Part shown: positions 1-64,000 of the stretch, in pieces | How positions within the stretch are numbered: the first letter of the stretch is position 1 | Layout: every line of letters begins with the position of its first letter | Assembly: GCA_026645935.1 (NCBI GenBank) | Contig: JAPKMP010000020.1 | Span: 1 to 64,000 of the forward strand | From: Candidatus Villigracilaceae bacterium | GTDB lineage: Bacteria > Chloroflexota > Anaerolineae > Anaerolineales > Villigracilaceae | Reading direction: 5' to 3' | Length of the DNA: 64,000 nt | The notes under the pieces: model-generated | What the model saw: only the letters and a program-made list of their open reading frames with translations | Databases searched by the model: none | What the model was told of the DNA's origin: nothing | Position numbers and translations under genes: made by a program

Positions 1-170
1 AACACAATCTCGATATCATCAAAGTAGCGGACTGGATCATTGACCTCGGACCCGAAGGCGGCGACCGCGGCGGAGAACTGATCGCGGAAGGTACGCCGGA
101 GCAGGTAATGAAGATCAAAGGCTCGTATACTGGGAAGTATTTGAAAGAACACATGGGCAAGCAGAAGTAA
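1..170 (+). CDS. uvrA: UvrA, C-terminal end (partial)
   Basis: The window opens inside a reading frame (first full codon at base 3) that ends with TAA at 168-170. The last 55 residues carry the block [20 protein letters not shown] and then a Gly-rich stretch and [10 protein letters not shown]. This is the hallmark C-terminus of the excinuclease ABC subunit A, the damage-recognition ATPase of nucleotide excision repair: the His after the second D-loop followed by the DLGPEGG motif. Only the tail of the second ABC ATPase domain is visible, so length and integrity cannot be judged. A gap of 114 bases without an obvious terminator follows before the LysM gene. Confidence 0.93.
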
Positions 171-229
171 CACACGAATCAAATACCTCGCTCGCCTTTT
201 CCCTGTTTCCCCTTTTTCAGGTAGAATTA

Positions 230-274
230 TTTTGCACTTCCATTGGATGGACAACATCAAGATACAGTGCAAAA
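230..274. repeat. inverted repeat upstream of LysM gene
   Basis: Nine-base arms TTTTGCACT (230-238) and AGTGCAAAA (266-274) flank a 27-base loop just before the LysM start codon. The right arm overlaps the Shine-Dalgarno AAAAGGA. It could be a weak terminator of uvrA or a structure masking the ribosome site. A TAGAAT at 222-227 could be a -10 element but has no good -35 partner. Confidence 0.4.
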
Positions 275-284
275 GGATGCTTGA

Positions 285-1085
285 ATGAATAAACCTCCCT
301 CCTCTCCCCCGCCTTCCAGCATCATCGGAAGTTACCGCAAGCGCAATCGCAGCAGGCAGAATATCATCAACATCGCAGCTGCCGTACTTGTGCTGGGAGG
401 TCTGGCTGTTTTGATCTATTGGCTATCCCAACCGGGGAAGCCCATCAATCTCCTGTTCGCAACCGAAACCCCCACACCTACGGTCACATCGACGCCGACC
501 AACACGGTCACCCCGTCCCCTACGTTCACCGAAACATCGACGCCGACCATCACGCCCACAGCCACTTTCTCTGCGCCATTCACCTACACAGTGCAGGATG
601 GGGATTCGCTCGCCGTTATCGCGGAAAAATTCGTATTGGGTGATGATGCCATTCCGCTCATTCTGCTCCTCAATCCATTTAATCCCGAAACCGGTCTGGG
701 CATCGACCCGACGACACAGATCGTAATCCCGGGTCAGGTCATTCTTCTCCCCAACCCGGATATGCAATTGCCCACCGCCACGCCGGTCCCGCCAGACCTG
801 CCGCGAGGTACGTTGATCGAATACACCGTCCAATCCGGAGATTCCCTCGCTGTGATCGCGGATATCTTCAACAGCACGATCGAGGCGATCATCGAAGAGA
901 ATAATATAGATAACCCGAACGCACTCTTCGTCGGGCAGATCCTGCAAATCCCGGTGAACCTGGTCACACCGACAGCCACGCGTCCGCCCACCAGCACGCC
1001 TCAAACACCCGGTCCCGGAACCTTCCTGCCGACATCCACGACCACACCGATTAACGCCGCACCGGGGGTCACTGGCACACCATGA
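285..1085 (+). CDS. membrane-anchored double-LysM protein
   Basis: This 266-residue protein has a short basic N-terminus, one transmembrane helix at about residues 26-46, a Thr/Pro-rich linker (about 57-95) and two LysM modules (about 98-157 and 178-224), both starting with the YTVQxGDSLAVIA signature. A second Thr/Pro tail ends the protein. LysM modules bind N-acetylglucosamine polymers, so the protein probably sits outside the membrane attached to peptidoglycan or other glycan. No catalytic domain is present. The start is an ATG preceded by AAAAGGA. The gene appears monocistronic, with its own terminator just downstream. Confidence 0.85.
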   Translation: MNKPPSSPPPSSIIGSYRKRNRSRQNIINIAAAVLVLGGLAVLIYWLSQPGKPINLLFATETPTPTVTSTPTNTVTPSPTFTETSTPTITPTATFSAPFTYTVQDGDSLAVIAEKFVLGDDAIPLILLLNPFNPETGLGIDPTTQIVIPGQVILLPNPDMQLPTATPVPPDLPRGTLIEYTVQSGDSLAVIADIFNSTIEAIIEENNIDNPNALFVGQILQIPVNLVTPTATRPPTSTPQTPGPGTFLPTSTTTPINAAPGVTGTP

Positions 1086-1096
1086 CCAAAACCTTT

Positions 1097-1125
1097 ACCG
1101 CCGGGAATAAAGCCCGGCGGTTCCT
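1097..1125 (+). terminator. intrinsic terminator after LysM gene
   Basis: A nine-base GC-rich stem (ACCGCCGGG / CCCGGCGGT) around a short AATAAAG loop is followed by TTCCTT. The U-tract is weak, but position 12 bases after the LysM stop and ahead of the rpsT promoter supports terminator function. Confidence 0.65.
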
Positions 1126-1167
1126 TCCGAGAAAGAGGCGTTCGAACGCCGAATCCCCTCAAATCTC

Positions 1168-1196
1168 TGGACAAATACAATCCCCTCATGTAGAAT
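1168..1196 (+). promoter_or_regulatory. sigma70-type promoter of rpsT
   Basis: TGGACA at 1168-1173 and TAGAAT at 1191-1196 are separated by exactly 17 bases. Each matches the housekeeping consensus at five of six positions. Transcription would begin near 1203, giving an rpsT leader of about 60 bases. Confidence 0.7.
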
Positions 1197-1263
1197 ACCG
1201 CTCTTGTGGCGGCACAAGCACGCCGCTGTCGTAAAGCAGGAAAAGAAATTTTTGGAGGAAGAC

Positions 1264-1536
1264 TTGGCAAACATTCAATCCCAGATCAAACGCAATCGTC
1301 AGAACGAGAAGCGCCGCCTTCGCAATCGCACCATCCGTGGCGCCGCCCGCACTGCCGATACCAACGCGCGCAAACTCCTTTCGAACGACACCCCCGAGAC
1401 GAAGGAAGCTGTGATGCAAGCCATCAGCGCTCTCGATAAAGCGGTCGAAAAAGGCGTTTTTCACAAGAACACCGTTGCGCGCCGCAAGAGCCGCTTGATG
1501 AAAGCCCTTGCCGCGTTCACCAAAAAGAGCGCGTAA
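1264..1536 (+). CDS. rpsT: 30S ribosomal protein S20
   Basis: The 90-residue product starts LANIQSQIKRNRQ, which aligns with the conserved ANIKSxxKR start of S20, and continues with the very basic helical sequence typical of this primary 16S-binding protein. The start is taken as TTG at 1264 because the SD GGAGGA (1254-1259) stands five bases upstream and an in-frame GTG further upstream at 1204 would add twenty residues not found in S20. TTG starts fit a gene whose translation is controlled; in E. coli, S20 represses its own translation at a UUG start. It has its own promoter and terminator. Confidence 0.95.
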   Translation: MANIQSQIKRNRQNEKRRLRNRTIRGAARTADTNARKLLSNDTPETKEAVMQAISALDKAVEKGVFHKNTVARRKSRLMKALAAFTKKSA

Positions 1537-1554
1537 CATCGCACTCGATCAGAC

Positions 1555-1580
1555 CGGGAGTCGCAAGACTCCCGTTTTTG
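1555..1580 (+). terminator. intrinsic terminator of rpsT
   Basis: Perfect eight-base stem CGGGAGTC / GACTCCCG with a GCAA tetraloop, followed by TTTTTG. It lies 18 bases after the rpsT stop and only a few bases ahead of the next start codon. Confidence 0.92.
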
Positions 1581-1584
1581 TTAT

Positions 1585-2151
1585 ATGTCCACGATCATCT
1601 TCATCAACGGCACATCCTCGTCCGGCAAGACCTCCCTGCTCAAACTCTTGCAGAAGCAGCTCCCCGAACCGTATCTCGATATGGGCATCGACAAATTCAT
1701 CTGGATGCTGCCCAGCCGCTACCTCGACCGCCCGCTTTGGGATGAGGTCCTCGGAAAAGCGCATCAAGCCGGACCTGTGGGTCAGTCGCTGTTCTCGGGC
1801 ATGCATCACGCCATTGCCGCAGCCGCTTCGCGCGGAAACAATATCCTCGCCGACCACGTCTTTGTCGAAAAAGCCTGGGTGGACGAGTGCGCAGAGTTGT
1901 TTGCTGATATGAATGCATATCTCATCGGTTTGCAATGTCCGCTCGAGGTTTTGGAGCAACGAGAGAAAGACCGCAAAGACCGCACGCTGGGACAGGCAAA
2001 ATTGCAGTATGAGGTCATTCACCAATACACCCAATACGACCTCGAATTGGATACATCCAAACTGAGTATCGAAGATTGCGCCAAGCAGGTCATCGAGCGA
2101 TTGAAGTCACCACCTATGGCTTTCAAAACCCTAAAAATCCCGAAGGGATGA
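1585..2151 (+). CDS. chloramphenicol phosphotransferase-like kinase
   Basis: The 188-residue protein begins with a P-loop, GTSSSGKT at residues 9-16. The rest resembles the CPT family of small P-loop kinases: a DMGIDKF segment after the second strand, a DHVFVE segment near residue 92 and an arginine-rich lid (EREKDRKDRT). Family members phosphorylate chloramphenicol in its producer, but most homologues have unknown small-molecule substrates, so a resistance role is not implied. The final residues and the TGA stop are encoded by a dispersed palindromic repeat (2137-2149), so the C-terminus may have been rewritten by repeat insertion. The start lies right behind the rpsT terminator with no strong SD. 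Confidence 0.75.
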   Translation: MSTIIFINGTSSSGKTSLLKLLQKQLPEPYLDMGIDKFIWMLPSRYLDRPLWDEVLGKAHQAGPVGQSLFSGMHHAIAAAASRGNNILADHVFVEKAWVDECAELFADMNAYLIGLQCPLEVLEQREKDRKDRTLGQAKLQYEVIHQYTQYDLELDTSKLSIEDCAKQVIERLKSPPMAFKTLKIPKG

Positions 2152-2240
2152 CAGGATTTAGAAACATTCAAAACGCTGCGTCAACCCCGGAGGGGTGATA
2201 TGGTTTTAAAAAATGCTGTGTCACCCCTTCGGGGTTGAAA
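2137..2240. repeat. cluster of GC-core palindromic repeats
   Basis: Three short palindromes share the pattern ACCCC-N3-GGGGT followed by GA(C/T)A: ATCCCGAAGGGAT (2137-2149), ACCCCGGAGGGGT (2184-2196) and, in opposite orientation, ACCCCTTCGGGGT (2223-2235). Copies two and three form a larger inverted repeat with about 21-base arms spanning 2181-2241. The first unit contains the stop codon of the CPT-like gene. The cluster may also act as terminator before argS. Confidence 0.7.
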
Positions 2241-2334
2241 ATGCATAACTCATAAATCAATAATCAATTCACGCCTTCGACGTCGAGAAATTCACCACCG
2301 GCATTTGTCTTACGCCTTCGGCTTTGAAAGCAGA

Positions 2335-2340
2335 TATAAT
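2335..2340 (+). promoter_or_regulatory. -10 box TATAAT upstream of argS
   Basis: A perfect TATAAT stands 31 bases before the chosen argS start. No convincing -35 hexamer is found at 16-18 bases, so the assignment rests on the -10 alone. Confidence 0.4.
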
Positions 2341-2371
2341 CCGAACACTTACCCACAGGATCACTACGCTT

Positions 2372-4177
2372 ATGTTTCTAATAGAACAACAACTCATCGA
2401 GGATAAGATCAAAGAATACTGCCGAGCCAATGACATCGCTTTGGCGGAATTGAAGTGGCAGCCCATCCCCTTCTCGGGCGAGTGGGGTTTTGCTACATCA
2501 TTCTTCCAAACCGCCGCCAACGAAGCAAAACTCGGCAAAGGGAACAAGGTTCCGGTGCCGCAAAAGGCTCAGGAAATCGCCGAGCAGGTGCGGGGTCAGA
2601 TCGGAAGCGTGACGGGTATCAGTCACATCGAAGCGATGAAGGGTTATCTCAATGTCTATTTCAAGGCATCCGAATACGCCCAGCGCGTGGTGGAGGAAGT
2701 GCTTGCCAACGGCGCAGACTTCGGTCGCGGCGAAGCCAGGACTGAAACGGTTATGGTCGAATATGCCCAGCCGAATACCCATCATTCCTTTCATATTGGA
2801 CATGCGCGCAACACCGTACTGGGCGAGGCATTGGCAAGACTCGTTGAATTTGCAGGATTTAATACCATCCGCGCATCCTATCCCGGCGATTTGGGACTCG
2901 GCGTCATCACGGTGATGTGGATCTACGAGAAACTGTATAAAGGGCAGGAACCCGCAGGTGTTCACGAGCGCGGACAGTGGATGTTGAAAATCTATGCCGA
3001 AGCCACCGCCCTGCTCGAAAAGAAGCAGAATGAAACCCCCGAACAGACCGCGCAGCGCGAAGCCTACGAAGCCGAGCGCCGCGAGATGTATCGCAAATGG
3101 GATGCGGGCGATGAGAATGTGCGCGAGTTGTGGCGCGTGACCCGTGAATGGAGTTTGGATGAACTTCGCGAGATCCTCCGCATGCTCGATGTAAAGATCG
3201 ATGTGTGGTTCTACGAAAGCGATGTGGATGAGCCCTCCAAAGCCATCATCAACGAACTCATCGAACGAAACATCGCGGAAGACGAGCGCGCGCAAGGCGG
3301 GCCTGTCATCGTGAAGATAGACGAGAAGCTCGGGCTGACAAAGGAAAAATACCGCACGGCCGTGGTGCTGAGAAACGATGGGACATCGCTCTACCTCACC
3401 AAGGACCTTGCGCTTGCCAAGGTAAAATTCGAGAAATTTCACGTGGACCGTTCCATCTATGTGGTGGATTCCCGCCAAAGCCTGCACTTCCAACAGGCGT
3501 TTAAAATCCTGGAACTGTGGGGCTTCAAACAGGCCGAGAAGTGTTACCACTTATCCTACGGATATGTCACTTTGCCTGAAGGCGCCATGTCCTCCCGCAA
3601 GGGGCGCGTGGCGTTGTTCAAGGAGGTTTACGATGAAGCCATCAGGCGCGTCCTTTCTGTGGAAGCCGAAAAGAGCGTGGATATTCCCGATGAAGAACGC
3701 GAGAAAATCGCCACACAAATAGGCTTGGGCGCATTGGTATACTCTTTGCTGTCGGTGGACAACAACAAAGATATCGTCTTCGACATCAACGAAGCGCTCT
3801 CATTCGACGGGCGGACGGCTCCGTACATTCAGAACGCACATGTGCGCGCCAATTCCATCCTGAAGAAATCATCCTTTCGCCTGCAACCTGCACCTTTCGA
3901 ATACGAATTAACCAAACAAGAGATCGAACTCATCGAACAGATGTCGCAGTTCCCGCAAAAGGTAAAGCAGGCGGCGGAGGAATACCGTCCGCTTGTGATG
4001 GCTACCTTCGCCTACGATCTGGCAAATGCCTTCCATTCGTTCTATCATGCCGTACCGGTTTTACAGACAGAGGATGAGAATTTGAGGAACGCCCGCCTAC
4101 GGCTGGTGGCAGCGGCGAAACAAACAATTGCCAATGCGCTCCGTCTGCTCGATATTCAGGCACCGGATGTGATGTGA
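2372..4177 (+). CDS. argS: arginyl-tRNA synthetase
   Basis: The 601-residue class I synthetase charges tRNA-Arg. An N-terminal Add-1-like domain is followed by the catalytic core with the HIGH motif HIGHARN at residues 141-147, preceded by AQPNTHHSFH. The second signature AMSSRKG near residue 404 matches the KMSxRKG form of bacterial ArgRS. The C-terminal part after about residue 480 is the helical DALR anticodon-binding domain with FAYDLANAFHSFY. The reading frame is open further upstream, but the ATG at 2372 (MFLIEQQLIEDKI) fits the family start and lies downstream of a TATAAT. No T-box and no arginine-rich leader peptide were seen upstream. It is followed after 52 bases by an arginine-deiminase-family gene. 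Confidence 0.96.
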   Translation: MFLIEQQLIEDKIKEYCRANDIALAELKWQPIPFSGEWGFATSFFQTAANEAKLGKGNKVPVPQKAQEIAEQVRGQIGSVTGISHIEAMKGYLNVYFKASEYAQRVVEEVLANGADFGRGEARTETVMVEYAQPNTHHSFHIGHARNTVLGEALARLVEFAGFNTIRASYPGDLGLGVITVMWIYEKLYKGQEPAGVHERGQWMLKIYAEATALLEKKQNETPEQTAQREAYEAERREMYRKWDAGDENVRELWRVTREWSLDELREILRMLDVKIDVWFYESDVDEPSKAIINELIERNIAEDERAQGGPVIVKIDEKLGLTKEKYRTAVVLRNDGTSLYLTKDLALAKVKFEKFHVDRSIYVVDSRQSLHFQQAFKILELWGFKQAEKCYHLSYGYVTLPEGAMSSRKGRVALFKEVYDEAIRRVLSVEAEKSVDIPDEEREKIATQIGLGALVYSLLSVDNNKDIVFDINEALSFDGRTAPYIQNAHVRANSILKKSSFRLQPAPFEYELTKQEIELIEQMSQFPQKVKQAAEEYRPLVMATFAYDLANAFHSFYHAVPVLQTEDENLRNARLRLVAAAKQTIANALRLLDIQAPDVM

Positions 4178-4229
4178 TCGCGATAACAGACTGACCTTTC
4201 GCGTTCGGTTTGTTTTTTATCGGTGAGAC

Positions 4230-5477
4230 ATGCAGATCGGATTATTCAGCGAAACGCATCCATTGGAAGAAGTCTTGGTCTGGGGCGAGCCCGGCATCGA
4301 GTCGCTGCTGGGACAATTGCTCCCTAAATCGAAAAGTCTCTTCTTCAGTTATTACGATGTGCAGGAGGCGCGACGGGAATTCCGTCACATGCAGGAGTTG
4401 ATCGAGGCGGAGGGAATTCGATTCACGCGCGCCAAGGATGCGCTGGCAAAGTCAATGGAAAAAGCGGGACTGCCCGACGAGCCGAAAAACATTCGCGAAT
4501 TGGAACGCGCCCTTCTGCAACGCGCGGGCGAATACTATGAGATGTTCCGCGAACATAAAATCCGCGACTTCTCTCACGAGGGGATTCACGGGGACATCGA
4601 CGAAGTCTACGAGCAGATCAAGCGGGAAATCAAAACCATTCTGGACGAGGACATTCGAGCCTACGGGGAGGCGGGCGCGATCCGGTTGAATCATCTGCTC
4701 AGCCTCCGCCATGACCTGCCGCTGGCAAACATCTTTTACGGCAGGGATCAATCCCAGGCGCTCACGGAACGAGTTGTGCTTTCGGTGTTGAAATGGGGAA
4801 TCCGCAAACCTGAAGTGGAAATTTTCAAGAAAGCATTAACGGAATTGGGATACGAAAACGGCTTCGTGGAAATCGATCGCGGCAGCCTCGAAGGCGGCGA
4901 CGTTGCCCTGCTCGGCGATACCTGCTACATCGGTGTCGGCGCCCGGACCACGCTCAGCGCGGTGAAAAATCTCTGCAAGAAGATCGGCGTGGAGATGGAG
5001 CAAAGGGGGATTCAGATCGTGGCTGTGGTCAACAAACGCCACGCAGAGGAAGCCGCGTTACACGGCGCGCCAACGGACGAACACATGCACTTGATGCACC
5101 TGGACATGTTCTGGATTCCACTCACGCCGAATCTGGTCATGGCGTACGGGCACGAGGTGGATCAACGCGAAGTTATCCGCATCTCGCGCAACTCGGACAG
5201 TTTTGTGATCGAGGAATTGGGCGGTTTTCGTGAGTTCCTATCGTCAAAAGGAATCGAAATGCTGGAAGTGGACGAGCAGGAACAACAGAATTTCGCCACC
5301 AACCTGCTCAATTTGGGGAACCAGACAGTCATCGTAGCGCTCTCCACCAACACGCGCGTCATCAAGGAGTTGGAGCGGCGCGGTTTCCGCGTGCTGAGCG
5401 CGGAGTTGAATAAACTGGTCAATGGTTATGGGGCGGTTCATTGTCTGACTGCCCCCGTGAGACGGACAAAAAAGTAG
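4230..5477 (+). CDS. arginine deiminase family protein
   Basis: The 415-residue protein has the landmarks of the guanidino-group-modifying superfamily in the arginine deiminase arrangement: a YGRD segment after an N-terminal helical region, an EGGD motif near residue 224, the catalytic His in HLMHLDMFW near residue 287 and the nucleophilic Cys at about 405 in AVHCLTAPVRR. Arginine deiminase hydrolyses arginine to citrulline and ammonia. The usual partners arcB and arcC are not nearby; the neighbour is argS, so a role in arginine turnover is plausible but unproven. The stop codon TAG (5475-5477) lies inside a 31-base palindromic repeat that also ends the convergent gene. Confidence 0.82.
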   Translation: MQIGLFSETHPLEEVLVWGEPGIESLLGQLLPKSKSLFFSYYDVQEARREFRHMQELIEAEGIRFTRAKDALAKSMEKAGLPDEPKNIRELERALLQRAGEYYEMFREHKIRDFSHEGIHGDIDEVYEQIKREIKTILDEDIRAYGEAGAIRLNHLLSLRHDLPLANIFYGRDQSQALTERVVLSVLKWGIRKPEVEIFKKALTELGYENGFVEIDRGSLEGGDVALLGDTCYIGVGARTTLSAVKNLCKKIGVEMEQRGIQIVAVVNKRHAEEAALHGAPTDEHMHLMHLDMFWIPLTPNLVMAYGHEVDQREVIRISRNSDSFVIEELGGFREFLSSKGIEMLEVDEQEQQNFATNLLNLGNQTVIVALSTNTRVIKELERRGFRVLSAELNKLVNGYGAVHCLTAPVRRTKK

Positions 5478-5502
5478 GTCACGCTACAAGCGTGACCTAC
5501 TT
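5472..5502. repeat. palindromic repeat GTAGGTCACGCT, bidirectional terminator
   Basis: Perfect 14-base arms AAGTAGGTCACGCT and AGCGTGACCTACTT are separated by ACA. The element sits between two convergent genes and contains the TAG stop of the arginine-deiminase gene. A related element occurs at 44026-44073, so this is a dispersed family. It can work as a hairpin terminator on both strands. Confidence 0.85.
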
Positions 5503-5508
5503 GCTAGC

Positions 5509-6996
5509 TTACGGTTTCCACTCTACCTGTAAATCATCTTTCAATGTGATCGACATCTCACGGATGGTGACAAGCACCTCCCCTGTCGGGTAACCGTCCC
5601 GACACAATTGAGTATAAAGCACAGGCGCAGGCTCGATCTTCTTGACATCGTACAGCCAGCAGTTGTCGCGCTGAATGTCGATTTCCACGCTCAAGCCGAG
5701 GGCGGGGTCTGCCTCAACGGTGAACTGGTAACCGTAGTCGTAGCCTTGCGAGCCGTCGATGAAGTTGGGCGTTTCGATGTCTGCGAAGGTCACGGCTTGC
5801 ACTGTGGAGACCTCAAAATCGAAACCGGCGACGGTAAAGGTCTTGTACAAATCCCATTTCTGCCCGCGCTGAGGATTATCCCCTGCATCGAAAGCAAAGG
5901 TCAACTCTTCAACGGTCATTTGCGGTGGATCGGTGTAGAGAGGCATGTAGTAGGCAATGACTTGATCCACGACCACAGTGAAGGAACCGGGGGCAGGTTT
6001 GAATTGAGTGGCAAACTCGAACGAACTGCCTACCCGATGTTCGAACGGCTGCCAGACGAACGATCCGATCGCTTGATTAAGTCTTCCCTGCGAGTCGATC
6101 ACGTAAACCCCTTGCGGCATAATTGAAATCAGGGATGGGTCGGGATTTTCAACATTAAAGTGAAGGTAAAACACGGTGTTTGAGTCGGTGGGGACGATCC
6201 GCTCGAGGGTCAGGCTCACCTTGGGAGCAGGAGCAGCTTCGGCTAAGGGCGAGGCGGGCACTTCCTCCGTTGCCACAGGCTGAGTCACTTCGATGACAGG
6301 GTATCCCACAACTTCTCCAACTGGAACCGTCACAAGTTTGAACGGGATCTCCCAATTTTCAGGAACATCACCAAGTTTGGTAAATGGGATGCACTTCAAT
6401 ACAAAGGTCAGCTCGTCTACATTCGCAGGCAGTTGAATGGCATACACAGGCTGCATGGCATAGCGATTTGCATATTGATATTCACCTGCATAATCACGGC
6501 GGATCATGGCGCCATCAGGCAGGCGCAGATCCGCATCGGCATCTGACCAGAAATTATCATCGGGGTGAATCGTTCCACAAATGTCTGGCGTTTGGTTGTA
6601 GTCGAGTTCAACTCCGTCCACTTCATACATCAATTCAATATGGTCGGGGTGGACTAACACATTGGTGATGGTAATTGTGACTCCATCGCGAGTCGACGAA
6701 ACAGGTTCCGCCAACATGCGCAAGCCACTTGTTGTTTCGACCAATCCCACATCGGGCACGTAACCAAATACACGTCCTAACGCAGCAGCAAGACCCGGCA
6801 CACTGACCACGATCACTGCCAGCGCGAGCACGAATGCCACAGCCCAGGCAGGCCTAAAATATTTTGTTTTTATTTTTACCGGTCCCCGTACCAGTTCATT
6901 GCGTAATCGTTTTGCAAAATCGGGGTTCGCTTCGGGCGTTTGCATCGCTTTGCGAACCCTCTCTTCAAATTCGGGAGAGGGATTCAAATTACTCAT
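5509..6996 (-). CDS. membrane anti-sigma-like protein (DUF4179-type)
   Basis: The 495-residue protein has a cytoplasmic N-terminus containing PEFEERVRKAM and ANPDFAKRLRNELV, one transmembrane helix (roughly residues 49-70) and a large extracytoplasmic region. That region, with TRDGVTITITNVLVHPDHIELMY-like strands, resembles DUF4179/DUF5643-type beta modules of Gram-positive anti-sigma proteins. It directly follows the ECF sigma factor gene; its likely start ATG at 6996 follows the sigma stop by two bases with GGAG upstream, and a GTG overlapping that stop is the alternative. The inferred job is to hold the sigma factor at the membrane and release it on an envelope signal. No zinc anti-sigma (HxxxCxxC) motif is present. 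Confidence 0.7.
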   Translation of the reverse strand: MSNLNPSPEFEERVRKAMQTPEANPDFAKRLRNELVRGPVKIKTKYFRPAWAVAFVLALAVIVVSVPGLAAALGRVFGYVPDVGLVETTSGLRMLAEPVSSTRDGVTITITNVLVHPDHIELMYEVDGVELDYNQTPDICGTIHPDDNFWSDADADLRLPDGAMIRRDYAGEYQYANRYAMQPVYAIQLPANVDELTFVLKCIPFTKLGDVPENWEIPFKLVTVPVGEVVGYPVIEVTQPVATEEVPASPLAEAAPAPKVSLTLERIVPTDSNTVFYLHFNVENPDPSLISIMPQGVYVIDSQGRLNQAIGSFVWQPFEHRVGSSFEFATQFKPAPGSFTVVVDQVIAYYMPLYTDPPQMTVEELTFAFDAGDNPQRGQKWDLYKTFTVAGFDFEVSTVQAVTFADIETPNFIDGSQGYDYGYQFTVEADPALGLSVEIDIQRDNCWLYDVKKIEPAPVLYTQLCRDGYPTGEVLVTIREMSITLKDDLQVEWKP

Positions 6997-6998
6997 GG

Positions 6999-7556
6999 TC
7001 ACTCCATCTGGCTCTTCAAGCGTGCCAGCAAACGGTAGAGAGTCTTTTTGATGGCGTCTTCGCGCTTGCCGAGCAAGTCCGCGATCTCAACGAAAGTCAG
7101 ATCAGCCACATATCTCAGGCGGATCAAATCCTGTTCTTCTTCGTTCAATTGTTGGATGAGGAAACGGACCTTGCTCAATTCTTCGGCGCGGATCAACACC
7201 CCAAGCGCGTCTTCACGCTCGAGAAGTTCACCTGCCGCCTCCAACCCGACCTCGCGCCTGTTTCTGCGCAAGTGGTCGTACATCTTGCTGCGGGCGATTC
7301 GGAACAGCCACGCCGTGAATTGACCCTGCTCCCGATATTTGGGCAGCGCCTCATACGCGGTGATGAACGTCTGCGACGTGACATCTTCGGCGGAATGGGA
7401 ATCACCGAGGCGGCTGTACAGGTAGCGATAGACAGGTTGCAGATAATGGTCATACAGCCTGCCGAACGCGGCGGGGTCGCTTTTGGCAGCAACGATCAAC
7501 TCGGGGAGTTCGTCTTGACTCATTGGTCTTGTCTTTACTGCTTCATATCCTAACAT
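6999..7556 (-). CDS. ECF-type RNA polymerase sigma factor
   Basis: The 185-residue protein has sigma region 2 (AAFGRLYDHYLQPVYRYLY, then DSHSAEDVTSQTF) and region 4 (LIRLRYVADLTFVEIADLLG and an AIKKTLYRLLARLK helix), with no regions 1 or 3, as in extracytoplasmic-function sigma factors. The first ATG (7556) is chosen because AAAGGAG stands six bases upstream. It is translationally linked to the downstream membrane protein, its likely anti-sigma partner, giving a two-gene stress or envelope signalling unit. The target promoters cannot be deduced here. Confidence 0.93.
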   Translation of the reverse strand: MLGYEAVKTRPMSQDELPELIVAAKSDPAAFGRLYDHYLQPVYRYLYSRLGDSHSAEDVTSQTFITAYEALPKYREQGQFTAWLFRIARSKMYDHLRRNRREVGLEAAGELLEREDALGVLIRAEELSKVRFLIQQLNEEEQDLIRLRYVADLTFVEIADLLGKREDAIKKTLYRLLARLKSQME

Positions 7557-7822
7557 GCAGCTCCTTTCTCTCGCGAGGGCACCTTTGCAAATGCATTCAC
7601 AGAGAAAACGAGCAGAACCGTAAAACGGGACAAATCTGTCATGCCAAAATCAGGCTAAACGTTACTTCACCGGAGAGGAAATTTCCCTTAGATTAGACAT
7701 TAACTATCGTAAATGTCATCGTGGGTAAAAACGAGCAGGCTCAAATCCCAAGCCGGGTCCGCTCGGACATTGCCCCGCCTTGCGGGACAGGTTCCTCACC
7801 GTGGCATGCACAGGAGTTTCCT
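7557..7822. other. divergent intergenic region
   Basis: These 266 bases separate the divergent sigma factor and GTPase genes and should hold both promoters. I see no confident -35/-10 pair. A reading frame extends upstream of the GTPase start to 7721, but its predicted residues do not resemble the family, so I treat it as non-coding. Confidence 0.5.
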
Positions 7823-9145
7823 ATGCCGATCAAAACCATCATCATGGGCGCCGCCGGGCGCGATTTTCACAACTTCAATACCTTCTTCCGCGGGAACAAG
7901 GATTACGAAGTTGTCGCCTTTACCGCCACCCAGATCCCTGACATTGAAGGACGCGTCTATCCGAAAGAGTTGGCTGGTGACTTGTACCCGAGCGGAATCC
8001 CCATCCGAGCCGAGGAAGAACTGCTCGACCTCATCAAGAAATATAGCGCGGAACAGGTCGTCTTTTCGTACAGCGATGTGCCGCACGAATATGTGATGCA
8101 CAAAGCCAGCATGGTCAACGCCGCCGGCGCGGACTTCCGCATTATGGGGACGAAGAACACGCAGATCAAGAGCAACAAGCCGGTCGTTTCGATCAGCGCC
8201 GTTCGGACGGGATCAGGCAAAAGTCAGACCACGAGGCGCGTGTCTTTGATCCTGCAGGAAATGGGCTACAAGGTCGCAGCGATCCGTCACCCGATGCCGT
8301 ATGGGAATCTCATCGCGCAGGAAGTTCAGCGCTATGCTTCGTATGACGACCTCGATGAATTTGATTGCACCATCGAAGAACGCGAAGAATACGAACCGCA
8401 CATCGATAACGGCGTGATCATCTACGCCGGCGTGGATTACGAGAAGATCATCCGCAAAGCCGAAGCGGAAGCCGACATTATTTTGTGGGACGGCGGCAAT
8501 AACGACTTCCCGTTCTATGTGCCCGATTATCAGATCGTGGTCGCCGACCCGCATCGCCCCGGGCATGAATTCACCTACTACCCTGGCGAGACCAACGTCC
8601 GCATGGCAGATTGCTTTGTGATCAACAAGGTGGATACCGCCGACGCAGAAGCCGTGATCAAAGTACGCGAAAGTCTGCGCAAGCTGAATCCGACCGCAGT
8701 GCAGATCGAAGGCGCCTCTCCCCTCTTCGTGGATGACCCCGATGCCATCTTTGGCAAACGCGTACTGGTGGTTGAAGATGGTCCGACACTCACTCATGGT
8801 GAAATGGCGTACGGTGCTGGTTATGTTGCCGCACGTCGCTTCGGCGCGAAAGAGATCGTAGACCCACGTCCGTTTGCCGTCGGTTCGATTGCCAAGACCT
8901 TCGAGAAGTACCCGACCACGGGTGCCATCCTCCCGGCAATGGGCTACGGCGACAAGCAAACCAAGGAACTCGAAGAGACCATCAACAAGGCAGATGTGGA
9001 TATGGTGGTGATCGGTACGCCCATCGACCTGAGCCGCGTTATCAAGATCAACAAGCCTTCGCAGCGAGTCCGCTATGAATTGCAGGAGATCGGCGTGCCT
9101 ACGTTGAAGGATGTGTTGATGAAGAAGTTTGGGGTGAAGAAGTAG
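7823..9145 (+). CDS. cyclic 2,3-diphosphoglycerate synthetase-like GTPase
   Basis: The 440-residue protein starts at ATG 7823 (MPIKTIIMGAAGRDFHNFN) behind CAGGAG. An N-terminal nucleotide-fold domain is followed by a P-loop, RTGSGKSQT, at about residues 128-136, and then by segments such as DIILWDGGNNDFPF and FVINKVDTAD. This architecture matches proteins annotated as cyclic 2,3-diphosphoglycerate synthetase or related GTPases. In methanogens that enzyme makes cyclic 2,3-bisphosphoglycerate, a thermoprotectant. The bacterial homologues are not well characterised, so the real substrate is uncertain. It is a single-gene unit ending at a strong terminator shared with the convergent kinase gene. 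Confidence 0.75.
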   Translation: MPIKTIIMGAAGRDFHNFNTFFRGNKDYEVVAFTATQIPDIEGRVYPKELAGDLYPSGIPIRAEEELLDLIKKYSAEQVVFSYSDVPHEYVMHKASMVNAAGADFRIMGTKNTQIKSNKPVVSISAVRTGSGKSQTTRRVSLILQEMGYKVAAIRHPMPYGNLIAQEVQRYASYDDLDEFDCTIEEREEYEPHIDNGVIIYAGVDYEKIIRKAEAEADIILWDGGNNDFPFYVPDYQIVVADPHRPGHEFTYYPGETNVRMADCFVINKVDTADAEAVIKVRESLRKLNPTAVQIEGASPLFVDDPDAIFGKRVLVVEDGPTLTHGEMAYGAGYVAARRFGAKEIVDPRPFAVGSIAKTFEKYPTTGAILPAMGYGDKQTKELEETINKADVDMVVIGTPIDLSRVIKINKPSQRVRYELQEIGVPTLKDVLMKKFGVKK

Positions 9146-9170
9146 TCTGGAGATGGCAAGTTGAAAAAAT

Positions 9171-9200
9171 AAAGTCGGATGATTTTAATCATCCGACTTT
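9171..9200. terminator. bidirectional intrinsic terminator
   Basis: Perfect 14-base arms AAAGTCGGATGATT and AATCATCCGACTTT around TT, flanked by A-rich and T-rich sequence on both sides. It serves the convergent GTPase and histidine kinase genes. Confidence 0.92.
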
Positions 9201-9253
9201 ATTAATAATATTGGAATATTATTCCTCATGTCAATGAAAAGGGGAACAATAAT

Positions 9254-11188
9254 TCATGCCCCATCCACAAGATTCAGCGACACGGTGAACGTGGTGCCCT
9301 TGTTGAGTTCCGTATCTACATGAATATCGCCCTTCAACTCCGACACAATGGACTTCACAATATACAGCCCGATCCCGCTTCCGGGAATTTCCGCCGCGGT
9401 AACGTTGCGGGCGCGATAGAAACGCTCGAAGAGGTGCGGAAGCGCGTCCGGGGGAATCCCCAATCCTTTGTCTGAAATGGACACGCGCGCCTCTGTTGCG
9501 TTCGTTTCCAATCGCAGTTCCACATCGCCACCCTCGGGTGAAAATTTCACCGCGTTGCTGATCAAATTTATGAACACCTGATGAAGCGCGCTTACATCGC
9601 CCCAGATGAAACAGGGCTGCGATGGCTGTGCAAACAATATTCTTACATCCCGTTTTTTAGCGATCGGCTTTACTGCCGAAAGGGATTCTTTCAAGACCGG
9701 AATCAGGTCGAGCGACATCATTTCCACGCGCAGGGCTCCGTGTTCGAGCCGTCCGGCCATCAACAACTCGTTGATCAAATTCCTCTGGCGGTTCAACTCG
9801 CTGGAGAGGGTTGCGAGATATTCCTCGCTCTCTTCGGGCGTGCATCCCTGCCGAAGGAGTTCCGCCATCAAAATCGCAGAGGTAAGCGGTGTCCGCAGTT
9901 CATGCGACGCCCAATTGATAAAATCCGATTTCATCTGATCGAGCCGCGCCTGCTCGGTGATATCGCGCACAAGGATCAAAGCCTCCAGTTTGCTGATCGG
10001 ATATAGGCGCGCCTCGAAAATACCCTCCCGACCCTGAAGGGTAAAGTTATCCACAATCCGGGGTTGAGTAAAAAGGGTTTCATTCGGGATCTTTGGCAGC
10101 AGCCTTTCGGTAACTTCGGCGCTCCACAACTCGGATAGATTTCTTCCGATGACAGCCCCCGGCTCACGATACAGAGGATGCGATACATTCGCGTTGTAAT
10201 CGAAAATACGTCCCGAGCGATCCACCCTTAACAGCAGGTCGGGCAGGGCATCGACGATGATCCGGTTGCGTCGTTCGCTTAAGCGCAGTGTCTCTTCATA
10301 ATGGATGCGTTCGATGGCGGCTCCAAGGAGATTGGCAGTCGTCTGTACGATCTCGAAACTTGTCGGAAGCCATGTAAGTCGGTCCCCTTTGCTGAACAGA
10401 CCCAGGAATCCCCACATTCCCAACGCGCCCTGGATGGGGACGGCAAGCAGAGAGATGTCCGGCGCGCTCGACCCATTCCTGGGAACATCGGGAATGGTAA
10501 ATACCCGGTCTGGGAATTTAGACATGGATTCCACATACGGCTCGAGGATCGCTTCCGCATCGAAAGCAGGGACGGCCAGGTCCACCCATTTATGCCGAAT
10601 GCGCAGGGATGAGTTTTTCGTCTCGAAGACCACGCAACTGAAGACGCCGACGGCATACCCAAGCGATTCCAGGGCTTCAGACATCCTGCCCTCGATGTTG
10701 GTGGACCGGAACAGCATCGCCGTCACTTCGCCGATGATGGACTGGGCGCGCATGTTGCGCTTCATGATGCGCTCGGTCTGTATGCGTTCGCTGATATCGC
10801 GTGCGATGAATTGAATGCAAGCGGGCTTGCCCGACGAATTCAATATCAGCGATGAGCTCATTTCCATCTGAAGAGTCGAGCCGTCCTTCCTGCGAAGGGT
10901 GTGAGTAAATGAATTCGTGCGTTTTTCCAGGATCGTCTTCCAGTGGACCGGGTCATCCAACCCGAGAATGGTTTTGGCAGAGGTGCCGGTAAGTTCCTCT
11001 TCTGAATAGCCGAGCAAACGACTGGCTTGAGGATTGACCGCAATAAATCTCAACTTCGGGCTGAGGATGAAGACGCATTCCCCCGCCTGTTCGAACAAGG
11101 CGCGATAATCCAAATCGTTGGCCAGGGCGGATACTTGCAACGCTGCACCGGTGGATAAGTCTGTGGACGGCGTGAAATTCTTATCCAT
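9254..11188 (-). CDS. PAS-GAF-PAS sensor histidine kinase
   Basis: This soluble 644-residue kinase has no transmembrane helix. It has an N-terminal PAS domain (about 25-145, ending with FIARDISERIQ), a GAF-like domain (about 160-310), a second PAS (about 320-420, ending with LVRDITEQARLDQ), a HisKA domain with phospho-acceptor His429 in SHELRTP, and an HATPase domain with N-box NLISNAVKFSP, G1 DKGLGIP and G2 GSGIGLYIVKS. The start ATG 11188 has GGAAG nine bases upstream and overlaps the stop of the preceding REC-kinase gene by eight bases, so the two are translationally coupled. The signal is presumably cytoplasmic. Confidence 0.93.
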   Translation of the reverse strand: MDKNFTPSTDLSTGAALQVSALANDLDYRALFEQAGECVFILSPKLRFIAVNPQASRLLGYSEEELTGTSAKTILGLDDPVHWKTILEKRTNSFTHTLRRKDGSTLQMEMSSSLILNSSGKPACIQFIARDISERIQTERIMKRNMRAQSIIGEVTAMLFRSTNIEGRMSEALESLGYAVGVFSCVVFETKNSSLRIRHKWVDLAVPAFDAEAILEPYVESMSKFPDRVFTIPDVPRNGSSAPDISLLAVPIQGALGMWGFLGLFSKGDRLTWLPTSFEIVQTTANLLGAAIERIHYEETLRLSERRNRIIVDALPDLLLRVDRSGRIFDYNANVSHPLYREPGAVIGRNLSELWSAEVTERLLPKIPNETLFTQPRIVDNFTLQGREGIFEARLYPISKLEALILVRDITEQARLDQMKSDFINWASHELRTPLTSAILMAELLRQGCTPEESEEYLATLSSELNRQRNLINELLMAGRLEHGALRVEMMSLDLIPVLKESLSAVKPIAKKRDVRILFAQPSQPCFIWGDVSALHQVFINLISNAVKFSPEGGDVELRLETNATEARVSISDKGLGIPPDALPHLFERFYRARNVTAAEIPGSGIGLYIVKSIVSELKGDIHVDTELNKGTTFTVSLNLVDGA

Positions 11189-12335
11189 GAGATGCATCTT
11201 CCACTTTGAGGTCCGGCAGGACTGCTTGTACGCAGCAGCCCCGCGCGCTGTCCAATATCGTCACATCGCCGCCCAGGGAACGAAAAACAGCGCGGGCGAT
11301 GGTCAGGCCGAGTCCCAATCCCTGATATTCCCGCGTTGGACCCTGGCTGATCTGAAAATACCGTTCGAACACCTTCTCACGGAGCGCAGCCGGAATCCCG
11401 GGTCCCTGATCTTCGATGGTGATCGTCGCGCCGCCGCGCTCTCCGGGCGTGATCTTTAGGATGACCGTCCCGTCATTCGGGCTGAACTTAAAGGCGTTAT
11501 CCGCCAGGTGCATGACAGCATGGACTAATTCGTGACGCGGGGCTTTCATTTCACCAGCCGTCGAAACGATGGGAACGAAATTCAACGATTTCGATTCATA
11601 GCGCGCGAGACGTCGCCTGAGAAGTTGGAGGAGGTGCGTCTCCGGATTTATATTCTGCCTGACATTATTGAATACACCCTGATCCAAATCGGTCAGGAAG
11701 ATGATATCCGAGACAAGCGACTCGAGCCTGTCTCCGCTGGAGCGCGCGATGCGGATGAATTCCTTCTGTTCTTCCAGTGTTTCGAATTTTTGGGTCGCCA
11801 CGATCTCAAGGAACATCATCACGTTATTGAGCGGAGTGCGTATCTCGTGATGGAAATTTTGCATCAGTTCTTGGCGGAGTTTTTCCAAACCTTCCTTATC
11901 GACCTGCCGCGCCAGGTCGAATCCGAGTTTCCGTTCACCGCGGGCGCGACGCAGTACCGCTTCGACGCGGGCGGTTAATTCCTCCAAGTCGAAAGGCTTG
12001 GTCACGTAATCGTCTGCCCCGCCTCGGATTCCACCGACACGGTCTTCGACAGAGGTTCGGGCGGAAAGATAGATCAGAGGAACGGACGCAAGCGCCGGGT
12101 TCGCGTTGAGGCGTTTCTTCAACTCGAATCCATCGACCACCGGCATTTTTATGTCCGAAACGATCAGGTCGGGAGGGTTCTCTTCCGCTTTGAAGAGAGC
12201 GTCGCTCCCGTTCTCTGCCGTGATGACGCGATAGCCAAGTCGGCTCATTGCCGCCGAAAGCCCCATTCGGATCGGCGCTTCATCCTCGACGATCAGGATC
12301 ACAGGTTGAAGATCATTACCCAGGTCGTTGGTCAT
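11181..12335 (-). CDS. response regulator-histidine kinase hybrid (REC-HisKA-HATPase)
   Basis: The protein (about 384 residues) carries an N-terminal receiver domain with phospho-acceptor Asp61 in IVSDIKMP and Lys in YVTKPF, then a HisKA domain with His163 in HHEIRTP and an HATPase domain with DQGPGIP and GLGLGLTIA. This receiver-first order means the kinase output may be gated by phosphorylation of its own receiver. It lacks membrane segments and a DNA-binding output. The start is taken at ATG 12335; a GTG at 12362 would add nine residues. It overlaps the downstream PAS kinase, which may phosphorylate its receiver. Confidence 0.9.
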   Translation of the reverse strand: MTNDLGNDLQPVILIVEDEAPIRMGLSAAMSRLGYRVITAENGSDALFKAEENPPDLIVSDIKMPVVDGFELKKRLNANPALASVPLIYLSARTSVEDRVGGIRGGADDYVTKPFDLEELTARVEAVLRRARGERKLGFDLARQVDKEGLEKLRQELMQNFHHEIRTPLNNVMMFLEIVATQKFETLEEQKEFIRIARSSGDRLESLVSDIIFLTDLDQGVFNNVRQNINPETHLLQLLRRRLARYESKSLNFVPIVSTAGEMKAPRHELVHAVMHLADNAFKFSPNDGTVILKITPGERGGATITIEDQGPGIPAALREKVFERYFQISQGPTREYQGLGLGLTIARAVFRSLGGDVTILDSARGCCVQAVLPDLKVEDASHG

Positions 12336-12458
12336 TTTACAAGTCCAACCCCGATTATCCACTCAATGAACTTGCTAATCATAATAATGCCATGACAAAA
12401 TCCATTACGAGTTCCTACACTTCGCGCATGGCAATCAGATGCCGGGGAAGCCACCCGT

Positions 12459-12464
12459 TATAAT
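12459..12464 (+). promoter_or_regulatory. -10 box TATAAT six bases before obgE
   Basis: TATAAT ends six bases before the obgE ATG, so a transcript from it would begin at or near the start codon. A GGAG lies within those six bases, too close for ordinary SD use. No good -35 match is seen. Confidence 0.5.
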
Positions 12465-12470
12465 GGAGCC

Positions 12471-13736
12471 ATGTTTATCGATCAGGTCAATATTCATGTC
12501 AAATCCGGCAAAGGCGGCGACGGCATGGTGCATTTTCGCCGCGAAAAATATGAGCCGCGCGGTGGTCCCGACGGCGGCGACGGGGGCAAGGGCGGCGATG
12601 TCATCTTCGAAGTCAAACCGATTCTGAATTCGCTTTCACACTTTCATCCAAAACAATCGTTTGCGGCAGAGAATGGCGTGAATGGCGGCGCTTCCCAAAT
12701 GACGGGGCGCAATGGAAAAGACCTCGTCATCCATGTGCCGCCAGGGACGGTCATTTACGATGCTGAAACCGGCGCATTGCTCGGCGATCTGACCGGGACA
12801 AGCCAACAGCTCATCGTCTGCAAAGGCGGGCGCGGCGGGCGGGGCAATCAGCATTTCGCGACCTCGCGGAATCAAGCCCCGCGGACAGCCGAACGCGGCG
12901 AACCGCACGATGAAAAAATGCTGCGCCTTGAACTTAAGCTGATAGCGGATATCGGCATCATCGGCCTGCCCAACGCAGGAAAGTCTACCCTCCTCTCCGT
13001 TCTGACGAACGCCAAACCAAAGATCGGCGACTATCCCTTTACGACCCTCCAACCGAATCTGGGCGTTGCCAAAATCGACGATTACACCACTGTTGTGCTG
13101 GCGGACATCCCCGGGTTGATCGAGGGCGCGCACGACGGCGCTGGGTTGGGTCATGATTTCTTGCGTCACATCCAGCGCACGCGGATTTTGATCCACATGA
13201 TAGATGGTTTATCTGAAGATCCGCTCGCCGATTTCAGTCAGATCAATACCGAACTATCCCTCTTCGACCCAAGGCTTGCCAGGAAACCGCAGGTCGTGGT
13301 CGTCAACAAGATTGACCAGCCCGATGTGCAAGCGCGCCTGAAAGACATTCAAGCAAGTTTCAAAAGGAAAAAAGTGGAAGTCATCACTGCATCTGCCATG
13401 GTGCGCACAAACACGCGGGAGGTTTTACTTTCAGCGTACCAAAGGCTTCAGGAACTGACTCCGGAACAAATCGAGGAAGAGGCGCTGCCCGTCTATAAAC
13501 CGGAAGTGGATCCGAACCAATTCAAGATCCACAGGGAGGACGGGGATAAATGGAGAGTATCCGGCATTGCCATCGAACGCGCCGCCAAAATGACGTATTG
13601 GGAGCACTACGGCTCGGTTCGCCGCTTCCAAAAGTTGATGCAAAAACTCGGCGTGGATAAAGCCATGCGCGAAGCGGGGGTTTCAGATGGCGACACGGTT
13701 TTCGTCGGCGATTTTGAGTTGGAGTGGCAGGAGTAA
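12471..13736 (+). CDS. obgE: Obg/CgtA GTPase
   Basis: The 421-residue protein has all three Obg parts: an N-terminal glycine-rich Obg fold (residues 1-157, with GGPDGGDGGKGGDV), a G domain with P-loop GLPNAGKST at 165-173, switch DIPGLIEGAH and NKID specificity motif, and a C-terminal OCT domain with the WRVSG segment. Obg is an essential GTPase linked to 50S ribosome maturation and the stringent response. The gene is divergent from the kinase operon. The next gene begins five bases after its stop, so they are likely co-transcribed. Confidence 0.96.
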   Translation: MFIDQVNIHVKSGKGGDGMVHFRREKYEPRGGPDGGDGGKGGDVIFEVKPILNSLSHFHPKQSFAAENGVNGGASQMTGRNGKDLVIHVPPGTVIYDAETGALLGDLTGTSQQLIVCKGGRGGRGNQHFATSRNQAPRTAERGEPHDEKMLRLELKLIADIGIIGLPNAGKSTLLSVLTNAKPKIGDYPFTTLQPNLGVAKIDDYTTVVLADIPGLIEGAHDGAGLGHDFLRHIQRTRILIHMIDGLSEDPLADFSQINTELSLFDPRLARKPQVVVVNKIDQPDVQARLKDIQASFKRKKVEVITASAMVRTNTREVLLSAYQRLQELTPEQIEEEALPVYKPEVDPNQFKIHREDGDKWRVSGIAIERAAKMTYWEHYGSVRRFQKLMQKLGVDKAMREAGVSDGDTVFVGDFELEWQE

Positions 13737-13741
13737 CTTCA

Positions 13742-14146
13742 GTGCAGGACAATTCCAAATTGCGTAATCTTTTCATCGCCCTGAGCGTTCTCGGGGTGAT
13801 TTTGATTCTTTTCTTTGGTTTGCGCGCGTTTCACGCCTTCAAAAAGTTCGAGAATCATCGCCCGCCGCCGATTGCAGAGGAATTACTAACCGACGCGGAA
13901 GACATCGAAGATTGGATGACCGTTCCTTTCGTTTCATACAATTACGGCGTGCCGCCCGATATTCTTTTCGATGAGCTGGATATCGACCCCAAAAAGAATT
14001 TCAAAAAAAGCCTTAAACAATTGAACGATGAATTTTACCCGGACGATGATGGATATGTGTTAACCACTGTCAAAGCGACGATCCTCGCGCACCAGCCGCA
14101 AACCCTGCCTGTCCCACCGGATGCCCCAATGCCCGCAACGCCCTAG
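13742..14146 (+). CDS. small single-pass membrane protein, unknown function
   Basis: The protein of about 134 residues has one N-terminal transmembrane helix (around residues 7-27, NLFIALSVLGVILILFFGL) and a hydrophilic acidic domain with VPFVSYNYGVPPDILFDEL and a Pro-rich tail. I do not recognise a family with certainty. A GTG at 13742 with GGAG about nine bases upstream is the likely start; an earlier GTG at 13724 overlaps obgE. Its position between obgE and a DedA gene suggests a membrane-associated accessory role. Confidence 0.7.
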   Translation: MQDNSKLRNLFIALSVLGVILILFFGLRAFHAFKKFENHRPPPIAEELLTDAEDIEDWMTVPFVSYNYGVPPDILFDELDIDPKKNFKKSLKQLNDEFYPDDDGYVLTTVKATILAHQPQTLPVPPDAPMPATP

Positions 14147-14157
14147 TTATCGCTTCC

Positions 14158-14766
14158 ATGTCCGATTTTCTCCTTACCCAAGTCATCAATTATGGCGCGC
14201 CGCTGCTGGGAGTGGTTGTTTTTATAGGCGGGTTGGGCGTTCCACTACCCTGCACTCCGCTCGTCATTGCCGCTGGAGCGTTTTCCCGAGAGGGGTATTT
14301 GCCGTGGCATACCACCGCATTGACCTCCATCATCAGCGTGATCATCGGCGATAGTCTCAGCTATTCGATGGGTTATTACGCCAGCGGGTACGTTCTCAAA
14401 CGTTTCGGCGGAACCCCGAAATGGATCGAAGCAGAAAAGACCTTCGAACGGTGGGGACCGCTTTCCATTTTCTTCTCACGTTTTTTGGTGACCGCCATTG
14501 CGCTGCCAGTAAATCTTCTATCCGGTACAACGCGTTATCCGTTCAGGAAGTTCATTATTTATGATGCACTCGGTGAAGCCGTGTGGATCTTCGGCTACGG
14601 CGGGCTCGGTTATCTCTTCGGCAGTCAGTGGGAAGTGGTCAATGAATTCTTGGGTAATTTTGGCGGATTGACGCTCGGCGTGATCTTTTTCATTGTCGGG
14701 CTCCGCCAGGTTATCAAGCGGCAGGCAAAAAAGCGGCAGGAATCCGCCGCAAAAAATTTGTGTTGA
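14158..14766 (+). CDS. DedA/VTT-domain membrane protein
   Basis: This 202-residue polytopic protein belongs to the DedA (SNARE-associated, VTT) family: an N-terminal re-entrant hydrophobic segment, GDSLSYSMGYYAS after the first helices and the signature SRFLVTAIALPVNLLSGTTR near the middle, followed by two C-terminal helices and a basic tail. DedA proteins act in undecaprenyl-phosphate or lipid translocation and membrane homeostasis. It is the third gene after obgE with 11 bases between genes and converges on an NnrS-like gene. Confidence 0.88.
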   Translation: MSDFLLTQVINYGAPLLGVVVFIGGLGVPLPCTPLVIAAGAFSREGYLPWHTTALTSIISVIIGDSLSYSMGYYASGYVLKRFGGTPKWIEAEKTFERWGPLSIFFSRFLVTAIALPVNLLSGTTRYPFRKFIIYDALGEAVWIFGYGGLGYLFGSQWEVVNEFLGNFGGLTLGVIFFIVGLRQVIKRQAKKRQESAAKNLC

Positions 14767-14797
14767 TCTCCCCGCGTCGTTATTGGTGGAAGCACGT

Positions 14798-15892
14798 TCA
14801 GCTCGAAGACGCGGAGCGTCTGACCGAGCCGATGACCGACGAAACGGTCATCGCCAGGAACAGAAGAATGGCAGCTTCGTTGAGCAATCCGCCCCACATC
14901 CGCATGGGGTGGATATTGATAAAATCCCCGATGACGCGTATGGCAAGTGAAACGTGGAGTAATATCAAATGAAAATAAAATGCCGGGCGGAACAGGATCG
15001 GCACGCCAAGCACCGCCGGGAAAATGATCGGCGCATGACCGAAGATCATCGAAATGACGAAACCGACAAAGACCGTATGAAGCGCCGCATCATATCGCGG
15101 ACCTGCCACCTGTGCGCCAAATCCCAATCCCAAAGCCCCGCCGATGCCCAACCATACAAAACCAAGCGCGAGGCACCAGGCGATGTAACGTGTCAGCGGC
15201 AGGGAATGGCGAAGGTTTCTCCATGCAATGTCGTTTCGGAACGACCAGAGCGCCAATGCCAAAAGGGCTCCCCCGTTCAGCCGCGATCCGACCTGCAGGT
15301 TGAACGGGAACGCAACCAGGCTGAGGAGATATGCGATCAAGATGACCGCGAACAACCTCATCGAATCTTCAGTCGGGCGCAGCACCCGGCTGAGTTCCAA
15401 CCGCTCGCCAGCAATGGTCAACACCAGGAACGCCTGCCAAAAGAAAACAACCTGGTAAATCTGCCAGCCCATCAACCATAGGATGTTCCCAACCAGCCAG
15501 GCTAAAGATCCAAGCAGCATCGTGCCTGTGTACAGCGCCGGCTCACGACGGGTGATTACCATCAGGATCACCACGCCGCCTGCGCTTGCCAGCAACATCA
15601 GCGCCGCGCCGAGCACTGCATTCCAGCCCGTAAGAATGACGACCCACCCAATCGCAGCAAATACTGCGGGAGCGTACATCCAGCGCTGCTTCAAAGCCAC
15701 GGCACGTTCCACTGTGATGAGAATGCCGAGAAAGCCCGAGATCATCAAAGGACCATGCGCCAGCGCCAAGGAAGAAGAAAGGGCGGGGATGCGCCATCCA
15801 AGTCGCATCAGCCCGCCCCACATCGCAAACAACAATGCCATTACGGCAAAAACCAATAACGGAATGACCGCCTTATTCAACCTTTTTTGCAT
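14798..15892 (-). CDS. NnrS-like polytopic membrane protein
   Basis: The 364-residue protein is almost entirely hydrophobic, with about eleven or twelve predicted helices. Histidines recur inside helices (LAHGPLMISGFLGI, HTVFVGFVISMIFGHAPII, FHLILLHVSLAIRVIGD). This is reminiscent of the NnrS family of haem- and copper-containing membrane proteins involved in the nitric oxide response, but similarity is judged by eye only. No other denitrification gene is near. It could equally be an uncharacterised polytopic family. A SlyD-type isomerase gene precedes it in the same direction, six bases away. Confidence 0.5.
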   Translation of the reverse strand: MQKRLNKAVIPLLVFAVMALLFAMWGGLMRLGWRIPALSSSLALAHGPLMISGFLGILITVERAVALKQRWMYAPAVFAAIGWVVILTGWNAVLGAALMLLASAGGVVILMVITRREPALYTGTMLLGSLAWLVGNILWLMGWQIYQVVFFWQAFLVLTIAGERLELSRVLRPTEDSMRLFAVILIAYLLSLVAFPFNLQVGSRLNGGALLALALWSFRNDIAWRNLRHSLPLTRYIAWCLALGFVWLGIGGALGLGFGAQVAGPRYDAALHTVFVGFVISMIFGHAPIIFPAVLGVPILFRPAFYFHLILLHVSLAIRVIGDFINIHPMRMWGGLLNEAAILLFLAMTVSSVIGSVRRSASSS

Positions 15893-15897
15893 TTCGG

Positions 15898-16389
15898 TTA
15901 ATGATGATGTCCATCCCCTTCATGGACGTGGCCGTGGTCGAGTTCCTCATCGGTCGGTTCGCGCAAAGCGACGACCTTTACATAGAAATCCAAAACGGCT
16001 CCTGCAAGGGGATGGTTGAAATCGAGCTTGACTGTCTTGTCATCGAACTCGGCGACATAAGCGGCTTGATGGTTGCCGTCCTCGTCGGTCACATGCAGTT
16101 CCATCCCTTCCTCCAATTTCATATCGGTCGGAAACTGGCTTCGAGAAACCTCTGTGAAGGCATCCTCTTCGAATTCGCCATAGCCATCAGCAGGCTGAAC
16201 CGTGACATTTTTACTCTCGCCGATCTTCATTCCCATCATTTCATTTTCCAAGCCGGGGATGATGTTGCCGTACCCAGTTAAAAATTGCAAAGGACCCGCT
16301 TCGTCGGAGGAGTCCAGGACTTCTCCGTCCACGGTCAATTTGTATTCCATCGAAACAACCAGTCCGTCTTTCACCATATCGTGCGTCAT
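15898..16389 (-). CDS. slyD: FKBP-type peptidyl-prolyl isomerase, SlyD-like
   Basis: The 163-residue protein has the SlyD arrangement: split FKBP half (SMEYKLTVDGEVLDSSDEAGPL, then FLTGYGNIIPGLENEMMG), an inserted-flap chaperone domain (residues 73-125, with ESKNVTVQPADGYGEF) and the second FKBP part with LDFNHPLAG. The tail is His-rich (DHGHVHEGDGHHH), a feature that binds nickel in SlyD. Start at ATG 16389 follows GAAAGGA. It is first of a two-gene unit with the NnrS-like protein. Confidence 0.92.
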   Translation of the reverse strand: MTHDMVKDGLVVSMEYKLTVDGEVLDSSDEAGPLQFLTGYGNIIPGLENEMMGMKIGESKNVTVQPADGYGEFEEDAFTEVSRSQFPTDMKLEEGMELHVTDEDGNHQAAYVAEFDDKTVKLDFNHPLAGAVLDFYVKVVALREPTDEELDHGHVHEGDGHHH

Positions 16390-16476
16390 GTTTTTTCCTT
16401 TCGAATTTAATGGTGCCCATTGTACCAGCGAATACCCGGGGTAAGGAGCAAAGGTATTCGAAACCTGCCATTCGGC

Positions 16477-16482
16477 TATAAT
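16477..16482 (+). promoter_or_regulatory. -10 box TATAAT upstream of DmpA-family gene
   Basis: TATAAT lies 39 bases before the peptidase start in a 132-base divergent region. The matching -35 is weak (GTATTC at 17 bases). Confidence 0.45.
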
Positions 16483-16521
16483 TTACCATTTAACACATAA
16501 GGAATCGAGCAGGAGAGTTAC

Positions 16522-17601
16522 ATGAACAAGATACGCGCGCGAGGATTGGGAATTCCATTCGAAGGAACACCGGGGGAATTCAATGCGATTACCGATGTCT
16601 CCGGAGTCACAGTCGGTTATTCGACCATCATCGAAGGGACGGATGCGCGGACAGGCGTAACCATCATCCATCCGCGGGGCAGGGAATTGTTTGATCCGGT
16701 CTATGCGGGCGTTCACTCTTTCAACGGCAATGGCGAGGTGACAGGTACGCTCTGGATCGAAGAGGGAGGATTGCTGGAAGGACCGATCGGGTTGACGAAT
16801 ACACACAGCGTCGGCGTCGTCCGCGATGCGATCGTCAAATGGCAGGTGAGGAATGATTTCCGCTTCCAAAAATGGTGCATGCCGATCGTTGCCGAGACTG
16901 CAGACGCCTGGTTAAACAACATGGACGGGTTCTTCGTAAAGGAAGAACATGTCTTTGAGGCGTTGGACTCAGCGGCATCCGGCGCGATCGAGGAGGGTAG
17001 CATTGGCGGTGGGACAGGCATGATGTGTTACGAATTCAAAGGCGGAACAGGAACGTCCTCGCGCAGACTGCCGGAAAAATCCGGCGGTTGGACAGTAGGC
17101 GCGCTGGCGCAGACGAACTTCGGCAGGCGCGAATACCTCACGATCGCCGGCGTCCCCGTTGGAAAGCACATCAAAAACGAGAACAAGTGGCATGTTAGCG
17201 GCGAAGATCCCAACAAGCAGGACGATGGCTCGTTGATCGTCGTCGTGGGGACGGATGCGCCTCTCTTGCCGCATCAACTCAAAAGGGTGGCGCGACGCGT
17301 CTCACTCGGCATGGCGCGAACTGGCTCGATTGGGGGAAACGGCTCAGGCGATATCTTCATCGCTTTCTCCACTGCGAACCCAAATGCAACCAAACCCGGC
17401 GAAAAGGGTTTGACCGATATTCAAACCGTCGTGAACGATCACCTTGATCCCATTTTTGAGGCTACTGTTTATGCTACTGAGGAGGCGATCATCAATTCGC
17501 TGGTCGCGGCGCGCGATATGATCGGGCATGAGATCAGCGTCAAAGCTCTGCCCCATGATGAAGTAAGGGAATTATTGAAGAAATTCGGAAGGTTATCTTA
17601 G
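16522..17601 (+). CDS. DmpA/BapA-family P1 peptidase (S58)
   Basis: The 359-residue protein matches self-processing N-terminal nucleophile aminopeptidases of the DmpA family. It opens with RARGLGIPFEGTPGEFNAIT, has LTNTHSVGVVRDA, GSIGGGTGMMCYEFKGG and the processing site GTGTSSR around residues 175-181, where precursor cleavage exposes a catalytic Ser/Thr. GSIGGNGSGDIFIAFSTAN near residue 270 is another family signature. Members release N-terminal D- or beta-amino acids from peptides. AGGAGAG precedes the ATG. No signal peptide is evident, so it probably acts in the cytoplasm. Confidence 0.92.
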   Translation: MNKIRARGLGIPFEGTPGEFNAITDVSGVTVGYSTIIEGTDARTGVTIIHPRGRELFDPVYAGVHSFNGNGEVTGTLWIEEGGLLEGPIGLTNTHSVGVVRDAIVKWQVRNDFRFQKWCMPIVAETADAWLNNMDGFFVKEEHVFEALDSAASGAIEEGSIGGGTGMMCYEFKGGTGTSSRRLPEKSGGWTVGALAQTNFGRREYLTIAGVPVGKHIKNENKWHVSGEDPNKQDDGSLIVVVGTDAPLLPHQLKRVARRVSLGMARTGSIGGNGSGDIFIAFSTANPNATKPGEKGLTDIQTVVNDHLDPIFEATVYATEEAIINSLVAARDMIGHEISVKALPHDEVRELLKKFGRLS

Positions 17602-17627
17602 GAGGCAATGAATAGTGGTCAGTAGGA

Positions 17628-17645
17628 AATTCGTAGCAACGAATT
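17628..17645. repeat. small inverted repeat upstream of ABC exporter
   Basis: AATTCGT and ACGAATT flank AGCA within the 85-base gap before the exporter ATPase. TAGGAAATT occurs on both sides of it. It could be an operator or a chance structure. Confidence 0.3.
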
Positions 17646-17686
17646 AATAGGAAATTGCGTAGGTACTGGCAAACCAAGGAGTCCTC

Positions 17687-18631
17687 ATGTCTTACATACT
17701 AGAAGTAAAAAACCTTGTTAAAAATTATGGCGACTTTCAAGCTGTTAAAGGCATTTCATTCAGCATCAAGGAGGGAGAGATCTTCAGCCTGTTGGGACCC
17801 AACGGCGCCGGGAAGACGACCACCATATCGATGCTCTCCACACTCTACACCCCCACCTCCGGCGATGCGACAATCGCCGGGCATTCGGTGACGAAGGAAC
17901 CAATGGCGGTACGCAATGCCATCGGCGTTGTGCCGCAAGACTTGGCGCTCTATGAAGACTTGACTGCTCGCGAGAATTTGACCTTTTGGGGTCAGATGTA
18001 CGGCTTGAGCGGCTCAGCGCTCAAAACCCGCGTGGAAGAAGTGCTCGGTCAGATCGGGCTGGTGGATAAAGCCAAGGATAGAGTCAAAACCTATTCGGGT
18101 GGGATGAAGCGCCGCGTCAACATTGGGGTGGGCTTGCTCCACAAACCGAAGCTGCTCTTCATGGACGAACCCACCGTTGGCATCGACCCGCAGTCGCGCC
18201 GCGCGATTCTGGACACGGTCAAGGACTTGAACAAGCAAGGCATGACCGTCCTCTATACCACGCATTACATGGAAGAAGCCGAAGAACTTTCAGACCGGGT
18301 GGGCATCATCGACCACGGCGAGTTGATTGCCATCGGCACGCAAAAAGAATTGACCAGGCAGGTTGGCGAAACGGAGACGCTCGTGCTGCACATCGGCGAG
18401 AACGAAGACCCCGAAGCGTTGGTGACATCCTTCAAAGGCACCAAAGGCGTACTCGAAGCCAACGCCATCGACCACGAGATTTCTGTCATTACACGTTCAG
18501 CCGCGGATGTGATGGCTCCCGTCGTGACCAAAGCCAATGAGCGCGGAATCAAAATTCATTCCATCGACATCCGCGAGCCGAATTTGGAAGCGGTCTTCTT
18601 GCATTTGACTGGACGCGCATTGCGCGACTGA
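17687..18631 (+). CDS. ABC-2 exporter ATPase (DrrA-like)
   Basis: The 314-residue ATPase has Walker A GPNGAGKTT near residue 40, a Q-loop in VVPQDLALYEDLT, signature YSGGMKRRVN, Walker B LLFMDEPTVGID and switch TTHYMEEAEEL. The C-terminal 80 residues form the extra domain seen in multidrug/antibiotic ABC-2 ATPases of the DrrA/CcmA type. With the two following permeases it forms one complete exporter; the substrate is not deducible. AAGGAG precedes the ATG. Confidence 0.94.
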   Translation: MSYILEVKNLVKNYGDFQAVKGISFSIKEGEIFSLLGPNGAGKTTTISMLSTLYTPTSGDATIAGHSVTKEPMAVRNAIGVVPQDLALYEDLTARENLTFWGQMYGLSGSALKTRVEEVLGQIGLVDKAKDRVKTYSGGMKRRVNIGVGLLHKPKLLFMDEPTVGIDPQSRRAILDTVKDLNKQGMTVLYTTHYMEEAEELSDRVGIIDHGELIAIGTQKELTRQVGETETLVLHIGENEDPEALVTSFKGTKGVLEANAIDHEISVITRSAADVMAPVVTKANERGIKIHSIDIREPNLEAVFLHLTGRALRD

Positions 18632-18636
18632 CGATA

Positions 18637-18677
18637 TTCGATACTCGGGATTCGAATATCAAATATCGAGTATCGAA
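18637..18677. repeat. inverted repeat between ATPase and permease
   Basis: Arms TTCGATACTCG and CGAGTATCGAA are separated by a 19-base AT-rich loop that itself contains ATTCGAAT. The element occupies the gap between two co-oriented exporter genes, so it may be an mRNA processing or stabilising hairpin, or a repeat copy. Confidence 0.7.
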
Positions 18678-18688
18678 AAGGAACTTTC

Positions 18689-19954
18689 ATGCTCAAAACA
18701 TTCCTCATCGGCATCAAGGATTTAAAACTCATCTTCCGCGACCGCACGGCGTTGATCTTCATGCTGCTGGCTCCCTTCCTGCTCACCCTCGGCATGGGAC
18801 TGGTCACCGGGCGATTCAGCGGCAGTAATTCATCTGGCATTTCTGAAATTCCCGTGGTCATCGTCAACCAGGATGACGGCGAATTAAGCAAGGAATTGGT
18901 GGATCTATTCAACTCGGAGGGTTTGGCTGAATTGGTCGAACCAAGCCTCGGCACGAGTCCCGAAGCGGCTCGTCGTCAAGTGGATGAAGATGAAGTCGCG
19001 GCAGCGATCATCATCCCGGCTGGGTTCACGAACAGCATCCTCCCAAAACAAGAAGCCCTTGAAAACGGCATCTCACCCGAACCTGTTAAGATCGAAATGT
19101 ATGCCAACCCGTCGCGCCCGACAAGCGCGGGCATCATCAAATCCATTTTGGATGAATTCATGAGCCGCATCGAAGAAGGCTCCATCAGCGGACAGACTTC
19201 GATCATTCAAATGCTCGTCAGCGGACGAATCACACCCGAAGAAGCTCAAGCAGCCGGTGATGAAATGTCGCAACGCTTGCAGAATGCTTCAGAAGGCAAC
19301 ACATTGGCGATCACGCTCAACACCTCCACAGCGGCTGGGGAAGAGATCGAGTTCGATGTGCTTGCTTATCTCGCGCCCGGTATGGCATTGATGTTCCTGA
19401 TGTTCACGGTCAGTTATGGCGGGCGTTCCATCCTCGCGGAAAAATCACAAGGCACGTTGCCGCGTCTGCTTGTTTCGCCGACGAACGCGATTCAAATTTT
19501 GGGAGGCAAAGTCTTTGGCATCTTTCTCACAGGCGTGGCGCAAATGTTGATCCTCATTGGCGGCACATCTCTGCTCTTTCAATTGAAATGGGGCGACGCG
19601 CTCGGCGTGATCGTGCTGGTGCTTGCGGCTGTCTTCGGCGCAACCGGTTGGGGTATGCTCATCACTGCGTTGGCTCGCACACCGGCGCAAGTGGGCAGCG
19701 TCGGCTCTGCCATGATGTTGATCTTCGGCATTCTCGGCGGAAGTTTCATTCAACTGGATAATATGCCCGCTTCTGTTCAGATGCTGAGCCGCATCACGCC
19801 GAACTCGTGGGCGTTGGATGGATTCACCACTCTCGCCCTCGGCGGGACTCTCCCGGCTCTTTCCACGCCGCTCACTGCCCTGCTGACGATGGGCGGAGTC
19901 TTGTTCGTGGCTTCTGTCTATTTATTCGGACGAAAGAATTTGGTGCAGAAATAG
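18689..19954 (+). CDS. ABC-2 type permease, first subunit
   Basis: The 421-residue permease has one N-terminal helix, a large extracytoplasmic domain (about residues 45-215) and five C-terminal helices with the ABC-2 motif EKSQGTLPRLLVSPT between helices two and three. This is the YhgE/Pip-like or ABC2_membrane_3 arrangement of drug and lipid exporters. It pairs with the ATPase upstream and a second, similar permease downstream, so the transporter is probably a heterodimer. The second permease gives the same order and a similar length, suggesting tandem duplication. Confidence 0.9.
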   Translation: MLKTFLIGIKDLKLIFRDRTALIFMLLAPFLLTLGMGLVTGRFSGSNSSGISEIPVVIVNQDDGELSKELVDLFNSEGLAELVEPSLGTSPEAARRQVDEDEVAAAIIIPAGFTNSILPKQEALENGISPEPVKIEMYANPSRPTSAGIIKSILDEFMSRIEEGSISGQTSIIQMLVSGRITPEEAQAAGDEMSQRLQNASEGNTLAITLNTSTAAGEEIEFDVLAYLAPGMALMFLMFTVSYGGRSILAEKSQGTLPRLLVSPTNAIQILGGKVFGIFLTGVAQMLILIGGTSLLFQLKWGDALGVIVLVLAAVFGATGWGMLITALARTPAQVGSVGSAMMLIFGILGGSFIQLDNMPASVQMLSRITPNSWALDGFTTLALGGTLPALSTPLTALLTMGGVLFVASVYLFGRKNLVQK

Positions 19955-19963
19955 TTCGCTCCT

Positions 19964-19981
19964 GCCGCCGTCCCCGGCGGC
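19964..19981. repeat. GC-rich hairpin between permease genes
   Basis: GCCGCCG and CGGCGGC enclose TCCC, and a further GACGCCGCC follows. No T-tract is present, so it is more likely an mRNA stability element than a terminator. Confidence 0.5.
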
Positions 19982-20008
19982 GAGGACGCCGCCTGGAGCA
20001 ATATCGTT

Positions 20009-21208
20009 ATGAAAAAAATATTCGCCATTGCATGGAAGGACGCAGTCATCCGCTTCGCAAGTTCGTCGGAGTTGGTGTTCTTCATCATCCTACCGATCGT
20101 TTTTACCTTTTTGCTCGCGGGCGGAAGTCCCTCCGGCAACCCGACCAATAATCGCGTTCGTTTGGTGGTGGTCGATCAGGCAAACACCGCCGTTTCGCAA
20201 GAGATCATCGCCGAGTTGGATAAGTCCACAGCGGCGTATCCCGAAGTGATGACTCTCGAAGACGCCGAAGAAGAATTCAATGCCCGTCGTGTTTCGACGG
20301 TGCTTATCATCCCCGCCGGTTTGGATTTATCCGCGATTCAAAATGGAACCGCCGAACTTGATTTTCGTCAGCAGCCCAATGACATGGACGCCTCCATCGC
20401 TCAGCGTGCCATTCAAACCGCCATCCGCCGTGTGAGCAGCACAGTCAACGCCGCGAATTTGGCAGTTGAGGAAGCCAAATCACGCGGAACATTCGAATCT
20501 TCTATGGATGAACAAGCGTATTTTGAAGATGCCCTTCAACTCGCCAAAGACCTCCAAGCCGACGCCCCCGAACGTATCACCGTCATCGAAGGTACAACAC
20601 CCGACAGCGTGGATTACGACCCGCGCGCGAATTCATCCGCCGGACAATTGGTGACATGGGTGTTCATTCCACTGTTTGGAATTTCCGCCCTTTTTGCCTA
20701 CGAACGCCAGCAAGGGACTCTGCGCCGTGTGCTCACCACACCCACCAGCAAAGCGACCTTTCTACTTGGCACGATCTCGGGTCAGGTTGTGATGGCGCTG
20801 ATTCAAATGTCCCTGTTGATTCTGTTTGGGATGTTCGCCCTTCAGCTCAAATGGGGGCAAGAGCCGTTCGCGCTTTTCATCCTACTCACCTGCACCGCAC
20901 TTGCCGCCGGAGCCATCGGCACCACCATGGGAACCTTTATCAAGACCGAAGGTCAAGCCAGCGGACTCAGTATCATGATGGGCATGGTCATGGCGTTGCT
21001 GGGCGGCTGTTGGTATCCGCTGGAGTTATTCCCTGCGGCGGTGCAAAATATCGTGAAGATCCTCCCCACCACCTTGGCAATGCAGGGACTGCTCGACCTC
21101 GTCCTGCGCGGCGGCGGTTTGACCGATATTCTGCTTGAGTCGGGTGTGCTGCTTGGCTTCGCTGCTGTGTTCTTTACGGTTGGAGTGATGAGATTTCGGT
21201 ACGAGTAA
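20009..21208 (+). CDS. ABC-2 type permease, second subunit
   Basis: The 399-residue protein has the same plan as the preceding permease: N-terminal helix (about 17-37), extracytoplasmic region to about residue 215 and five to six helices, with ERQQGTLRRVLTTPTSKATF as the cytoplasmic loop signature and GGCWYPLELFP in the last loop. It completes the exporter operon begun by the DrrA-like ATPase. A strong shared terminator follows two bases after the stop. Confidence 0.9.
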   Translation: MKKIFAIAWKDAVIRFASSSELVFFIILPIVFTFLLAGGSPSGNPTNNRVRLVVVDQANTAVSQEIIAELDKSTAAYPEVMTLEDAEEEFNARRVSTVLIIPAGLDLSAIQNGTAELDFRQQPNDMDASIAQRAIQTAIRRVSSTVNAANLAVEEAKSRGTFESSMDEQAYFEDALQLAKDLQADAPERITVIEGTTPDSVDYDPRANSSAGQLVTWVFIPLFGISALFAYERQQGTLRRVLTTPTSKATFLLGTISGQVVMALIQMSLLILFGMFALQLKWGQEPFALFILLTCTALAAGAIGTTMGTFIKTEGQASGLSIMMGMVMALLGGCWYPLELFPAAVQNIVKILPTTLAMQGLLDLVLRGGGLTDILLESGVLLGFAAVFFTVGVMRFRYE

Positions 21209-21209
21209 C

Positions 21210-21247
21210 AAAAAAGAGGAGAGCAGCAAAACTCTCCTCTTTTTTTA
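21210..21247. terminator. bidirectional intrinsic terminator
   Basis: Arms AAAAAAGAGGAGAG and CTCTCCTCTTTTTT around an eight-base loop form a canonical terminator for the exporter operon; the A-rich left arm gives a U-tract for the convergent ABC-F gene. Confidence 0.93.
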
Positions 21248-21249
21248 AT

Positions 21250-22884
21250 CTACACTCCATTATTCGCAGCCAGATAGTCACTATACCCGCCCGAATATCC
21301 TTTGAGTTGACCGTCCTTGATCACCAGCAATCGCTGAACGGTTCGGTCAAGGAAGTAACGGTCATGCGATATGACCAGCACCGTCCCTTCGAAATCTTCG
21401 AGGGCTTGCTCCAAAACTTCGGCAGAGGCGATGTCGAGGTTGTTGGTGGGTTCGTCCAACAGCAGGAAATTCGCGCCGGAGAGCACGACCAATGCCAACT
21501 GCAAGCGGCTGCGTTCACCGCCGGAAAGTTCGCCAATTTTCTGCGAGACTTGTTTGTAAGTGAATAGATAGCGCAGCAAGAATGCCGTGGCGCGTGACTC
21601 GCTCATCTCACCCGCGTAACGGACGGCGTCCAGCACGGTTTGGTTGAAATCCAGCGTTTCATGTTCCTGGGCATAATGCCCAATGGATACGCTTGGTCCG
21701 ATCTTGATCTCGCCCGTGTCTGGTATCTCATTTCCAAGGATCATCCGCAGCAGCACAGACTTCCCCGCCCCATTCGCGCCAATCAGCCCCACCCGCTCGC
21801 CATGCCAGATGGTTTCGTTGACATTTGAAAACACACGCCTCTCGCCAAACGATTTTGAAATATCTGCCAGCTCCAACACTTTGTTCGAGCCGCGCCAACC
21901 GTTGAGTTGAAGTTCCATGCGCTTGCGTTCAATGACTGGCTTTTCAACCTTATCCATCTTGTCGAGCCGTTTTTGCATGGTCTTGGCTCTCGCTGCAAAT
22001 TTCTCGTTATCGTACACCTTGCCCCAAATGGCAAAGCGCTTGATGGCAATTTCCATGCGGCGGATTTCGTGCTGTTGGGCACGGTACAACTCTTCCTGCC
22101 GCGCCAGCCGCAAATCTTTATCCGCGATGTAGCTGGAGTAATCGCCTTCGAACAGAGATAATTTCCCATCTTCGATTTCGGCGATGTGCGTCACCGCCGC
22201 ATCGAGCAGGTAACGGTCATGCGAGATGATGACCACCGTCCCATCGTATTCGCGGATGAGTTTCTCAAGATACATCTTGCCGGGCAGATCAAGATGATTG
22301 TCGGGCTCGTCCAACAACAGGATATCTGGATTCAGCAACAGCAGCCGCGCCAACCCGATCAATTTCTTCTGCCCGCCGCTCAACACGGAGAGAGGCTTGG
22401 TCAATTCGCTTTGAGCGAGTCCCAGCCCAAGCAGTAGACTCCTCACCCGCTCCGGGTAAGAGTCACCGCCGAGGGCGTGATACTCTTCGATGAGTTGATG
22501 CTGCCGTTCGAGCGCGCGCTGCAATTTTTTCTCATCGCCATAGACTTCCGGCTCGCCCAAACTGGCTTCGACCATTTCCAACTCCGCATGGACCTCTGCC
22601 ACGCGCGGGTTGCCTTGTATTGCGGCGTCGAGCGCCGTCAGCGTGGGATCAAGCTCGGGATGTTGAGGCAGGTATCCCGTTGTGATGAGGCGGGCGCGGG
22701 TGATGCTTCCGCCCAATTCGGGGACATGCTCGCCTTCGATCAGTTTGAACAGCGAAGACTTCCCCGCGCCGTTCGCACCGATGAGACCGATGCGCTGTCC
22801 GTGCTGGATCTCCCAGTTGAGATTTTCGAAAATGCGTTTGGCTCCCAGGATGAGCGTGATGTTGGAGAGTTGAATTTGGATCAT
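21250..22884 (-). CDS. ABC-F family ATPase
   Basis: The 544-residue soluble protein has two ABC ATPase domains in tandem and no transmembrane segment, as in ABC-F translation factors. Walker A motifs GANGAGKSSL (near residue 37) and GANGAGKSVL (near 370), signatures LSGGQKKL and LSGGERSR and Walker B motifs ending LLLDEPDNHLD and LLLDEPTNNLD are all intact. A charged linker rich in Arg/Lys/Glu (about 240-320) corresponds to the P-site tRNA interaction motif. ABC-F proteins either tune translation (EttA, Uup) or protect ribosomes from antibiotics. A structured leader with a terminator precedes it (22980-23109). Confidence 0.93.
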   Translation of the reverse strand: MIQIQLSNITLILGAKRIFENLNWEIQHGQRIGLIGANGAGKSSLFKLIEGEHVPELGGSITRARLITTGYLPQHPELDPTLTALDAAIQGNPRVAEVHAELEMVEASLGEPEVYGDEKKLQRALERQHQLIEEYHALGGDSYPERVRSLLLGLGLAQSELTKPLSVLSGGQKKLIGLARLLLLNPDILLLDEPDNHLDLPGKMYLEKLIREYDGTVVIISHDRYLLDAAVTHIAEIEDGKLSLFEGDYSSYIADKDLRLARQEELYRAQQHEIRRMEIAIKRFAIWGKVYDNEKFAARAKTMQKRLDKMDKVEKPVIERKRMELQLNGWRGSNKVLELADISKSFGERRVFSNVNETIWHGERVGLIGANGAGKSVLLRMILGNEIPDTGEIKIGPSVSIGHYAQEHETLDFNQTVLDAVRYAGEMSESRATAFLLRYLFTYKQVSQKIGELSGGERSRLQLALVVLSGANFLLLDEPTNNLDIASAEVLEQALEDFEGTVLVISHDRYFLDRTVQRLLVIKDGQLKGYSGGYSDYLAANNGV

Positions 22885-22938
22885 GGTTGGTTCCGGTTTT
22901 GTTACCCTGAATGATAGTGAATTGTATCCGAGGCTATC

Positions 22939-22964
22939 TCAGAGATGCTTCGCTCAGCATGACA
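22939..22964. repeat. fragment of GTCAT...GAGCGAAG-type repeat
   Basis: CTCAGAGATGCTTCGCTCAG followed by CATGAC resembles one half of the dispersed element seen at 46213-46268. It lies in the leader of the ABC-F gene. Confidence 0.4.
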
Positions 22965-22979
22965 TTAATACGATTAAAC

Positions 22980-23004
22980 AAAAACGCCGCAGTTGCCTGC
23001 GGCG
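22980..23004 (-). terminator. intrinsic terminator in ABC-F leader
   Basis: Read on the minus strand, CGCCGCAG and CTGCGGCG around GCAA are followed by TTTTT. It lies 125 bases after the NYN gene stop and 96 bases before the ABC-F start, so it can end the NYN transcript or act as a conditional terminator for ABC-F. Confidence 0.85.
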
Positions 23005-23022
23005 TGTGAAAGCGACGTAACC

Positions 23023-23109
23023 TTTCAGCGAACAGGCGCAATACGACAAGGACCGGCGCTATCAAAGCCGTTGATCGCCATTGCGAAAAGAGGTTTACCT
23101 ACGCTGAAA
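23023..23109 (-). ncRNA. candidate structured RNA / leader upstream of ABC-F gene
   Basis: An 87-base region folds into one long interrupted hairpin from three nested complementary pairs: 23023-23030 with 23102-23109 (TTTCAGCG/CGCTGAAA), 23037-23042 with 23080-23085 (CGCAAT/ATTGCG) and 23055-23065 with 23071-23079 (nine pairs, two-base bulge). An intrinsic terminator follows on the minus strand. I could not match it to 6S, SRP, T-box or a known riboswitch by motif. It may be a small RNA or a regulatory leader. Confidence 0.5.
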
Positions 23110-23128
23110 ACATAAAGCACGTCTGCGA

Positions 23129-24238
23129 TTATACCTGAGATTCTGTATCGAGCAATTCCTGAATATGATTGAGGATTTTGGGATTGGGCACGCCGCCATA
23201 AAGAAGCCTGGCGGCGATCTCTTTGTCAAAGACTTCCGAAGCGCCCAGATCACTGGCGATCAAGTGAAGCAATTTCTGGTCGCATTTATTGAGCAGGTCG
23301 GCGGGAGACTTCGTGTCTTCTGAAATCAGCATCCTTCGATCCATGATGCGGTCGCTGCTTTGGTCGAACTCGAAGCAAAACGTATGGAAAAGTTGATGCG
23401 CCGTATCGAGCGCTACCTGCGGCTCGACTTTTGTATTGGAAAACACCGCCTGCGCTTTTTCCTTCAGTTGATTGAAGGTGATACCCGGGTTTTCCTTGAC
23501 GATATCGTAGATCTTGTAAATGACCAACGGACGATGCGTACTGGGCGTCATGCGAATCTTATGCGCGGAAAGGATGTTGAGATATCGCTCCAGCCGTTTC
23601 TCCGGCGAGATCGGCGCGGCAGGCTTGGGCGCGGGCTTCTCCTGCGATTGAACCCTCCCTTGCGGATGAGGCTGAGGTTTTTCCTGTTTTTGTGCAGGCG
23701 GGGTATTCTGTTTGGCAGGTTGTTGTTTTTGCCCGCCATTCGACTGCGGTTCTTTCCTGAACCTACCCACGCCCTGCCATTTGTCGTAATAAACAAATTT
23801 GTCACAGGCGCTGACGAGATAATCCGCCGTCGTGCCGCTCACTCCCAATCCGATCACCGTCTTGCCTTGCGCCCGCAAACGATGGACCAGTTCAGTAAAA
23901 TCGCCGTCGCCTGAAACAAGCAAAACGTGCGTAAAAGCGTCACGCTTGGTGTAGAATAATTCCAGCGCGTCGATGACGATGCGGATATCGGCGGCATTCT
24001 TTCCGCGCTTGCTGTTGACATGGATTAACTCCACGCCCATGTTGAGTAACTGGCGTTGCTTGGTGGCGGCTTCCGCCCAATCGGCGTAGGCGCGGCGTAA
24101 GACTACACGCCCGATCTGCGACGCGTAGTTGAAAATGCGGTTCCAATCCACATCGGCGCCTTTGCCGAAGGCTTCTTCCACACTTATTTCAATATTGTCG
24201 TAGTCGATAAAAACGGCTACTTGTGTTTCCTGTCCCAT
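23129..24238 (-). CDS. NYN-domain (LabA/PIN-like) protein
   Basis: The 369-residue protein starts with a NYN domain (residues 1-155): VAVFIDYDNIE with the first catalytic Asp, KNAADIRIVIDALEL, then LLVSGDGDFTELVHRLRAQGKTVIG. These acidic residues make the metal site of PIN-like nucleases, as in LabA/DUF88 proteins. A Gln/Pro/Lys-rich linker (about 165-215) joins a helical C-terminal region (about 215-365) whose family I do not recognise; an OST-HTH-like role is possible but not shown. It probably cleaves or binds RNA. It is a monocistronic gene divergent from a nuclease gene. Confidence 0.83.
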   Translation of the reverse strand: MGQETQVAVFIDYDNIEISVEEAFGKGADVDWNRIFNYASQIGRVVLRRAYADWAEAATKQRQLLNMGVELIHVNSKRGKNAADIRIVIDALELFYTKRDAFTHVLLVSGDGDFTELVHRLRAQGKTVIGLGVSGTTADYLVSACDKFVYYDKWQGVGRFRKEPQSNGGQKQQPAKQNTPPAQKQEKPQPHPQGRVQSQEKPAPKPAAPISPEKRLERYLNILSAHKIRMTPSTHRPLVIYKIYDIVKENPGITFNQLKEKAQAVFSNTKVEPQVALDTAHQLFHTFCFEFDQSSDRIMDRRMLISEDTKSPADLLNKCDQKLLHLIASDLGASEVFDKEIAARLLYGGVPNPKILNHIQELLDTESQV

Positions 24239-24343
24239 ATAACTCCGATTTTTTCATGAAGATGGTAGAGTATTGCTCCCTATCCATCCTCGCAGGTTAG
24301 CAAAAGTATAGCATAGGCGCAAAATTCTGTGGCAAAATAAAGC

Positions 24344-25165
24344 ATGCCCATCGAACTGACCACGCTCAGCCAATCGTCATTGCAGGATTACAACGACTGC
24401 CCGCGCCGTTTTGAGCTGCGTTATCTTCAGCGCCTGGCATATCCAGCCATTGAAACGGAGCCCGCGCTCGAAAATGAAATGCATCAGCGCGAAGGCGAAT
24501 TTTTTCACCGGCTCGTACAACAATTTTTCATCGGCATTCCTGAGAGCCTAATCGCTAAAATAGCCAATACAGACAATCTGCAAAGATGGTGGGGGAATTT
24601 CATGAATTCAAAAGACTCGGCAAGTCTTAGAGACCTGCCGAGTCTCAGAACCGAAGTTACTTTATCCGCGCCGCTTGGCGCATTCCGTCTTGTTGCCAAA
24701 TATGATCTCATCGCCACGGATGGAAAAAGGTTTTACATCTATGATTGGAAGACCTATCGCAAACGCCCCAGGAATGAATTTCTTGCCATCCGCTTGCAAA
24801 CCCGTGTGTATCGCGCCTTGTTGGTCCAGGCTGGCGCGTTCCTCAACGGCGGCAAGCCGATCGCGCCCGAACAGATCGAGATGATCTACTGGTTCTCCGA
24901 TTTTCCAAACGACCCGGCCCGATTCCCCTATCAGCCGGATCAATTCAAGCGGGATTGGGATGCCATCACACGTTTCGCAGAAGAAATAAAATCCGCCTCC
25001 TCCTACCCCAAAACTGAGGATACCAACCGGTGCCTTTACTGCCCTTATAGATCGTATTGCAATCGCGGAGTCCGCGCGGGAGATGCATTCGATGCCGAGT
25101 TGGAAACCGAAGCCGAGGAATTCTTCGATATTAATTTTGAGCAGATCGGGGAGATCGAATTTTAA
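24344..25165 (+). CDS. PD-(D/E)XK nuclease with Fe-S cysteines
   Basis: The 273-residue protein is a stand-alone RecB/Cas4/AddB-like nuclease domain. LSQSSLQDYNDCPRRFELRY opens it, KYDLIA and IYDWKTY supply the catalytic Asp and D-x-K, followed by a Q-x3-Y motif (LQTRVYRALL). Cys19 and the C-terminal trio Cys230-x2-Cys233-x5-Cys239 match the 4Fe-4S binding pattern of AddB, Cas4 and related exonucleases. No helicase or CRISPR genes are near. Residues about 90-101, between the first helical part and the catalytic strand, are encoded by a palindromic repeat inserted in frame. Confidence 0.85.
   Translation: MPIELTTLSQSSLQDYNDCPRRFELRYLQRLAYPAIETEPALENEMHQREGEFFHRLVQQFFIGIPESLIAKIANTDNLQRWWGNFMNSKDSASLRDLPSLRTEVTLSAPLGAFRLVAKYDLIATDGKRFYIYDWKTYRKRPRNEFLAIRLQTRVYRALLVQAGAFLNGGKPIAPEQIEMIYWFSDFPNDPARFPYQPDQFKRDWDAITRFAEEIKSASSYPKTEDTNRCLYCPYRSYCNRGVRAGDAFDAELETEAEEFFDINFEQIGEIEF
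24613..24645. repeat. palindromic repeat inserted within the nuclease gene
   Basis: Perfect ten-base outer arms AGACTCGGCA and TGCCGAGTCT extend to about 16-base imperfect arms around TTAGAG. The architecture matches the intergenic palindrome at 54828-54861 (AGACCTGGCAGGT...). The reading frame passes through it, adding a Ser/Arg/Leu-rich loop. Confidence 0.75.
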
Positions 25166-25169
25166 AAAC

Positions 25170-25196
25170 GTAGTGGCCGGGTAACCCCGCCACTAC
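25170..25196. repeat. palindromic repeat GTAGTGGC, bidirectional terminator
   Basis: Arms of 12 bases starting GTAGTGGC and ending GCCACTAC, with one mismatch, surround TAA between two convergent genes. Flanking AAAA and TTT make it a plausible terminator in both directions. Confidence 0.75.
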
Positions 25197-25201
25197 AGTC
25201 T

Positions 25202-27400
25202 TTATTGCCAGGATAGCGCGCCAGCCAATCGATAGTTCGCCGCCAGCAGCTCAAGGTCGAGGACGTTGATCACGCCGTCGTTGTTGAGATCCGCTGCAGC
25301 GGGGATGGAAGCGCCGTAGTTTATCCCAATGGTGAGCGCATCGAATTCGTCGATGATCTCGTTACCATCTATATCCCCCGCCGGTAAAGTGATGGTTGGC
25401 TTGATGATCGTCTGCCCGTTTATGAGGGTCATGGCGTTCTGAGCCTTGAGGAAGCCGTCCGCCGAAGCGATGATGGTGTAAGTGCCGCCTGGGACTTGTA
25501 ACGCGAACGATCCATCGGGATTCGCAGCCTGTGAGATTACCAATGTATTGCCGGCATCATACAAACGAATGGTAACGGGTTTGCTGGCGATCACCCTGCC
25601 AGTGATGGCGGAACCCACCGGCGTGGGCGACATGGCAGGACCGACCACGGTCACAATATCGGGGATGTATGCGATCGGCTGCAACCCACCCTGCCCCGTG
25701 GATACGCGCGCGGTACATTGAACGGTCGTTTGCCCGACCTGCAAACCGCGTATCGAGAAGGTGAAGGCGATTCCACTGGAGGTCGCTTTCCTGCCATTCC
25801 CTCCTGCAATGGCAAGGATGAACTGTCCGTTTTGTGGTCCGCTCAAGGCGGTGACCGGGTCTGAATCGAAGAGGTTCGCTGCCAGGATATTGCTGACTTC
25901 TACGATGGCAGGGTTGTACGTACAGACAAATTCTGCACTGGCGTAGCCTTCTGTTGGCACATGGTTCAAACTTACATTCACCAGACTGGTTTGATTGGTT
26001 GTCAGGGTGGATTGAATCACATCCACTAACACATAGGGACCTGTGGGAGTCGGCACACTGGTTTGGGTGATCGTTGGCGAGGGTGTGATGGCCGATGCTG
26101 TCATAGTCAACGCACTGGAGGTCTGGGTGGCAGCAATGGCAGTTTGGATGGCAGGTTCAGCGGTCAATGTCGCGACAAGTGCTGTTTGTGTAGAGGCGAT
26201 AGCGGTTTGAATGGCAGGATTTGCTGTCAGTGTAGCGGCGACCGCGGTTTGAGTAGCTGCGTCCGCTGTTGCGGTCAGTGTGCCAGCGATCGCGGTCTGC
26301 GTGATCGCATTGGATGTTTGGGTGAGATCGGGCGTTCCAGTGAAAATGTCTGTGGCGGTTGAGGTGAGGGTCACAGTAGGCGTTGCAGAAAGAGTGCTAG
26401 GGTTTGTTGTTGCCGTTGGAGTCAGAGTGATCGTACTTGTTTGAGTCGCTGTCGGTGAAGGTGTAACCGTGGCGCCGCCGGATTCGATCTTTGTGGCGTG
26501 GATGTTGTAATACCCCGTCCCCGCCTCTGAGCGGATATCGACGTAATAAAAGCCAGCGGGTTGGGTCGTGCTCAATGTTCCGCTGGCACGTGTAATTTCA
26601 TTTCCACCTGCATCCAACAAGACAATGACGGGCACCAGGCCTATGCCGGTTGGATTCACTTTGATATCGAACTTCGCCATGTCGATCAACAGGAGCGACC
26701 AACGTTCCTGGCGAAAGGCATCAACGCTGCCCTCGTAGGTGATGTTCCAATCGAGAATGCCTCGAGTGGCGACCTGCAGGTCGGGAATGTTCATCAATGG
26801 CTGGAGCCTGCCAACGGTTTGTCCGCTTTTGTTGAAGGTGGTGATATTTGTAAAAATGTTGAAGTTGACGGTCCATCCCGCAAAACGGGTATCAAGAACT
26901 TTGGGGCGGAATACAAAATGCAAATGCGGACCCGGGAATTCATTCCCGGTACACACCTGCTTATCTTTATTGTTATGGATGGTTGCCAACCGCTGGTTGC
27001 GACTGACCTTGCTGCCTGTTGTTACCTGGATCTTATCCAAATGCCAGTATTCGGTCCTCCAGCCATTGCCATGATCGATCTTGATAAAACAGGACCCCAC
27101 CTGATAGACGGTTCCGGCTGCGGCTGCAGTTACCCAGTCGTTCGAGGTGTCTTCGCCGATCGTCATTTTTGCCCGCGGGGCAAAGTCCAATGCGCCGCCG
27201 TTTCCATAATAATGCGGACTTCCGGTGGAACGCCGGATTCCGTTATCAAGCCCATCGTATGGATACCAGGCTTTCCCCTGCTCCCAGGGCAATTGGAACA
27301 TATCCACGGGCGAGGCTGTGCTTGCTAACACGCTTGCAGGAATGGCAACAAGCAGTATCGAGATCAGCAGGGATAGCCTGGCGGATAATTTATTTTTCAT
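25202..27400 (-). CDS. secreted M23 peptidase with cohesin-like and dockerin modules
   Basis: This 732-residue protein has a signal peptide (1-26), an M23 lysostaphin-type domain (about 60-195: GGALDFAPR with the zinc His replaced by Ala-Leu-Asp, EYWHLDKI, PHLHFVF), a pre-peptidase-like beta domain (about 215-310), a long Thr/Ala-rich repeat stretch (about 312-455), a cohesin-like domain (about 456-590), a carboxypeptidase-regulatory-like domain and a C-terminal dockerin with two Ca loops (GDIDGNEIIDEFDAL and ADLNNDGVINVLDLEL). Presence of both cohesin and dockerin allows self-assembly or assembly with the upstream paralogue. The usual first zinc His (HxxxD) is absent, so catalysis is doubtful. 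Confidence 0.88.
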   Translation of the reverse strand: MKNKLSARLSLLISILLVAIPASVLASTASPVDMFQLPWEQGKAWYPYDGLDNGIRRSTGSPHYYGNGGALDFAPRAKMTIGEDTSNDWVTAAAAGTVYQVGSCFIKIDHGNGWRTEYWHLDKIQVTTGSKVSRNQRLATIHNNKDKQVCTGNEFPGPHLHFVFRPKVLDTRFAGWTVNFNIFTNITTFNKSGQTVGRLQPLMNIPDLQVATRGILDWNITYEGSVDAFRQERWSLLLIDMAKFDIKVNPTGIGLVPVIVLLDAGGNEITRASGTLSTTQPAGFYYVDIRSEAGTGYYNIHATKIESGGATVTPSPTATQTSTITLTPTATTNPSTLSATPTVTLTSTATDIFTGTPDLTQTSNAITQTAIAGTLTATADAATQTAVAATLTANPAIQTAIASTQTALVATLTAEPAIQTAIAATQTSSALTMTASAITPSPTITQTSVPTPTGPYVLVDVIQSTLTTNQTSLVNVSLNHVPTEGYASAEFVCTYNPAIVEVSNILAANLFDSDPVTALSGPQNGQFILAIAGGNGRKATSSGIAFTFSIRGLQVGQTTVQCTARVSTGQGGLQPIAYIPDIVTVVGPAMSPTPVGSAITGRVIASKPVTIRLYDAGNTLVISQAANPDGSFALQVPGGTYTIIASADGFLKAQNAMTLINGQTIIKPTITLPAGDIDGNEIIDEFDALTIGINYGASIPAAADLNNDGVINVLDLELLAANYRLAGALSWQ

Positions 27401-27479
27401 GGCAATGTCCTATCAACGGAGACAAGGATTTCGAGCGAAATCAGCCGCGCGCGCCCTCGTCTCACAAGAGCAGAAGAAC

Positions 27480-27612
27480 CATTGACCGCGACAACGTCTG
27501 TTTCAACGGCTTTGAAGCCGTTAGCATTGTCGGTGACCAAAATCGATCCCGCAGATTGCGCCTTTGCCTGAATGACAGCATCGAGATAGATGAGTGCAAT
27601 GATGGTCAGCGC
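27480..27612 (-). pseudogene. possible remnant of a PIN-domain gene
   Basis: The minus strand reads without stops as a peptide including ALIYLDAVIQAKAQSAGS and ILVTDNANGFKAVETDVVAV. The pattern resembles the C-terminal part of VapC-type PIN toxins (DAxIxAxA ... LVTDN..xF). A TAG stands immediately upstream and no start codon is available, so at most this is a decayed fragment. Similarity is by eye and weak. Confidence 0.22.
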
Positions 27613-27641
27613 TATCTATTACCTTGAGTGCTCGATGGGTT

Positions 27642-27667
27642 GATGCGCCGAATTAACCCGGCGCATC
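27642..27667 (-). terminator. hairpin after cohesin-dockerin protein
   Basis: Nine-base arms GATGCGCCG and CGGCGCATC with an eight-base loop lie 18 bases after the stop of the minus-strand gene. The U-tract is on the plus side (TTTT), so on the minus strand termination would be weak. Confidence 0.5.
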
Positions 27668-27684
27668 TTTTCATTGTCGGGTAT

Positions 27685-28932
27685 TTACTGCCAGGCAAGA
27701 GGGCCAGTCTCGCGATAGTTGGCGGCGAGAAGTTCGAGGTCGAGGACGTTGATCGTTCCGTCGTTATTAAGGTCGGCGGCTGCAGGGGCTGCGAGGTTGT
27801 AGTTCAAGCCGATGGTGAGGGCATCGAACTGGTCGATCACATCATTACCGTCGATATCACCGGCAAGCAGGGAGATAGTCTGCATGGTCTTGGTAGCGCC
27901 AGCAGTGAGGACCGGGCTGCCCTGGGCTCTGAGAAAGCCGGGTGCCGATGCCACAACGGTGTAAGAGCCTGCAAGTGCCGTCATTGTGAAATTACCGTTC
28001 ATATCCGCAGCGGCTGTGGCTTCAACAGTGGTATCTGGTCTGTAGAGTGTAACGGTGACTGGCTTGGCGGCAAGAACCGTTCCATTAAGGGTTGCAGTCG
28101 GTTCCTCGATGACCAAGGTGACCGGTGAAGATGCAATGGTTGTCAATACGCCACCTGCAGAGACACGCACAATACAATTGATATCAGCCTGCCCGGCAGC
28201 CAACGCGGTGATGGTGAAGGTGAAGAGAGCGCCATCGGAAGTGGCACGTTGTCCATTGCTGCCAGCCACGGCAAAGACGAAGGAACCGCTCGAAGGTCCA
28301 AAGATCGCTACGGCGGGGTCGGAGCCGAAGAGTCCAGAGTCGGTGATATTGCTGATCTGGATCAAAGCCGGGTCATAGCTGCAGGTGACTTCTGCACTGG
28401 AATAACCGCTGGTGGGAACATTGCTGAGCATGACTGTTCCAGTGGCAGTTCCACCGATCTGAGTGACAGCGGGATTCAACACCACAGAGGCAGTCGGGTC
28501 AACCACCTGCCCCACACGGCTGATCTCCATGAGGTATGTTCCCTCACCAATTTGGGGCTGGATCTGAATAAAATAATCGCCAGCAGGCTGATTTGTGGTT
28601 AGTGCCGCGCTCGAAAGGGTGCCGTTCGCCAGGGCGATCTGATTTTCATTTGCATCCAGCAGGTAGATATCGGGCGTGAGCGTGCCAGAGGTGGCAATGA
28701 CCGAAATGGTAAAGTTCTCCGGGTTTACCAACTGGAGCGACCAGCGTTCAAAACGGTTCGCATTCACAGTTCCGTTGAAGACCGCATCCCAGAAGGTGGT
28801 GCTGCGGATGATGATCTGCGCGCCAAGGTAATTTGTGCTTTTCCCTTGAGCAAACGCCTGTGCGCCAGTGCCATGAATACTGACGAGCATTGCAAGCAAA
28901 ATCGCTACACGGATCAAATTCTTTAATTTCAT
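27685..28932 (-). CDS. secreted protein with cohesin-like and dockerin modules
   Basis: The 415-residue protein begins at ATG 28932 behind AAAGGAGA. It has a signal peptide (about 1-28, ending AQAFAQG), a pre-peptidase-like beta domain (about 30-155), a cohesin-like domain (about 160-280, VPTSGYSSAEVTCSYDPALI), a carboxypeptidase-regulatory-like domain and a dockerin with GDIDGNDVIDQFDAL and ADLNNDGTINVLDLEL. Apart from the missing M23 and Thr-rich parts it is paralogous to the downstream gene along its whole length, including the ending -L-x-WQ. The two probably arose by duplication and may bind each other on the cell surface. Confidence 0.88.
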   Translation of the reverse strand: MKLKNLIRVAILLAMLVSIHGTGAQAFAQGKSTNYLGAQIIIRSTTFWDAVFNGTVNANRFERWSLQLVNPENFTISVIATSGTLTPDIYLLDANENQIALANGTLSSAALTTNQPAGDYFIQIQPQIGEGTYLMEISRVGQVVDPTASVVLNPAVTQIGGTATGTVMLSNVPTSGYSSAEVTCSYDPALIQISNITDSGLFGSDPAVAIFGPSSGSFVFAVAGSNGQRATSDGALFTFTITALAAGQADINCIVRVSAGGVLTTIASSPVTLVIEEPTATLNGTVLAAKPVTVTLYRPDTTVEATAAADMNGNFTMTALAGSYTVVASAPGFLRAQGSPVLTAGATKTMQTISLLAGDIDGNDVIDQFDALTIGLNYNLAAPAAADLNNDGTINVLDLELLAANYRETGPLAWQ

Positions 28933-29217
28933 TGTTTTCTCCTTTTTGATTGGAAGCTGGATGCAGAACTGCGTCAGCTTAATAAAAAGAGGTTCATTAT
29001 TACGTATATCTCCTCCAAACTGCCAAATAAGGCGCTTCAATAATGAAAACTTAAAAGCCAATTAAATTCTATTGTTTCAAATCGAAGACGCGCGTTACAG
29101 GTAAGTTGCTGCCTTATTGCAAAATAATTGCAATTCCCAAGAGCCCTTTATTGCAATTTCCCTTTTAAAAATCAAGACCCGTTTCAGATGAAGCGGGTCT
29201 TGATCGAGATTAATTCA
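28933..29217. other. AT-rich intergenic region with TTGCAA repeats
   Basis: These 285 bases are clearly AT-richer than the surroundings. They contain three copies of ATTGCAA at 29116-29122, 29127-29133 and 29150-29156, and the terminator of the phosphodiester glycosidase gene. The promoter of the secreted-protein gene should be here, but I see no certain -35/-10 pair. Confidence 0.5.
29166..29204 (-). terminator. intrinsic terminator of phosphodiester glycosidase gene
   Basis: Eleven-base arms ATCAAGACCCG and CGGGTCTTGAT flank a 12-base loop; on the minus strand TTTTT follows. It begins 14 bases after the stop. Confidence 0.88.
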
Positions 29218-30096
29218 TCACTCACCAATAAACACACCGAAATGATTTGCAATCGGACGTTCCCGACCCGGAATGTAATTATCAATCGGCGAGTTCAATA
29301 TTTCCGCCCTCCCATTTTCACCCTGCACCACAAGCGTAGCGGAACCGCCGCCGTCCAGCGCCATGGCAAAATGGGCGTCGAAATCCTTGAGCAATTCGGC
29401 AAGGTCCTGATACGTCGCGCCGCTGCTGTAGAATGGCTGCCGCCCGTCCACAACAACCAGGATCACATAACGTCCATTGCGGTTCACCCCTATCGCCGTG
29501 CGCGGATGGAGGATCGAATCATCTAATCCAGCCGCGATCTCGCCGCCTTGAATCAACATCCTGTCACCGGAAAGCGCATGGAAAATCTTATTGGGCGGCA
29601 GGTTAAAGGTCAGTTCGTTACGGCGGCTCACATATAATGTTGGTTCCGGTTCTTCATCCTTCAATCCGTCCGCATAAACTTTCCCATTCGAAGCAGAAAG
29701 CCCCAAGGGTGTGACCGGGTCGCCGCTGTGAGGGTAATAATCCACAGGTGAACGCGACCACCACGGATAGAACCCATCTCCATTGATGGCGATTTGAATG
29801 CCGAATTCCTTCAAGAACTCCGACGTGGTCCGCGCCTTCAATGCGCCGCCTTCCATTTCATTCGGTGGTGTCACCAAAAAGCGGAAATCATCCTCTTTCC
29901 TGTCGATCACGACCACGTGTGCGATCATCGCATACGGCAGGTAGCGGACGACACGCCGATAGATCACCCCTTCATAAAGTTGCCGTTTGACCGGGACCGG
30001 GGCGGGACGTCCAAGTGTAAACAAAGCATAAACCCCGAGAAGTAAAAACAACACAAGGGGTACAGCCCAAACGATGCGGAGGTTTTTCTTTTTCAT
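29218..30096 (-). CDS. phosphodiester glycosidase family protein (NAGPA/DUF2233)
   Basis: From ATG 30096 the protein has 292 residues: a basic start, a transmembrane or uncleaved signal helix (about 7-27) and an extracytoplasmic domain. LKEFGIQIAINGDGFYP, HPRTAIGVNRNGRYVILVVVDGRQ and FAMALDGGGSATLVVQG are the three signatures of the NAGPA domain found in the mammalian uncovering enzyme and in bacterial exopolysaccharide-related proteins. It probably hydrolyses sugar phosphodiesters outside the membrane. A TTG seven codons upstream is an alternative start. Confidence 0.9.
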   Translation of the reverse strand: MKKKNLRIVWAVPLVLFLLLGVYALFTLGRPAPVPVKRQLYEGVIYRRVVRYLPYAMIAHVVVIDRKEDDFRFLVTPPNEMEGGALKARTTSEFLKEFGIQIAINGDGFYPWWSRSPVDYYPHSGDPVTPLGLSASNGKVYADGLKDEEPEPTLYVSRRNELTFNLPPNKIFHALSGDRMLIQGGEIAAGLDDSILHPRTAIGVNRNGRYVILVVVDGRQPFYSSGATYQDLAELLKDFDAHFAMALDGGGSATLVVQGENGRAEILNSPIDNYIPGRERPIANHFGVFIGE

Positions 30097-30136
30097 TCCC
30101 TGAATACTATCAAGCAATAATGAAGGGTAACTGAAT

Positions 30137-30165
30137 AAAAAGCCCCGGCAGTTTCACCGGGGCTT
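30137..30165 (-). terminator. intrinsic terminator of ftsH
   Basis: AAGCCCCGG and CCGGGGCTT form a strong stem read on the minus strand and followed by TTTTATT. It starts 17 bases after the ftsH stop. Confidence 0.93.
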
Positions 30166-30181
30166 CAGGTCAAAATTGATT

Positions 30182-32053
30182 TTACGCAAGTTGCGGAGTT
30201 CCGCTTTTCTTGCCGAACGGCGGCGGGAAGATCGCTTCGAACTCGTCGCGGGTGATGGATTCGACTTCCAACAGTTTCCTTGCCACAGCATCCAACTGCT
30301 TGCGATATTTCTTCACCGTGGCACGGGCTTGCTTGTACGCGTCCTCCACCAGTTTGCGGACTTCGCGGTCGATCTGCTCGGCGACGGCTTCGGAATAATC
30401 ACGCTGTTCGGAAATTTCGCGCCCGAGGAAGATCAATTCCTCTTTCTGTCCATATGCAAGGGTGCCCATTTCAGAACTCATGCCAAGTCTCGTAACCATG
30501 GCGCGAGCCATGCGAGTAACCTGCTCGATATCTCCGGAAGCGCCGGAGGTAATGTCGTCGAAGATCAATTCTTCAGCGGCGCGGCCGCCCAACGCCATGG
30601 CGAGGGTGGCGATCATTTTCTTGCGGGACATAAGGATGCGGTCTTCATCCGGGCGGAACCAGGTCACGCCGCCAGCCTGTCCGCGACCGACGATGGTGAC
30701 TTTTTGGACGGGGTCGGCTTCAGCGATGGCATTGGCAACGATGGCATGACCAGCTTCATGGTAGGCGATGATGCGCTTCTCTTCATCCGAGATGAGGCGG
30801 CTCTTGCGTTCCGGTCCCATCACCACGCGTTCGATGGCTTCTTCCAATTCGGGTTGACCAATGGATTTCTTGTTGCGGCGGGCAGACAAAATCGCCGCTT
30901 CGTTGACAAGGTTTTCAAGGTCGGCGCCAGCAAAACCGGGCGTCCCGCGCGCCACAGAGGCGAGGTCGGCATCCGGTTCCAAGGGCTTGCCCTTAACGTG
31001 AACTTTGAGGATGGCTTCGCGTCCCTTCACATCAGGCCGGTCGAGGGTAACGCGGCGGTCAAAGCGACCGGGTCGGAGAAGAGCCGGGTCGAGGATGTCG
31101 GGGCGGTTGGTGGCGGCGATGATGATGACGTTTGTATCTGTGTCGAAGCCGTCCATTTCGACGAGCATCTGGTTGAGGGTTTGCTCGCGCTCATCGTGTG
31201 AACCGCCGAGACCCGCACCGCGTTGGCGACCCACCGCATCGATTTCATCCACAAAGATGATGCACGGCGAATGTCGCTTGGCTTGGTCGAACAGGTCACG
31301 CACGCGGCTTGCGCCCACGCCCACGAACATTTCCACAAATTCGGAACCGGAAATGGAAAAGAAGGGCACGCCTGCTTCACCGGATACGGCTTTGGAAAGA
31401 AGGGTCTTACCCGTTCCGGGAGGACCCACCAATAAAACACCTTTGGGAATGCGCGCGCCGAGTTGAATGAACTTCTGCGGCTCTTTCAGGAACTCGACGA
31501 TCTCTGCCAGTTCCTGCTTGGCTTCGTCAGCGCCGGCAACATCCGCAAAGGTCACTGTGGGATGTTCACCGCTGAACATACGCGCGCGCGACTTGCCAAA
31601 GGACATCGCCGCGTTGTTGCTGCCCTGCGCCTGGCGGAAAATGAACCATAAAAGTCCGCCCATGAAGAGAACCGGAAGCAGATACAGCGCGCCGCTCAAC
31701 ACCCCGCCCCAAACGGAAGGCGCGCTGACTTCGATATTCATCCCGGATAACTGCTCAGGAGTGACACCATACTCGCGGAGTTGTTCCACCAGCGTAGTAT
31801 CCGCCTCCTTGCGGGACTCGAGAGCGGTTTCCTCCGAGCCGTTGACCTTGATCACGCGGATGGAATCGTCGCTTTCGATGATGATGCGCGCGACCTGCCC
31901 CGCCTGGATCATCCGCGCCACCTCGCTAATGGTGAGCGGCTCTACGGACGTCGATGTATCCCGCATGCCAATGAAGATCATCGCTCCGATGGCTACGAGC
32001 AATAGAAAATACACAAAAAACGGTTGACCACGGGAATTCACAGAATCCTCCAA
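30182..32053 (-). CDS. ftsH: ATP-dependent zinc metalloprotease FtsH
   Basis: The 623-residue membrane protease has two transmembrane helices (about 11-30 and 118-138) around a small extracytoplasmic domain, then the AAA+ domain with Walker A GPPGTGKT (210-217), Walker [10 protein letters not shown] (265-273), SRH arginines in RPGRFDRR and the M41 protease domain with zinc motif HEAGH (432-436) and the third ligand Asp in the ASGDIEQVT region. FtsH degrades membrane and regulatory proteins. The gene is complete and monocistronic or in a run with xth; a strong terminator follows. Confidence 0.97.
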
Positions 32054-32164
32054 AACTTTCTGACATAAGCATTATACCAAGCCGCTTCCCAGACGTGGCG
32101 TACAGGCGTTTTATTATTACGATTCTCTAACATGGTGAGAATGCGATGAGGAATCCTGACTCGA

Positions 32165-32926
32165 TCAGTCCATCACCAGTTCCACCGGGCAATGGTCTGA
32201 CCCAGTTACCCCGTCGTGAATGATGACATCCTTGATTCCCGGCATCAAGGCTTCGGAAACGAGGAAATAGTCCAGCCGCCAGCCGATTCCCCTGGCGCGG
32301 GCATCGAGGCGGTAGGTCCACCAGGTATATTGGACGCGCTCCGGGTAGAGGCGTCGATATGCATCCACAAAGCCATTATCGAGGTACTTCTGAACCCATG
32401 CTCGCTCCTCCGGGAGGAAGCCGGAAGTCCTGGAATTCGCCCTGGGATTCTTTAAATCAATGGGCATGTGAGCCGTGTTGAGGTCGCCAGAGATGATGAG
32501 CAATTCCCCGTTGGAATGAAGCGACTGGCAGACCTCCAACAGGCGGGCATAGAAACGGAGTTTGTAATCCACGCGATCATGCCCGCGCTGGCCGCTTGGA
32601 AAGTAAGCGTTGATAAGGCGCAGATTTCCCCAACGGGTCTGGATGATTCGCCCTTCGACGTCGAATTCAGGGACGTCCATACCAAGCTTCGACTCATCGG
32701 GTTCGGTTTTGAAAAAAGTTGCAACCCCGCTGTATCCCGCTCGCGCGGCGGGGTTCCACTGAAACGGCAATTTCAAGCGGGATGCCAACTTTTCATCCAA
32801 TTGATCGGGGCGGGCTTTAACTTCCTGCAAACACAGGGCGTCCGGTTCTTTATCGAATGCCCAATCCAATGCGTTCCTTCCCAATGCCGCACGGATTCCG
32901 TTCACGTTCCAGGTAATTATATTCAT
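32165..32926 (-). CDS. xth: exodeoxyribonuclease III
   Basis: The 253-residue protein has the complete exonuclease III / AP endonuclease fold: ITWNVNGIRA, LCLQEVKA (metal Glu), LLIISGDLNTAH (catalytic Asp/Asn) and the C-terminal GSDHCPVELVMD with catalytic His. It cuts 5' to abasic sites and degrades 3' ends in base excision repair. It is divergent from the receiver-protein gene and lies 111 bases upstream of ftsH in the same direction. Confidence 0.95.
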   Translation of the reverse strand: MNIITWNVNGIRAALGRNALDWAFDKEPDALCLQEVKARPDQLDEKLASRLKLPFQWNPAARAGYSGVATFFKTEPDESKLGMDVPEFDVEGRIIQTRWGNLRLINAYFPSGQRGHDRVDYKLRFYARLLEVCQSLHSNGELLIISGDLNTAHMPIDLKNPRANSRTSGFLPEERAWVQKYLDNGFVDAYRRLYPERVQYTWWTYRLDARARGIGWRLDYFLVSEALMPGIKDVIIHDGVTGSDHCPVELVMD

Positions 32927-32976
32927 GGAAATCGCCCGGGGTCTTTATGGTAAACTTGATTCAAAGGCAGAACCAT

Positions 32977-33363
32977 ATGGATGAAACAATTGCAAAGACC
33001 ATCCTGTGCGTCGAAGACGAGCCTGAAATGATCGACCTGATCCGGTTGATCCTCGCCCGCAAAGGCTTTAACGTCCAGGGTGCCGCAGGCGGTTTGGAGG
33101 GTATCCGTCTTGTGCGCGAACTGCATCCGGACCTTGTCCTGCTCGATCTGATGATGCCGGATATGGACGGGTGGGAAGTATATCAACAAATGAAAGCCGA
33201 CCAGGCGCTGCGAAACATTCCGGTCATCGTCGTCACTGCCAAGGCACAGAACATAGATAAAGTGCTCGGCTTACACATCGCCAAGGTAGACGACTATATT
33301 GCCAAGCCATTCAGCCCCCAGGAACTATTGGACAGCGTAGAGAGGGTATTCAGCCAGAAATAA
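32977..33363 (+). CDS. single-domain response regulator (REC only)
   Basis: The 128-residue protein is just a receiver domain: acidic pair in CVEDEPEM, phospho-acceptor Asp in VLLDLMMPDMDGW (about residue 53), conserved Thr/Ser in VVTAKA and Lys in DDYIAKPFSPQE. No output domain is present, so it works by binding another protein or as a phosphorelay intermediate. The start is placed at MDETIAKT rather than ten codons upstream because receiver homology begins there. No cognate kinase is adjacent; the kinases at 9.2-12.3 kb are the only ones in the window. Confidence 0.9.
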   Translation: MDETIAKTILCVEDEPEMIDLIRLILARKGFNVQGAAGGLEGIRLVRELHPDLVLLDLMMPDMDGWEVYQQMKADQALRNIPVIVVTAKAQNIDKVLGLHIAKVDDYIAKPFSPQELLDSVERVFSQK

Positions 33364-33372
33364 CCCAAACCG

Positions 33373-33395
33373 GGCGGCGAATACGCCGCCTTTTT
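33373..33395 (+). terminator. intrinsic terminator of the REC gene
   Basis: GGCGGCG and CGCCGCC with an AATA loop, followed by TTTTTCTT. It ends 12 bases before the DUF192 start codon. Confidence 0.92.
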
Positions 33396-33406
33396 CTTAA
33401 ACTAAA

Positions 33407-33778
33407 ATGGCCCGCACCGTTTACGTCATCAACCTCAGCAGACCGCTCAAACGACCCGCAATGGCTGGATATTGCGACTCGTTTTCCTGCCGACTTCGCG
33501 GTTTGATGTTCCGGCCGCGCCTCGAACCTGACGAAGGCTTGCTGCTCGTCGAGAAGCGCGATTCACGCCTCGACACGTCCATTCACATGTTCTTCGTCTC
33601 TTTCGATCTGGCCGTGTTTTGGATCAATTCCGAGATGACGTTGGTGGACAAAGTCATTGCCAAATCATGGAAGCCAGCCTACTTCCCCAAAGAGGATGCA
33701 AAATATACTTTGGAAATACACCCGAATCGCTGGGGAGACTATGAGATCGGCGATAAAGTCGAAATCAAAGATGTATAA
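33407..33778 (+). CDS. DUF192 family protein
   Basis: The 123-residue protein has the DUF192 signature: GLMFRPRLEPDEGLLLV, then HMFFVSFDLAVFWIN and VDKVIAKSWKP. The family fold is a small beta-barrel of unknown function, often secreted; here there is no signal peptide. The stop overlaps the start of the LysM-M23 gene by eight bases, so the two are co-translated. A TAAACT a few bases before the ATG, directly after the previous terminator, could be a -10 for a leaderless message. Confidence 0.88.
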   Translation: MARTVYVINLSRPLKRPAMAGYCDSFSCRLRGLMFRPRLEPDEGLLLVEKRDSRLDTSIHMFFVSFDLAVFWINSEMTLVDKVIAKSWKPAYFPKEDAKYTLEIHPNRWGDYEIGDKVEIKDV

Positions 33779-35177
33779 ACGTAATTTCATCGCTTTCCTT
33801 TTATTGATAACGATTCTTGTTCCTTCAACACCGGCTCGCGCACAGGAGGGCGCCGGACCGATCTACATCGTGCAGCAGGGGGACAGTTTGTATTCCATCG
33901 CGGCGCGGTTCGGCGTCAGCCTAGATGACCTGCTCGCTGTCAACGGCATCGCAGACCCGAACACGCTCGCAGTGGGACAGCAGCTGATCATCCCGGGTCT
34001 CGAGGGAATTTCCGGTATTCTCGACACGAAATTCATCAACTTTGGGGATTCATATCGAAGCCTGATGCGGCAAACTCAGGTTCCCGATGAACTATTTCGG
34101 AAACTCAATCGTGTTGTCAGCCCGAGCGAGTTTTATGTCGGGGCAAACATGATCGTGCCCATCCAGGATCAAACCCAATACAGCAAGAGAGTCTCGCCTG
34201 CGACTGGAGAATCCATGCTGGAATTCGCGGTCAAGAACAATACCGATGTATGGTCTCTCACCAGCATTAACCATCTTGAAGGTTCCTGGTCCGGTATACC
34301 GGGCGATACGCTTTATGTTCCCGGTGAAGACGGTGGAAACAACGCCAGCGGATTGCCTTCCGCGTTCATCAGCGCGGAAATCCGCGACCTGCCAATCAAA
34401 CAAGGCGGCACGGGAGTAATCAGCGTCACCGCACAACCGGGAGTCAGCCTCGGCGGGGTGCTGGTGGATCATCCGCTTCACTTTTTTCCAAGCCAGGGCG
34501 GCCTGCAAGTGGCGCTACAAGGCGTTCACGCATTGCTTGATCCGGGCGTGTATCCTTTGCGTCTCGATGCAACCTTGCCGGATGGCAGCACCCAATCCTA
34601 TGAACAGTTGGTTCTGATCGTTTCGGGAAATTATCCTGAAGACCCGCTTCTTTATGTAGATCCCGCCACCATCGACCCGGCATCCACCGAAGCCGAATTG
34701 CAGCAATTGATCGCCATCACAACACCTGCCACGCCCAACCGGCTATGGGTCGGCGAATTTATTTCTCCCGCCATCGCCTACGCGGAGTCAACATATTTCA
34801 CATCGCGGTATGGAAACCGCCGCACATACATCGGCCAGGGAACGACAGTATCCGTCGAAGGCTTCCATACCGGGTTGGATTTCGGCGGCGGCGATGGGCT
34901 GCCCATCACCGCTCCCGCGGCAGGAGTGGTGGTCTTTGCCGGTCCATGGACCGTGCGCGGGAACGCGACGGTCATCGACCATGGCTGGGGCGTTTACAGC
35001 GGATTCTGGCATCAGTCCGAAATTCAAGTCTTCGTGGGGCAGTCTGTCAGTTTGGGGGATGTGATCGGTCTGGTAGGCGGAACAGGTCGTGTGACCGGCG
35101 CGCATCTGCATTGGGAATTGTGGGTGAACGGCATCCAGGTGGATCCGCTCGATTGGTTGAATCAGACCTACCCGTAG
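33771..35177 (+). CDS. secreted LysM-M23 cell-wall peptidase
   Basis: Taking ATG 33771, the 468-residue protein starts with a signal peptide (1-24, ending ARAQEG). A clear LysM follows (about 28-74, YIVQQGDSLYSIAARFGVS), then a diverged second LysM-like stretch (to about 185), a beta-rich middle and a C-terminal M23 domain (about 345-460) with HTGLDFGGG, HxxG-type zinc ligands, GFWHQSEIQV and HLHWELWVNG. M23 enzymes cut peptidoglycan cross-bridges. All zinc ligands (H-x3-D and HLH) appear intact, unlike the M23 domain at 25.2 kb. It overlaps the DUF192 gene by eight bases. Confidence 0.92.
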   Translation: MYKRNFIAFLLLITILVPSTPARAQEGAGPIYIVQQGDSLYSIAARFGVSLDDLLAVNGIADPNTLAVGQQLIIPGLEGISGILDTKFINFGDSYRSLMRQTQVPDELFRKLNRVVSPSEFYVGANMIVPIQDQTQYSKRVSPATGESMLEFAVKNNTDVWSLTSINHLEGSWSGIPGDTLYVPGEDGGNNASGLPSAFISAEIRDLPIKQGGTGVISVTAQPGVSLGGVLVDHPLHFFPSQGGLQVALQGVHALLDPGVYPLRLDATLPDGSTQSYEQLVLIVSGNYPEDPLLYVDPATIDPASTEAELQQLIAITTPATPNRLWVGEFISPAIAYAESTYFTSRYGNRRTYIGQGTTVSVEGFHTGLDFGGGDGLPITAPAAGVVVFAGPWTVRGNATVIDHGWGVYSGFWHQSEIQVFVGQSVSLGDVIGLVGGTGRVTGAHLHWELWVNGIQVDPLDWLNQTYP

Positions 35178-35233
35178 CGCGATGCGTTGCTCTTCATCCC
35201 TGGTTATGCTAAACTCCTGAAAGGTTCTTCGTC

Positions 35234-35722
35234 ATGAGCAATCTTGTCAACTTCCTGAAACAAAGCGATATTTTCTATCAATTCACGCCGACGCAATTGG
35301 AACTGGTCGCCAATCTTTGCCGGGAAGTGGTATTCGACGCAAATCAGATCGTCTTTCAGGAAAACAGCGGCAGCAAGGAATTGTATGTGATCGTACAGGG
35401 AGAGGTGGATATCTTGATCAACCGCGGCACGACAGGATCGCTCGTGAAAAACGACACGGTAGTTGCCCGTTTGAGAAGAGGGCAATCCTTCGGCGAAGTG
35501 GCGCTGGTCGATGAAGGCTTGCGGTCCGCAACGGCGCGCGCAGCACAAAAGGATACCCGGCTCCTGGTCATCCCGCGCGACAAGATCGTCATGCTCTGCG
35601 AGACGTATCCCCAGCTCGGTTACCGCCTGATGTACAACCTAGCCGCCGACCTCGCAATGAAAATCCGCAACACGGATTTGCGCGTCCGCGAACAGCTCCT
35701 CTACAAGCCCGCAGAGAAATAG
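35234..35722 (+). CDS. cyclic nucleotide-binding domain protein
   Basis: The 162-residue protein consists of one cNMP-binding domain (about 8-125) with the phosphate-binding cassette GQSFGEVALVDEGLRSATARA, in which the conserved Glu, Arg and Ser-Ala contacts are kept. There is no HTH, so it is not a CRP-type transcription factor; after the domain comes only a short helical tail. It may bind cAMP or cGMP and regulate a partner protein. GAAAGG upstream supports the ATG at 35234. It is likely monocistronic, upstream of the liv operon. Confidence 0.88.
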   Translation: MSNLVNFLKQSDIFYQFTPTQLELVANLCREVVFDANQIVFQENSGSKELYVIVQGEVDILINRGTTGSLVKNDTVVARLRRGQSFGEVALVDEGLRSATARAAQKDTRLLVIPRDKIVMLCETYPQLGYRLMYNLAADLAMKIRNTDLRVREQLLYKPAEK

Positions 35723-36003
35723 AATCCAGATAAGTGTGCTCTAATTATTTCGGCTGGTATGGACAATAACGCTTGACCGAAGGTCAAATTCGCCTTATCA
35801 TTGGACATTCGCGAATATCAGGGTATTCATCTTAGTTTTAGCAAGCAAGCCATAAAGATCCAAAAGCCAGGGTTTTTAGGCTTTCTTTGTATATCCATAC
35901 CGTGAAAGGAGGTGACGCCGACTTACCCACGCCTGGTCTGCCTGTTCGTTGTCCCCCGCATTTGCGGGAATCAAATTTCGATAAATTTTGGAGGAGTAAG
36001 AAA
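35723..36003 (+). other. long leader region of the liv operon
   Basis: The 281-base gap holds a promoter (35773-35801), a weak hairpin AAAGCC...GGCTTT (about 35859-35881), an unusually complete anti-Shine-Dalgarno complement AAAGGAGGTGA at 35905-35915, a CCCGCA/TGCGGG hairpin near 35957 and the real SD GGAGG just before livK. The frame of livK is open through the last third, but signal-peptide position argues against a longer protein. Confidence 0.6.
35773..35801 (+). promoter_or_regulatory. liv operon promoter with palindromic operator
   Basis: TTGACC (35773-35778) and TATCAT (35796-35801) with 17-base spacing match the sigma70 consensus at five of six positions each. The -35 lies in a palindrome TTGACC-GAA-GGTCAA (35773-35787), a likely operator for a repressor or activator. 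The transcript leader would be about 195 bases. Confidence 0.65.
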
Positions 36004-37317
36004 ATGAACAAGCGTTTACTCGCTTTGCTGTCCTTGCTGGTGATCGCCAGCATGGCGCTCGCCGCATGCGGTGCCCCCGCTGCGGAAGAACCCGCTGCGA
36101 CCGAAGCCATGACCGAAGCCGCCCCCGCCGCGACCGAGGCCGCTGCTTTTGAATGTACCGATGAATTCCGTTGCGTGGAAATCGCCCCCGGTGAGCCTAT
36201 TCACATCGCCTATTGGGGCGTTCTCTCCGGCGCTGACAGCTCCCTCGGTGAAGACTCCAAGCGCGGCGTTGAAATCGCCATTGACGATATAGGTGGACAG
36301 CTGTTCGGTCACGATATCCTGCTGACCACAGAAGATGGTGGCTGCACCCCTGAAGGTGGCGCGACAGCGGCAGCCAAACTTGCTTCCGACACCTCGCTCG
36401 TCGGCTTGATCGGCTCCAGTTGCTCCGATGAGACCGTCGGCGGTATCGCGGCTATCACCAATGCTGGCCTGACCACCATCTCCCCGTCGAACACCCGCCC
36501 GGTTCTCACCGACTCGGCTCGTGGTCCAGACTACGACGGTTACTTGCGCACAGCCCACAGCGATGCCTTCCAGGGCAAGGCTGTTGCCGAATTCGCGTAC
36601 AACTTCCTGAAAGTCACCAAGGCAGCCACCATCCATGATGGTTCCGCTTATGCTCAGGCTCTTCAGCAGGTTTTCGCGGATGAGTTTGTCAAACTCGGTG
36701 GAACGATCGTAGCCCAGGAAGCCGTTGCCAAGGATGCCACGGACATGAAGCCCGTGCTTACCACCATTGCCGCTGCCGGCCCTGAGTTCCTCTACTACCC
36801 GGTCTTTGTGGCAGTTGGCGGTTATGTCACCGCCCAGGTGCGCGACGTTGCCGGCCTCGAGAACGTCTATATCGCCGGCTCCGATGGTATCTTCACTGCC
36901 GACCTGCTCAAGGGTGGCGGCCCGAATACCGAGAGCATGTACCTCTCCAGCCCGGACTTCAGCGCCTTCACCGGCGACTATGCCGGCTTCATCGAGAAGC
37001 ACACTGCCAAATATGGCGGCTCCACACTCTCCACCTTCCACGCGCATGCCTACGATGCAGCAAACATTCTCTTTGCGGCGCTTGAACAGGTCGCTGTCGT
37101 AGACGCCGATGGAACGGTCCATGTTCCTCTGAAGGCACTGCGTGACGCCATCTACGCCACCAAGGATTTCCAGGGCGTTACCGGTAATCTGTCCTGCTCT
37201 GCCTCCGGCGACTGCGGCGCTCCTGTGATCGCAGTCTACGAGATCGTAAACTCCGATCCCGCCTCTTGGAATCCCGCCTCTGCGGATGCCCCGAACCCCA
37301 AGAAGATCTGGCCCTAA
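36004..37317 (+). CDS. livK: branched-chain amino acid ABC substrate-binding lipoprotein
   Basis: The 437-residue protein starts MNKRLLALLSLLVIASMALA with lipobox LAAC, then an Ala/Glu/Thr/Pro-rich tether and a periplasmic-binding type I domain beginning about residue 60 (IAYWGVLSGADSSLGEDSKRG). Segments GLIGSSCSDETVGG, TTISPSNTRP and FHAHAYDAANILF fit the LivK/Leu-Ile-Val-binding family. It captures amino acids or related compounds outside the membrane for LivHMGF. The GGAGG SD supports the start. A long perfect hairpin separates it from livH, as is common where the binding protein is made in excess. Confidence 0.94.
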   Translation: MNKRLLALLSLLVIASMALAACGAPAAEEPAATEAMTEAAPAATEAAAFECTDEFRCVEIAPGEPIHIAYWGVLSGADSSLGEDSKRGVEIAIDDIGGQLFGHDILLTTEDGGCTPEGGATAAAKLASDTSLVGLIGSSCSDETVGGIAAITNAGLTTISPSNTRPVLTDSARGPDYDGYLRTAHSDAFQGKAVAEFAYNFLKVTKAATIHDGSAYAQALQQVFADEFVKLGGTIVAQEAVAKDATDMKPVLTTIAAAGPEFLYYPVFVAVGGYVTAQVRDVAGLENVYIAGSDGIFTADLLKGGGPNTESMYLSSPDFSAFTGDYAGFIEKHTAKYGGSTLSTFHAHAYDAANILFAALEQVAVVDADGTVHVPLKALRDAIYATKDFQGVTGNLSCSASGDCGAPVIAVYEIVNSDPASWNPASADAPNPKKIWP

Positions 37318-37334
37318 ATCAAACCCTGAGTAAG

Positions 37335-37372
37335 GTAATACGGGGGCAGGCAAATGCCTGCCCCCGTATTAC
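37335..37372 (+). terminator. strong hairpin between livK and livH
   Basis: Perfect 17-base arms, GTAATACGGGGGCAGGC and its complement, enclose AAAT. Only CTTTCTT follows, so it is likely a partial terminator or a 3' stabiliser that raises livK mRNA over the rest of the operon. Confidence 0.75.
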
Positions 37373-37396
37373 AATCTTTCTTCGAGGAGACAGCCC

Positions 37397-38464
37397 ATGC
37401 GAACGAGCCTAAGCGAACGCTTTTTGGACCTGGCCGTCAGTGTTTTTATGTGGGGGTTTCGTATTCTGATCGTCTCTGTAATCCTATTTGGCACAATTTC
37501 CACAATCCTGGCCGGGAAATATACGAGTGAGCAGTGGATAGATTTCGTTGTCCAAGGCATATCCCAAGGAAGCCTTTACGCCCTGATCGCGCTGGGATAC
37601 ACCATGGTCTATGGCATTCTGCGAATGATCAATTTCGCGCATGGCGATATCTTCATGACCGGCGCATTTGGAGCATATTTTATTGCAACATGGTTGAATA
37701 ACATCGGATTCATAGACGGTAATCCATTGCTTGGCTTATTGATCCCAATTCTTTTCGCAATGTTGGTTTCATCAAGCATTGCCATGCTGGTTGAACGCAT
37801 CGCCTATCGTCCCCTGAGAGGGGCGCCGCGATTGGTGCCTCTCATCAGCGCGATCGGCGCCTCCTTCTTTTTGGAATATGCCTTCCGGGGCTTTTTTGGT
37901 CCCGGTGTATATGCTTATCCGCCAATCAAGGCGCTCGATGGGGATTGGGTTATTCTCGGTGTTGGCATCCAAAAAGTTCAGATCGTGGTTGCCGTTGCCG
38001 CCGCCGCAATGATGGCAATCTTATACTCCATTGTGATGTTCACCAAAACCGGCAAAGCCATGCGCGCAGTCTCGGAAAACAAGGATACCGCGGCTTTAAT
38101 GGGGATTGATGTGAATCGCATCATCGTATCCACTTTTGCCATTGGCGCGGCCATGGCAGGCGCAGCCGGGGTTCTAAACTCCCTGATGTTCCGTCAGGTA
38201 AATTTTTTCATCGGTTTTGTTCCCGGTATCAAGGCATTTACCGCCGCCGTATTGGGCGGTATTGGAAACATCCCCGGAGCCATGGTGGGCGGATTGGTGC
38301 TGGGCATTTTCGAATCTGTTGGTCCCTCGCTCTTTCTCGAAGGACTTGGGATCCCCCGTCCATACCAACTGAAAGACGCCATCGCCTACACCATGCTCGT
38401 CATGATCCTGTTATTCCGTCCCTCTGGCATTTTGGGTGAACGCTTGTCTGGCAAGAAAGCATAA
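37397..38464 (+). CDS. livH: branched-chain amino acid ABC permease LivH
   Basis: The 355-residue membrane protein has about nine helices; after an N-terminal extra helix it shows the LivH hallmarks GISQGSLYALIALGYTMVYG and MINFAHGDIFM, with the coupling sequence GKAMRAVSENKDTAALMGID near residue 215 and GGIGNIPGAMVGGLVLG near 290. It forms the heterodimeric channel with LivM. GAGGAGA precedes the ATG. The substrate class is branched-chain amino acids by family, but related systems carry urea, amides or aromatic acids. Confidence 0.94.
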   Translation: MRTSLSERFLDLAVSVFMWGFRILIVSVILFGTISTILAGKYTSEQWIDFVVQGISQGSLYALIALGYTMVYGILRMINFAHGDIFMTGAFGAYFIATWLNNIGFIDGNPLLGLLIPILFAMLVSSSIAMLVERIAYRPLRGAPRLVPLISAIGASFFLEYAFRGFFGPGVYAYPPIKALDGDWVILGVGIQKVQIVVAVAAAAMMAILYSIVMFTKTGKAMRAVSENKDTAALMGIDVNRIIVSTFAIGAAMAGAAGVLNSLMFRQVNFFIGFVPGIKAFTAAVLGGIGNIPGAMVGGLVLGIFESVGPSLFLEGLGIPRPYQLKDAIAYTMLVMILLFRPSGILGERLSGKKA

Positions 38465-38475
38465 AGGTGAATGCC

Positions 38476-40200
38476 ATGAAAAAAGAAAATTTCATCTGGA
38501 GCGCGATTAAAACCGGTCTGCTTGGCGGCGCGGTGGCACTTTTCATCTGCTTGATTGGAATGGTGGAAGTCTTTAGCAAGCGTGATGTAGTTGAAGGTGT
38601 CATTACGCTCGGACAATTCGTTCTGCTTGCCACAAGCATCATCGCAGGTCTATTTGCATCTAAAAACACTTCGAGCCTTGTGGAACGGAACAAGGCATTT
38701 TCCAGTATGGTAGCGGGAGTGATCGCCGGCGTGGTAACTGGAGGCATGATCGCCCTGTTTGTTATCCTAGGTGATATAGTTAATATCCGCGCCGTCTTCC
38801 TGAATGCATCACCCACTCTATACCAACTCCTAACCTTTGAGCAGGGGGTGGGAAATGCATGGGTTCTGCCAGCTATCGGGGCTTTTGCAGGACTGCTTGG
38901 TGCAGGTTATGTCTTCCTGCCGGCAAGCGTCAGCCATCCCATCAATCGAGGCCTGCTTGTTATTGTTTTCATGGCGCTGTTCTCGGGCCTGTTCCGAGTA
39001 GTATTGATCAACCAGGGTCCTGAAATGGAAAAGGCTGCCAAATACCTCTTTGGACAAACCGGACTGACAAAAGCAGGCGCTTTGATTTTCTTCCTTGGGG
39101 TGATACTGGTTACCCTTCTCTGGACCTACCAGGGCGGGAATGTACGACAAGGCATCACCCGCCTTCCAAAAGGCGGCCGCCTTTCGTTGCAGGTGATAGC
39201 TTTTGCCCTGATCGGTTTCATTGCGCTTGCCCTGCCTCAAGTCTCCGGCCCATTCATTGCACAGGTGATTGTGATCGTGGCGTTGTTCATCCTGATGGGT
39301 CTCGGACTGAACATCACTCTCGGCTTTGCCGGCCTGCTCGATCTCGGCTTCGTGGCCTTCTACGCTATCGGAGCATACACTGTTGGATTACTCACATCCT
39401 ACGGTCCCTTCGGTCTTCAACATATCTCCTTCTGGGTGGCCATACCAATTGCGGTCTTGGTTGCCATGGCGGCAGGATTTACACTTGGCTTGCCCGTTCT
39501 CGGTGTACGAGGTGACTATCTTGCTATCGCCACTCTTGGATTCGGTGAGATTGTCCGCTTGCTGGCCGGGTCTGATTTTCTTTCGCCCTATTTCGGAGGC
39601 CCGCAGGGCATCATCGGCATTCAAAAACCATGTCTTGGATTTCTCGAGCCGTTTGTGAAAATCGATGTGCCACGCGTCTGCAATGGCATCGAATTGGGAA
39701 AACCGCAGGATATCTATTATCTCGCCGTTGTGGCGGCGCTGCTGATTGCCTTTGTTGCGTGGCGTCTGCGTGAATCCCGCCTGGGACGAGCCTGGATGGC
39801 CATCCGCGAGGATGAAGATGTGGCCGAAGCACTTGGAATCAACTTAATCCAAACCAAATTGCTTGCCTACATGCTCGGCGCTGCAATGGCAGGGCTCGGA
39901 GGCGCGATCTTTGCCGCCTTGATTGGTTCCATTTTCGCAACCAGTATGCAACTGCTGGTATCCATAAATGTAGTCGCCCTCATCATTGTTGGCGGCATGG
40001 GTAGCATCCCGGGGGTTATCGTGGGCGCCATTGCGCTGATTGGCCTGCCAGAACTCCTGCGAGAAATTTCAGAATTCCGCTATCTGCTTTATGGTATGGC
40101 ATTGATCGTGATGATGCTTGCCAAACCCGAAGGCTTATGGCCCTCCCAGGCTGCACGCCGCGAACTGCATCATGAGGATGCAGCACAGATTGAGCGATAG
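38476..40200 (+). CDS. livM: branched-chain amino acid ABC permease LivM with N-terminal extension
   Basis: The C-terminal 300 residues are a normal LivM: LGLNITLGFAGLLDLGFVAFYAIGAY, VRGDYLAIATLGFGEIVRL and GRAWMAIREDEDVAEALGI as coupling loop. In front are about 250 residues with five or six further helices, absent from E. coli LivM, giving 574 residues in total. ATG 38476 is chosen because AAAGGTGA stands six bases upstream; a GTG at 38467 adds three residues. The gene overlaps nothing and begins 11 bases after livH. Confidence 0.92.
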   Translation: MKKENFIWSAIKTGLLGGAVALFICLIGMVEVFSKRDVVEGVITLGQFVLLATSIIAGLFASKNTSSLVERNKAFSSMVAGVIAGVVTGGMIALFVILGDIVNIRAVFLNASPTLYQLLTFEQGVGNAWVLPAIGAFAGLLGAGYVFLPASVSHPINRGLLVIVFMALFSGLFRVVLINQGPEMEKAAKYLFGQTGLTKAGALIFFLGVILVTLLWTYQGGNVRQGITRLPKGGRLSLQVIAFALIGFIALALPQVSGPFIAQVIVIVALFILMGLGLNITLGFAGLLDLGFVAFYAIGAYTVGLLTSYGPFGLQHISFWVAIPIAVLVAMAAGFTLGLPVLGVRGDYLAIATLGFGEIVRLLAGSDFLSPYFGGPQGIIGIQKPCLGFLEPFVKIDVPRVCNGIELGKPQDIYYLAVVAALLIAFVAWRLRESRLGRAWMAIREDEDVAEALGINLIQTKLLAYMLGAAMAGLGGAIFAALIGSIFATSMQLLVSINVVALIIVGGMGSIPGVIVGAIALIGLPELLREISEFRYLLYGMALIVMMLAKPEGLWPSQAARRELHHEDAAQIER

Positions 40201-40210
40201 GGAGAATTCT

Positions 40211-41029
40211 ATGACACCCATTCTCACTGCAACGAAAGTGACCAAACGCTTCGGCGGCCTTACCGCTGTGAACGCGGTGGACTTTGAGATCCCCGAAAAA
40301 GGAATTGTCAGCATTATCGGACCCAATGGCGCTGGAAAGACGACTTTCTTCAACTGCATCACCGGTTTTGGAAAAGCAGATGAAGGTACGATCAGCTTCG
40401 AGGACACCCCTATCCAGAAACTCCGCCCCGACCAGATTGCTCGTCTCGGCATCTCGCGTACCTACCAAAACATCCGCCTGTTTGCCGACATGACTGCATT
40501 GGAAAATATCCTGGTCGGCCAGCACATGTTTTTGCACGCGCCATGGATGGGAGCAGTTCTTGGCACGCCCCGCGTTCGCAAAGAGGAAAAGAACGCCCTT
40601 GCCCAGGCCCAACACCTTCTAAACTTTGTGGACCTTAAAGGCAAAGGGGACATGCTGGCGCGCAATCTGCCCTACGGTGCCCAGCGCAGGCTTGAGATCG
40701 CTCGTGCCCTCGCCACCAAACCCAAACTTCTTCTGCTCGACGAACCGTCCGCAGGTATGAACCCGCGCGAAAGCGAGGACCTGACTGCTTTCATCCGCCG
40801 CCTGCGCGACGAGCTGGGAATCACCATTTTGCTCATCGAACACCACATGCGTGTGGTTATGGGCATTTCCGAGAACATAACCGTGCTGGATTACGGTGAA
40901 AAGATCGCTGAGGGCACCCCCGCTGAGATTCAGAGCAATCCGCGTGTGATCGAAGCCTATCTCGGCCGTGGCGCTGCCACCGAAGGCATGGCTAGTGCGC
41001 ACGAGCGTCATTCCAGAAAGGCAGGGTAA
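40211..41029 (+). CDS. livG: branched-chain amino acid ABC ATPase LivG
   Basis: The 272-residue ATPase begins at ATG 40211 behind GGAGAA. Walker A GPNGAGKTT near residue 40, the insertion typical of LivG (LFADMTALENILVGQHM), a diverged signature (NLPYGAQRRLEIARAL), Walker B LLLLDEPSAGMN and HHMRVVM are present. It drives transport with LivF. Start codons further upstream would overlap livM and lack SD support. Confidence 0.95.
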   Translation: MTPILTATKVTKRFGGLTAVNAVDFEIPEKGIVSIIGPNGAGKTTFFNCITGFGKADEGTISFEDTPIQKLRPDQIARLGISRTYQNIRLFADMTALENILVGQHMFLHAPWMGAVLGTPRVRKEEKNALAQAQHLLNFVDLKGKGDMLARNLPYGAQRRLEIARALATKPKLLLLDEPSAGMNPRESEDLTAFIRRLRDELGITILLIEHHMRVVMGISENITVLDYGEKIAEGTPAEIQSNPRVIEAYLGRGAATEGMASAHERHSRKAG

Positions 41030-41033
41030 TAGA

Positions 41034-41747
41034 ATGCCCATGCTGACACTTGACAAGGTCAACACATATTATGGCAACATCCATGCCCTCAAGGGAATCA
41101 CGCTCTCCATCGAAAAAGGAGAGATCGTCACCCTGATCGGCGGCAATGGCGCCGGAAAAACCACCACCCTGAGGACCATTTCAGGTCTTCTCAAGCCGCG
41201 CGAAGGGAACGTCCGCCTGAACGGCGAAGATCTCTCGAAATACAAGGCGCATGAAATTGTGTACAAGGGTATTTCCATGGTGCCCGAAGGACGCGGCGTG
41301 TTTGCCCGTCTCACCGTGAACGAAAATCTGGAAATGGGCGCCTACAGCCTCAAGGATCCCCAGGGAATCAGCCGCAACATGGAGAGGGTGTTCACGCTCT
41401 TCCCGCGTCTGAAAGAGCGTCATACCCAGGTGGCTGGCACACTTTCCGGTGGTGAACAACAGATGCTCGCCACAGGACGCGCGCTCATGGCTAGCCCCAA
41501 CATCCTGCTCATGGACGAACCTTCGATGGGTCTCGCACCTGTGCTGGTGGAACTGATCTTCGATACCATTCAGCAGATCAACAAGGAAGGCGTCACGATC
41601 CTGCTCGTCGAGCAGAACGCTCTCATGGCGCTCTCCATCGCCCACCGCGGCTACGTTTTACAAACAGGCGAGATCGTCATCAGCGACTCCGCCGAAAATC
41701 TCAAAAATAATCCAACCGTCCAAAAGGCGTACCTTGGAATGGAATAA
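41034..41747 (+). CDS. livF: branched-chain amino acid ABC ATPase LivF
   Basis: The 237-residue ATPase begins four bases after livG (MPMLTLDKVNTYYGNIHALK). Walker A GGNGAGKTT, Q-loop VPEGRGVFARLTV, signature LSGGEQQMLATGRAL and Walker B ILLMDEPSMGLAP identify LivF. It is the last gene of livKHMGF and is followed by a good terminator, so the operon contains only the transporter. Confidence 0.95.
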   Translation: MPMLTLDKVNTYYGNIHALKGITLSIEKGEIVTLIGGNGAGKTTTLRTISGLLKPREGNVRLNGEDLSKYKAHEIVYKGISMVPEGRGVFARLTVNENLEMGAYSLKDPQGISRNMERVFTLFPRLKERHTQVAGTLSGGEQQMLATGRALMASPNILLMDEPSMGLAPVLVELIFDTIQQINKEGVTILLVEQNALMALSIAHRGYVLQTGEIVISDSAENLKNNPTVQKAYLGME

Positions 41748-41767
41748 CCGTCCCGACCCAATGAAAG

Positions 41768-41799
41768 AAGGCGCAGAGGAGAATCTCCCTGCGCCTTTT
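41768..41799 (+). terminator. intrinsic terminator of the liv operon
   Basis: AAGGCGCAG and CTGCGCCTT form a stem followed by TT, with an internal AGGAGAATCTCC mini-hairpin. It lies 21 bases after the livF stop. Confidence 0.85.
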
Positions 41800-41869
41800 G
41801 ATTCGTCCCCTTCTCCATTAAAATCAAGAGGTGGGGTCGGATCGCCGCTTCACAAAAATTGGAGGCATC

Positions 41870-42859
41870 ATGCTCGTATTGAACGCCGATGAAGTTCGTA
41901 AAGCCCTGCCAATGCGGGAGACCATCGAAGCCATGAAGAAAGCCTACGCCTCGCTCTCAGACGGGCAGGCGGAAGCGCCCCTCCGGACGCGCTTATCAAT
42001 CCCAACCCAGAACGCGCTCTCAATCTTCATGCCCGCCTATGTCCACACCGACGAAGAGGATGCGCTTGCCATCAAGATCGTTTCCATCTTTCCCGACAAT
42101 CCAGCGCGCGGACTGCCTTACATCGAGGCGGCAGTGATCGCATTCGAGGCTGAAACGGGGAAGGTTTCCGCGCTGCTCGACGGGGGTTCGCTCACCGCCA
42201 TCCGCACCGGTGCAGGGAGCGGCGCGGCAATAGACCTGCTCGCGCGTAAAGACAGTCATACAGTCGCCATCTTCGGCGCAGGCGCGCAGGGACGCACGCA
42301 ACTTGAAGCCGCCTGTTCGGTCCGCAAGATCGAAAAGGCATGGGTCTACGATTCGGACGCAAAACGCACTGAAACCTTTGTCGATGAAATGGCAGGTCAC
42401 GGAGCAATTCCTGCCGACCTAAAACCTGCCTCATCCTCCCGCGAGGCGGTGAAATACGCTGACATCATTTGCACAGCCACAACGTCAAACACGCCGGTTT
42501 TTGCCGATGCCGACATCAAGCCCGGGACGCATATCTCGGCCATCGGCTCCTACACCCCGGAAATGGTTGAAGTCCCGCCGGAAACCATCCAACGCGCCCG
42601 GGTTTTCGTGGATTCGCGCTCCGCGGTCTTGGCTGAAGCTGGAGATTTGATCCAACCGATGAAAAGTGGATTGATCTCAGAGGCTCATGTCCGCGCTGAG
42701 TTGGGTGAAATCATCCTCGGTAGAAAACAGGGCAGAGACTCAGAGATGGAAATCTCCTATTTCAAATCCGTCGGTGTGGCGGTGCAGGATGCAATGGCGG
42801 CGCAATTGGCGTTGAGGAACGCAAAAGCGATGAGACTGGGAAGGGAGATCGAGTTTTAA
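41870..42859 (+). CDS. ornithine cyclodeaminase / mu-crystallin family protein
   Basis: The 329-residue NAD-binding protein starts at ATG 41870 (MLVLNADEVRKALPM) with TTGGAGG upstream. The Rossmann motif FGAGAQGRTQLEA lies near residue 134, preceded by LDGGSLTAIRTGAGSGAA, the substrate-binding signature of the family. Known members are ornithine cyclodeaminase, alanine dehydrogenase, ketimine reductase and related imine reductases; which reaction applies is unclear. The FAD amine oxidase gene begins one base after its stop, so both probably act on the same amino or imino acid. Confidence 0.9.
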   Translation: MLVLNADEVRKALPMRETIEAMKKAYASLSDGQAEAPLRTRLSIPTQNALSIFMPAYVHTDEEDALAIKIVSIFPDNPARGLPYIEAAVIAFEAETGKVSALLDGGSLTAIRTGAGSGAAIDLLARKDSHTVAIFGAGAQGRTQLEAACSVRKIEKAWVYDSDAKRTETFVDEMAGHGAIPADLKPASSSREAVKYADIICTATTSNTPVFADADIKPGTHISAIGSYTPEMVEVPPETIQRARVFVDSRSAVLAEAGDLIQPMKSGLISEAHVRAELGEIILGRKQGRDSEMEISYFKSVGVAVQDAMAAQLALRNAKAMRLGREIEF

Positions 42860-42860
42860 A

Positions 42861-44015
42861 ATGGACATTCCAAAGACAGCAGACATCCTCATTATAGGCG
42901 GCGGCGTAATGGGAGCCAGCGCCGCCTACCACTTTGCAAAACGCGGAGCGAAAAACATTCTACTCCTGGAAAAAGAAACCCATTTTGGCACCGGCGCAAC
43001 GGGGAGATGCGCGGGCGGGGTGCGTTATCAATTTTCCACTGAGATCAATGTCACTTTGTCCATACATAGCCTGCCGATGATCGAAAATTTCAAAGAGGAA
43101 ATCGGACAGGACCCCGGCTATCACAAGTACGGATATTTGCTGGTGGCGACGAATGAAAATGAAGTAAAAGAGTTCGGGCGTAATGTCGCCATGCAGAATC
43201 GACTGGGCGTGCAAACGGAATTGCTGAGCGGAGATGAAGTCCGCAGGCGGCTGCCACTCATGCGCTTCGACGATGCTCTGGCTGGCACATTCCATCACAA
43301 GGACGGCACCGCGGACCCGAACAGTATTGTTATGGGATATATCAACGCCTCGCAGAAGATGGGCGTCAGGGCGCTTACGGGTGTGGAAGTGGTTGGAGTT
43401 ACCGTCAGCAGAGGAGAGGTTCGCAGTGTGAAAACAAATTTGGGTGAGGTCGAGGCGCGAGTCGTGTTGAACGCGGCGGGACCGTGGTCAGGTCTGATCG
43501 CTACGATGGCAGGGATCAACGTTCCGCTCACCCCCCTGCGCAGGCAAATGTTCACAACGAATCCATTGAAAGAGGTGCCGGAGAATTTTCCGTTCGTCAT
43601 CGACTTTGCAAAATCCTTGTATTTCCATCGCGAAGGCGAGGGTTTGCTGGTCGGTATGAGCAACCCCGACGAAATACCCGGATTCGACCAGAGTGTGGAT
43701 GAGGATTTCGAACTGGTCAACCTCGAAGCCGCCATCGGGCGAATGCCGCTTTTGGAAAAGGCAAGCCGCGCATCTCATTGGGCGGGTCTTTACGAAGTGA
43801 CGCCGGATGCGCATCCCATTTATGGCGCGACGGATGTAAAGGGCTTTTTTCTATGCACCGGATTCTCAGGTCACGGCTTCATGCACGGACCGATCTCCGG
43901 CAAGCTGTTGAGCGAATATATCCTGGATGGAAAATATTCAAGCGTGGACGCATCGATGCTCGACCTGAAGCGCTTCGAAGAGGGACGTTTGATAAAAGAG
44001 TACAATGTGGTTTAA
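42861..44015 (+). CDS. FAD-dependent amino acid/amine oxidase (DAO family)
   Basis: The 384-residue flavoprotein has an N-terminal GGGVMGASAAYHFAKRG dinucleotide-binding motif (residues 13-30), GATGRCAGGVRYQ and a C-terminal YEVTPDAHPIYG ... GFSGHGFMHGP motif, as in sarcosine oxidase beta, glycine oxidase and D-amino acid dehydrogenase types. It oxidises a C-N bond to an imine. The ATG is one base after the ornithine-cyclodeaminase-like stop, indicating a two-gene operon making and reducing imino acids. No Cys for covalent flavin is identifiable by inspection. Confidence 0.9.
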   Translation: MDIPKTADILIIGGGVMGASAAYHFAKRGAKNILLLEKETHFGTGATGRCAGGVRYQFSTEINVTLSIHSLPMIENFKEEIGQDPGYHKYGYLLVATNENEVKEFGRNVAMQNRLGVQTELLSGDEVRRRLPLMRFDDALAGTFHHKDGTADPNSIVMGYINASQKMGVRALTGVEVVGVTVSRGEVRSVKTNLGEVEARVVLNAAGPWSGLIATMAGINVPLTPLRRQMFTTNPLKEVPENFPFVIDFAKSLYFHREGEGLLVGMSNPDEIPGFDQSVDEDFELVNLEAAIGRMPLLEKASRASHWAGLYEVTPDAHPIYGATDVKGFFLCTGFSGHGFMHGPISGKLLSEYILDGKYSSVDASMLDLKRFEEGRLIKEYNVV

Positions 44016-44025
44016 ATTATGATAA

Positions 44026-44073
44026 TGTAGGTCACGCTTGCAGCATGACATCACGTTGGTAACGTGACCTACA
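44026..44073. repeat. composite palindromic repeat GTAGGTCACG
   Basis: Outer arms TGTAGGTCACG (44026-44036) and CGTGACCTACA (44063-44073) share the core of the 5472-5502 element. Inside is a second small palindrome ACGTTGGTAACGT. It separates the oxidase and cinA genes and may act as terminator. Confidence 0.7.
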
Positions 44074-44083
44074 AAAGAAACCT

Positions 44084-45211
44084 ATGACCTCTGCAGAAAT
44101 CATCACCATCGGAACGGAAATATTGCTCGGCGAGATCGTGGATACGAATACCCGCTACATCGCCCGCACACTGCGCAGCCTGGGCGTGGATTTGTATCGC
44201 ACCATCACCATTGGGGATAATGTCGACCGGATTGCCAGCGCAATCAGCCATTCGATGGAACGCGCGAATATCGTCATTACCACCGGCGGGTTGGGTCCAA
44301 CCGTGGATGACCCCACACGAGAAGCCGTCGCCAAAGCCATCGGGATGGAGACGGAATTTCGCGAAGACCTTTGGCAGCAAGTCGTCGAAACCATCGGTCG
44401 TTATGGGCGCAAACCCTCTGAGAATCAAAAACGTCAAGCGTATGTTCCAAAAGGCGCAATTGGTTTAAGAAATCCGGTTGGGACGGCTCCGTGTTTCATC
44501 GTAGAGACTGAAACAAATGCTGTGATCTCCTTGCCCGGCGTGCCTGCCGAAATGGAACACATCCTGCACGAATCGGTCATTCCTTATTTGCAAAAACGTT
44601 TCGGGCTCGACGCGATCATCAAGGTCCGCGTTCTGCATTGCGCAGGTCTGGGTGAAGGCATGATCGATGAAAGAATCGCAGACCTTGAGACTCTGAGCAA
44701 TCCCACGGTTGGGCTTGCGGCGCATACGGGCGTGGTGGATATCCGCATTGCGGCAAAAGCCAAAAGCGAGACAGAGGCGAATGATATGATCGCCAAAGTT
44801 GAAGAAGATATCCGCACGCGCCTCGGCTCCGTAATCTTTGGCGCGGACGAAGACCGGCTCGACGAAGTGGTCCTCGATATGCTTACGCGGCGCGGATTGA
44901 CCCTGACTGCCGTTGAAAGCGGACTCGATGGTTTGCTGGCGCGAAAGATTCCTCATACCGCCTCCTTCCCGAACTTGAGCTTAGAATCGTTGACCGAGGT
45001 TTTGCGCTCCGCCCTGTCCGACAAAAATGCGGATATCGCGCTTGGCGTCACCGTCCATATGGACGAGCGCGCTGCCGAGATGGCGATGATCACATCCCAA
45101 GGCGAAAAGACCCATCGCATCACCTATGGCGGTCCGCCAAGGAGCCTTCCGCGCTGGAGCATGAATCTCGCCTTGAATTGGTTAAGGACGTCTCTTGAGG
45201 AAATGAACTGA
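44084..45211 (+). CDS. cinA: CinA-like protein with degenerate C-terminal domain
   Basis: The 375-residue protein has a normal N-terminal MoCF/COG1058 domain (residues 1-165: IITIGTEILLGEIVDTNT and TTGGLGPTVDDPTREA) and a middle KH-like region. In the C-terminal domain, which in CinA/PncC deamidates nicotinamide mononucleotide, the catalytic stretch usually written AESCTGG reads AVESGLDGLL, so the key Ser-Cys-Thr-Gly residues are replaced. The domain is also short. NMN deamidase activity is therefore doubtful, while ADP-ribose pyrophosphatase activity of the first domain may remain. TGATG links it to the M14 gene. Confidence 0.88.
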   Translation: MTSAEIITIGTEILLGEIVDTNTRYIARTLRSLGVDLYRTITIGDNVDRIASAISHSMERANIVITTGGLGPTVDDPTREAVAKAIGMETEFREDLWQQVVETIGRYGRKPSENQKRQAYVPKGAIGLRNPVGTAPCFIVETETNAVISLPGVPAEMEHILHESVIPYLQKRFGLDAIIKVRVLHCAGLGEGMIDERIADLETLSNPTVGLAAHTGVVDIRIAAKAKSETEANDMIAKVEEDIRTRLGSVIFGADEDRLDEVVLDMLTRRGLTLTAVESGLDGLLARKIPHTASFPNLSLESLTEVLRSALSDKNADIALGVTVHMDERAAEMAMITSQGEKTHRITYGGPPRSLPRWSMNLALNWLRTSLEEMN

Positions 45212-46200
45212 TGGCGAAGCCCAAGCCGCTTAAAAAGAATGACGCCCCATGGGTCATCCTCGCATGGGGATTGAATCTCTTTGGCTTGGCAGCCATTGCG
45301 CTTGTTTTGGTCGCATATTGGGCTCTCCAGCCCGCCCATGCCGCCCCGCAGGAACCACGCACAGGTTTCACAGCCACAATGCCGCCAACGTTCACACCCG
45401 TGCCTTTATCGCTCGACCTGCCGACCATCACACCAAATCCGCATTCGACGTTGATCGTCGTTCAATCGCCCACGCCATTCATCCTGCAAAACGCGGCGCA
45501 GGGGCGTGCCAGCATTGCGACCATCGGTTATTCCGTTTCGGGCAGGCCGATCGAAGTGTACATGTTCGGGCACGGTGAACGGGAAAAGATGATCGTCGCC
45601 GGAATTCACGGGGGCTATGAATGGAACACCATCGCGCTGGCAGACGAGTTGATCCAGCACATCTTCGACAACCCGGAGATCATCCCCGACGACGTGACTC
45701 TATACATCCTGAGAAATCTGAATCCCGACGGCGACGCGCGCGATCACGGCATCGACGGGCGGGTCAACGACCATGGCGTGGATTTGAACCGCAACTTCCC
45801 CGCCAATTGGAAAAAGACCTGGGACCGGACTGGCTGCTGGACACTTACTCCAACCACCAGCGGGACGGGTCCCGGCTCGGAGCCGGAAACACGGGCTGTG
45901 ATGTACTTCCTGCAATCGCACGATGTCGAGACGATCATCAGCTATCACAGTGCTGCGCTGGGCGTTTTCCCTGGCGGTGAACCCTGGGAGGCGGACTCGA
46001 AGAAATTCTCGAAGGCATTATCCAAAGCCACGGGATATCCCTACCCGCCCATTGACACAGGTTGTGTCTACACCGGCACCCTCGCCGATTACGCCGTCTC
46101 GCTCGGCATCACCGCGGCAGATATGGAACTTTCCACACACAAGTACACCGACTTTGAAGAAAATCTCGAAGCCCTGGAAGTGCTGTTGAATTGGAGATAA
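45211..46200 (+). CDS. membrane-anchored M14 zinc carboxypeptidase
   Basis: The 329-residue protein has a basic start, one transmembrane helix (about 15-38), a Thr/Pro-rich linker (to about 90) and an M14 domain (about 95-325). Zinc ligands appear as GIHGGYEWNT (H-x2-E) and YHSAALG, the substrate Arg/Asn block as DLNRNFP, and the catalytic Glu as DMELSTH. The family includes D,L-carboxypeptidases and gamma-D-glutamyl-diaminopimelate peptidases, so a peptidoglycan substrate outside the membrane is likely. Its ATG overlaps the cinA stop by one base (TGATG). Confidence 0.9.
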   Translation: MAKPKPLKKNDAPWVILAWGLNLFGLAAIALVLVAYWALQPAHAAPQEPRTGFTATMPPTFTPVPLSLDLPTITPNPHSTLIVVQSPTPFILQNAAQGRASIATIGYSVSGRPIEVYMFGHGEREKMIVAGIHGGYEWNTIALADELIQHIFDNPEIIPDDVTLYILRNLNPDGDARDHGIDGRVNDHGVDLNRNFPANWKKTWDRTGCWTLTPTTSGTGPGSEPETRAVMYFLQSHDVETIISYHSAALGVFPGGEPWEADSKKFSKALSKATGYPYPPIDTGCVYTGTLADYAVSLGITAADMELSTHKYTDFEENLEALEVLLNWR

Positions 46201-46212
46201 ACACATTCTTGT

Positions 46213-46268
46213 GTCATTCTGAGCGAAGAATCTCTACGCAGACGAGGAGACCCTTCGCCCGGGGTGAC
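46213..46268. repeat. dispersed repeat GTCATTCTGAGCGAAG...TTCGCCCGGGGTGAC
   Basis: An imperfect inverted repeat with ends GTCATTCTGAGCGAAGAATC and CTTCGCCCGGGGTGAC. This resembles a repeat type often seen in many bacterial genomes, with ends GTCATTCTGAGCG and GTGAC. Similar pieces lie at 22939-22964 and, with different core, 63427-63508. Confidence 0.7.
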
Positions 46269-46284
46269 ATCTTTTGGAGAACAA

Positions 46285-48261
46285 ATGACTCAAACTCTTG
46301 ACACTTTATTCATCAATGCCGTCGTGCTGACGATGGATGAATTCCTGACTCAATATGACCCCGGCGCAGTGGCAGTCAGGGGCGATTCCATCGTCGCAGT
46401 TGGACCTGAAGCCGATTTGAAAAAAGAATATTCAGCAAAGGAAGTGATTGACTGCGGCGGGAAAATCCTTATGCCCGGCCTGGTCAACGCGCATACCCAT
46501 GTGCCCATGACCCTCATCCGCGGTCTTGCCGACGACCTGCGTCTCGACGTCTGGCTGATGGGTTACATGCTTCCCGTCGAACGTCAATTCGTTTCACCGG
46601 AATTCGTGCGCCTCGGCACGCTTATTGCCTGCGCCGAACAGATCCGCAGCGGGGTGACCACGTTCAACGACATGTATTTCTTCGAGGACGACATTGCCCA
46701 AGCCACCGCTGACGCGGGCATGCGCGCGGTATGCGGCGAATCGATCATGAAATACCCCGCGCCTGATGCGCCATCATACGACGACTCGCTCGCCTATGCA
46801 CGCGAATTCATCAAAAAATGGAAAGGTCATCCGCTCATCGTCCCTGCCATCGCGCCTCACGCCCCCTACTCGACCACGCCCGAGATCATCCGCGCCTGTG
46901 TCGACCTTGCCACAGAGTTCGATGTCCCCCTGCATATCCACATTTCCGAAACCGCATTCGAAGTGGAAAACATGCGCAAGGAACAGGGCATGCCGGTCAT
47001 TCCTTACGTAAAGAAACTCGGCTTATTCGAAGCCAAAGTCATCGCCGCTCACTGCGTCCACATCGACACGGGCGAGATCCGCACGCTACAGCATGCCAAT
47101 GCGGGAGTTTCGCACAATCCATCATCGAACCTGAAACTCGCTTCGGGTTTTGCCCCGGTCGCCAAAATGCTGGCAGACGGACTCAACGTTGGCATCGGCA
47201 CCGACGGACCCGCATCGAACAACGACCTCGATATGTTCGAGGAAGTGCGCCTCGCCTCGTTCGTCGCCAAGGCTGCCTCCAACGACCCGACCGTTCTCCC
47301 CGCCGCGGCCACGCTGACCATGGCGACCCGTCTTGGCGCACAGGCGCTTCATCTCGGCGAAATCACCGGCTCGTTGGAGATCGGCAAACGCGCGGACATG
47401 ATTGTTGTGGATACGGGTCCCCTCCACAACACGCCGCGCTTCAAACGCGATCCACAGAACGCCTACGCCCAATTGGTCTATGCGGCCAAATCGACCGATG
47501 TGACGGACGTGATGGTCAATGGAAAATGGCTGATGCGGGATCGTCAACTGCTTACGATCAACGAAAAGGAATTGATCGCCCAGGCCCGCGAACTTGCCGT
47601 CAAGATCGACGCCTTCCTGACAGAGCGCGAGCAATCGGTGCTTTCGAAGCTCATCGCTTTGGGCGGCTCGATGGAGGAGGAATCGTTCGAGGTGCAGGTC
47701 AAGGCCAAGATCGAAGAGCCCAGTCTCATCGTCCAAAACTTGATGCACGAAGAGATCGAGATCACGGCGCACAAACATTACCGTCAGTTCGATGAATATT
47801 TCATTTTCGACGATCCCAACCAGGGACGCCTGCGTTTTCGCGAGGATAACCTCATAAACGAGAAGGGCGAGATCGTCAACACCCGTTCGCGCCTGACACT
47901 GCTCGGTGTAAAGCGCGAAGGGGAAATTGGGCACGATGTCCTGCTCTCACGGAGCCGCTTCCTTGCGCCCGCCATGCAATCGCTGAGGTTCTATCGCGAA
48001 TATTTCAAGCCAAAAACGGAAGTCTCGGTGGAAAAGGACCGCCTGCGCTGGCACATCAAGTACAAGAACACCGAGTTCTTCATTAACCTCGACGAAGTCA
48101 AACAGCCGCCGATGGGAACTTTCCTCGAAGTGAAAAGCACCACCTGGAGCCGTAAGGACGCCGACCATAAAGCCGAATTGGTGAATGAACTGCTCGACCT
48201 GCTCGGCGCCGGGAAGGCTGAAACCGTGACGCAGGATTACATCGAGATTTTGACCGCATAA
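46285..48261 (+). CDS. SAH/MTA deaminase fused to a CYTH-like domain
   Basis: From ATG 46285 (GGAGA upstream) the protein has 658 residues. Residues 1-440 form a complete amidohydrolase of the S-adenosylhomocysteine / 5'-methylthioadenosine deaminase family: HTHVPMTLIRG, APHAPYSTTPE, HIHISET, HNPSSNLKLASG and GTDGPASNN. After a helical linker, residues about 465-645 resemble a CYTH domain (triphosphatase/adenylate cyclase IV): FEVQVKAKI at its start, GRLRFRED, LRWHIKYKNTEFFINLDEV and GTFLEVKS. The usual ExExK start reads EVQVK, so one metal-binding Glu is Gln. The fusion suggests linked handling of adenosine-type or polyphosphate substrates. Confidence 0.85.
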   Translation: MTQTLDTLFINAVVLTMDEFLTQYDPGAVAVRGDSIVAVGPEADLKKEYSAKEVIDCGGKILMPGLVNAHTHVPMTLIRGLADDLRLDVWLMGYMLPVERQFVSPEFVRLGTLIACAEQIRSGVTTFNDMYFFEDDIAQATADAGMRAVCGESIMKYPAPDAPSYDDSLAYAREFIKKWKGHPLIVPAIAPHAPYSTTPEIIRACVDLATEFDVPLHIHISETAFEVENMRKEQGMPVIPYVKKLGLFEAKVIAAHCVHIDTGEIRTLQHANAGVSHNPSSNLKLASGFAPVAKMLADGLNVGIGTDGPASNNDLDMFEEVRLASFVAKAASNDPTVLPAAATLTMATRLGAQALHLGEITGSLEIGKRADMIVVDTGPLHNTPRFKRDPQNAYAQLVYAAKSTDVTDVMVNGKWLMRDRQLLTINEKELIAQARELAVKIDAFLTEREQSVLSKLIALGGSMEEESFEVQVKAKIEEPSLIVQNLMHEEIEITAHKHYRQFDEYFIFDDPNQGRLRFREDNLINEKGEIVNTRSRLTLLGVKREGEIGHDVLLSRSRFLAPAMQSLRFYREYFKPKTEVSVEKDRLRWHIKYKNTEFFINLDEVKQPPMGTFLEVKSTTWSRKDADHKAELVNELLDLLGAGKAETVTQDYIEILTA

Positions 48262-48338
48262 GAAGCAACGGTCATACATGCCTCTCCTGCGCTTGCACTC
48301 AAAATGAAGGCAGCGCGTTTGTCGTATATTCCTGACTC

Positions 48339-49361
48339 ATGGAAAATTTCAGAAATCCTGTCGCGGTCTTTTGCGCTATTCTGTTCGCAATAACTGCAGT
48401 GACGGCGATCCTCCTCTTCAATTTCGACCGCCGTGCTTTCACAGCCGAGACCTATCAACGCGCTTTTGCGCGCGAAGACTATTACAACAAAATACCAAAT
48501 TTGATGGCTCAAGCCATTGTTTCCTCCGATGCTGATACAAGCGGATTGCCGATGGTGATGCAGGGCATGAGCTTGGAGGCGTGGGAGAATTTCATCCGCG
48601 GGCTCCTGCCGCCGGAAATGTTGAAGACCATGGGGGACGATGTCTTGAATTCGACCTTCGCATATCTCAACCTCGAATCGGAACGGGTTCATGCCAACTT
48701 GAGACCTCTAAAAGCAAGCATGGCAGGCGATAGAGGCACACAAGCGGTACTTTACCTTATGAGCACTCTGCCTGCTTGCACCGTCGAACAAATCGCCCGC
48801 ATCTCGTTCGAACTCCTCTCCAATGGACAGGTCGAGCTCTGCAATCCGCCTGTCGGGATGATCCCGCTCATTACCCCCGTCATTCAGGGACAGCTCCAAT
48901 TCGCCGCATCGATCATCCCGGATGAATTAACGCTCGTGACTGCACCGCCTCAAAACGACCCGAGACAAAGACTGCAAGTCATCCGCTTCTTGATGCGACT
49001 CAGCCCGATCCTGCCCATCGCATTTCTTCTTGCTCTGACGATTGTCATCGTCCGCTCGCCCAAGGATTGGATGGTTTGGTGGGGAATTCCAATCCTTGCC
49101 GCCGGTTTCATCGCGTTCATCTTCGGAATTCTCGGCGCGCCGATCGCCGGTGCGATTCTCGAACGAATCCTGGCGGATCGGCTCCCGAATTATCTTCCCG
49201 CATTCCTATCCGGTTTCACCGGCGATCTCTCGTCGGCAATGGTTCGGGCATTGCTCCTGCCGGTGATTTGGCAGGGTCTGTTATTGATCGTCATTGGCGC
49301 AGGAATGGCATTCGCGGCTTATTTCATAAACAGAAAAGAAAAAAGCCATTCGTTGTTCTAA
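48339..49361 (+). CDS. membrane protein of unknown function
   Basis: The 340-residue protein has one N-terminal helix (about 9-28), an extracytoplasmic domain (about 30-225) containing two Cys (ACTVEQ and LCNPPVG), and three C-terminal helices (about 228-247, 255-285, 307-330). I do not recognise the family. SD support is weak; a TATATT box stands 12 bases upstream. It is followed after 75 bases by a lipoprotein gene in the same direction. Confidence 0.75.
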   Translation: MENFRNPVAVFCAILFAITAVTAILLFNFDRRAFTAETYQRAFAREDYYNKIPNLMAQAIVSSDADTSGLPMVMQGMSLEAWENFIRGLLPPEMLKTMGDDVLNSTFAYLNLESERVHANLRPLKASMAGDRGTQAVLYLMSTLPACTVEQIARISFELLSNGQVELCNPPVGMIPLITPVIQGQLQFAASIIPDELTLVTAPPQNDPRQRLQVIRFLMRLSPILPIAFLLALTIVIVRSPKDWMVWWGIPILAAGFIAFIFGILGAPIAGAILERILADRLPNYLPAFLSGFTGDLSSAMVRALLLPVIWQGLLLIVIGAGMAFAAYFINRKEKSHSLF

Positions 49362-49436
49362 ATGCCATTGGATGCGATGGTTGATCGACGCAACTTTCTG
49401 CCCTCCATTCTTGTATAACCTGGAAAGGAGTCACGA

Positions 49437-50543
49437 ATGAGGCGTCTTGGTATATTTCTCTCGATCCTAATATCCGCAACTCTGGCATGCGGCGGAACAC
49501 CCACTCCCCCGCCGCCGCCGGATAACTCCATCTTCGACTCAAACAGGACAGCCTACGGGTTCTTCCCCGTCGCGCCGGAAGCAACCACCGACAGTATTCT
49601 GCAGCTTTACAAAGACCTGAGCCTTCATGCCGATTTTGTCCTTCTGCAACAGAACACAGCCTGGGAGGATTTTGCCAGTGATGTGGACGGCGAATCGCAA
49701 ACCCGAACCGATATCACAAATCAGACCATTCTTGCGCGTCAGAACAACCTTGCAACCATCTTCATTCTCGATGCGTTGAACGGTCTGAACCGCCGTGAGT
49801 TTATCGGACTGCCCGCAGGTTGGGATGCCGCCTTTTCAAATCCCAACGTTCGAATAGCTTATAAAAATTATGCGCTGTGGGTCGTGCGCTCGTTCCATCC
49901 GCGGTATCTCGGCCTCGCCTCCGAGATCAACACCTACATGGACGCTCATCCCGAAGATACGCCGAACTTCATCAGCCTCTATAATGAAATCTACGACCTG
50001 GTCAAAGCCGAAGCGCCCGAAACACAAATCTTCGTCACCTTTCAGTGGGATGATCTAAATAACATGTTCCCCCAGCCCGAAGAGGGAAATCGACAACGCC
50101 TCTCTCCCAACTGGGAGCAGATCGAAGCCTTCGAGCCGAACCTGGATGTGTGGGCGATCTCGACCTACCCTTACTTTGTTTTCCCATCAGCCGCGGACAT
50201 TCCCTCCGATTACTACTCCCCGCTTCTCTCTCGGACCTCGAAACCGATCGCCGTCGCCGAAGGCGGATTTTCCTCTCAAGCCGTCGAGTTCGCGCAAGGC
50301 ACGCCTGAAGGTCAGGTCACTTACCTGAATGCAATCCACGAACAACTCGGCTCACGTCTTGTCTTTTGGGTAAACCTCACCCTGAACGACTTCAATATGG
50401 ATTCTTACGCCGAGTTCGCCCGGTCGAAGGGACAGGACCCAAATGACATCGCCTCCCTTGAATATTTTTCCCATGTTGGTTTTATTAATCCCGACCGTTC
50501 CCCCAAACCCGCGCTGGCGGTATGGGATGGATTTCGTAAATAG
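49437..50543 (+). CDS. lipoprotein with TIM-barrel glycoside hydrolase-like domain
   Basis: The 368-residue protein has a signal peptide with lipobox LACG (Cys18), a Pro-rich tether and a barrel domain. RYLGLASEINTYMDAHPED looks like the beta-4 acid motif of clan GH-A and KPIAVAEGGFSS like the second Glu at beta-7, as in GH53 endo-galactanases. Family assignment is by motif only; it may instead be an uncharacterised barrel. It would act outside the membrane on polysaccharide. AAAGGAG precedes the ATG and a TATAAC box lies upstream. It converges on mltG with no gap. Confidence 0.68.
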   Translation: MRRLGIFLSILISATLACGGTPTPPPPPDNSIFDSNRTAYGFFPVAPEATTDSILQLYKDLSLHADFVLLQQNTAWEDFASDVDGESQTRTDITNQTILARQNNLATIFILDALNGLNRREFIGLPAGWDAAFSNPNVRIAYKNYALWVVRSFHPRYLGLASEINTYMDAHPEDTPNFISLYNEIYDLVKAEAPETQIFVTFQWDDLNNMFPQPEEGNRQRLSPNWEQIEAFEPNLDVWAISTYPYFVFPSAADIPSDYYSPLLSRTSKPIAVAEGGFSSQAVEFAQGTPEGQVTYLNAIHEQLGSRLVFWVNLTLNDFNMDSYAEFARSKGQDPNDIASLEYFSHVGFINPDRSPKPALAVWDGFRK

Positions 50544-51671
50544 CTACTGGCACCCATTCGCCACCTGCTCTTCGAACGTTTCGGCATAGACGTGATACCC
50601 CGACCCGTCACATGCGGCGCGGAAATAAAAATAAGATGATTGCTGCGGAAATGCCACCGCGGTCAAGGCTTCGATTCCGGGGTTGGAGATGGGCGTGGGA
50701 GGGAAACCCGGATTTAGGTAGGTGTTATACGGGGAGACAATTTCCAAATCCGTCAACGCGAGCGGACTTTTCCACCATGAGATTTTATCGGCTTGATAGC
50801 CGAGGGCGTATTGAACCGTCGGATCGGCATCCAGTTTCATCCCGATGGCGATACGGTTGAGATAGACAGAGGCGATCAACGGCGCTTCTTCGATTTTCAC
50901 CGCCTCACGCTCGACGATGGAGGCGAGGGTCACTGCCTGATAGATGCTCAAATTTTGGGAGGTGAATCCGTTTTGAAGGTCGGGTGTAAGCTTCGCCGCG
51001 AAATTTCGCGCGATGGCTTCGAGCAATTGATCGATCGTCGTTTCGCGCGGGAGCGTGTACGAATCCGGGAAGAAAAACCCCTCCATGGTGACCGGCTCCG
51101 CAAACGCGAGAACTTGAGGAGGATCGTTTGCAGCGGAAAGAAATTCTTCGGGAAGGATGGTCAAGCCGGAGGTCGGGAGCGAAGCGGCGATCTCTTCCAT
51201 CCGCCAGCCGGGCAGGATCGTCAGCACCGCATCGGAGGGATTGAATTTTTGAAGCGATCGGGCAATGTCGATGATGGATTGCGCCGGGCTGAGTTCGAAA
51301 TCGCCGGATTGAATCGTGAGATCGATGCCGGTATAGATGGCGTAATCGAAAAAGGCGCCTGCGCTGGAAATGAAACCATCGCTTTCTAGTCGACCGGCAA
51401 TGGATGCGACCGTTTCACCGGGGTCTACGCGAAAGGGTCGCGTAACTCCGTTCATATCGAGCGGGGTCGTTAGCTCGCCGCCGTAAGAAAGCAGGCGGGC
51501 CGAATATTCGATCCGGTCTGAAATGGATAAATGCCTTGCTGGTGGACCATACAACAAGGAAGCGCGTGCGGGAATGTAATAAACGAATCCAAAGATGCAC
51601 GCGAAGAAGGCAAAGACCAGTACACCAAGGATGAAATGAAGCTGGTAACGTTTTAAGAATCGGGAAGACAT
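50544..51671 (-). CDS. mltG: endolytic murein transglycosylase MltG
   Basis: Starting at ATG 51671, the protein has about 375 residues: a cytoplasmic basic start, one transmembrane helix (about 11-35), a LysM-like region (FRVDPGETVASIAGRL) and the YceG domain. TLASIVEREAVKIEE carries the catalytic Glu and VYLNRIAIGMKLDADPTVQYAL is the family signature. MltG cuts nascent glycan strands. ruvX (yqgF) lies directly upstream, a conserved pairing in many bacteria. A GTG at 51701 would add ten residues but overlaps a Thr/His-poor repeat-like sequence. Confidence 0.93.
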   Translation of the reverse strand: MSSRFLKRYQLHFILGVLVFAFFACIFGFVYYIPARASLLYGPPARHLSISDRIEYSARLLSYGGELTTPLDMNGVTRPFRVDPGETVASIAGRLESDGFISSAGAFFDYAIYTGIDLTIQSGDFELSPAQSIIDIARSLQKFNPSDAVLTILPGWRMEEIAASLPTSGLTILPEEFLSAANDPPQVLAFAEPVTMEGFFFPDSYTLPRETTIDQLLEAIARNFAAKLTPDLQNGFTSQNLSIYQAVTLASIVEREAVKIEEAPLIASVYLNRIAIGMKLDADPTVQYALGYQADKISWWKSPLALTDLEIVSPYNTYLNPGFPPTPISNPGIEALTAVAFPQQSSYFYFRAACDGSGYHVYAETFEEQVANGCQ

Positions 51672-51718
51672 TGGTTTAGGGGGTTTCAGGTTGAAAGCCA
51701 CATGTGTCAGGTTGCAAG

Positions 51719-52135
51719 CTATGAATTGCGTTTCGATTCAAGATACGATTGCAGGATCACCACCGCGGCGAATTCATCCTGATGCCCGGCGCGTTTTTTC
51801 CGCGAAACCCCTAGCTCGATGCGCGCGGCACGGGCGATCTGCGTGCTGTGGGATTCGTCCCACAGCACGATGGGAAGGTTCGTCTGGCGGCGGAGTTCAT
51901 CGGCAAAGCGGCCTGCCCTGCGTCCGGCGGGATTTGGATTCCCATCTTCGTCATACGATTGGCCGACGACAATCAACCCGGCATCGTTTTGCGAAGCCAT
52001 TTCCGCCACCTGCGCGGCATCGATGATGCGCGAAACGTGCCGGATAACTTTTAAGGGACTGGCGATTGTGGCGGTTGGGTCGCTGATCGCGAGACCGATG
52101 CGCTTTTCGCCGTGATCAACTGCAAGAATTCTCAT
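51719..52135 (-). CDS. ruvX: Holliday junction resolvase-like protein RuvX/YqgF
   Basis: The 138-residue protein shows the RNase H-like fold of YqgF: ILAVDHGEKRIGLAISD with the first catalytic Asp, LIVVGQSYDEDG, LPIVLWDESHST with the second acidic residue and a C-terminal DEFAAVVILQSYL with the third. It acts in pre-16S rRNA processing or junction cleavage. It is first in a ruvX-mltG unit. Confidence 0.94.
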   Translation of the reverse strand: MRILAVDHGEKRIGLAISDPTATIASPLKVIRHVSRIIDAAQVAEMASQNDAGLIVVGQSYDEDGNPNPAGRRAGRFADELRRQTNLPIVLWDESHSTQIARAARIELGVSRKKRAGHQDEFAAVVILQSYLESKRNS

Positions 52136-52170
52136 AATGGATTCGTCGAATTGTCAAGCTGTTTAATTAA

Positions 52171-53655
52171 TCATCTCACATCAATCGATATATTGAAGGG
52201 AATCAACGGCAGCCATTTCCACCATGATGGGGTAATTTGAATCTGCGGTTCGTTTTGCAGGGAAAGGGATTCCTTGACTGCAAGTGCGGCGGCGGTCGCC
52301 TCCCGCCCGCGGATGAGATCGAAGACCTGCATCAAATCCACTTCGCGCAGGGTGGGCTGCGAGGCTTGCAAGGGGAAACGGGTGATGCTCGTCGAATCGG
52401 TGAACGGGGTCTCGAGCGGTGTAAACGTCATTTCGCCGTTCGGGGAAAATCCATCCGGTATGGATGCATTCACAGCAGAGGCGGCGAGAACTCTCAGGTC
52501 ATCCGCAAGAATATACTTCGCTTCAAATACTGCCTGCATCGAGAGGCTCAACTCGTTACCCGGTTCGCCCACAGGCAGGGAATATTCCTCGCGTTGGATG
52601 TCTTTGAATGCCAAAGTGTCCGCGATCAACAGATCGCCTTCGCCAAGGTTTGCGCGGATTTGTTCTTCGGCGATCAAACCTAACTTATTCACGGTTTGTT
52701 CCCGCAAATTGACGCGGTCTTCTTCGGTAGAGCCGATCACATCCTCGTTCGTTCCACCGGTCGTTGGTTCCGGGTTTGTTACCTCTACCGAAAGTCCAAG
52801 CGTACCTTCGACGATCCTGATCGTATTCGCTTCAACATTCCCGCCTTGACCCGCTTCCACCGCCTCTATCTTGACCTCTACGCTTTCATCTGGACCCGCT
52901 GGCAGACTCGCTTCGTTCATGGTTGCAAACCGGATCAGCGTATTCGTCGCCACCACTGTCCCTGCAGGGATGATAATCTCTTCCGAGCGCGAATTCGTGA
53001 ACTGCGCAATCCCTGCAGCTTTGGTCTTTGGAACGGAAATTAAATTTGAAAGGACAAGCACCCGCTCTTCGGACACGGTCATGGATACGGTCCGGGCGGG
53101 AATCTCGCCGCTGAGAGAGACGGTCTTATAATTCGTGCTTGCGTTGACTGGGATGACCAGGGATATGGTCTGCGCCTCGGTGTTCAAAGTCACATCGGCT
53201 CGCGGGACGAACAAACCTGCCAGCACCAGGACAGCCGCAACCCCTGCGGTAAACGTAAGCACCCGCCCCAAAAGCGATGTTCGCCATGACGCCTCTCTGA
53301 CATGCGCATTTTCGCGCATTGCGCGCAACCCTTTACGAGGCGATTGCGGGGTGCGCCGGGTTCGGGGCGGCGACTCGGGCCAGGCGTTCGATTGAGCCGC
53401 GGTTGTCGAGTCAAATACCGGGATTCCCAACAACTCCGCATCCCGTTGTACATTCACCCATTTTGTGACGAGTCCCAGCTGCGCCCCGAGCGAATCTGCG
53501 TGGCGTTGGAGGACTTTCAAGTCCAGCAGACGCAACGTGACCTTTTCATATCTGGGCCACACCAATAGGATGCGCGGAGTTTTCGCCCACGACAATTTAT
53601 CGCGGACGGAGATCAGGTCGTCATGAGATTCAAGGGTGATGATCTTGGTTTTCAA
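52171..53655 (-). CDS. baseplate J/gp47-like membrane protein
   Basis: The 494-residue protein starts at TTG 53655. The first 85 residues look like a nucleotide-type alpha/beta fold (KTPRILLVWPRYEKVTLRLLDL), a Ser/Arg-rich linker follows, then one transmembrane helix (about 128-150) and a long beta-rich extracytoplasmic region with IIPAGTVVATNTLIRFATM and VEAGQGGNVEANTIRIVEG, the pattern annotated as baseplate J-like in Chloroflexota. No other phage tail gene is present, so it is unlikely to be part of a prophage; it may be an envelope or cell-surface assembly protein. Confidence 0.72.
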   Translation of the reverse strand: MKTKIITLESHDDLISVRDKLSWAKTPRILLVWPRYEKVTLRLLDLKVLQRHADSLGAQLGLVTKWVNVQRDAELLGIPVFDSTTAAQSNAWPESPPRTRRTPQSPRKGLRAMRENAHVREASWRTSLLGRVLTFTAGVAAVLVLAGLFVPRADVTLNTEAQTISLVIPVNASTNYKTVSLSGEIPARTVSMTVSEERVLVLSNLISVPKTKAAGIAQFTNSRSEEIIIPAGTVVATNTLIRFATMNEASLPAGPDESVEVKIEAVEAGQGGNVEANTIRIVEGTLGLSVEVTNPEPTTGGTNEDVIGSTEEDRVNLREQTVNKLGLIAEEQIRANLGEGDLLIADTLAFKDIQREEYSLPVGEPGNELSLSMQAVFEAKYILADDLRVLAASAVNASIPDGFSPNGEMTFTPLETPFTDSTSITRFPLQASQPTLREVDLMQVFDLIRGREATAAALAVKESLSLQNEPQIQITPSWWKWLPLIPFNISIDVR

Positions 53656-53664
53656 TTTAGCGGG

Positions 53665-54810
53665 TCAGGCATTCAAATTTCTTGCTTTATCAATCAATGA
53701 AGGCAGGTTTCTTAAGAATGAATCGATTTGTTCCGGCGTTGTACCTACGCCAAGCGTGATGCGCAGAGAGCCCAGCGCCCAATCGTCCGAGTATCCCAGG
53801 GCTTTTATGACTTCGCTTGGTTCAGGGTTTCCGGTTTTACAGGCGGAGCCGGATGAACAGGCAAAGCCCGCAGAATCAAGCAACTGCAGGAGAAGATTAC
53901 CATCCACATCCTTGAAGACAAACGAGGCATGATTGGGCAAACGCTTTTCAGGGTGGCCGGTTAACTTCGAGTCGGGGATCGTCTCGAGCACGGCTCCAAT
54001 TACATGATCGCGCAATGGTTTGACTTGCGCCGTCCGCGCCTCACGCTCCTCAGCAGCAAGTTTCAGCGCCCCGGCAAAACCGACAATATAGGGCACATTA
54101 TGCGTCCCGGCGCGAAGGTTGAACTCCTGGCTTCCGCCGGTGAGGTGCGGAATCAGATCCGTCCCCTTGCGTACGTATAACGCACCAACGCCTTTGGGTC
54201 CGTAAAATTTATGCCCGCCAAGTGACATCAAATCCACCCCAAGTTTGCCAACATCAACATCGAGATACGCGGCGGCTTGAACGGCGTCGGTGTGTAAAAG
54301 GATGGGATTCGCTTTCGCCGTCTCTGCCAAATCGGGGATGGGGTTGATCGTACCGATCTCGTTATTGGCATACATGATCGACGCCATCGTCGTATCGTTG
54401 CAGACAGCCTTTGCCAGCGACTCGACGGTGACCATTCCAAATTGGTCGACATCCAGCCATTCGAGTAGAAAACCGTAAACCTTATCGAGCTGAATCGCTG
54501 TTTTGCTCACGGCAGGATGCTCGGTCTTCGCAGTCAAAATCCATTTGGTCGAGTCTTTTCGCGCCATCATCGCGCCGCGCAGAGCGAGGTTATCCGCCTC
54601 GGAGCCGCCGGATGTGAAGATGATCTCCTCGGGGCGGCATCCCAAAACCGAAGCAACTTCCTCCCGCGCCCGATCCACGGCAACTTCAGCTTTTTGCCCG
54701 TAGCGATGAATCGACGACGGATTCCCGAACGATTCGCGGAAATACGGCATCATCTTCGCGAGGACCCGTTCATCAACAGGAGTGGTGGCGGCATAATCAA
54801 GGTAGATCAT
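53665..54810 (-). CDS. cysteine desulfurase (NifS/IscS family)
   Basis: The 381-residue PLP enzyme has MIYLDYAATTPVDERVL at its start, TEHPAV with the PLP-stacking His, LGGHKFYGPKG with Lys201 as Schiff base and GFACSSGSACKTG, in which Cys324 is the probable persulfide nucleophile. It delivers sulfur for Fe-S clusters or tRNA thiolation. No iscU or mnmA is adjacent. The gene precedes the TTG start of the baseplate-J-like gene by nine bases, so they are probably co-transcribed. Confidence 0.94.
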   Translation of the reverse strand: MIYLDYAATTPVDERVLAKMMPYFRESFGNPSSIHRYGQKAEVAVDRAREEVASVLGCRPEEIIFTSGGSEADNLALRGAMMARKDSTKWILTAKTEHPAVSKTAIQLDKVYGFLLEWLDVDQFGMVTVESLAKAVCNDTTMASIMYANNEIGTINPIPDLAETAKANPILLHTDAVQAAAYLDVDVGKLGVDLMSLGGHKFYGPKGVGALYVRKGTDLIPHLTGGSQEFNLRAGTHNVPYIVGFAGALKLAAEEREARTAQVKPLRDHVIGAVLETIPDSKLTGHPEKRLPNHASFVFKDVDGNLLLQLLDSAGFACSSGSACKTGNPEPSEVIKALGYSDDWALGSLRITLGVGTTPEQIDSFLRNLPSLIDKARNLNA

Positions 54811-54827
54811 GGAATGGATTATATAAC

Positions 54828-54861
54828 AGACCTGGCAGGTTTTTAAAAACCTGCCAGGTCT
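54828..54861. repeat. perfect 34-bp palindrome AGACCTGGCAGG
   Basis: AGACCTGGCAGGTTTTT is followed immediately by its exact complement, giving a 17-base perfect palindrome in the divergent region between cysteine desulfurase and the GT-C-like gene. The same architecture occurs inside the nuclease gene at 24613-24645. Confidence 0.85.
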
Positions 54862-54865
54862 TTGA

Positions 54866-54875
54866 ATGATAAAAT
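54866..54875 (+). promoter_or_regulatory. extended -10 TGATAAAAT before GT-C-like gene
   Basis: TGA-TAAAAT ends six bases before the ATG at 54882 and no SD is visible, consistent with a leaderless transcript. Confidence 0.5.
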
Positions 54876-54881
54876 TGCCCC

Positions 54882-56513
54882 ATGCGGAATCACTGGCTGA
54901 AAATCGCGGGCGGAATTATTGGAACTGCCGTTGTTCTTTTGATGTTGTTTGCAAATCAATTGGGGCTGGATGGTTTCCCAACCTGGGGGGTGAGGCGATT
55001 CGCGCTCTTGTTCCTTGGAATCCTCCTGCTGGCCGTCTCGCTTTTTTATCGGGAAAATAATCTCATCGGCAGGATTGTCGCTTCGCCGAACGGTCGCTTC
55101 CATCTTGCGCTGATCCTCCTCAACGTCTTCATTTTCCTCGTCTACCTTTGGTTCGGGTCGGATGGGTTATGGAAGACTCTTCCCAACGAGACGAATTACA
55201 TCGACCTTCAGGCAAACGCATTCGCCATAGGTCAACTCGAACTGGATGTTCAGCCCGACCCTGCGCTTTTGACGTTCAAGGACGAAAGTTTATACGAGCC
55301 GGGAAACCGTGAAGGAATCCCGGTTTTATGGGACGCAACGCTCTATAACGGCAAGTACTATCTTTATTGGGGTCCCGCGCCCGCGCTTGTCATAGCCCCC
55401 ATCAAACTCATTTACAAAGAAGATCTCGGCGATAAACTTCTCTCGCTGGCATTTCTCACTGGAACGCTCCTCTTTCTCAACCTCGTCATCCTCGACCTTT
55501 GGCGGAGGTATTTCAATCATATCTCACATTGGGCGGTCCTCGCCGCTGTTGCGTTCGCGGGATTGATCAACCCGTTGCCCTATGTGATGGTCGAAGGTCG
55601 CATCTACGAAGCCGCCATAATCGCCGCGCAATTCTTTCTCGTGGGCGGATTCTTCTTCCTCCTGCCCGCTCTCGATAAGCCGACAAATTTCCGCTTCGCG
55701 CTCGCCGGGACCTTTTTCACCCTTTCGATCGGGTCTCGCACGACAATACTACCTGCCATTGGACTACTCTCGATCATTATCCTCATTTGGGCGATTCAAA
55801 CCCAACATCACCGTCCTATCCCAATCCTGATTTCGTTCGCCGCACCGCTCGTGGCCGGCGGCGTGATGTATGGCTGGTACAACTATGCGCGATTCGATTC
55901 GTTCGCTGAATTCGGCTACCGCTACCAACTCACGAGTTACAACCTGTACGATAAGATCGGCGAGACCTTCGCCGTGGAATATGTCCCTCCAAACCTCTAT
56001 AAGACCATCCTGAACCCGCTCGAGAGGCGCGACACCTTCCCGCACATTTTCCCCACCCGCTGGTCGGGTCCTGTATGGTTGACGAATTATCATCCCAAAA
56101 TGTACCTGACTTTCACTGAAAATATTACGGGAATCCTTATCGGCAGTCCGTTTGCGCTGCTTGCCCTGCTGGCTTTTATCCAACCGCGGAAAGACCTGCG
56201 CTGGATGCTTGCCGCCATTTCATCGACATTCCTCGGCGTGTTCTTCACATTGCAAGCCTTTTTCTTCGTCGCCATGCGCTACATGCTCGACGCAGTTCCA
56301 ACACTAACCCTGCTTGCTGTGATTGGATTCTGGCACGGATTTGATGTTTATAAATCCCGTAAAACCTACATAACCTTTGTCCTTCTCCTCCTTGTTTATA
56401 CCATCGTACTCAGCCTGCTCATATCCTACGCCGGCAACCTGGAATTATTCAGAATCCACAACCCCGAACTCGTCCAGCGCCTGTCATGGACTTTCGGCGG
56501 TCTCTTCAAATAA
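54882..56513 (+). CDS. polytopic membrane protein, GT-C glycosyltransferase-like (paralogue 1)
   Basis: The 543-residue protein has about twelve helices. The first large loop begins with NETNYIDLQANAFAIGQ, placing acidic residues where GT-C transferases keep theirs, and contains LYNGKYYLYWGPAPA; later comes GWYNYARFDSFAEFGYRYQL. The same landmarks occur in the gene at 57641, so the two are paralogues. The overall look is that of a dolichyl/undecaprenyl-phosphate sugar-dependent glycosyltransferase, but no family is confirmed. A leaderless start is possible. Confidence 0.65.
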   Translation: MRNHWLKIAGGIIGTAVVLLMLFANQLGLDGFPTWGVRRFALLFLGILLLAVSLFYRENNLIGRIVASPNGRFHLALILLNVFIFLVYLWFGSDGLWKTLPNETNYIDLQANAFAIGQLELDVQPDPALLTFKDESLYEPGNREGIPVLWDATLYNGKYYLYWGPAPALVIAPIKLIYKEDLGDKLLSLAFLTGTLLFLNLVILDLWRRYFNHISHWAVLAAVAFAGLINPLPYVMVEGRIYEAAIIAAQFFLVGGFFFLLPALDKPTNFRFALAGTFFTLSIGSRTTILPAIGLLSIIILIWAIQTQHHRPIPILISFAAPLVAGGVMYGWYNYARFDSFAEFGYRYQLTSYNLYDKIGETFAVEYVPPNLYKTILNPLERRDTFPHIFPTRWSGPVWLTNYHPKMYLTFTENITGILIGSPFALLALLAFIQPRKDLRWMLAAISSTFLGVFFTLQAFFFVAMRYMLDAVPTLTLLAVIGFWHGFDVYKSRKTYITFVLLLLVYTIVLSLLISYAGNLELFRIHNPELVQRLSWTFGGLFK

Positions 56514-56557
56514 ACGCGGTCCGCCTTTTGTTGTACAATCACCGTAACGGAGAATCC

Positions 56558-57577
56558 ATGTCCGACTTCCTTCACTTCCTCAATACTGCCGACCTTAATA
56601 CCCTGACCCAGGTATCCGGTGTGAACCGTCAACTGGCGGGGAATATCATCGCCGCGCGTCCGTTCGATTCAGTGGAGGATTGTCTTCAAGTCAAAGGCAT
56701 GGGGAAGGCAACCCTGGCACGCCTTGAGGTATTTGCCGAGGCGCAGGGGAATGGATTGGAAAACAGCGCCATGGTCCCGGTGGAGAAAGAGGCGATACCC
56801 GCACCTGTGGAAAAGGCTCCGCCCGGGGAGGATTCAGCGAAAGAACAGGGTTCCTTCCTCAAGCGTCTAGGGCGGGCATTCCTTTTCTTCATGAAAGCGT
56901 TGATCCGTTTGATCCTGCTTGCTTCGCTTTTCGTTGCGGTTGGCGCGATGTTCTATTTTGGGCTGCCGTACATTCAGGAAACGTTCATCGCGCCGGTGGA
57001 AGAGAATACTGCACAAATCCAAAGCATGGAGGCGGAGATTGCAGGCTTGCAAGCGCAACTGGATGAAATGAACGGACGCGTGAACCTGCTCGAGGACTCG
57101 ATTGAAGCGCATTCGGCTTCGATTGAAAAATTGGAGCAAATGCAGGTATCACTCGAAGAGGAAATGAAAACGAACGACGACGCTCTCCTGATCGAATTGA
57201 AACACGAAGCAGTGTTCACCCGCGCATTGGATACGCTTGCCCGCGCAAGGCTGTATCTGGCACAAAGCAATTTTGGTCTTGCAAAAACCGATGTGCAGAC
57301 AGCGCGCGACCTGCTGGTCGAATTGGAAACCCGCACCAAAGACGAAGTCTTTGCACAGGCAATCGCGCGGCTTGACCTTGCCCTTGGCAATCTGCCAGAT
57401 TTCCCCGTTGTGGCTTCGGGTGATCTCGAGATCGCATGGCAAATCTTGATCTCAGGTAAGGCGCCAGCGTCGACAGCAACCCCAACACCCGCTGCCACTG
57501 GAACTGAAACGCCCCCCGCTGCACCTGAGACTTTCACACCGACACCGTTTCCACCGCCTGTTACTGGCACGCCATAA
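56558..57577 (+). CDS. helix-hairpin-helix membrane protein with coiled coil
   Basis: The 339-residue protein starts at ATG 56558 behind GGAGA. Residues 1-70 contain two HhH motifs (LTQVSGVNRQLAGNII and CLQVKGMGKATLARL) like ComEA-type domains. A transmembrane helix follows (about 125-148), then a coiled coil (about 160-215), a second helical domain with tetratricopeptide-like spacing (about 225-300) and a Thr/Pro-rich tail. The HhH part is cytoplasmic if the orientation is N-in. Its order in a DNA-uptake machine is unproven, since HhH is normally outside in ComEA. It lies between two GT-C-like paralogues. Confidence 0.75.
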   Translation: MSDFLHFLNTADLNTLTQVSGVNRQLAGNIIAARPFDSVEDCLQVKGMGKATLARLEVFAEAQGNGLENSAMVPVEKEAIPAPVEKAPPGEDSAKEQGSFLKRLGRAFLFFMKALIRLILLASLFVAVGAMFYFGLPYIQETFIAPVEENTAQIQSMEAEIAGLQAQLDEMNGRVNLLEDSIEAHSASIEKLEQMQVSLEEEMKTNDDALLIELKHEAVFTRALDTLARARLYLAQSNFGLAKTDVQTARDLLVELETRTKDEVFAQAIARLDLALGNLPDFPVVASGDLEIAWQILISGKAPASTATPTPAATGTETPPAAPETFTPTPFPPPVTGTP

Positions 57578-57605
57578 GTTGTTCCTGCCTAGTCGTCAGG
57601 GATTT

Positions 57606-57644
57606 ATGATGGCTGGTCATTTCGTTTCTTCGACTTCACCATGA
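57606..57644 (+). CDS. possible 12-codon coupling peptide
   Basis: ATG ATG ... TGA with AGGGA upstream ends so that its stop overlaps the start of the following gene as ATGA. The larger gene lacks an SD of its own, so translation may be coupled. Too short to judge by composition. Confidence 0.25.
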   Translation: MMAGHFVSSTSP

Positions 57645-59221
57645 ATCGACTTGAAAAAATTCCGATGTTGGGAATCCTCGGCGGAATCCTATTTGCTTTG
57701 GCGGTTTTTGCTGTCCAATTGGGTTTGGATAACGATGCAGGCTGGGGGAAGAGTCGCATTCTGATGGCAATTGCAGGTGCAGCACTGATCGCGGTCAATT
57801 GGATTTTGGTCAAATTCAGTGGCAGGCTTTCTAAATTAAAGAAAATTTTTGCATCGCTTGATGATACAAATCGAGCCAGACTTTACGCTGCAATCGCTTT
57901 TATCTTCATTGCGGCAGTTTATTTCTGGTATGCTCTTCCTGCTTTCGAGAACCCGGAATTCAAATTTGATTATTACGGCCGAATGGCGACCGCATTCAGG
58001 CATGGACAGGTTCATCTACTCGAAGAACCGCCGCAATCCCTCCTAAGCTTGAGCAACCCGTACGATTACGCGCTCAGGTACGAAACTTGCGTGGTAAACG
58101 AGATTCCAATTGACATATCCCTGTATGAGGGGAAGTATTATCTATATTGGGGACCTGCACCGGGTCTCTTCCTGATGGTTTTCAACGACGATCAGATATC
58201 GCAGATCAAGGATAAATACATCGGTTATCTTTTTGCCTGCGGGGTTCTTCTTTACCTGATTCTCTTCATTCTCATACTCTGGGAAGGTCGTCGTCACGCC
58301 CTTTCTGTATGGTTCATTCCTGTTTTTGCCCTGATCTTTGGCTTATCGATGCCCGCACCGTGGATGGTGAAGACTTCCGGGATCTACGAAGCGGCGATCT
58401 TTGGCGGACAATTCTTTTTGATCGGCGGGTTTTATTGGATATATGCGGCTTTACGTCAGCCGGGATATTCCCGATGGAAATTGCTGCTGGGAGGCATTCA
58501 TTGGGCATTTGCCATGGGAACACGATTAACCGTCTGGCCAGCAATATTTCTAGGCGCGATTACCACCCTAGTCCATCTCGCGAAGCATCACAGGTTGATT
58601 TCCTTCAGCCGATTTATTGTAAAACCTGCCTATTTCGCCCTTCCGCTATGCATCGCGGTTCTCCTGTTGGGTTGGTATAACTATATCCGCTTCGAATCTG
58701 TGGCCGAGTTTGGGCTCCGCTATCAACTTGCCAACACTGATTACCGCAAGTTCAGCGCGCCATTTTCCACATCCTACATCACGGGTAATCTGCGCAATTA
58801 TTTCACTTTCCCGGTCAAATTTCAGGAAAAATTTCCATACTTAAAGCCCACAGAAAATGTAAATTCAAATGAACGGTTGGCGGGACTCCTTTATATATCT
58901 CCCTGGATATTATTCGGCATCATCCTCTTATTTCACCTTGCACTTGCCGCCGTGCAAAAATGGGATGCAGCGGTTCTATCCCCATCCGAGATCTGGTTCC
59001 TCGTTTCAATCGGCGGGTCGCTTCTCGTCATGCTGACCCTCGTACTGACCTTTTATTTCCCTGCCACACGCTACATCGAGGATTTCATGCCGCTCCTCTC
59101 TTTGTTTACTTTTTTCCTCCTGGCTAGGGTTTTGCAATGTACAAGACAAAACCTGGATGGCGGTCTTTCCCCCAACTTTTTGCGCTCGTCGGATTCTGGT
59201 CTGTTATTGCGAGTCTACTGA
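57641..59221 (+). CDS. polytopic membrane protein, GT-C-like (paralogue 2), likely frameshifted at the end
   Basis: The 526-residue frame shares with the gene at 54882 the first-loop acidic segment (KFDYYGRMATAFRHGQ), LYEGKYYLYWGPAPG and GWYNYIRFESVAEFGLRYQL. The last 28 residues after ARVLQ are polar and unlike the paralogue. From 59137 another frame reads FPQLFALVGFWSVIASLLIS and stops at 59308-59310, which would supply the missing final transmembrane helix. A shift within about 59126-59220 is therefore likely, either a real mutation or an assembly error. Confidence 0.7.
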   Translation: MNRLEKIPMLGILGGILFALAVFAVQLGLDNDAGWGKSRILMAIAGAALIAVNWILVKFSGRLSKLKKIFASLDDTNRARLYAAIAFIFIAAVYFWYALPAFENPEFKFDYYGRMATAFRHGQVHLLEEPPQSLLSLSNPYDYALRYETCVVNEIPIDISLYEGKYYLYWGPAPGLFLMVFNDDQISQIKDKYIGYLFACGVLLYLILFILILWEGRRHALSVWFIPVFALIFGLSMPAPWMVKTSGIYEAAIFGGQFFLIGGFYWIYAALRQPGYSRWKLLLGGIHWAFAMGTRLTVWPAIFLGAITTLVHLAKHHRLISFSRFIVKPAYFALPLCIAVLLLGWYNYIRFESVAEFGLRYQLANTDYRKFSAPFSTSYITGNLRNYFTFPVKFQEKFPYLKPTENVNSNERLAGLLYISPWILFGIILLFHLALAAVQKWDAAVLSPSEIWFLVSIGGSLLVMLTLVLTFYFPATRYIEDFMPLLSLFTFFLLARVLQCTRQNLDGGLSPNFLRSSDSGLLLRVY

Positions 59222-59325
59222 TTTCTTTGCCAATGGAACATGTGGTAAGGGTCATAAAATTTTCCATCCATATCCGTAACTGGCTGCTCGGATTCGGGGT
59301 CGTCCAATAACCCGCGTTTTCCAAA

Positions 59326-59334
59326 TGATATAAT
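59326..59334 (+). promoter_or_regulatory. extended -10 promoter of phosphohexomutase gene
   Basis: TGATATAAT (TGn plus TATAAT) lies 33 bases before the ATG; AGGAGAAGG provides the ribosome site. The -35 region has no clear match, as is usual with extended -10 promoters. Confidence 0.6.
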
Positions 59335-59367
59335 CCCGCAAGTTCTCATTCTTTTAGGAGAAGGTTC

Positions 59368-60798
59368 ATGACACAAAAACTGATATTCGGCACGGATGGC
59401 TGGCGGGGAGTGATCGCGGAAGATTACACTTTCGATAATGTTCGCCGCGCTGCGCAAGGCTTTGCTTCGTATATGCTATCGAGGGGCAAAAAAGGTGAAT
59501 GGATCGTGGTCGGGCACGACAAGCGCTTTGGCAGTGAGCACTTTGCCGCCGCAGTGGCGGAGGTCCTGGCAGGAAACGGATTCAATGTTTATCTTACTGA
59601 TGGCGCGACCCCAACCCCGGTGATCGCCTACGCAGTTGTGGATAAAAAAGCTGCAGGCGCGGTCAATATCACTGCCAGCCATAACCCGCCCACCGATAAC
59701 GGATTCAAGGTCCGCAACGAGACAGGCGGCGCAATCGACCCCGAGGGTTTGAAACAGATCGAAGGCGGAATACCTGATGATGTCAAGGATGTGAAGCGCA
59801 AAGGATTTAAAGAAGCAGAAACCGCAGGCGAAATCGTCAATTTCGATGCGGCAACACCTTACATTGACCATCTCACCCGCGATGGATTGATCGATCTCCA
59901 GCCAATCAAAGACGCAGGGTTGACCGTCGTCGTGGATGCCATGTGGGGCAACGGCGCGGGTTGGTTCACCCGCCTGCTCGGCGGCGGAAAGACGAAAATC
60001 ATCGAAATCCACAACGAGCGCAACCCCATGTTCCCTGAGATGAAACGCCCTGAGCCCATCCGCCCGAATATTGATGTGGGATTGAAAGCCACCGTCGAGA
60101 ACAAAGCGGATGTCCTGCTCATCACCGACGGAGACGCCGACCGCTGTGGTCTTGGCGATGAGAACGGCGAGTTCATTAATCAACTGCGCGCCTATGCGCT
60201 TCTCGCCTATTACCTGCTCGAAGTGCGTGGGGAACGCGGCGACATTGTCAAAACACTTTCAACAACAGGGATGTTGAATAAACTCGGCGAGATATACGGT
60301 GTGCCTGTTCACGAGACGGGCGTGGGGTTCAAATACGTCGCTCCAAAGATGACCGAGACCAATGCCTTGATCGGCGGTGAAGAGTCCGGCGGATACGCCT
60401 TCCGTGGCAACGTTCCCGAACGCGATGGAATCCTTGCGGGATTGTTCATGCTCGACTTTATGGTCAAAACCGGCAAGAAGCCGACCCAATTGCTCAAGGA
60501 TTTGTTCGCCAAAGTGGGCGGCGAATACTTCTATGACCGGGTGGATAGTCCTTTCACGGGAGATGCCAGCGCGCGCAAGAAGATCATCATGGACAACAAC
60601 CCTAAGACTCTCGGCGGCTTGAAAGTGACCGACCTCATCACCATTGACGGCTTCCAATACAAATTGGAGGACGGCGGCTGGATGCTCATCCGTTTCAGCG
60701 GCACGGAGCCGATCCTGCGCGTGTACTGCGAAACGAGACACGGCGATAGGGTGAAAGCAATCCTGGAAGATGGGTTGAAAGTGGCGGGAATAAAATAA
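59368..60798 (+). CDS. phosphoglucomutase/phosphomannomutase family protein
   Basis: The 476-residue enzyme has the four-domain alpha-D-phosphohexomutase plan: [12 protein letters not shown] at the start, active-site phosphoserine Ser104 in ITASHNPP, metal loop DGDADR (254-259), sugar-specificity loop [12 protein letters not shown] near 335 and phosphate-binding [12 protein letters not shown] at the end. It interconverts sugar 1- and 6-phosphates, probably glucose or mannose, feeding polysaccharide precursors. The GEESGG loop fits glucose/mannose enzymes rather than GlmM. Nearby GT-C-like genes fit a glycan context. Confidence 0.95.
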
Positions 60799-60868
60799 AG
60801 TGTCAAGCGCGCAAGCGTCAGGTGTCAGGTTATTTGACATCGGCAGGCTTGACACTCGACACTTGGAA
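60799..60868. repeat. TGTCAAG-type inverted repeat region
   Basis: AGTGTCAAGC (60799-60808) and GCTTGACACT (60847-60856) form 10-base arms; between them are further TGTCA/TGACA copies, and CGACACTT follows. Possible terminator of the phosphomutase gene and member of another repeat family. Confidence 0.6.
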
Positions 60869-60876
60869 TATGGCGC

Positions 60877-61707
60877 GTGAACCTTACCGACACCCACTGT
60901 CATTTATATTGGAATAAATTTAACGAAGACCGCGACGAGGTCATCCGGCGCGCCATAGATGCAGGCGTCAGCCGGATGCTCGTCCCCGGCACAACGATTG
61001 AAACAAGCAGGCAAGCCATCAATCTTGCGGAACAGTATGAGCAGATCTATGCTGCCGTAGGAATCCACCCAACAGACACGGACTCATTCTCTGAAAATGA
61101 CATCGATGGATTTTATAAACTTGCCGGGCACGAAAAGGTCGTCGCCATCGGCGAGGTCGGTTTGGACTATTACTGGATCAAGGATTCGGAGAAGCAAAAA
61201 CTCCAGAAGCGCGTACTCAGTTTCCAGGTCCAGATGGCGGAAGCGCTGAAAAAACCATTGGTCATCCATCTGCGAGAAGCGTCAGACTCGATCAGCGGTC
61301 CCGTCTTCGATGACTTCTTCGAATTGATCGAGCCGTGGATCAAACAATGGAAAACACAGAACCATGCGCTTGGGTTGAATCCCGGCGTGCTTCATTCGTT
61401 CAATGGAGATTCACCCCTCGCCGCAAAAGGCATACAACTTGGTTTCTTTCTCGGTGCAACAGGTCCGGTCACTTATTCGAAAACTGCAAGTTACCGAGAA
61501 ATGATTAAAAGCCTCCCGCTGGACCGGTTATTGATCGAAACCGATTCGCCCTTTCTCACTCCCGTGCCGTTTCGTGGCAAACGGAATGAACCGGCGTTCG
61601 TTCATCACATTGCTGATAAAATATCGGAAATCCATTCCAAAAGCCCTGCAGAGATCGCCGAGATCACCACTGCCAACGCGGCGCGGCTCTTTGCATGGGG
61701 AGATTGA
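60877..61707 (+). CDS. tatD: TatD family hydrolase
   Basis: The 276-residue metal-dependent hydrolase starts at GTG 60877. TDTHCHL holds the first two His ligands, VGEVGLDYYW the bridging Glu, LVIHLREA and VLHSFNG the next His and ETDSPFLTPVPFRGKRNEPAF the Asp and C-terminal signature. TatD acts as a 3'-5' exonuclease or related deoxyribonuclease. The prenyl synthase TTG lies two bases after its stop, so the two form an operon. Confidence 0.94.
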   Translation: MNLTDTHCHLYWNKFNEDRDEVIRRAIDAGVSRMLVPGTTIETSRQAINLAEQYEQIYAAVGIHPTDTDSFSENDIDGFYKLAGHEKVVAIGEVGLDYYWIKDSEKQKLQKRVLSFQVQMAEALKKPLVIHLREASDSISGPVFDDFFELIEPWIKQWKTQNHALGLNPGVLHSFNGDSPLAAKGIQLGFFLGATGPVTYSKTASYREMIKSLPLDRLLIETDSPFLTPVPFRGKRNEPAFVHHIADKISEIHSKSPAEIAEITTANAARLFAWGD

Positions 61708-61708
61708 C

Positions 61709-62674
61709 TTGAACCCGGTAACCTTCCTTTCACCCGTCACAGAAGAAGTCAAACTTGTCGAGGAGCGCATGCGAGTCCAGGCAGACGAAGCCCACCCGGA
61801 CTTGCGCGCCGCCCTCGAACATCTACTTTCAGCGGGAGGAAAACGCGTCCGCCCGACCCTGGGATTGCTCGTCGGTAACATGCTAAACGCACCGCTGGAA
61901 AAGCTCGTCACCCTCGGTGCTGCAGTGGAACTGCTTCATACCGCCACGCTGGTCCACGACGACCTGATCGACGGCTCTTTGCTGCGTCGCGGCACGCCCA
62001 CGCTCAACGCGCGCTGGTCGCCGCCTGCGACAGTCTTAACCGGCGACTTTCTTTTTGCGCGCGCCGCCAAGCTTGCCGCTGAGACCAATTACCTGCCTTT
62101 GATGAAGCTTTTTTCCGAAACGCTGGCGATCATCGTGAACGGCGAGTTGACGCAGATGTTCACTTCGCGCGGACTCATCAACCGCGAAAACTACTACAAA
62201 CGGATTTACGCCAAGACCGCGTCATTATTTGAAATGACCTCGCGCGCGGCCGCGATGGTCAGCCCGGCAAACGAGGATGTCGTCGAATCCATGCGCGATT
62301 TCGGGTATCAGATCGGGATGGCATTCCAGATCGTCGACGATATCCTAGATTACAGCGGCGACCAATCCTCTGTGGGCAAGCCCCTCGGCTCCGACTTGTT
62401 GAACGGTCTGGTCACACTCCCAGCCATTTACTTCGCCGAGATCCACCCCGACGATATGGACATCCTTTCCCTGCCGCAGGGCGGCTGGACGAATAACGAG
62501 AATATGAGCCGCCTCGTGGAAAAGATCCGCTCGAGCAGCTGCACCAAGAAAGCCATGGTCGAAGCCGAACAGCACGTGGACCGCGCGCTTGCCAAACTTG
62601 AATCCTTCGAGCCTTCAGCGGAACGCGACGCGCTCGAAAATCTGGCGAAATATATTGTCGATCGCAAGGCATAA
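61709..62674 (+). CDS. polyprenyl diphosphate synthase
   Basis: The 321-residue all-helical enzyme starts at TTG 61709, just after tatD, behind GGGGAGA. The first aspartate-rich motif DDLID (84-88) and second DDILD (about 208-212) bind the diphosphates through magnesium; GGKRVRP near residue 43 is the third signature. It makes long-chain prenyl diphosphate (C35-C50 range) for quinone side chains or lipid carriers. Chain length cannot be read reliably. The larger frame open to 61574 lies inside tatD and is rejected as start. Confidence 0.95.
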   Translation: MNPVTFLSPVTEEVKLVEERMRVQADEAHPDLRAALEHLLSAGGKRVRPTLGLLVGNMLNAPLEKLVTLGAAVELLHTATLVHDDLIDGSLLRRGTPTLNARWSPPATVLTGDFLFARAAKLAAETNYLPLMKLFSETLAIIVNGELTQMFTSRGLINRENYYKRIYAKTASLFEMTSRAAAMVSPANEDVVESMRDFGYQIGMAFQIVDDILDYSGDQSSVGKPLGSDLLNGLVTLPAIYFAEIHPDDMDILSLPQGGWTNNENMSRLVEKIRSSSCTKKAMVEAEQHVDRALAKLESFEPSAERDALENLAKYIVDRKA

Positions 62675-62758
62675 TTTTCTTAACCACAAAACCCACCAAG
62701 TGAGTTAAGGTCTGTCATTCCTTGCAGTTTTAACACTCCTGGCGGTGAGTGAATTTCC

Positions 62759-63265
62759 ATGGCTAACCCAAGAAAACCGTTTCGATTCAATGTCGGCTTC
62801 ATCATCCATGAAGAGGTCGGCTATAACCACGATTTCCCGTTCGAGTTCGAGAAGGTCACGCTCGGCGGCGACCTTGAACTGCGAAATTTCGAGGGCAGCG
62901 TCAATGTCGGCAAAACCCCGCAGGGCTTGATCGCACAGGGGAAATTTGCCGCCGAAACCACCCTTACCTGTTCGCGCTGTCTCACCGATTTTGTGCAGGA
63001 AATGGATTGGGAGTTTACAGAACTTTATGCGTTCGACCAGCGTTCGGTCACCGACTCCGGTCTGATCCTCCCGGAAGATGCGCATCTCGATGTGGAAGAA
63101 CTTCTGCGTGATTATGCCGTTTTGGAGATACCAATCAATCCCATATGTAAAGCAGGGTGCCTGGGCTTATGCTCCGAATGCGGACAGAACCTGAACGAAA
63201 AGGACTGCGGCCACCGCCCGGCAGAGCCTGATTCGCCCTTCGCAAAACTTAAGGATTTGCTGTAA
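62759..63265 (+). CDS. yceD: DUF177/YceD family protein
   Basis: The 168-residue protein belongs to the YceD family that works with large-subunit rRNA. TCSRCLTDF is the first Cys pair; the C-terminal stretch CKAGCLGLCSECGQNLNEKDC gives a second Cys-rich cluster, probably zinc-binding. In most genomes rpmF (L32) follows yceD; here that position is taken by the Met-rich leader of metG. AGTG-like sequence precedes the ATG, SD weak. Confidence 0.92.
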   Translation: MANPRKPFRFNVGFIIHEEVGYNHDFPFEFEKVTLGGDLELRNFEGSVNVGKTPQGLIAQGKFAAETTLTCSRCLTDFVQEMDWEFTELYAFDQRSVTDSGLILPEDAHLDVEELLRDYAVLEIPINPICKAGCLGLCSECGQNLNEKDCGHRPAEPDSPFAKLKDLL

Positions 63266-63268
63266 AAT
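63239..63268 (+). promoter_or_regulatory. candidate promoter of metG leader
   Basis: TTCGCA (63239-63244, four of six) and TAAAAT (63263-63268, five of six) have 18-base spacing. The -10 ends seven bases before the leader ATG, so the message could start at or near that ATG. Confidence 0.5.
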
Positions 63269-63275
63269 ACCGCTC

Positions 63276-63365
63276 ATGAAATTCACTTCCGCTTTTCCGA
63301 TGGTGCCAATGACCATGGCCATGCGAATGGAGATGTCTTTTTACACCGAGTGGAAAGCACGTTAG
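63276..63365 (+). CDS. Met-rich leader peptide of metG
   Basis: ATG to TAG gives 29 codons: Met at positions 1, 9, 12, 14, 16, 18 and 20. Seven of 29 residues, with six in a block of twelve, is far above normal Met use. The frame ends 19 bases before an intrinsic terminator (63385-63412) and 155 bases before metG. By analogy with Trp, His and Leu leaders, ribosome stalling at ATG codons when Met-tRNA is short would prevent termination. No SD is visible, but a -10 box seven bases upstream allows a leaderless start. It is too short to be found by ordinary gene callers. Confidence 0.72.
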   Translation: MKFTSAFPMVPMTMAMRMEMSFYTEWKAR

Positions 63366-63384
63366 GCCGTCGAACAAGAAAACG

Positions 63385-63412
63385 GGCTGTCCATTTCGCG
63401 GACAGCCTTTTT
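63385..63412 (+). terminator. attenuator terminator of metG
   Basis: GGCTGTCC (63385-63392) and GGACAGCC (63400-63407) form a perfect eight-base stem with loop ATTTCGC, followed by TTTTT. The stretch TCCATTTCGC (63390-63399) can alternatively pair with GCGAATGGA (63323-63331) inside the Met codon run, one bulge allowed, so the two folds exclude each other. Confidence 0.85.
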
Positions 63413-63426
63413 GTTTGAAATTAACA

Positions 63427-63508
63427 ATGTCATTGCGAGCCTGAAGGGCGAAGAAATCATCAAAACTGGAGATTGCTTCGGCGAAAAAGCACCGCCTCGC
63501 AATGACAT
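63427..63508. repeat. REP-like GTCATTGCGAG element in the metG leader
   Basis: ATGTCATTGCGAG and CTCGCAATGACAT form 13-base ends; inside are the complementary segments GAAGAAATC and GATTGCTTC. The right end abuts the metG SD (TAGGAG). It matches a widely distributed bacterial repeat type by appearance. Confidence 0.8.
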
Positions 63509-63520
63509 AGGAGAAACACC

Positions 63521-64000
63521 ATGACCGAAACCATTTTAGTGGCAGTCGCCTGGCCGTATGCCAATGCCGAAATCCACGTGGGTAACATCACGGGTTCCCA
63601 TTTGCCCGGCGATATCTTCGCCCGTTACCAACGCCTGAAGGGTAACAAGGTACTGATGATCACCGGCACCGACTCGCACGGCACACCTGTCACCATGAGC
63701 GCGGACAAACTCGGCAAACCCGTCGAGGAAGTGTACAAGTCTTTCCATGAAGGCTTCATCGAGTTGTTCCAGCAGCTTGGCATCACCTACGACCTGTATA
63801 CCACGACCCATAGTGAAAACCACTTCAAGGTCTCGCAGTCAATGTTCCTTGCCTTGCAAAAGAACGGCTATCTTTACCGCGAGTTCAGCAAACAGTGGTA
63901 CTCCCCCAGCGCGGGCAAATTCCTGCCGGACCGCTACGTCGAAGGGACATGCTACATCTGCGGCTTCGAAGGTGCGCGCTCGGATCAATGCGATAACTGC
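63521..64000 (+). CDS. metG: methionyl-tRNA synthetase (partial, N-terminal)
   Basis: The first 160 residues are present; the window ends inside the gene. ATG 63521 follows TAGGAG. AWPYANAEIHVGNITGSHLP carries the class I HIGH-type motif as HVGN, and YSPSAGKFLPDRYVEGTC with CYICGFEGARSDQCDNC is the zinc-knuckle insertion in the connective peptide, as in Met-tRNA synthetases with four-Cys metal sites. The enzyme charges both initiator and elongator tRNA-Met. An apparent leader-peptide attenuator and a REP-like repeat stand between its promoter and start codon. Confidence 0.96.
   Translation, partial: MTETILVAVAWPYANAEIHVGNITGSHLPGDIFARYQRLKGNKVLMITGTDSHGTPVTMSADKLGKPVEEVYKSFHEGFIELFQQLGITYDLYTTTHSENHFKVSQSMFLALQKNGYLYREFSKQWYSPSAGKFLPDRYVEGTCYICGFEGARSDQCDNC

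Follow-up and report, generated by a model that had tools for sequence, protein, structure and literature searches.

Organisation of the region upstream of metG

The window considered here is a 64,000-nucleotide stretch of DNA from a Candidatus Villigracilaceae bacterium (Chloroflexota; contig JAPKMP010000020.1, positions 1 to 64,000). At its 3′ end lies the beginning of metG, the gene for methionyl-tRNA synthetase, which is preceded in turn by a DUF177 gene, a short reading frame rich in Met codons and an intrinsic terminator. The features of the region are as follows.

63239–63268, + strand: leader promoter with a −35-like TTCGCA and a −10 TAAAAT (63263–63268), predicted by a consensus scan (9/12) and overlapping the end of the DUF177 gene.
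63276–63365, + strand: leader peptide frame of 29 codons with 7 Met, translated as MKFTSAFPMVPMTMAMRMEMSFYTEWKAR and then a stop.
63291–63298, + strand: candidate arm 1, GCTTTTCC, codons 6–8, inferred; it could pair with arm 2 when the ribosome is absent.
63300–63335, + strand: sensor run, Met codons 9, 12, 14, 16, 18 and 20, read from the sequence.
63323–63331, + strand: GCGAATGGA, the antiterminator arm of the preliminary description; its complementarity to 63390–63399 is real and it ranks as second choice.
63348–63364, + strand: arm 2, the putative antiterminator arm GAGTGGAAAGCACGTTA, overlapping the stop codon and drawn from a duplex search, RNAalifold, pair counts and the fold of the stalled RNA.
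63381–63399, + strand: arm 3, the terminator left arm and loop, AACGGGCTGTCCATTTCGC, partner of arm 2.
63384–63412, + strand: intrinsic terminator and T run, arm 3 with arm 4 (GGACAGCCT), kept in relatives.
63521–64000, + strand: metG, the presumed controlled gene, recognised by its translation and by matches in relatives and running beyond the window.

The leader frame begins 10 nt past the stop codon of the DUF177 gene. Translation bears out an earlier reading of the locus, in which Met was placed at codons 1, 9, 12, 14, 16, 18 and 20 of a 29-codon frame and metG 3′ of the terminator; metG starts at 63521. The terminator hairpin (63384–63408) consists of GGGCTGTCC / ATTTCGC / GGACAGCCT followed by T's; its presence and position are as first described, and the word "perfect" was slightly generous, one of its nine pairs being G–U. 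The complementary segments proposed at that stage, GCGAATGGA at 63323–63331 and TCCATTTCGC at 63390–63399, lie where they were placed, and the RNA from 63270 to 63420, whose folding had been suggested, is more stable than most of its shuffled counterparts (z = −2.41, 5 of 200 shuffles being as good).

The Met-rich frame exceeds chance expectation

The leader frame has seven in-frame ATGs. Of 400 dinucleotide shuffles made from the 350 nt preceding metG, not one equalled it (p = 0.002, the lowest value that this number of shuffles allows). The control applied this test upstream of 53 ORFs in the window, each 200 aa or longer; they lie on both strands, and some are not genes. Two gave p ≤ 0.05, roughly what chance would yield, none gave p ≤ 0.005, and the highest Met count was four. 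A short frame upstream of the window ORF that starts at 14158 (+), MNFTRTMMDMC, has four Met and p = 0.017, a value within chance expectation for 53 tests. Among 58 upstreams of pheS, thrS, leuS, trpE and metK from the same genus, no Met-rich frame reached p ≤ 0.05 by a variant statistic (the most Met in any 12-codon stretch over 330 nt, one upstream being 197 nt long). Leaders rich in Phe, Thr, Leu and Trp, sought at pheS, thrS, leuS and trpE of the genus, gave nothing consistent in 45 tests; the single matches at p ≤ 0.05 were L264 (Thr), L270 (Leu) and L280 (Leu). A chance origin of the Met-rich frame is rejected by the shuffles, by the 53-ORF control and by the 58 other upstreams, and the occurrence of such a frame together with a terminator before metG is real and beyond chance.

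Distribution and conservation of the leader

A metG match at E 1e-40 or better was obtained in 98 of the 101 genomes searched, the other three giving weak matches only; the same-genus genomes G031, G034 and G055 gave no strong metG match and were left out of the upstream set. The class and phylum samples consisted of 30 loci each, own and repeated genomes included, from 51 and 49 matching genomes respectively. Further upstreams were taken from 80 named records, mostly MAGs titled Anaerolineales, Anaerolineae or Chloroflexi, with one Herpetosiphon and several Anaerolinea among the titles. Upstreams shorter than 200 nt (L007, L078 and L113) and those identical over the last 200 nt were dropped before counting, so that 32 distinct loci of the 80 named ones remained.

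The preliminary description had named the lack of both frame and terminator in close relatives as the finding that would speak against it. Of 53 distinct same-genus metG upstreams, 52 have a significant Met-rich frame with an intrinsic terminator after it, as do three of four from other genera of the family and the one further family locus (1/1). The rest of the order has both in 13 of 40 loci and the rest of the class in 8 of 28; counting the Met-rich frame alone, the figures are 17 and 9, where the test at p ≤ 0.05 would give about two and one to two by chance, and no significant Met-rich frame was found in the other 23 order and 19 class loci. Both features occur in 26 of the 32 further distinct named loci and in none of 20 metG upstreams from outside the class. 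As judged from these upstreams, the leader is conserved in the genus and family and patchy across the class; the relatives that retain frame and terminator ahead of metG are numerous and belong to one group of Chloroflexota, most of whose members are uncultured. The sole same-genus miss (L064) has unrelated upstream sequence, and L073, L094 and L070, which fail on one count, still resemble leaders by eye, having Met-rich frames and hairpins with a poor T run. A further locus of the same family (L069, in genome G059) has a terminator and a short complementary stretch near the expected place, and a frame without the Met run; it is perhaps a leader that has lost its sensor.

Across 103 positive leaders, internal ATGs number 527 in frame against 8 and 20 (28 in total) in the other two frames, a bias that points to translation of a short frame with a run of Met codons, and Met makes up 17.3% of the residues after the start. 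When the peptides of 60 leaders picked for their family-type ends are aligned, conservation covers most of the Met columns, and between families the peptides differ widely except for Met. A codon alignment of the 60 frames submitted to RNAalifold returned no conserved structure over the whole frame. Variability at the three codon positions was 0.28, 0.33 and 0.37; since the third is only slightly the highest, these values were not used as coding evidence. The terminator of the relatives lies about 14–61 nt past the stop codon of the frame. Six of the leaders (L023, L047, L059, L122, L137 and L166) carry an in-frame insertion of hairpin-like DNA encoding about TLAP.ASAG(V), which recurs at the same part of the Met leader.

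A predicted promoter just ahead of the leader ATG

In 72 of the 103 leaders, 7 nt separate the end of the best −10-like site from an in-frame ATG, and in a further 15 the distance is 6 nt (87/103). A promoter score of at least 9/12 was reached by 61 of the 103, against on average 1.34 and at most 5 that reached it in the control (50 draws, random positions), a comparison in which the observed leaders are somewhat favoured because the scan could pick among up to four in-frame ATGs and the control had one random position. The layout common among relatives is TTGACA, 17 nt, TAAAAT, 7 nt, ATG. Because the −10 element ends 6–7 nt before the ATG, the start of transcription is placed at the ATG itself; the window transcript is predicted to begin at the ATG or 1–2 nt before it, and the leader frame is probably leaderless.

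The frame tail as the proposed antiterminator arm

The antiterminator originally proposed paired GCGAATGGA, within the Met run, with part of the terminator left arm and loop. In most family-type leaders the best duplex with the left arm and loop involves the final stretch of the frame (some −21 to +1 counted from the stop codon), and in the window GAGTGGAAAGCACGTTA pairs with the left arm and most of the loop. Locus by locus the advantage over shuffles is of moderate size: z averages −1.44, and 31% of 106 loci have p ≤ 0.05. By a second measure, 25 of 82 family-type and named leaders had p ≤ 0.05; of the 21 leaders from the order and class six did, and the p values of these 21 combine to 6e-5.

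The 74 sequences of alignment A1 all combine a family-type tail with a terminator of the GGCTGTCC type; eight other-tailed leaders, L067, L180, L181, L220, a duplicate and the leaders with other terminators were left out of it. When these 74 sequences were cut before the right arm, RNAalifold independently returned the core GGA.AGC / GCU.UCC, which is without covariation because it is nearly invariant. Over the full 21-pair antiterminator, 83.8% of cells pair, against 31–48% with one side slid. Double changes are seen in 42 cells, where shuffles give 19.4, and the covariation score of 0.138 compares with 0.101; not one of 500 shuffles attained either value. Counted by pairs, double changes are no commoner than in the controls: 7 pairs have at least one, against 7.6 in shuffles and 6–10 when slid. 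Covariation in the window and the family type lies at the flanks only. In several other families a near copy of the terminator right arm follows the Met run (e.g., L077, L085, L090, L172, L177, L187, L194); in several distant GC-rich families a convincing arm was not found (e.g., L086, L087, L099, L103, L104, L105), and these leaders stay in all counts.

Attenuation by Met codons could also operate through the 63323–63331 arm, or use both, the Met codon at which the ribosome stalls deciding between them. At four loop positions in 18 informative loci there is nothing to choose between this arm and the tail arm (38 against 36 of 72 cells), and in some relatives, L011, L021 and L107 being clear cases, the better duplex is the one made by this arm. 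Against it, the tail arm forms up to 17 pairs compared with nine and is the better duplex in most family-type loci, which downgrades GCGAATGGA as the sole antiterminator; the copies of the right arm past the Met run in several other families are left unexplained by the upstream arm; and a ribosome at codons 16–20 would occupy it. We regard this variant as unlikely, if well short of negligible. The best-supported candidate for the arm is the frame tail at 63348–63364, adjoining the stop codon and sharing the terminator left arm in the window and in the family type. Of the first proposal it is the arm that is revised, GAGTGGAAAGCACGTTA at the frame end being better supported. With the arm goes the caveat, attached to the original choice, that the geometry is not that of trp, because a ribosome at the stop codon would cover GAGTGGAAAGCACGTTA.

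Spacing and competing structures

A ribosome with a codon in its A site covers roughly 12–15 nt ahead. In the 103 leaders, most of which share one family-type tail, the antiterminator arm starts a median of 15 nt after the last Met codon; with that codon in the A site the arm would therefore be just free. The spacing extends to leaders with other tails: in a set of 33, which admits Met-frame p up to 0.1 and holds close pairs (e.g., L181/L220, L193/L197) so that not all are independent, the arm starts 11–19 nt after the last Met codon in 17, where 5.5 are expected from shuffles and where 17 was reached in 0 of 20,000 simulations, the other 16 falling outside that range. Fifteen of these 33 have better arms (p ≤ 0.1); their arm positions scatter by 5.0 nt relative to the last Met codon and by 10.8 nt relative to the stop. 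This is the geometry expected of an attenuator, given such a ribosome footprint and with some other-tailed arms ending well before the stop codon. The distance from the last Met codon to the arm, as kept in those 17 of 33 leaders, would constitute a comparative trace of the size of the ribosome.

When the ribosome is placed at the last Met codon and the right arm is still unmade, at least six bases of the left arm and loop pair upstream in 94 of 103 leaders; for a stall at codon 20 in the window, the fold of the free RNA supports arm 2. The stalled fold without the right arm has a median energy of −16.3 kcal/mol and the terminator alone −16.9 kcal/mol (103 leaders), the corresponding window values being −12.7 and −16.5 kcal/mol. 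Once the stalled RNA is complete, 89 of 103 leaders, the window's among them, hold the terminator in their lowest-energy fold. The antiterminator must therefore win kinetically, by forming first.

In 52 same-genus leaders folded with no ribosome on the RNA, the arm-2 core finds 72% of its pairing in the first part of the frame, and its pairing within the frame is above the shuffled-frame mean in 50 of the 52 (mean z 1.4). These leaders suggest a possible protector pairing between the arm-2 core and the early part of the frame, but in the lowest-energy fold of the window the core prefers the nearer 63332–63344 over arm 1.

A model for methionine-dependent attenuation of metG

Comparison of the sequences shows a frame enriched in Met codons, a terminator, a promoter at a set position, complementarity between frame and terminator, and a spacing measured from the last Met. 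On this footing we consider it very probable that the region is a methionine-sensing, ribosome-mediated transcription attenuator of metG, of the trp type, which responds to methionyl-tRNA. The proposal of a Met leader-peptide attenuator in the preliminary description is supported, relatives carrying both the Met-rich frame and the terminator.

What we infer from these features is translation of the frame, stalling, antitermination in the cell, protector pairing and a response to methionine, as follows. Transcription would start at or just before the ATG of the 29-codon frame, and the leaderless mRNA would be translated directly behind RNA polymerase. When Met-tRNA is plentiful, the ribosome would reach the stop codon and cover 63348–63364, so that the terminator at 63384–63412 would form and metG would be left untranscribed. 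When Met-tRNA is scarce, the ribosome would stall on Met codons 9–20, and the tail, from about 15 nt past the last Met codon, would stay free to pair with 63381–63399 before the right arm exists, allowing the polymerase to continue into metG. Without any translation, the tail could pair within the frame and the terminator would form.

Methionine differs from other regulatory amino acids in that it is also the initiator. If the frame is leaderless and starts with AUG, then one product of the synthetase would control both initiation, through initiator Met-tRNA, and stalling, through elongator Met-tRNA. A class-wide Met attenuator in which the charge of the sensed tRNA also gates entry of the ribosome, and which has a two-threshold response, is a tentative extension of the model that we think rather doubtful. 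Were it true, a mild shortage would stall ribosomes and turn metG on, and failed initiation would keep the protector pairing and leave metG off, a response unavailable to a leader for another amino acid. The double role of Met also means that the system allows a direct test of initiator against elongator Met-tRNA shortage.

Alternative explanations

The terminator might merely end the DUF177 transcript, with the Met-rich frame accidental or encoding a small protein with a function of its own, for example in metal binding. DUF177 does precede the terminator in the window, and the frame follows it closely. Where enough upstream sequence was available the leader is present in 29 of 29 loci, and DUF177 was found upstream in 12 and not found in 17; because the leader is kept regardless of DUF177, the reading in which the terminator serves DUF177 only is rejected. 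As to a protein, the peptide sequence is unconserved between families except for Met, the tail or the stretch past the Met run matches the terminator of its own family in many families, and a protein would need neither a terminator some 14–61 nt past its stop codon nor an arm spaced from its last Met. We hold an explanation along these lines to be highly improbable.

In nascent-peptide arrest leaders such as TnaC and SecM, it is the peptide that acts. A leader of this kind at metG would sense something in the exit tunnel and not the supply of Met-tRNA. The peptides of the family have conserved residues near the N-terminus, around SAFPMV, and a conserved W-K-A-R tail, as such a leader might require, but the tail residues vary (WKAR, WRAR, WIAR, WMAR, WDER) while much of the RNA pairing holds, and the residues of the SAFPMV region are absent from other families. 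Arrest by the peptide seems to us a slightly poorer prospect still.

Searches with Rfam returned no family at gathering score in the window; weaker matches in the segment that holds the frame are unrelated. No family reached that score at 20 leader-bearing metG loci, and 20 other metG loci, mostly leader-free, gave no match apart from a tRNA gene in L235. At the searched metG loci there was neither a T-box match (RF00230) upstream nor a SAM riboswitch, and the same search finds both elsewhere in the genus: of two thrS loci, one has a T-box upstream (L257, 1011–1284) and the other is without a match (L265), and both metK loci that were searched are preceded by a SAM riboswitch (L302, 1278–1392; L305, 1286–1387). 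Control of metG by a ligand- or tRNA-binding riboswitch of these types, with the frame incidental, is the least probable reading of all, for although the genus possesses such devices, Rfam families stay below gathering score in the window and at the metG loci of relatives, and the frame itself is under selection by the ATG counts given above. With the Met leader at metG, the genus appears to use three RNA devices in related roles, the T-box at thrS (in one of two loci) and the SAM riboswitch at metK being the others.

Relation to known systems

The trp, his and pheST leaders are leader-peptide attenuators, pheST being an aminoacyl-tRNA synthetase operon. The metG leader resembles them in its short frame rich in the regulatory codon, in the intrinsic terminator before the gene, in an antiterminator that uses the terminator left arm and in the possibility of a protector pairing; as in pheST, the controlled gene encodes an aminoacyl-tRNA synthetase. 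Unlike them, its regulatory codon, Met, is also the start codon, it is probably leaderless, and its gene is metG. T-boxes (RF00230) and SAM riboswitches (RF00162) likewise control synthetase or Met genes.

A further parallel is provided by Streptomyces lividans, for which one report describes leader peptides before leuS, trpS, thrS, trpE, leuA, ilvBHC and metNIQ, together with alaL before alaS, and states leaderless starts for all but alaL (PMC8079986). One of them, MSTTSDRTPATEATTTPGARCMCRRMCAF, is a proposed Met leader before metNIQ that has three Met and, by its authors' account, is without a typical Rho-independent terminator; none of the eight listed leaders precedes metG (PMC8079986). 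The likeness lies in the leaderless start, in the several synthetase genes and in the one proposed Met leader; unlike the metG leader, that Met leader is weak, has three Met, and stands before a transporter in a different phylum. In the open-access literature as it was accessible, neither a Met leader peptide of metG nor a described leader peptide from Chloroflexi or Chloroflexota was found. A further study calls the presence or absence of its peak insignificant in Chloroflexi and some other groups (PMC4833913).

If the model is correct, methionine and its synthetase gene would join the leader-peptide attenuators with good comparative support. It would place an attenuator in a phylum for which the accessible open-access literature yielded no described case, and would add a non-actinobacterial example of leaderless leader peptides.

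Other elements around the terminator

Two further elements flank the terminator. The gap between stop codon and terminator (window 63366–63380; alignment A1 columns 26–41) holds a small variable hairpin in many family-type leaders, in which 71.4% of cells are paired and some double changes are seen. Between the terminator and metG, at 63426–63510, lies a palindromic repeat of the CATTGCGAG ... CGCAATGACA type. With 40 of 78 candidates scored, the genome has pieces like it at no fewer than 15 further sites, and by eye a similar element occupies the same gap in several relatives and is absent from others.
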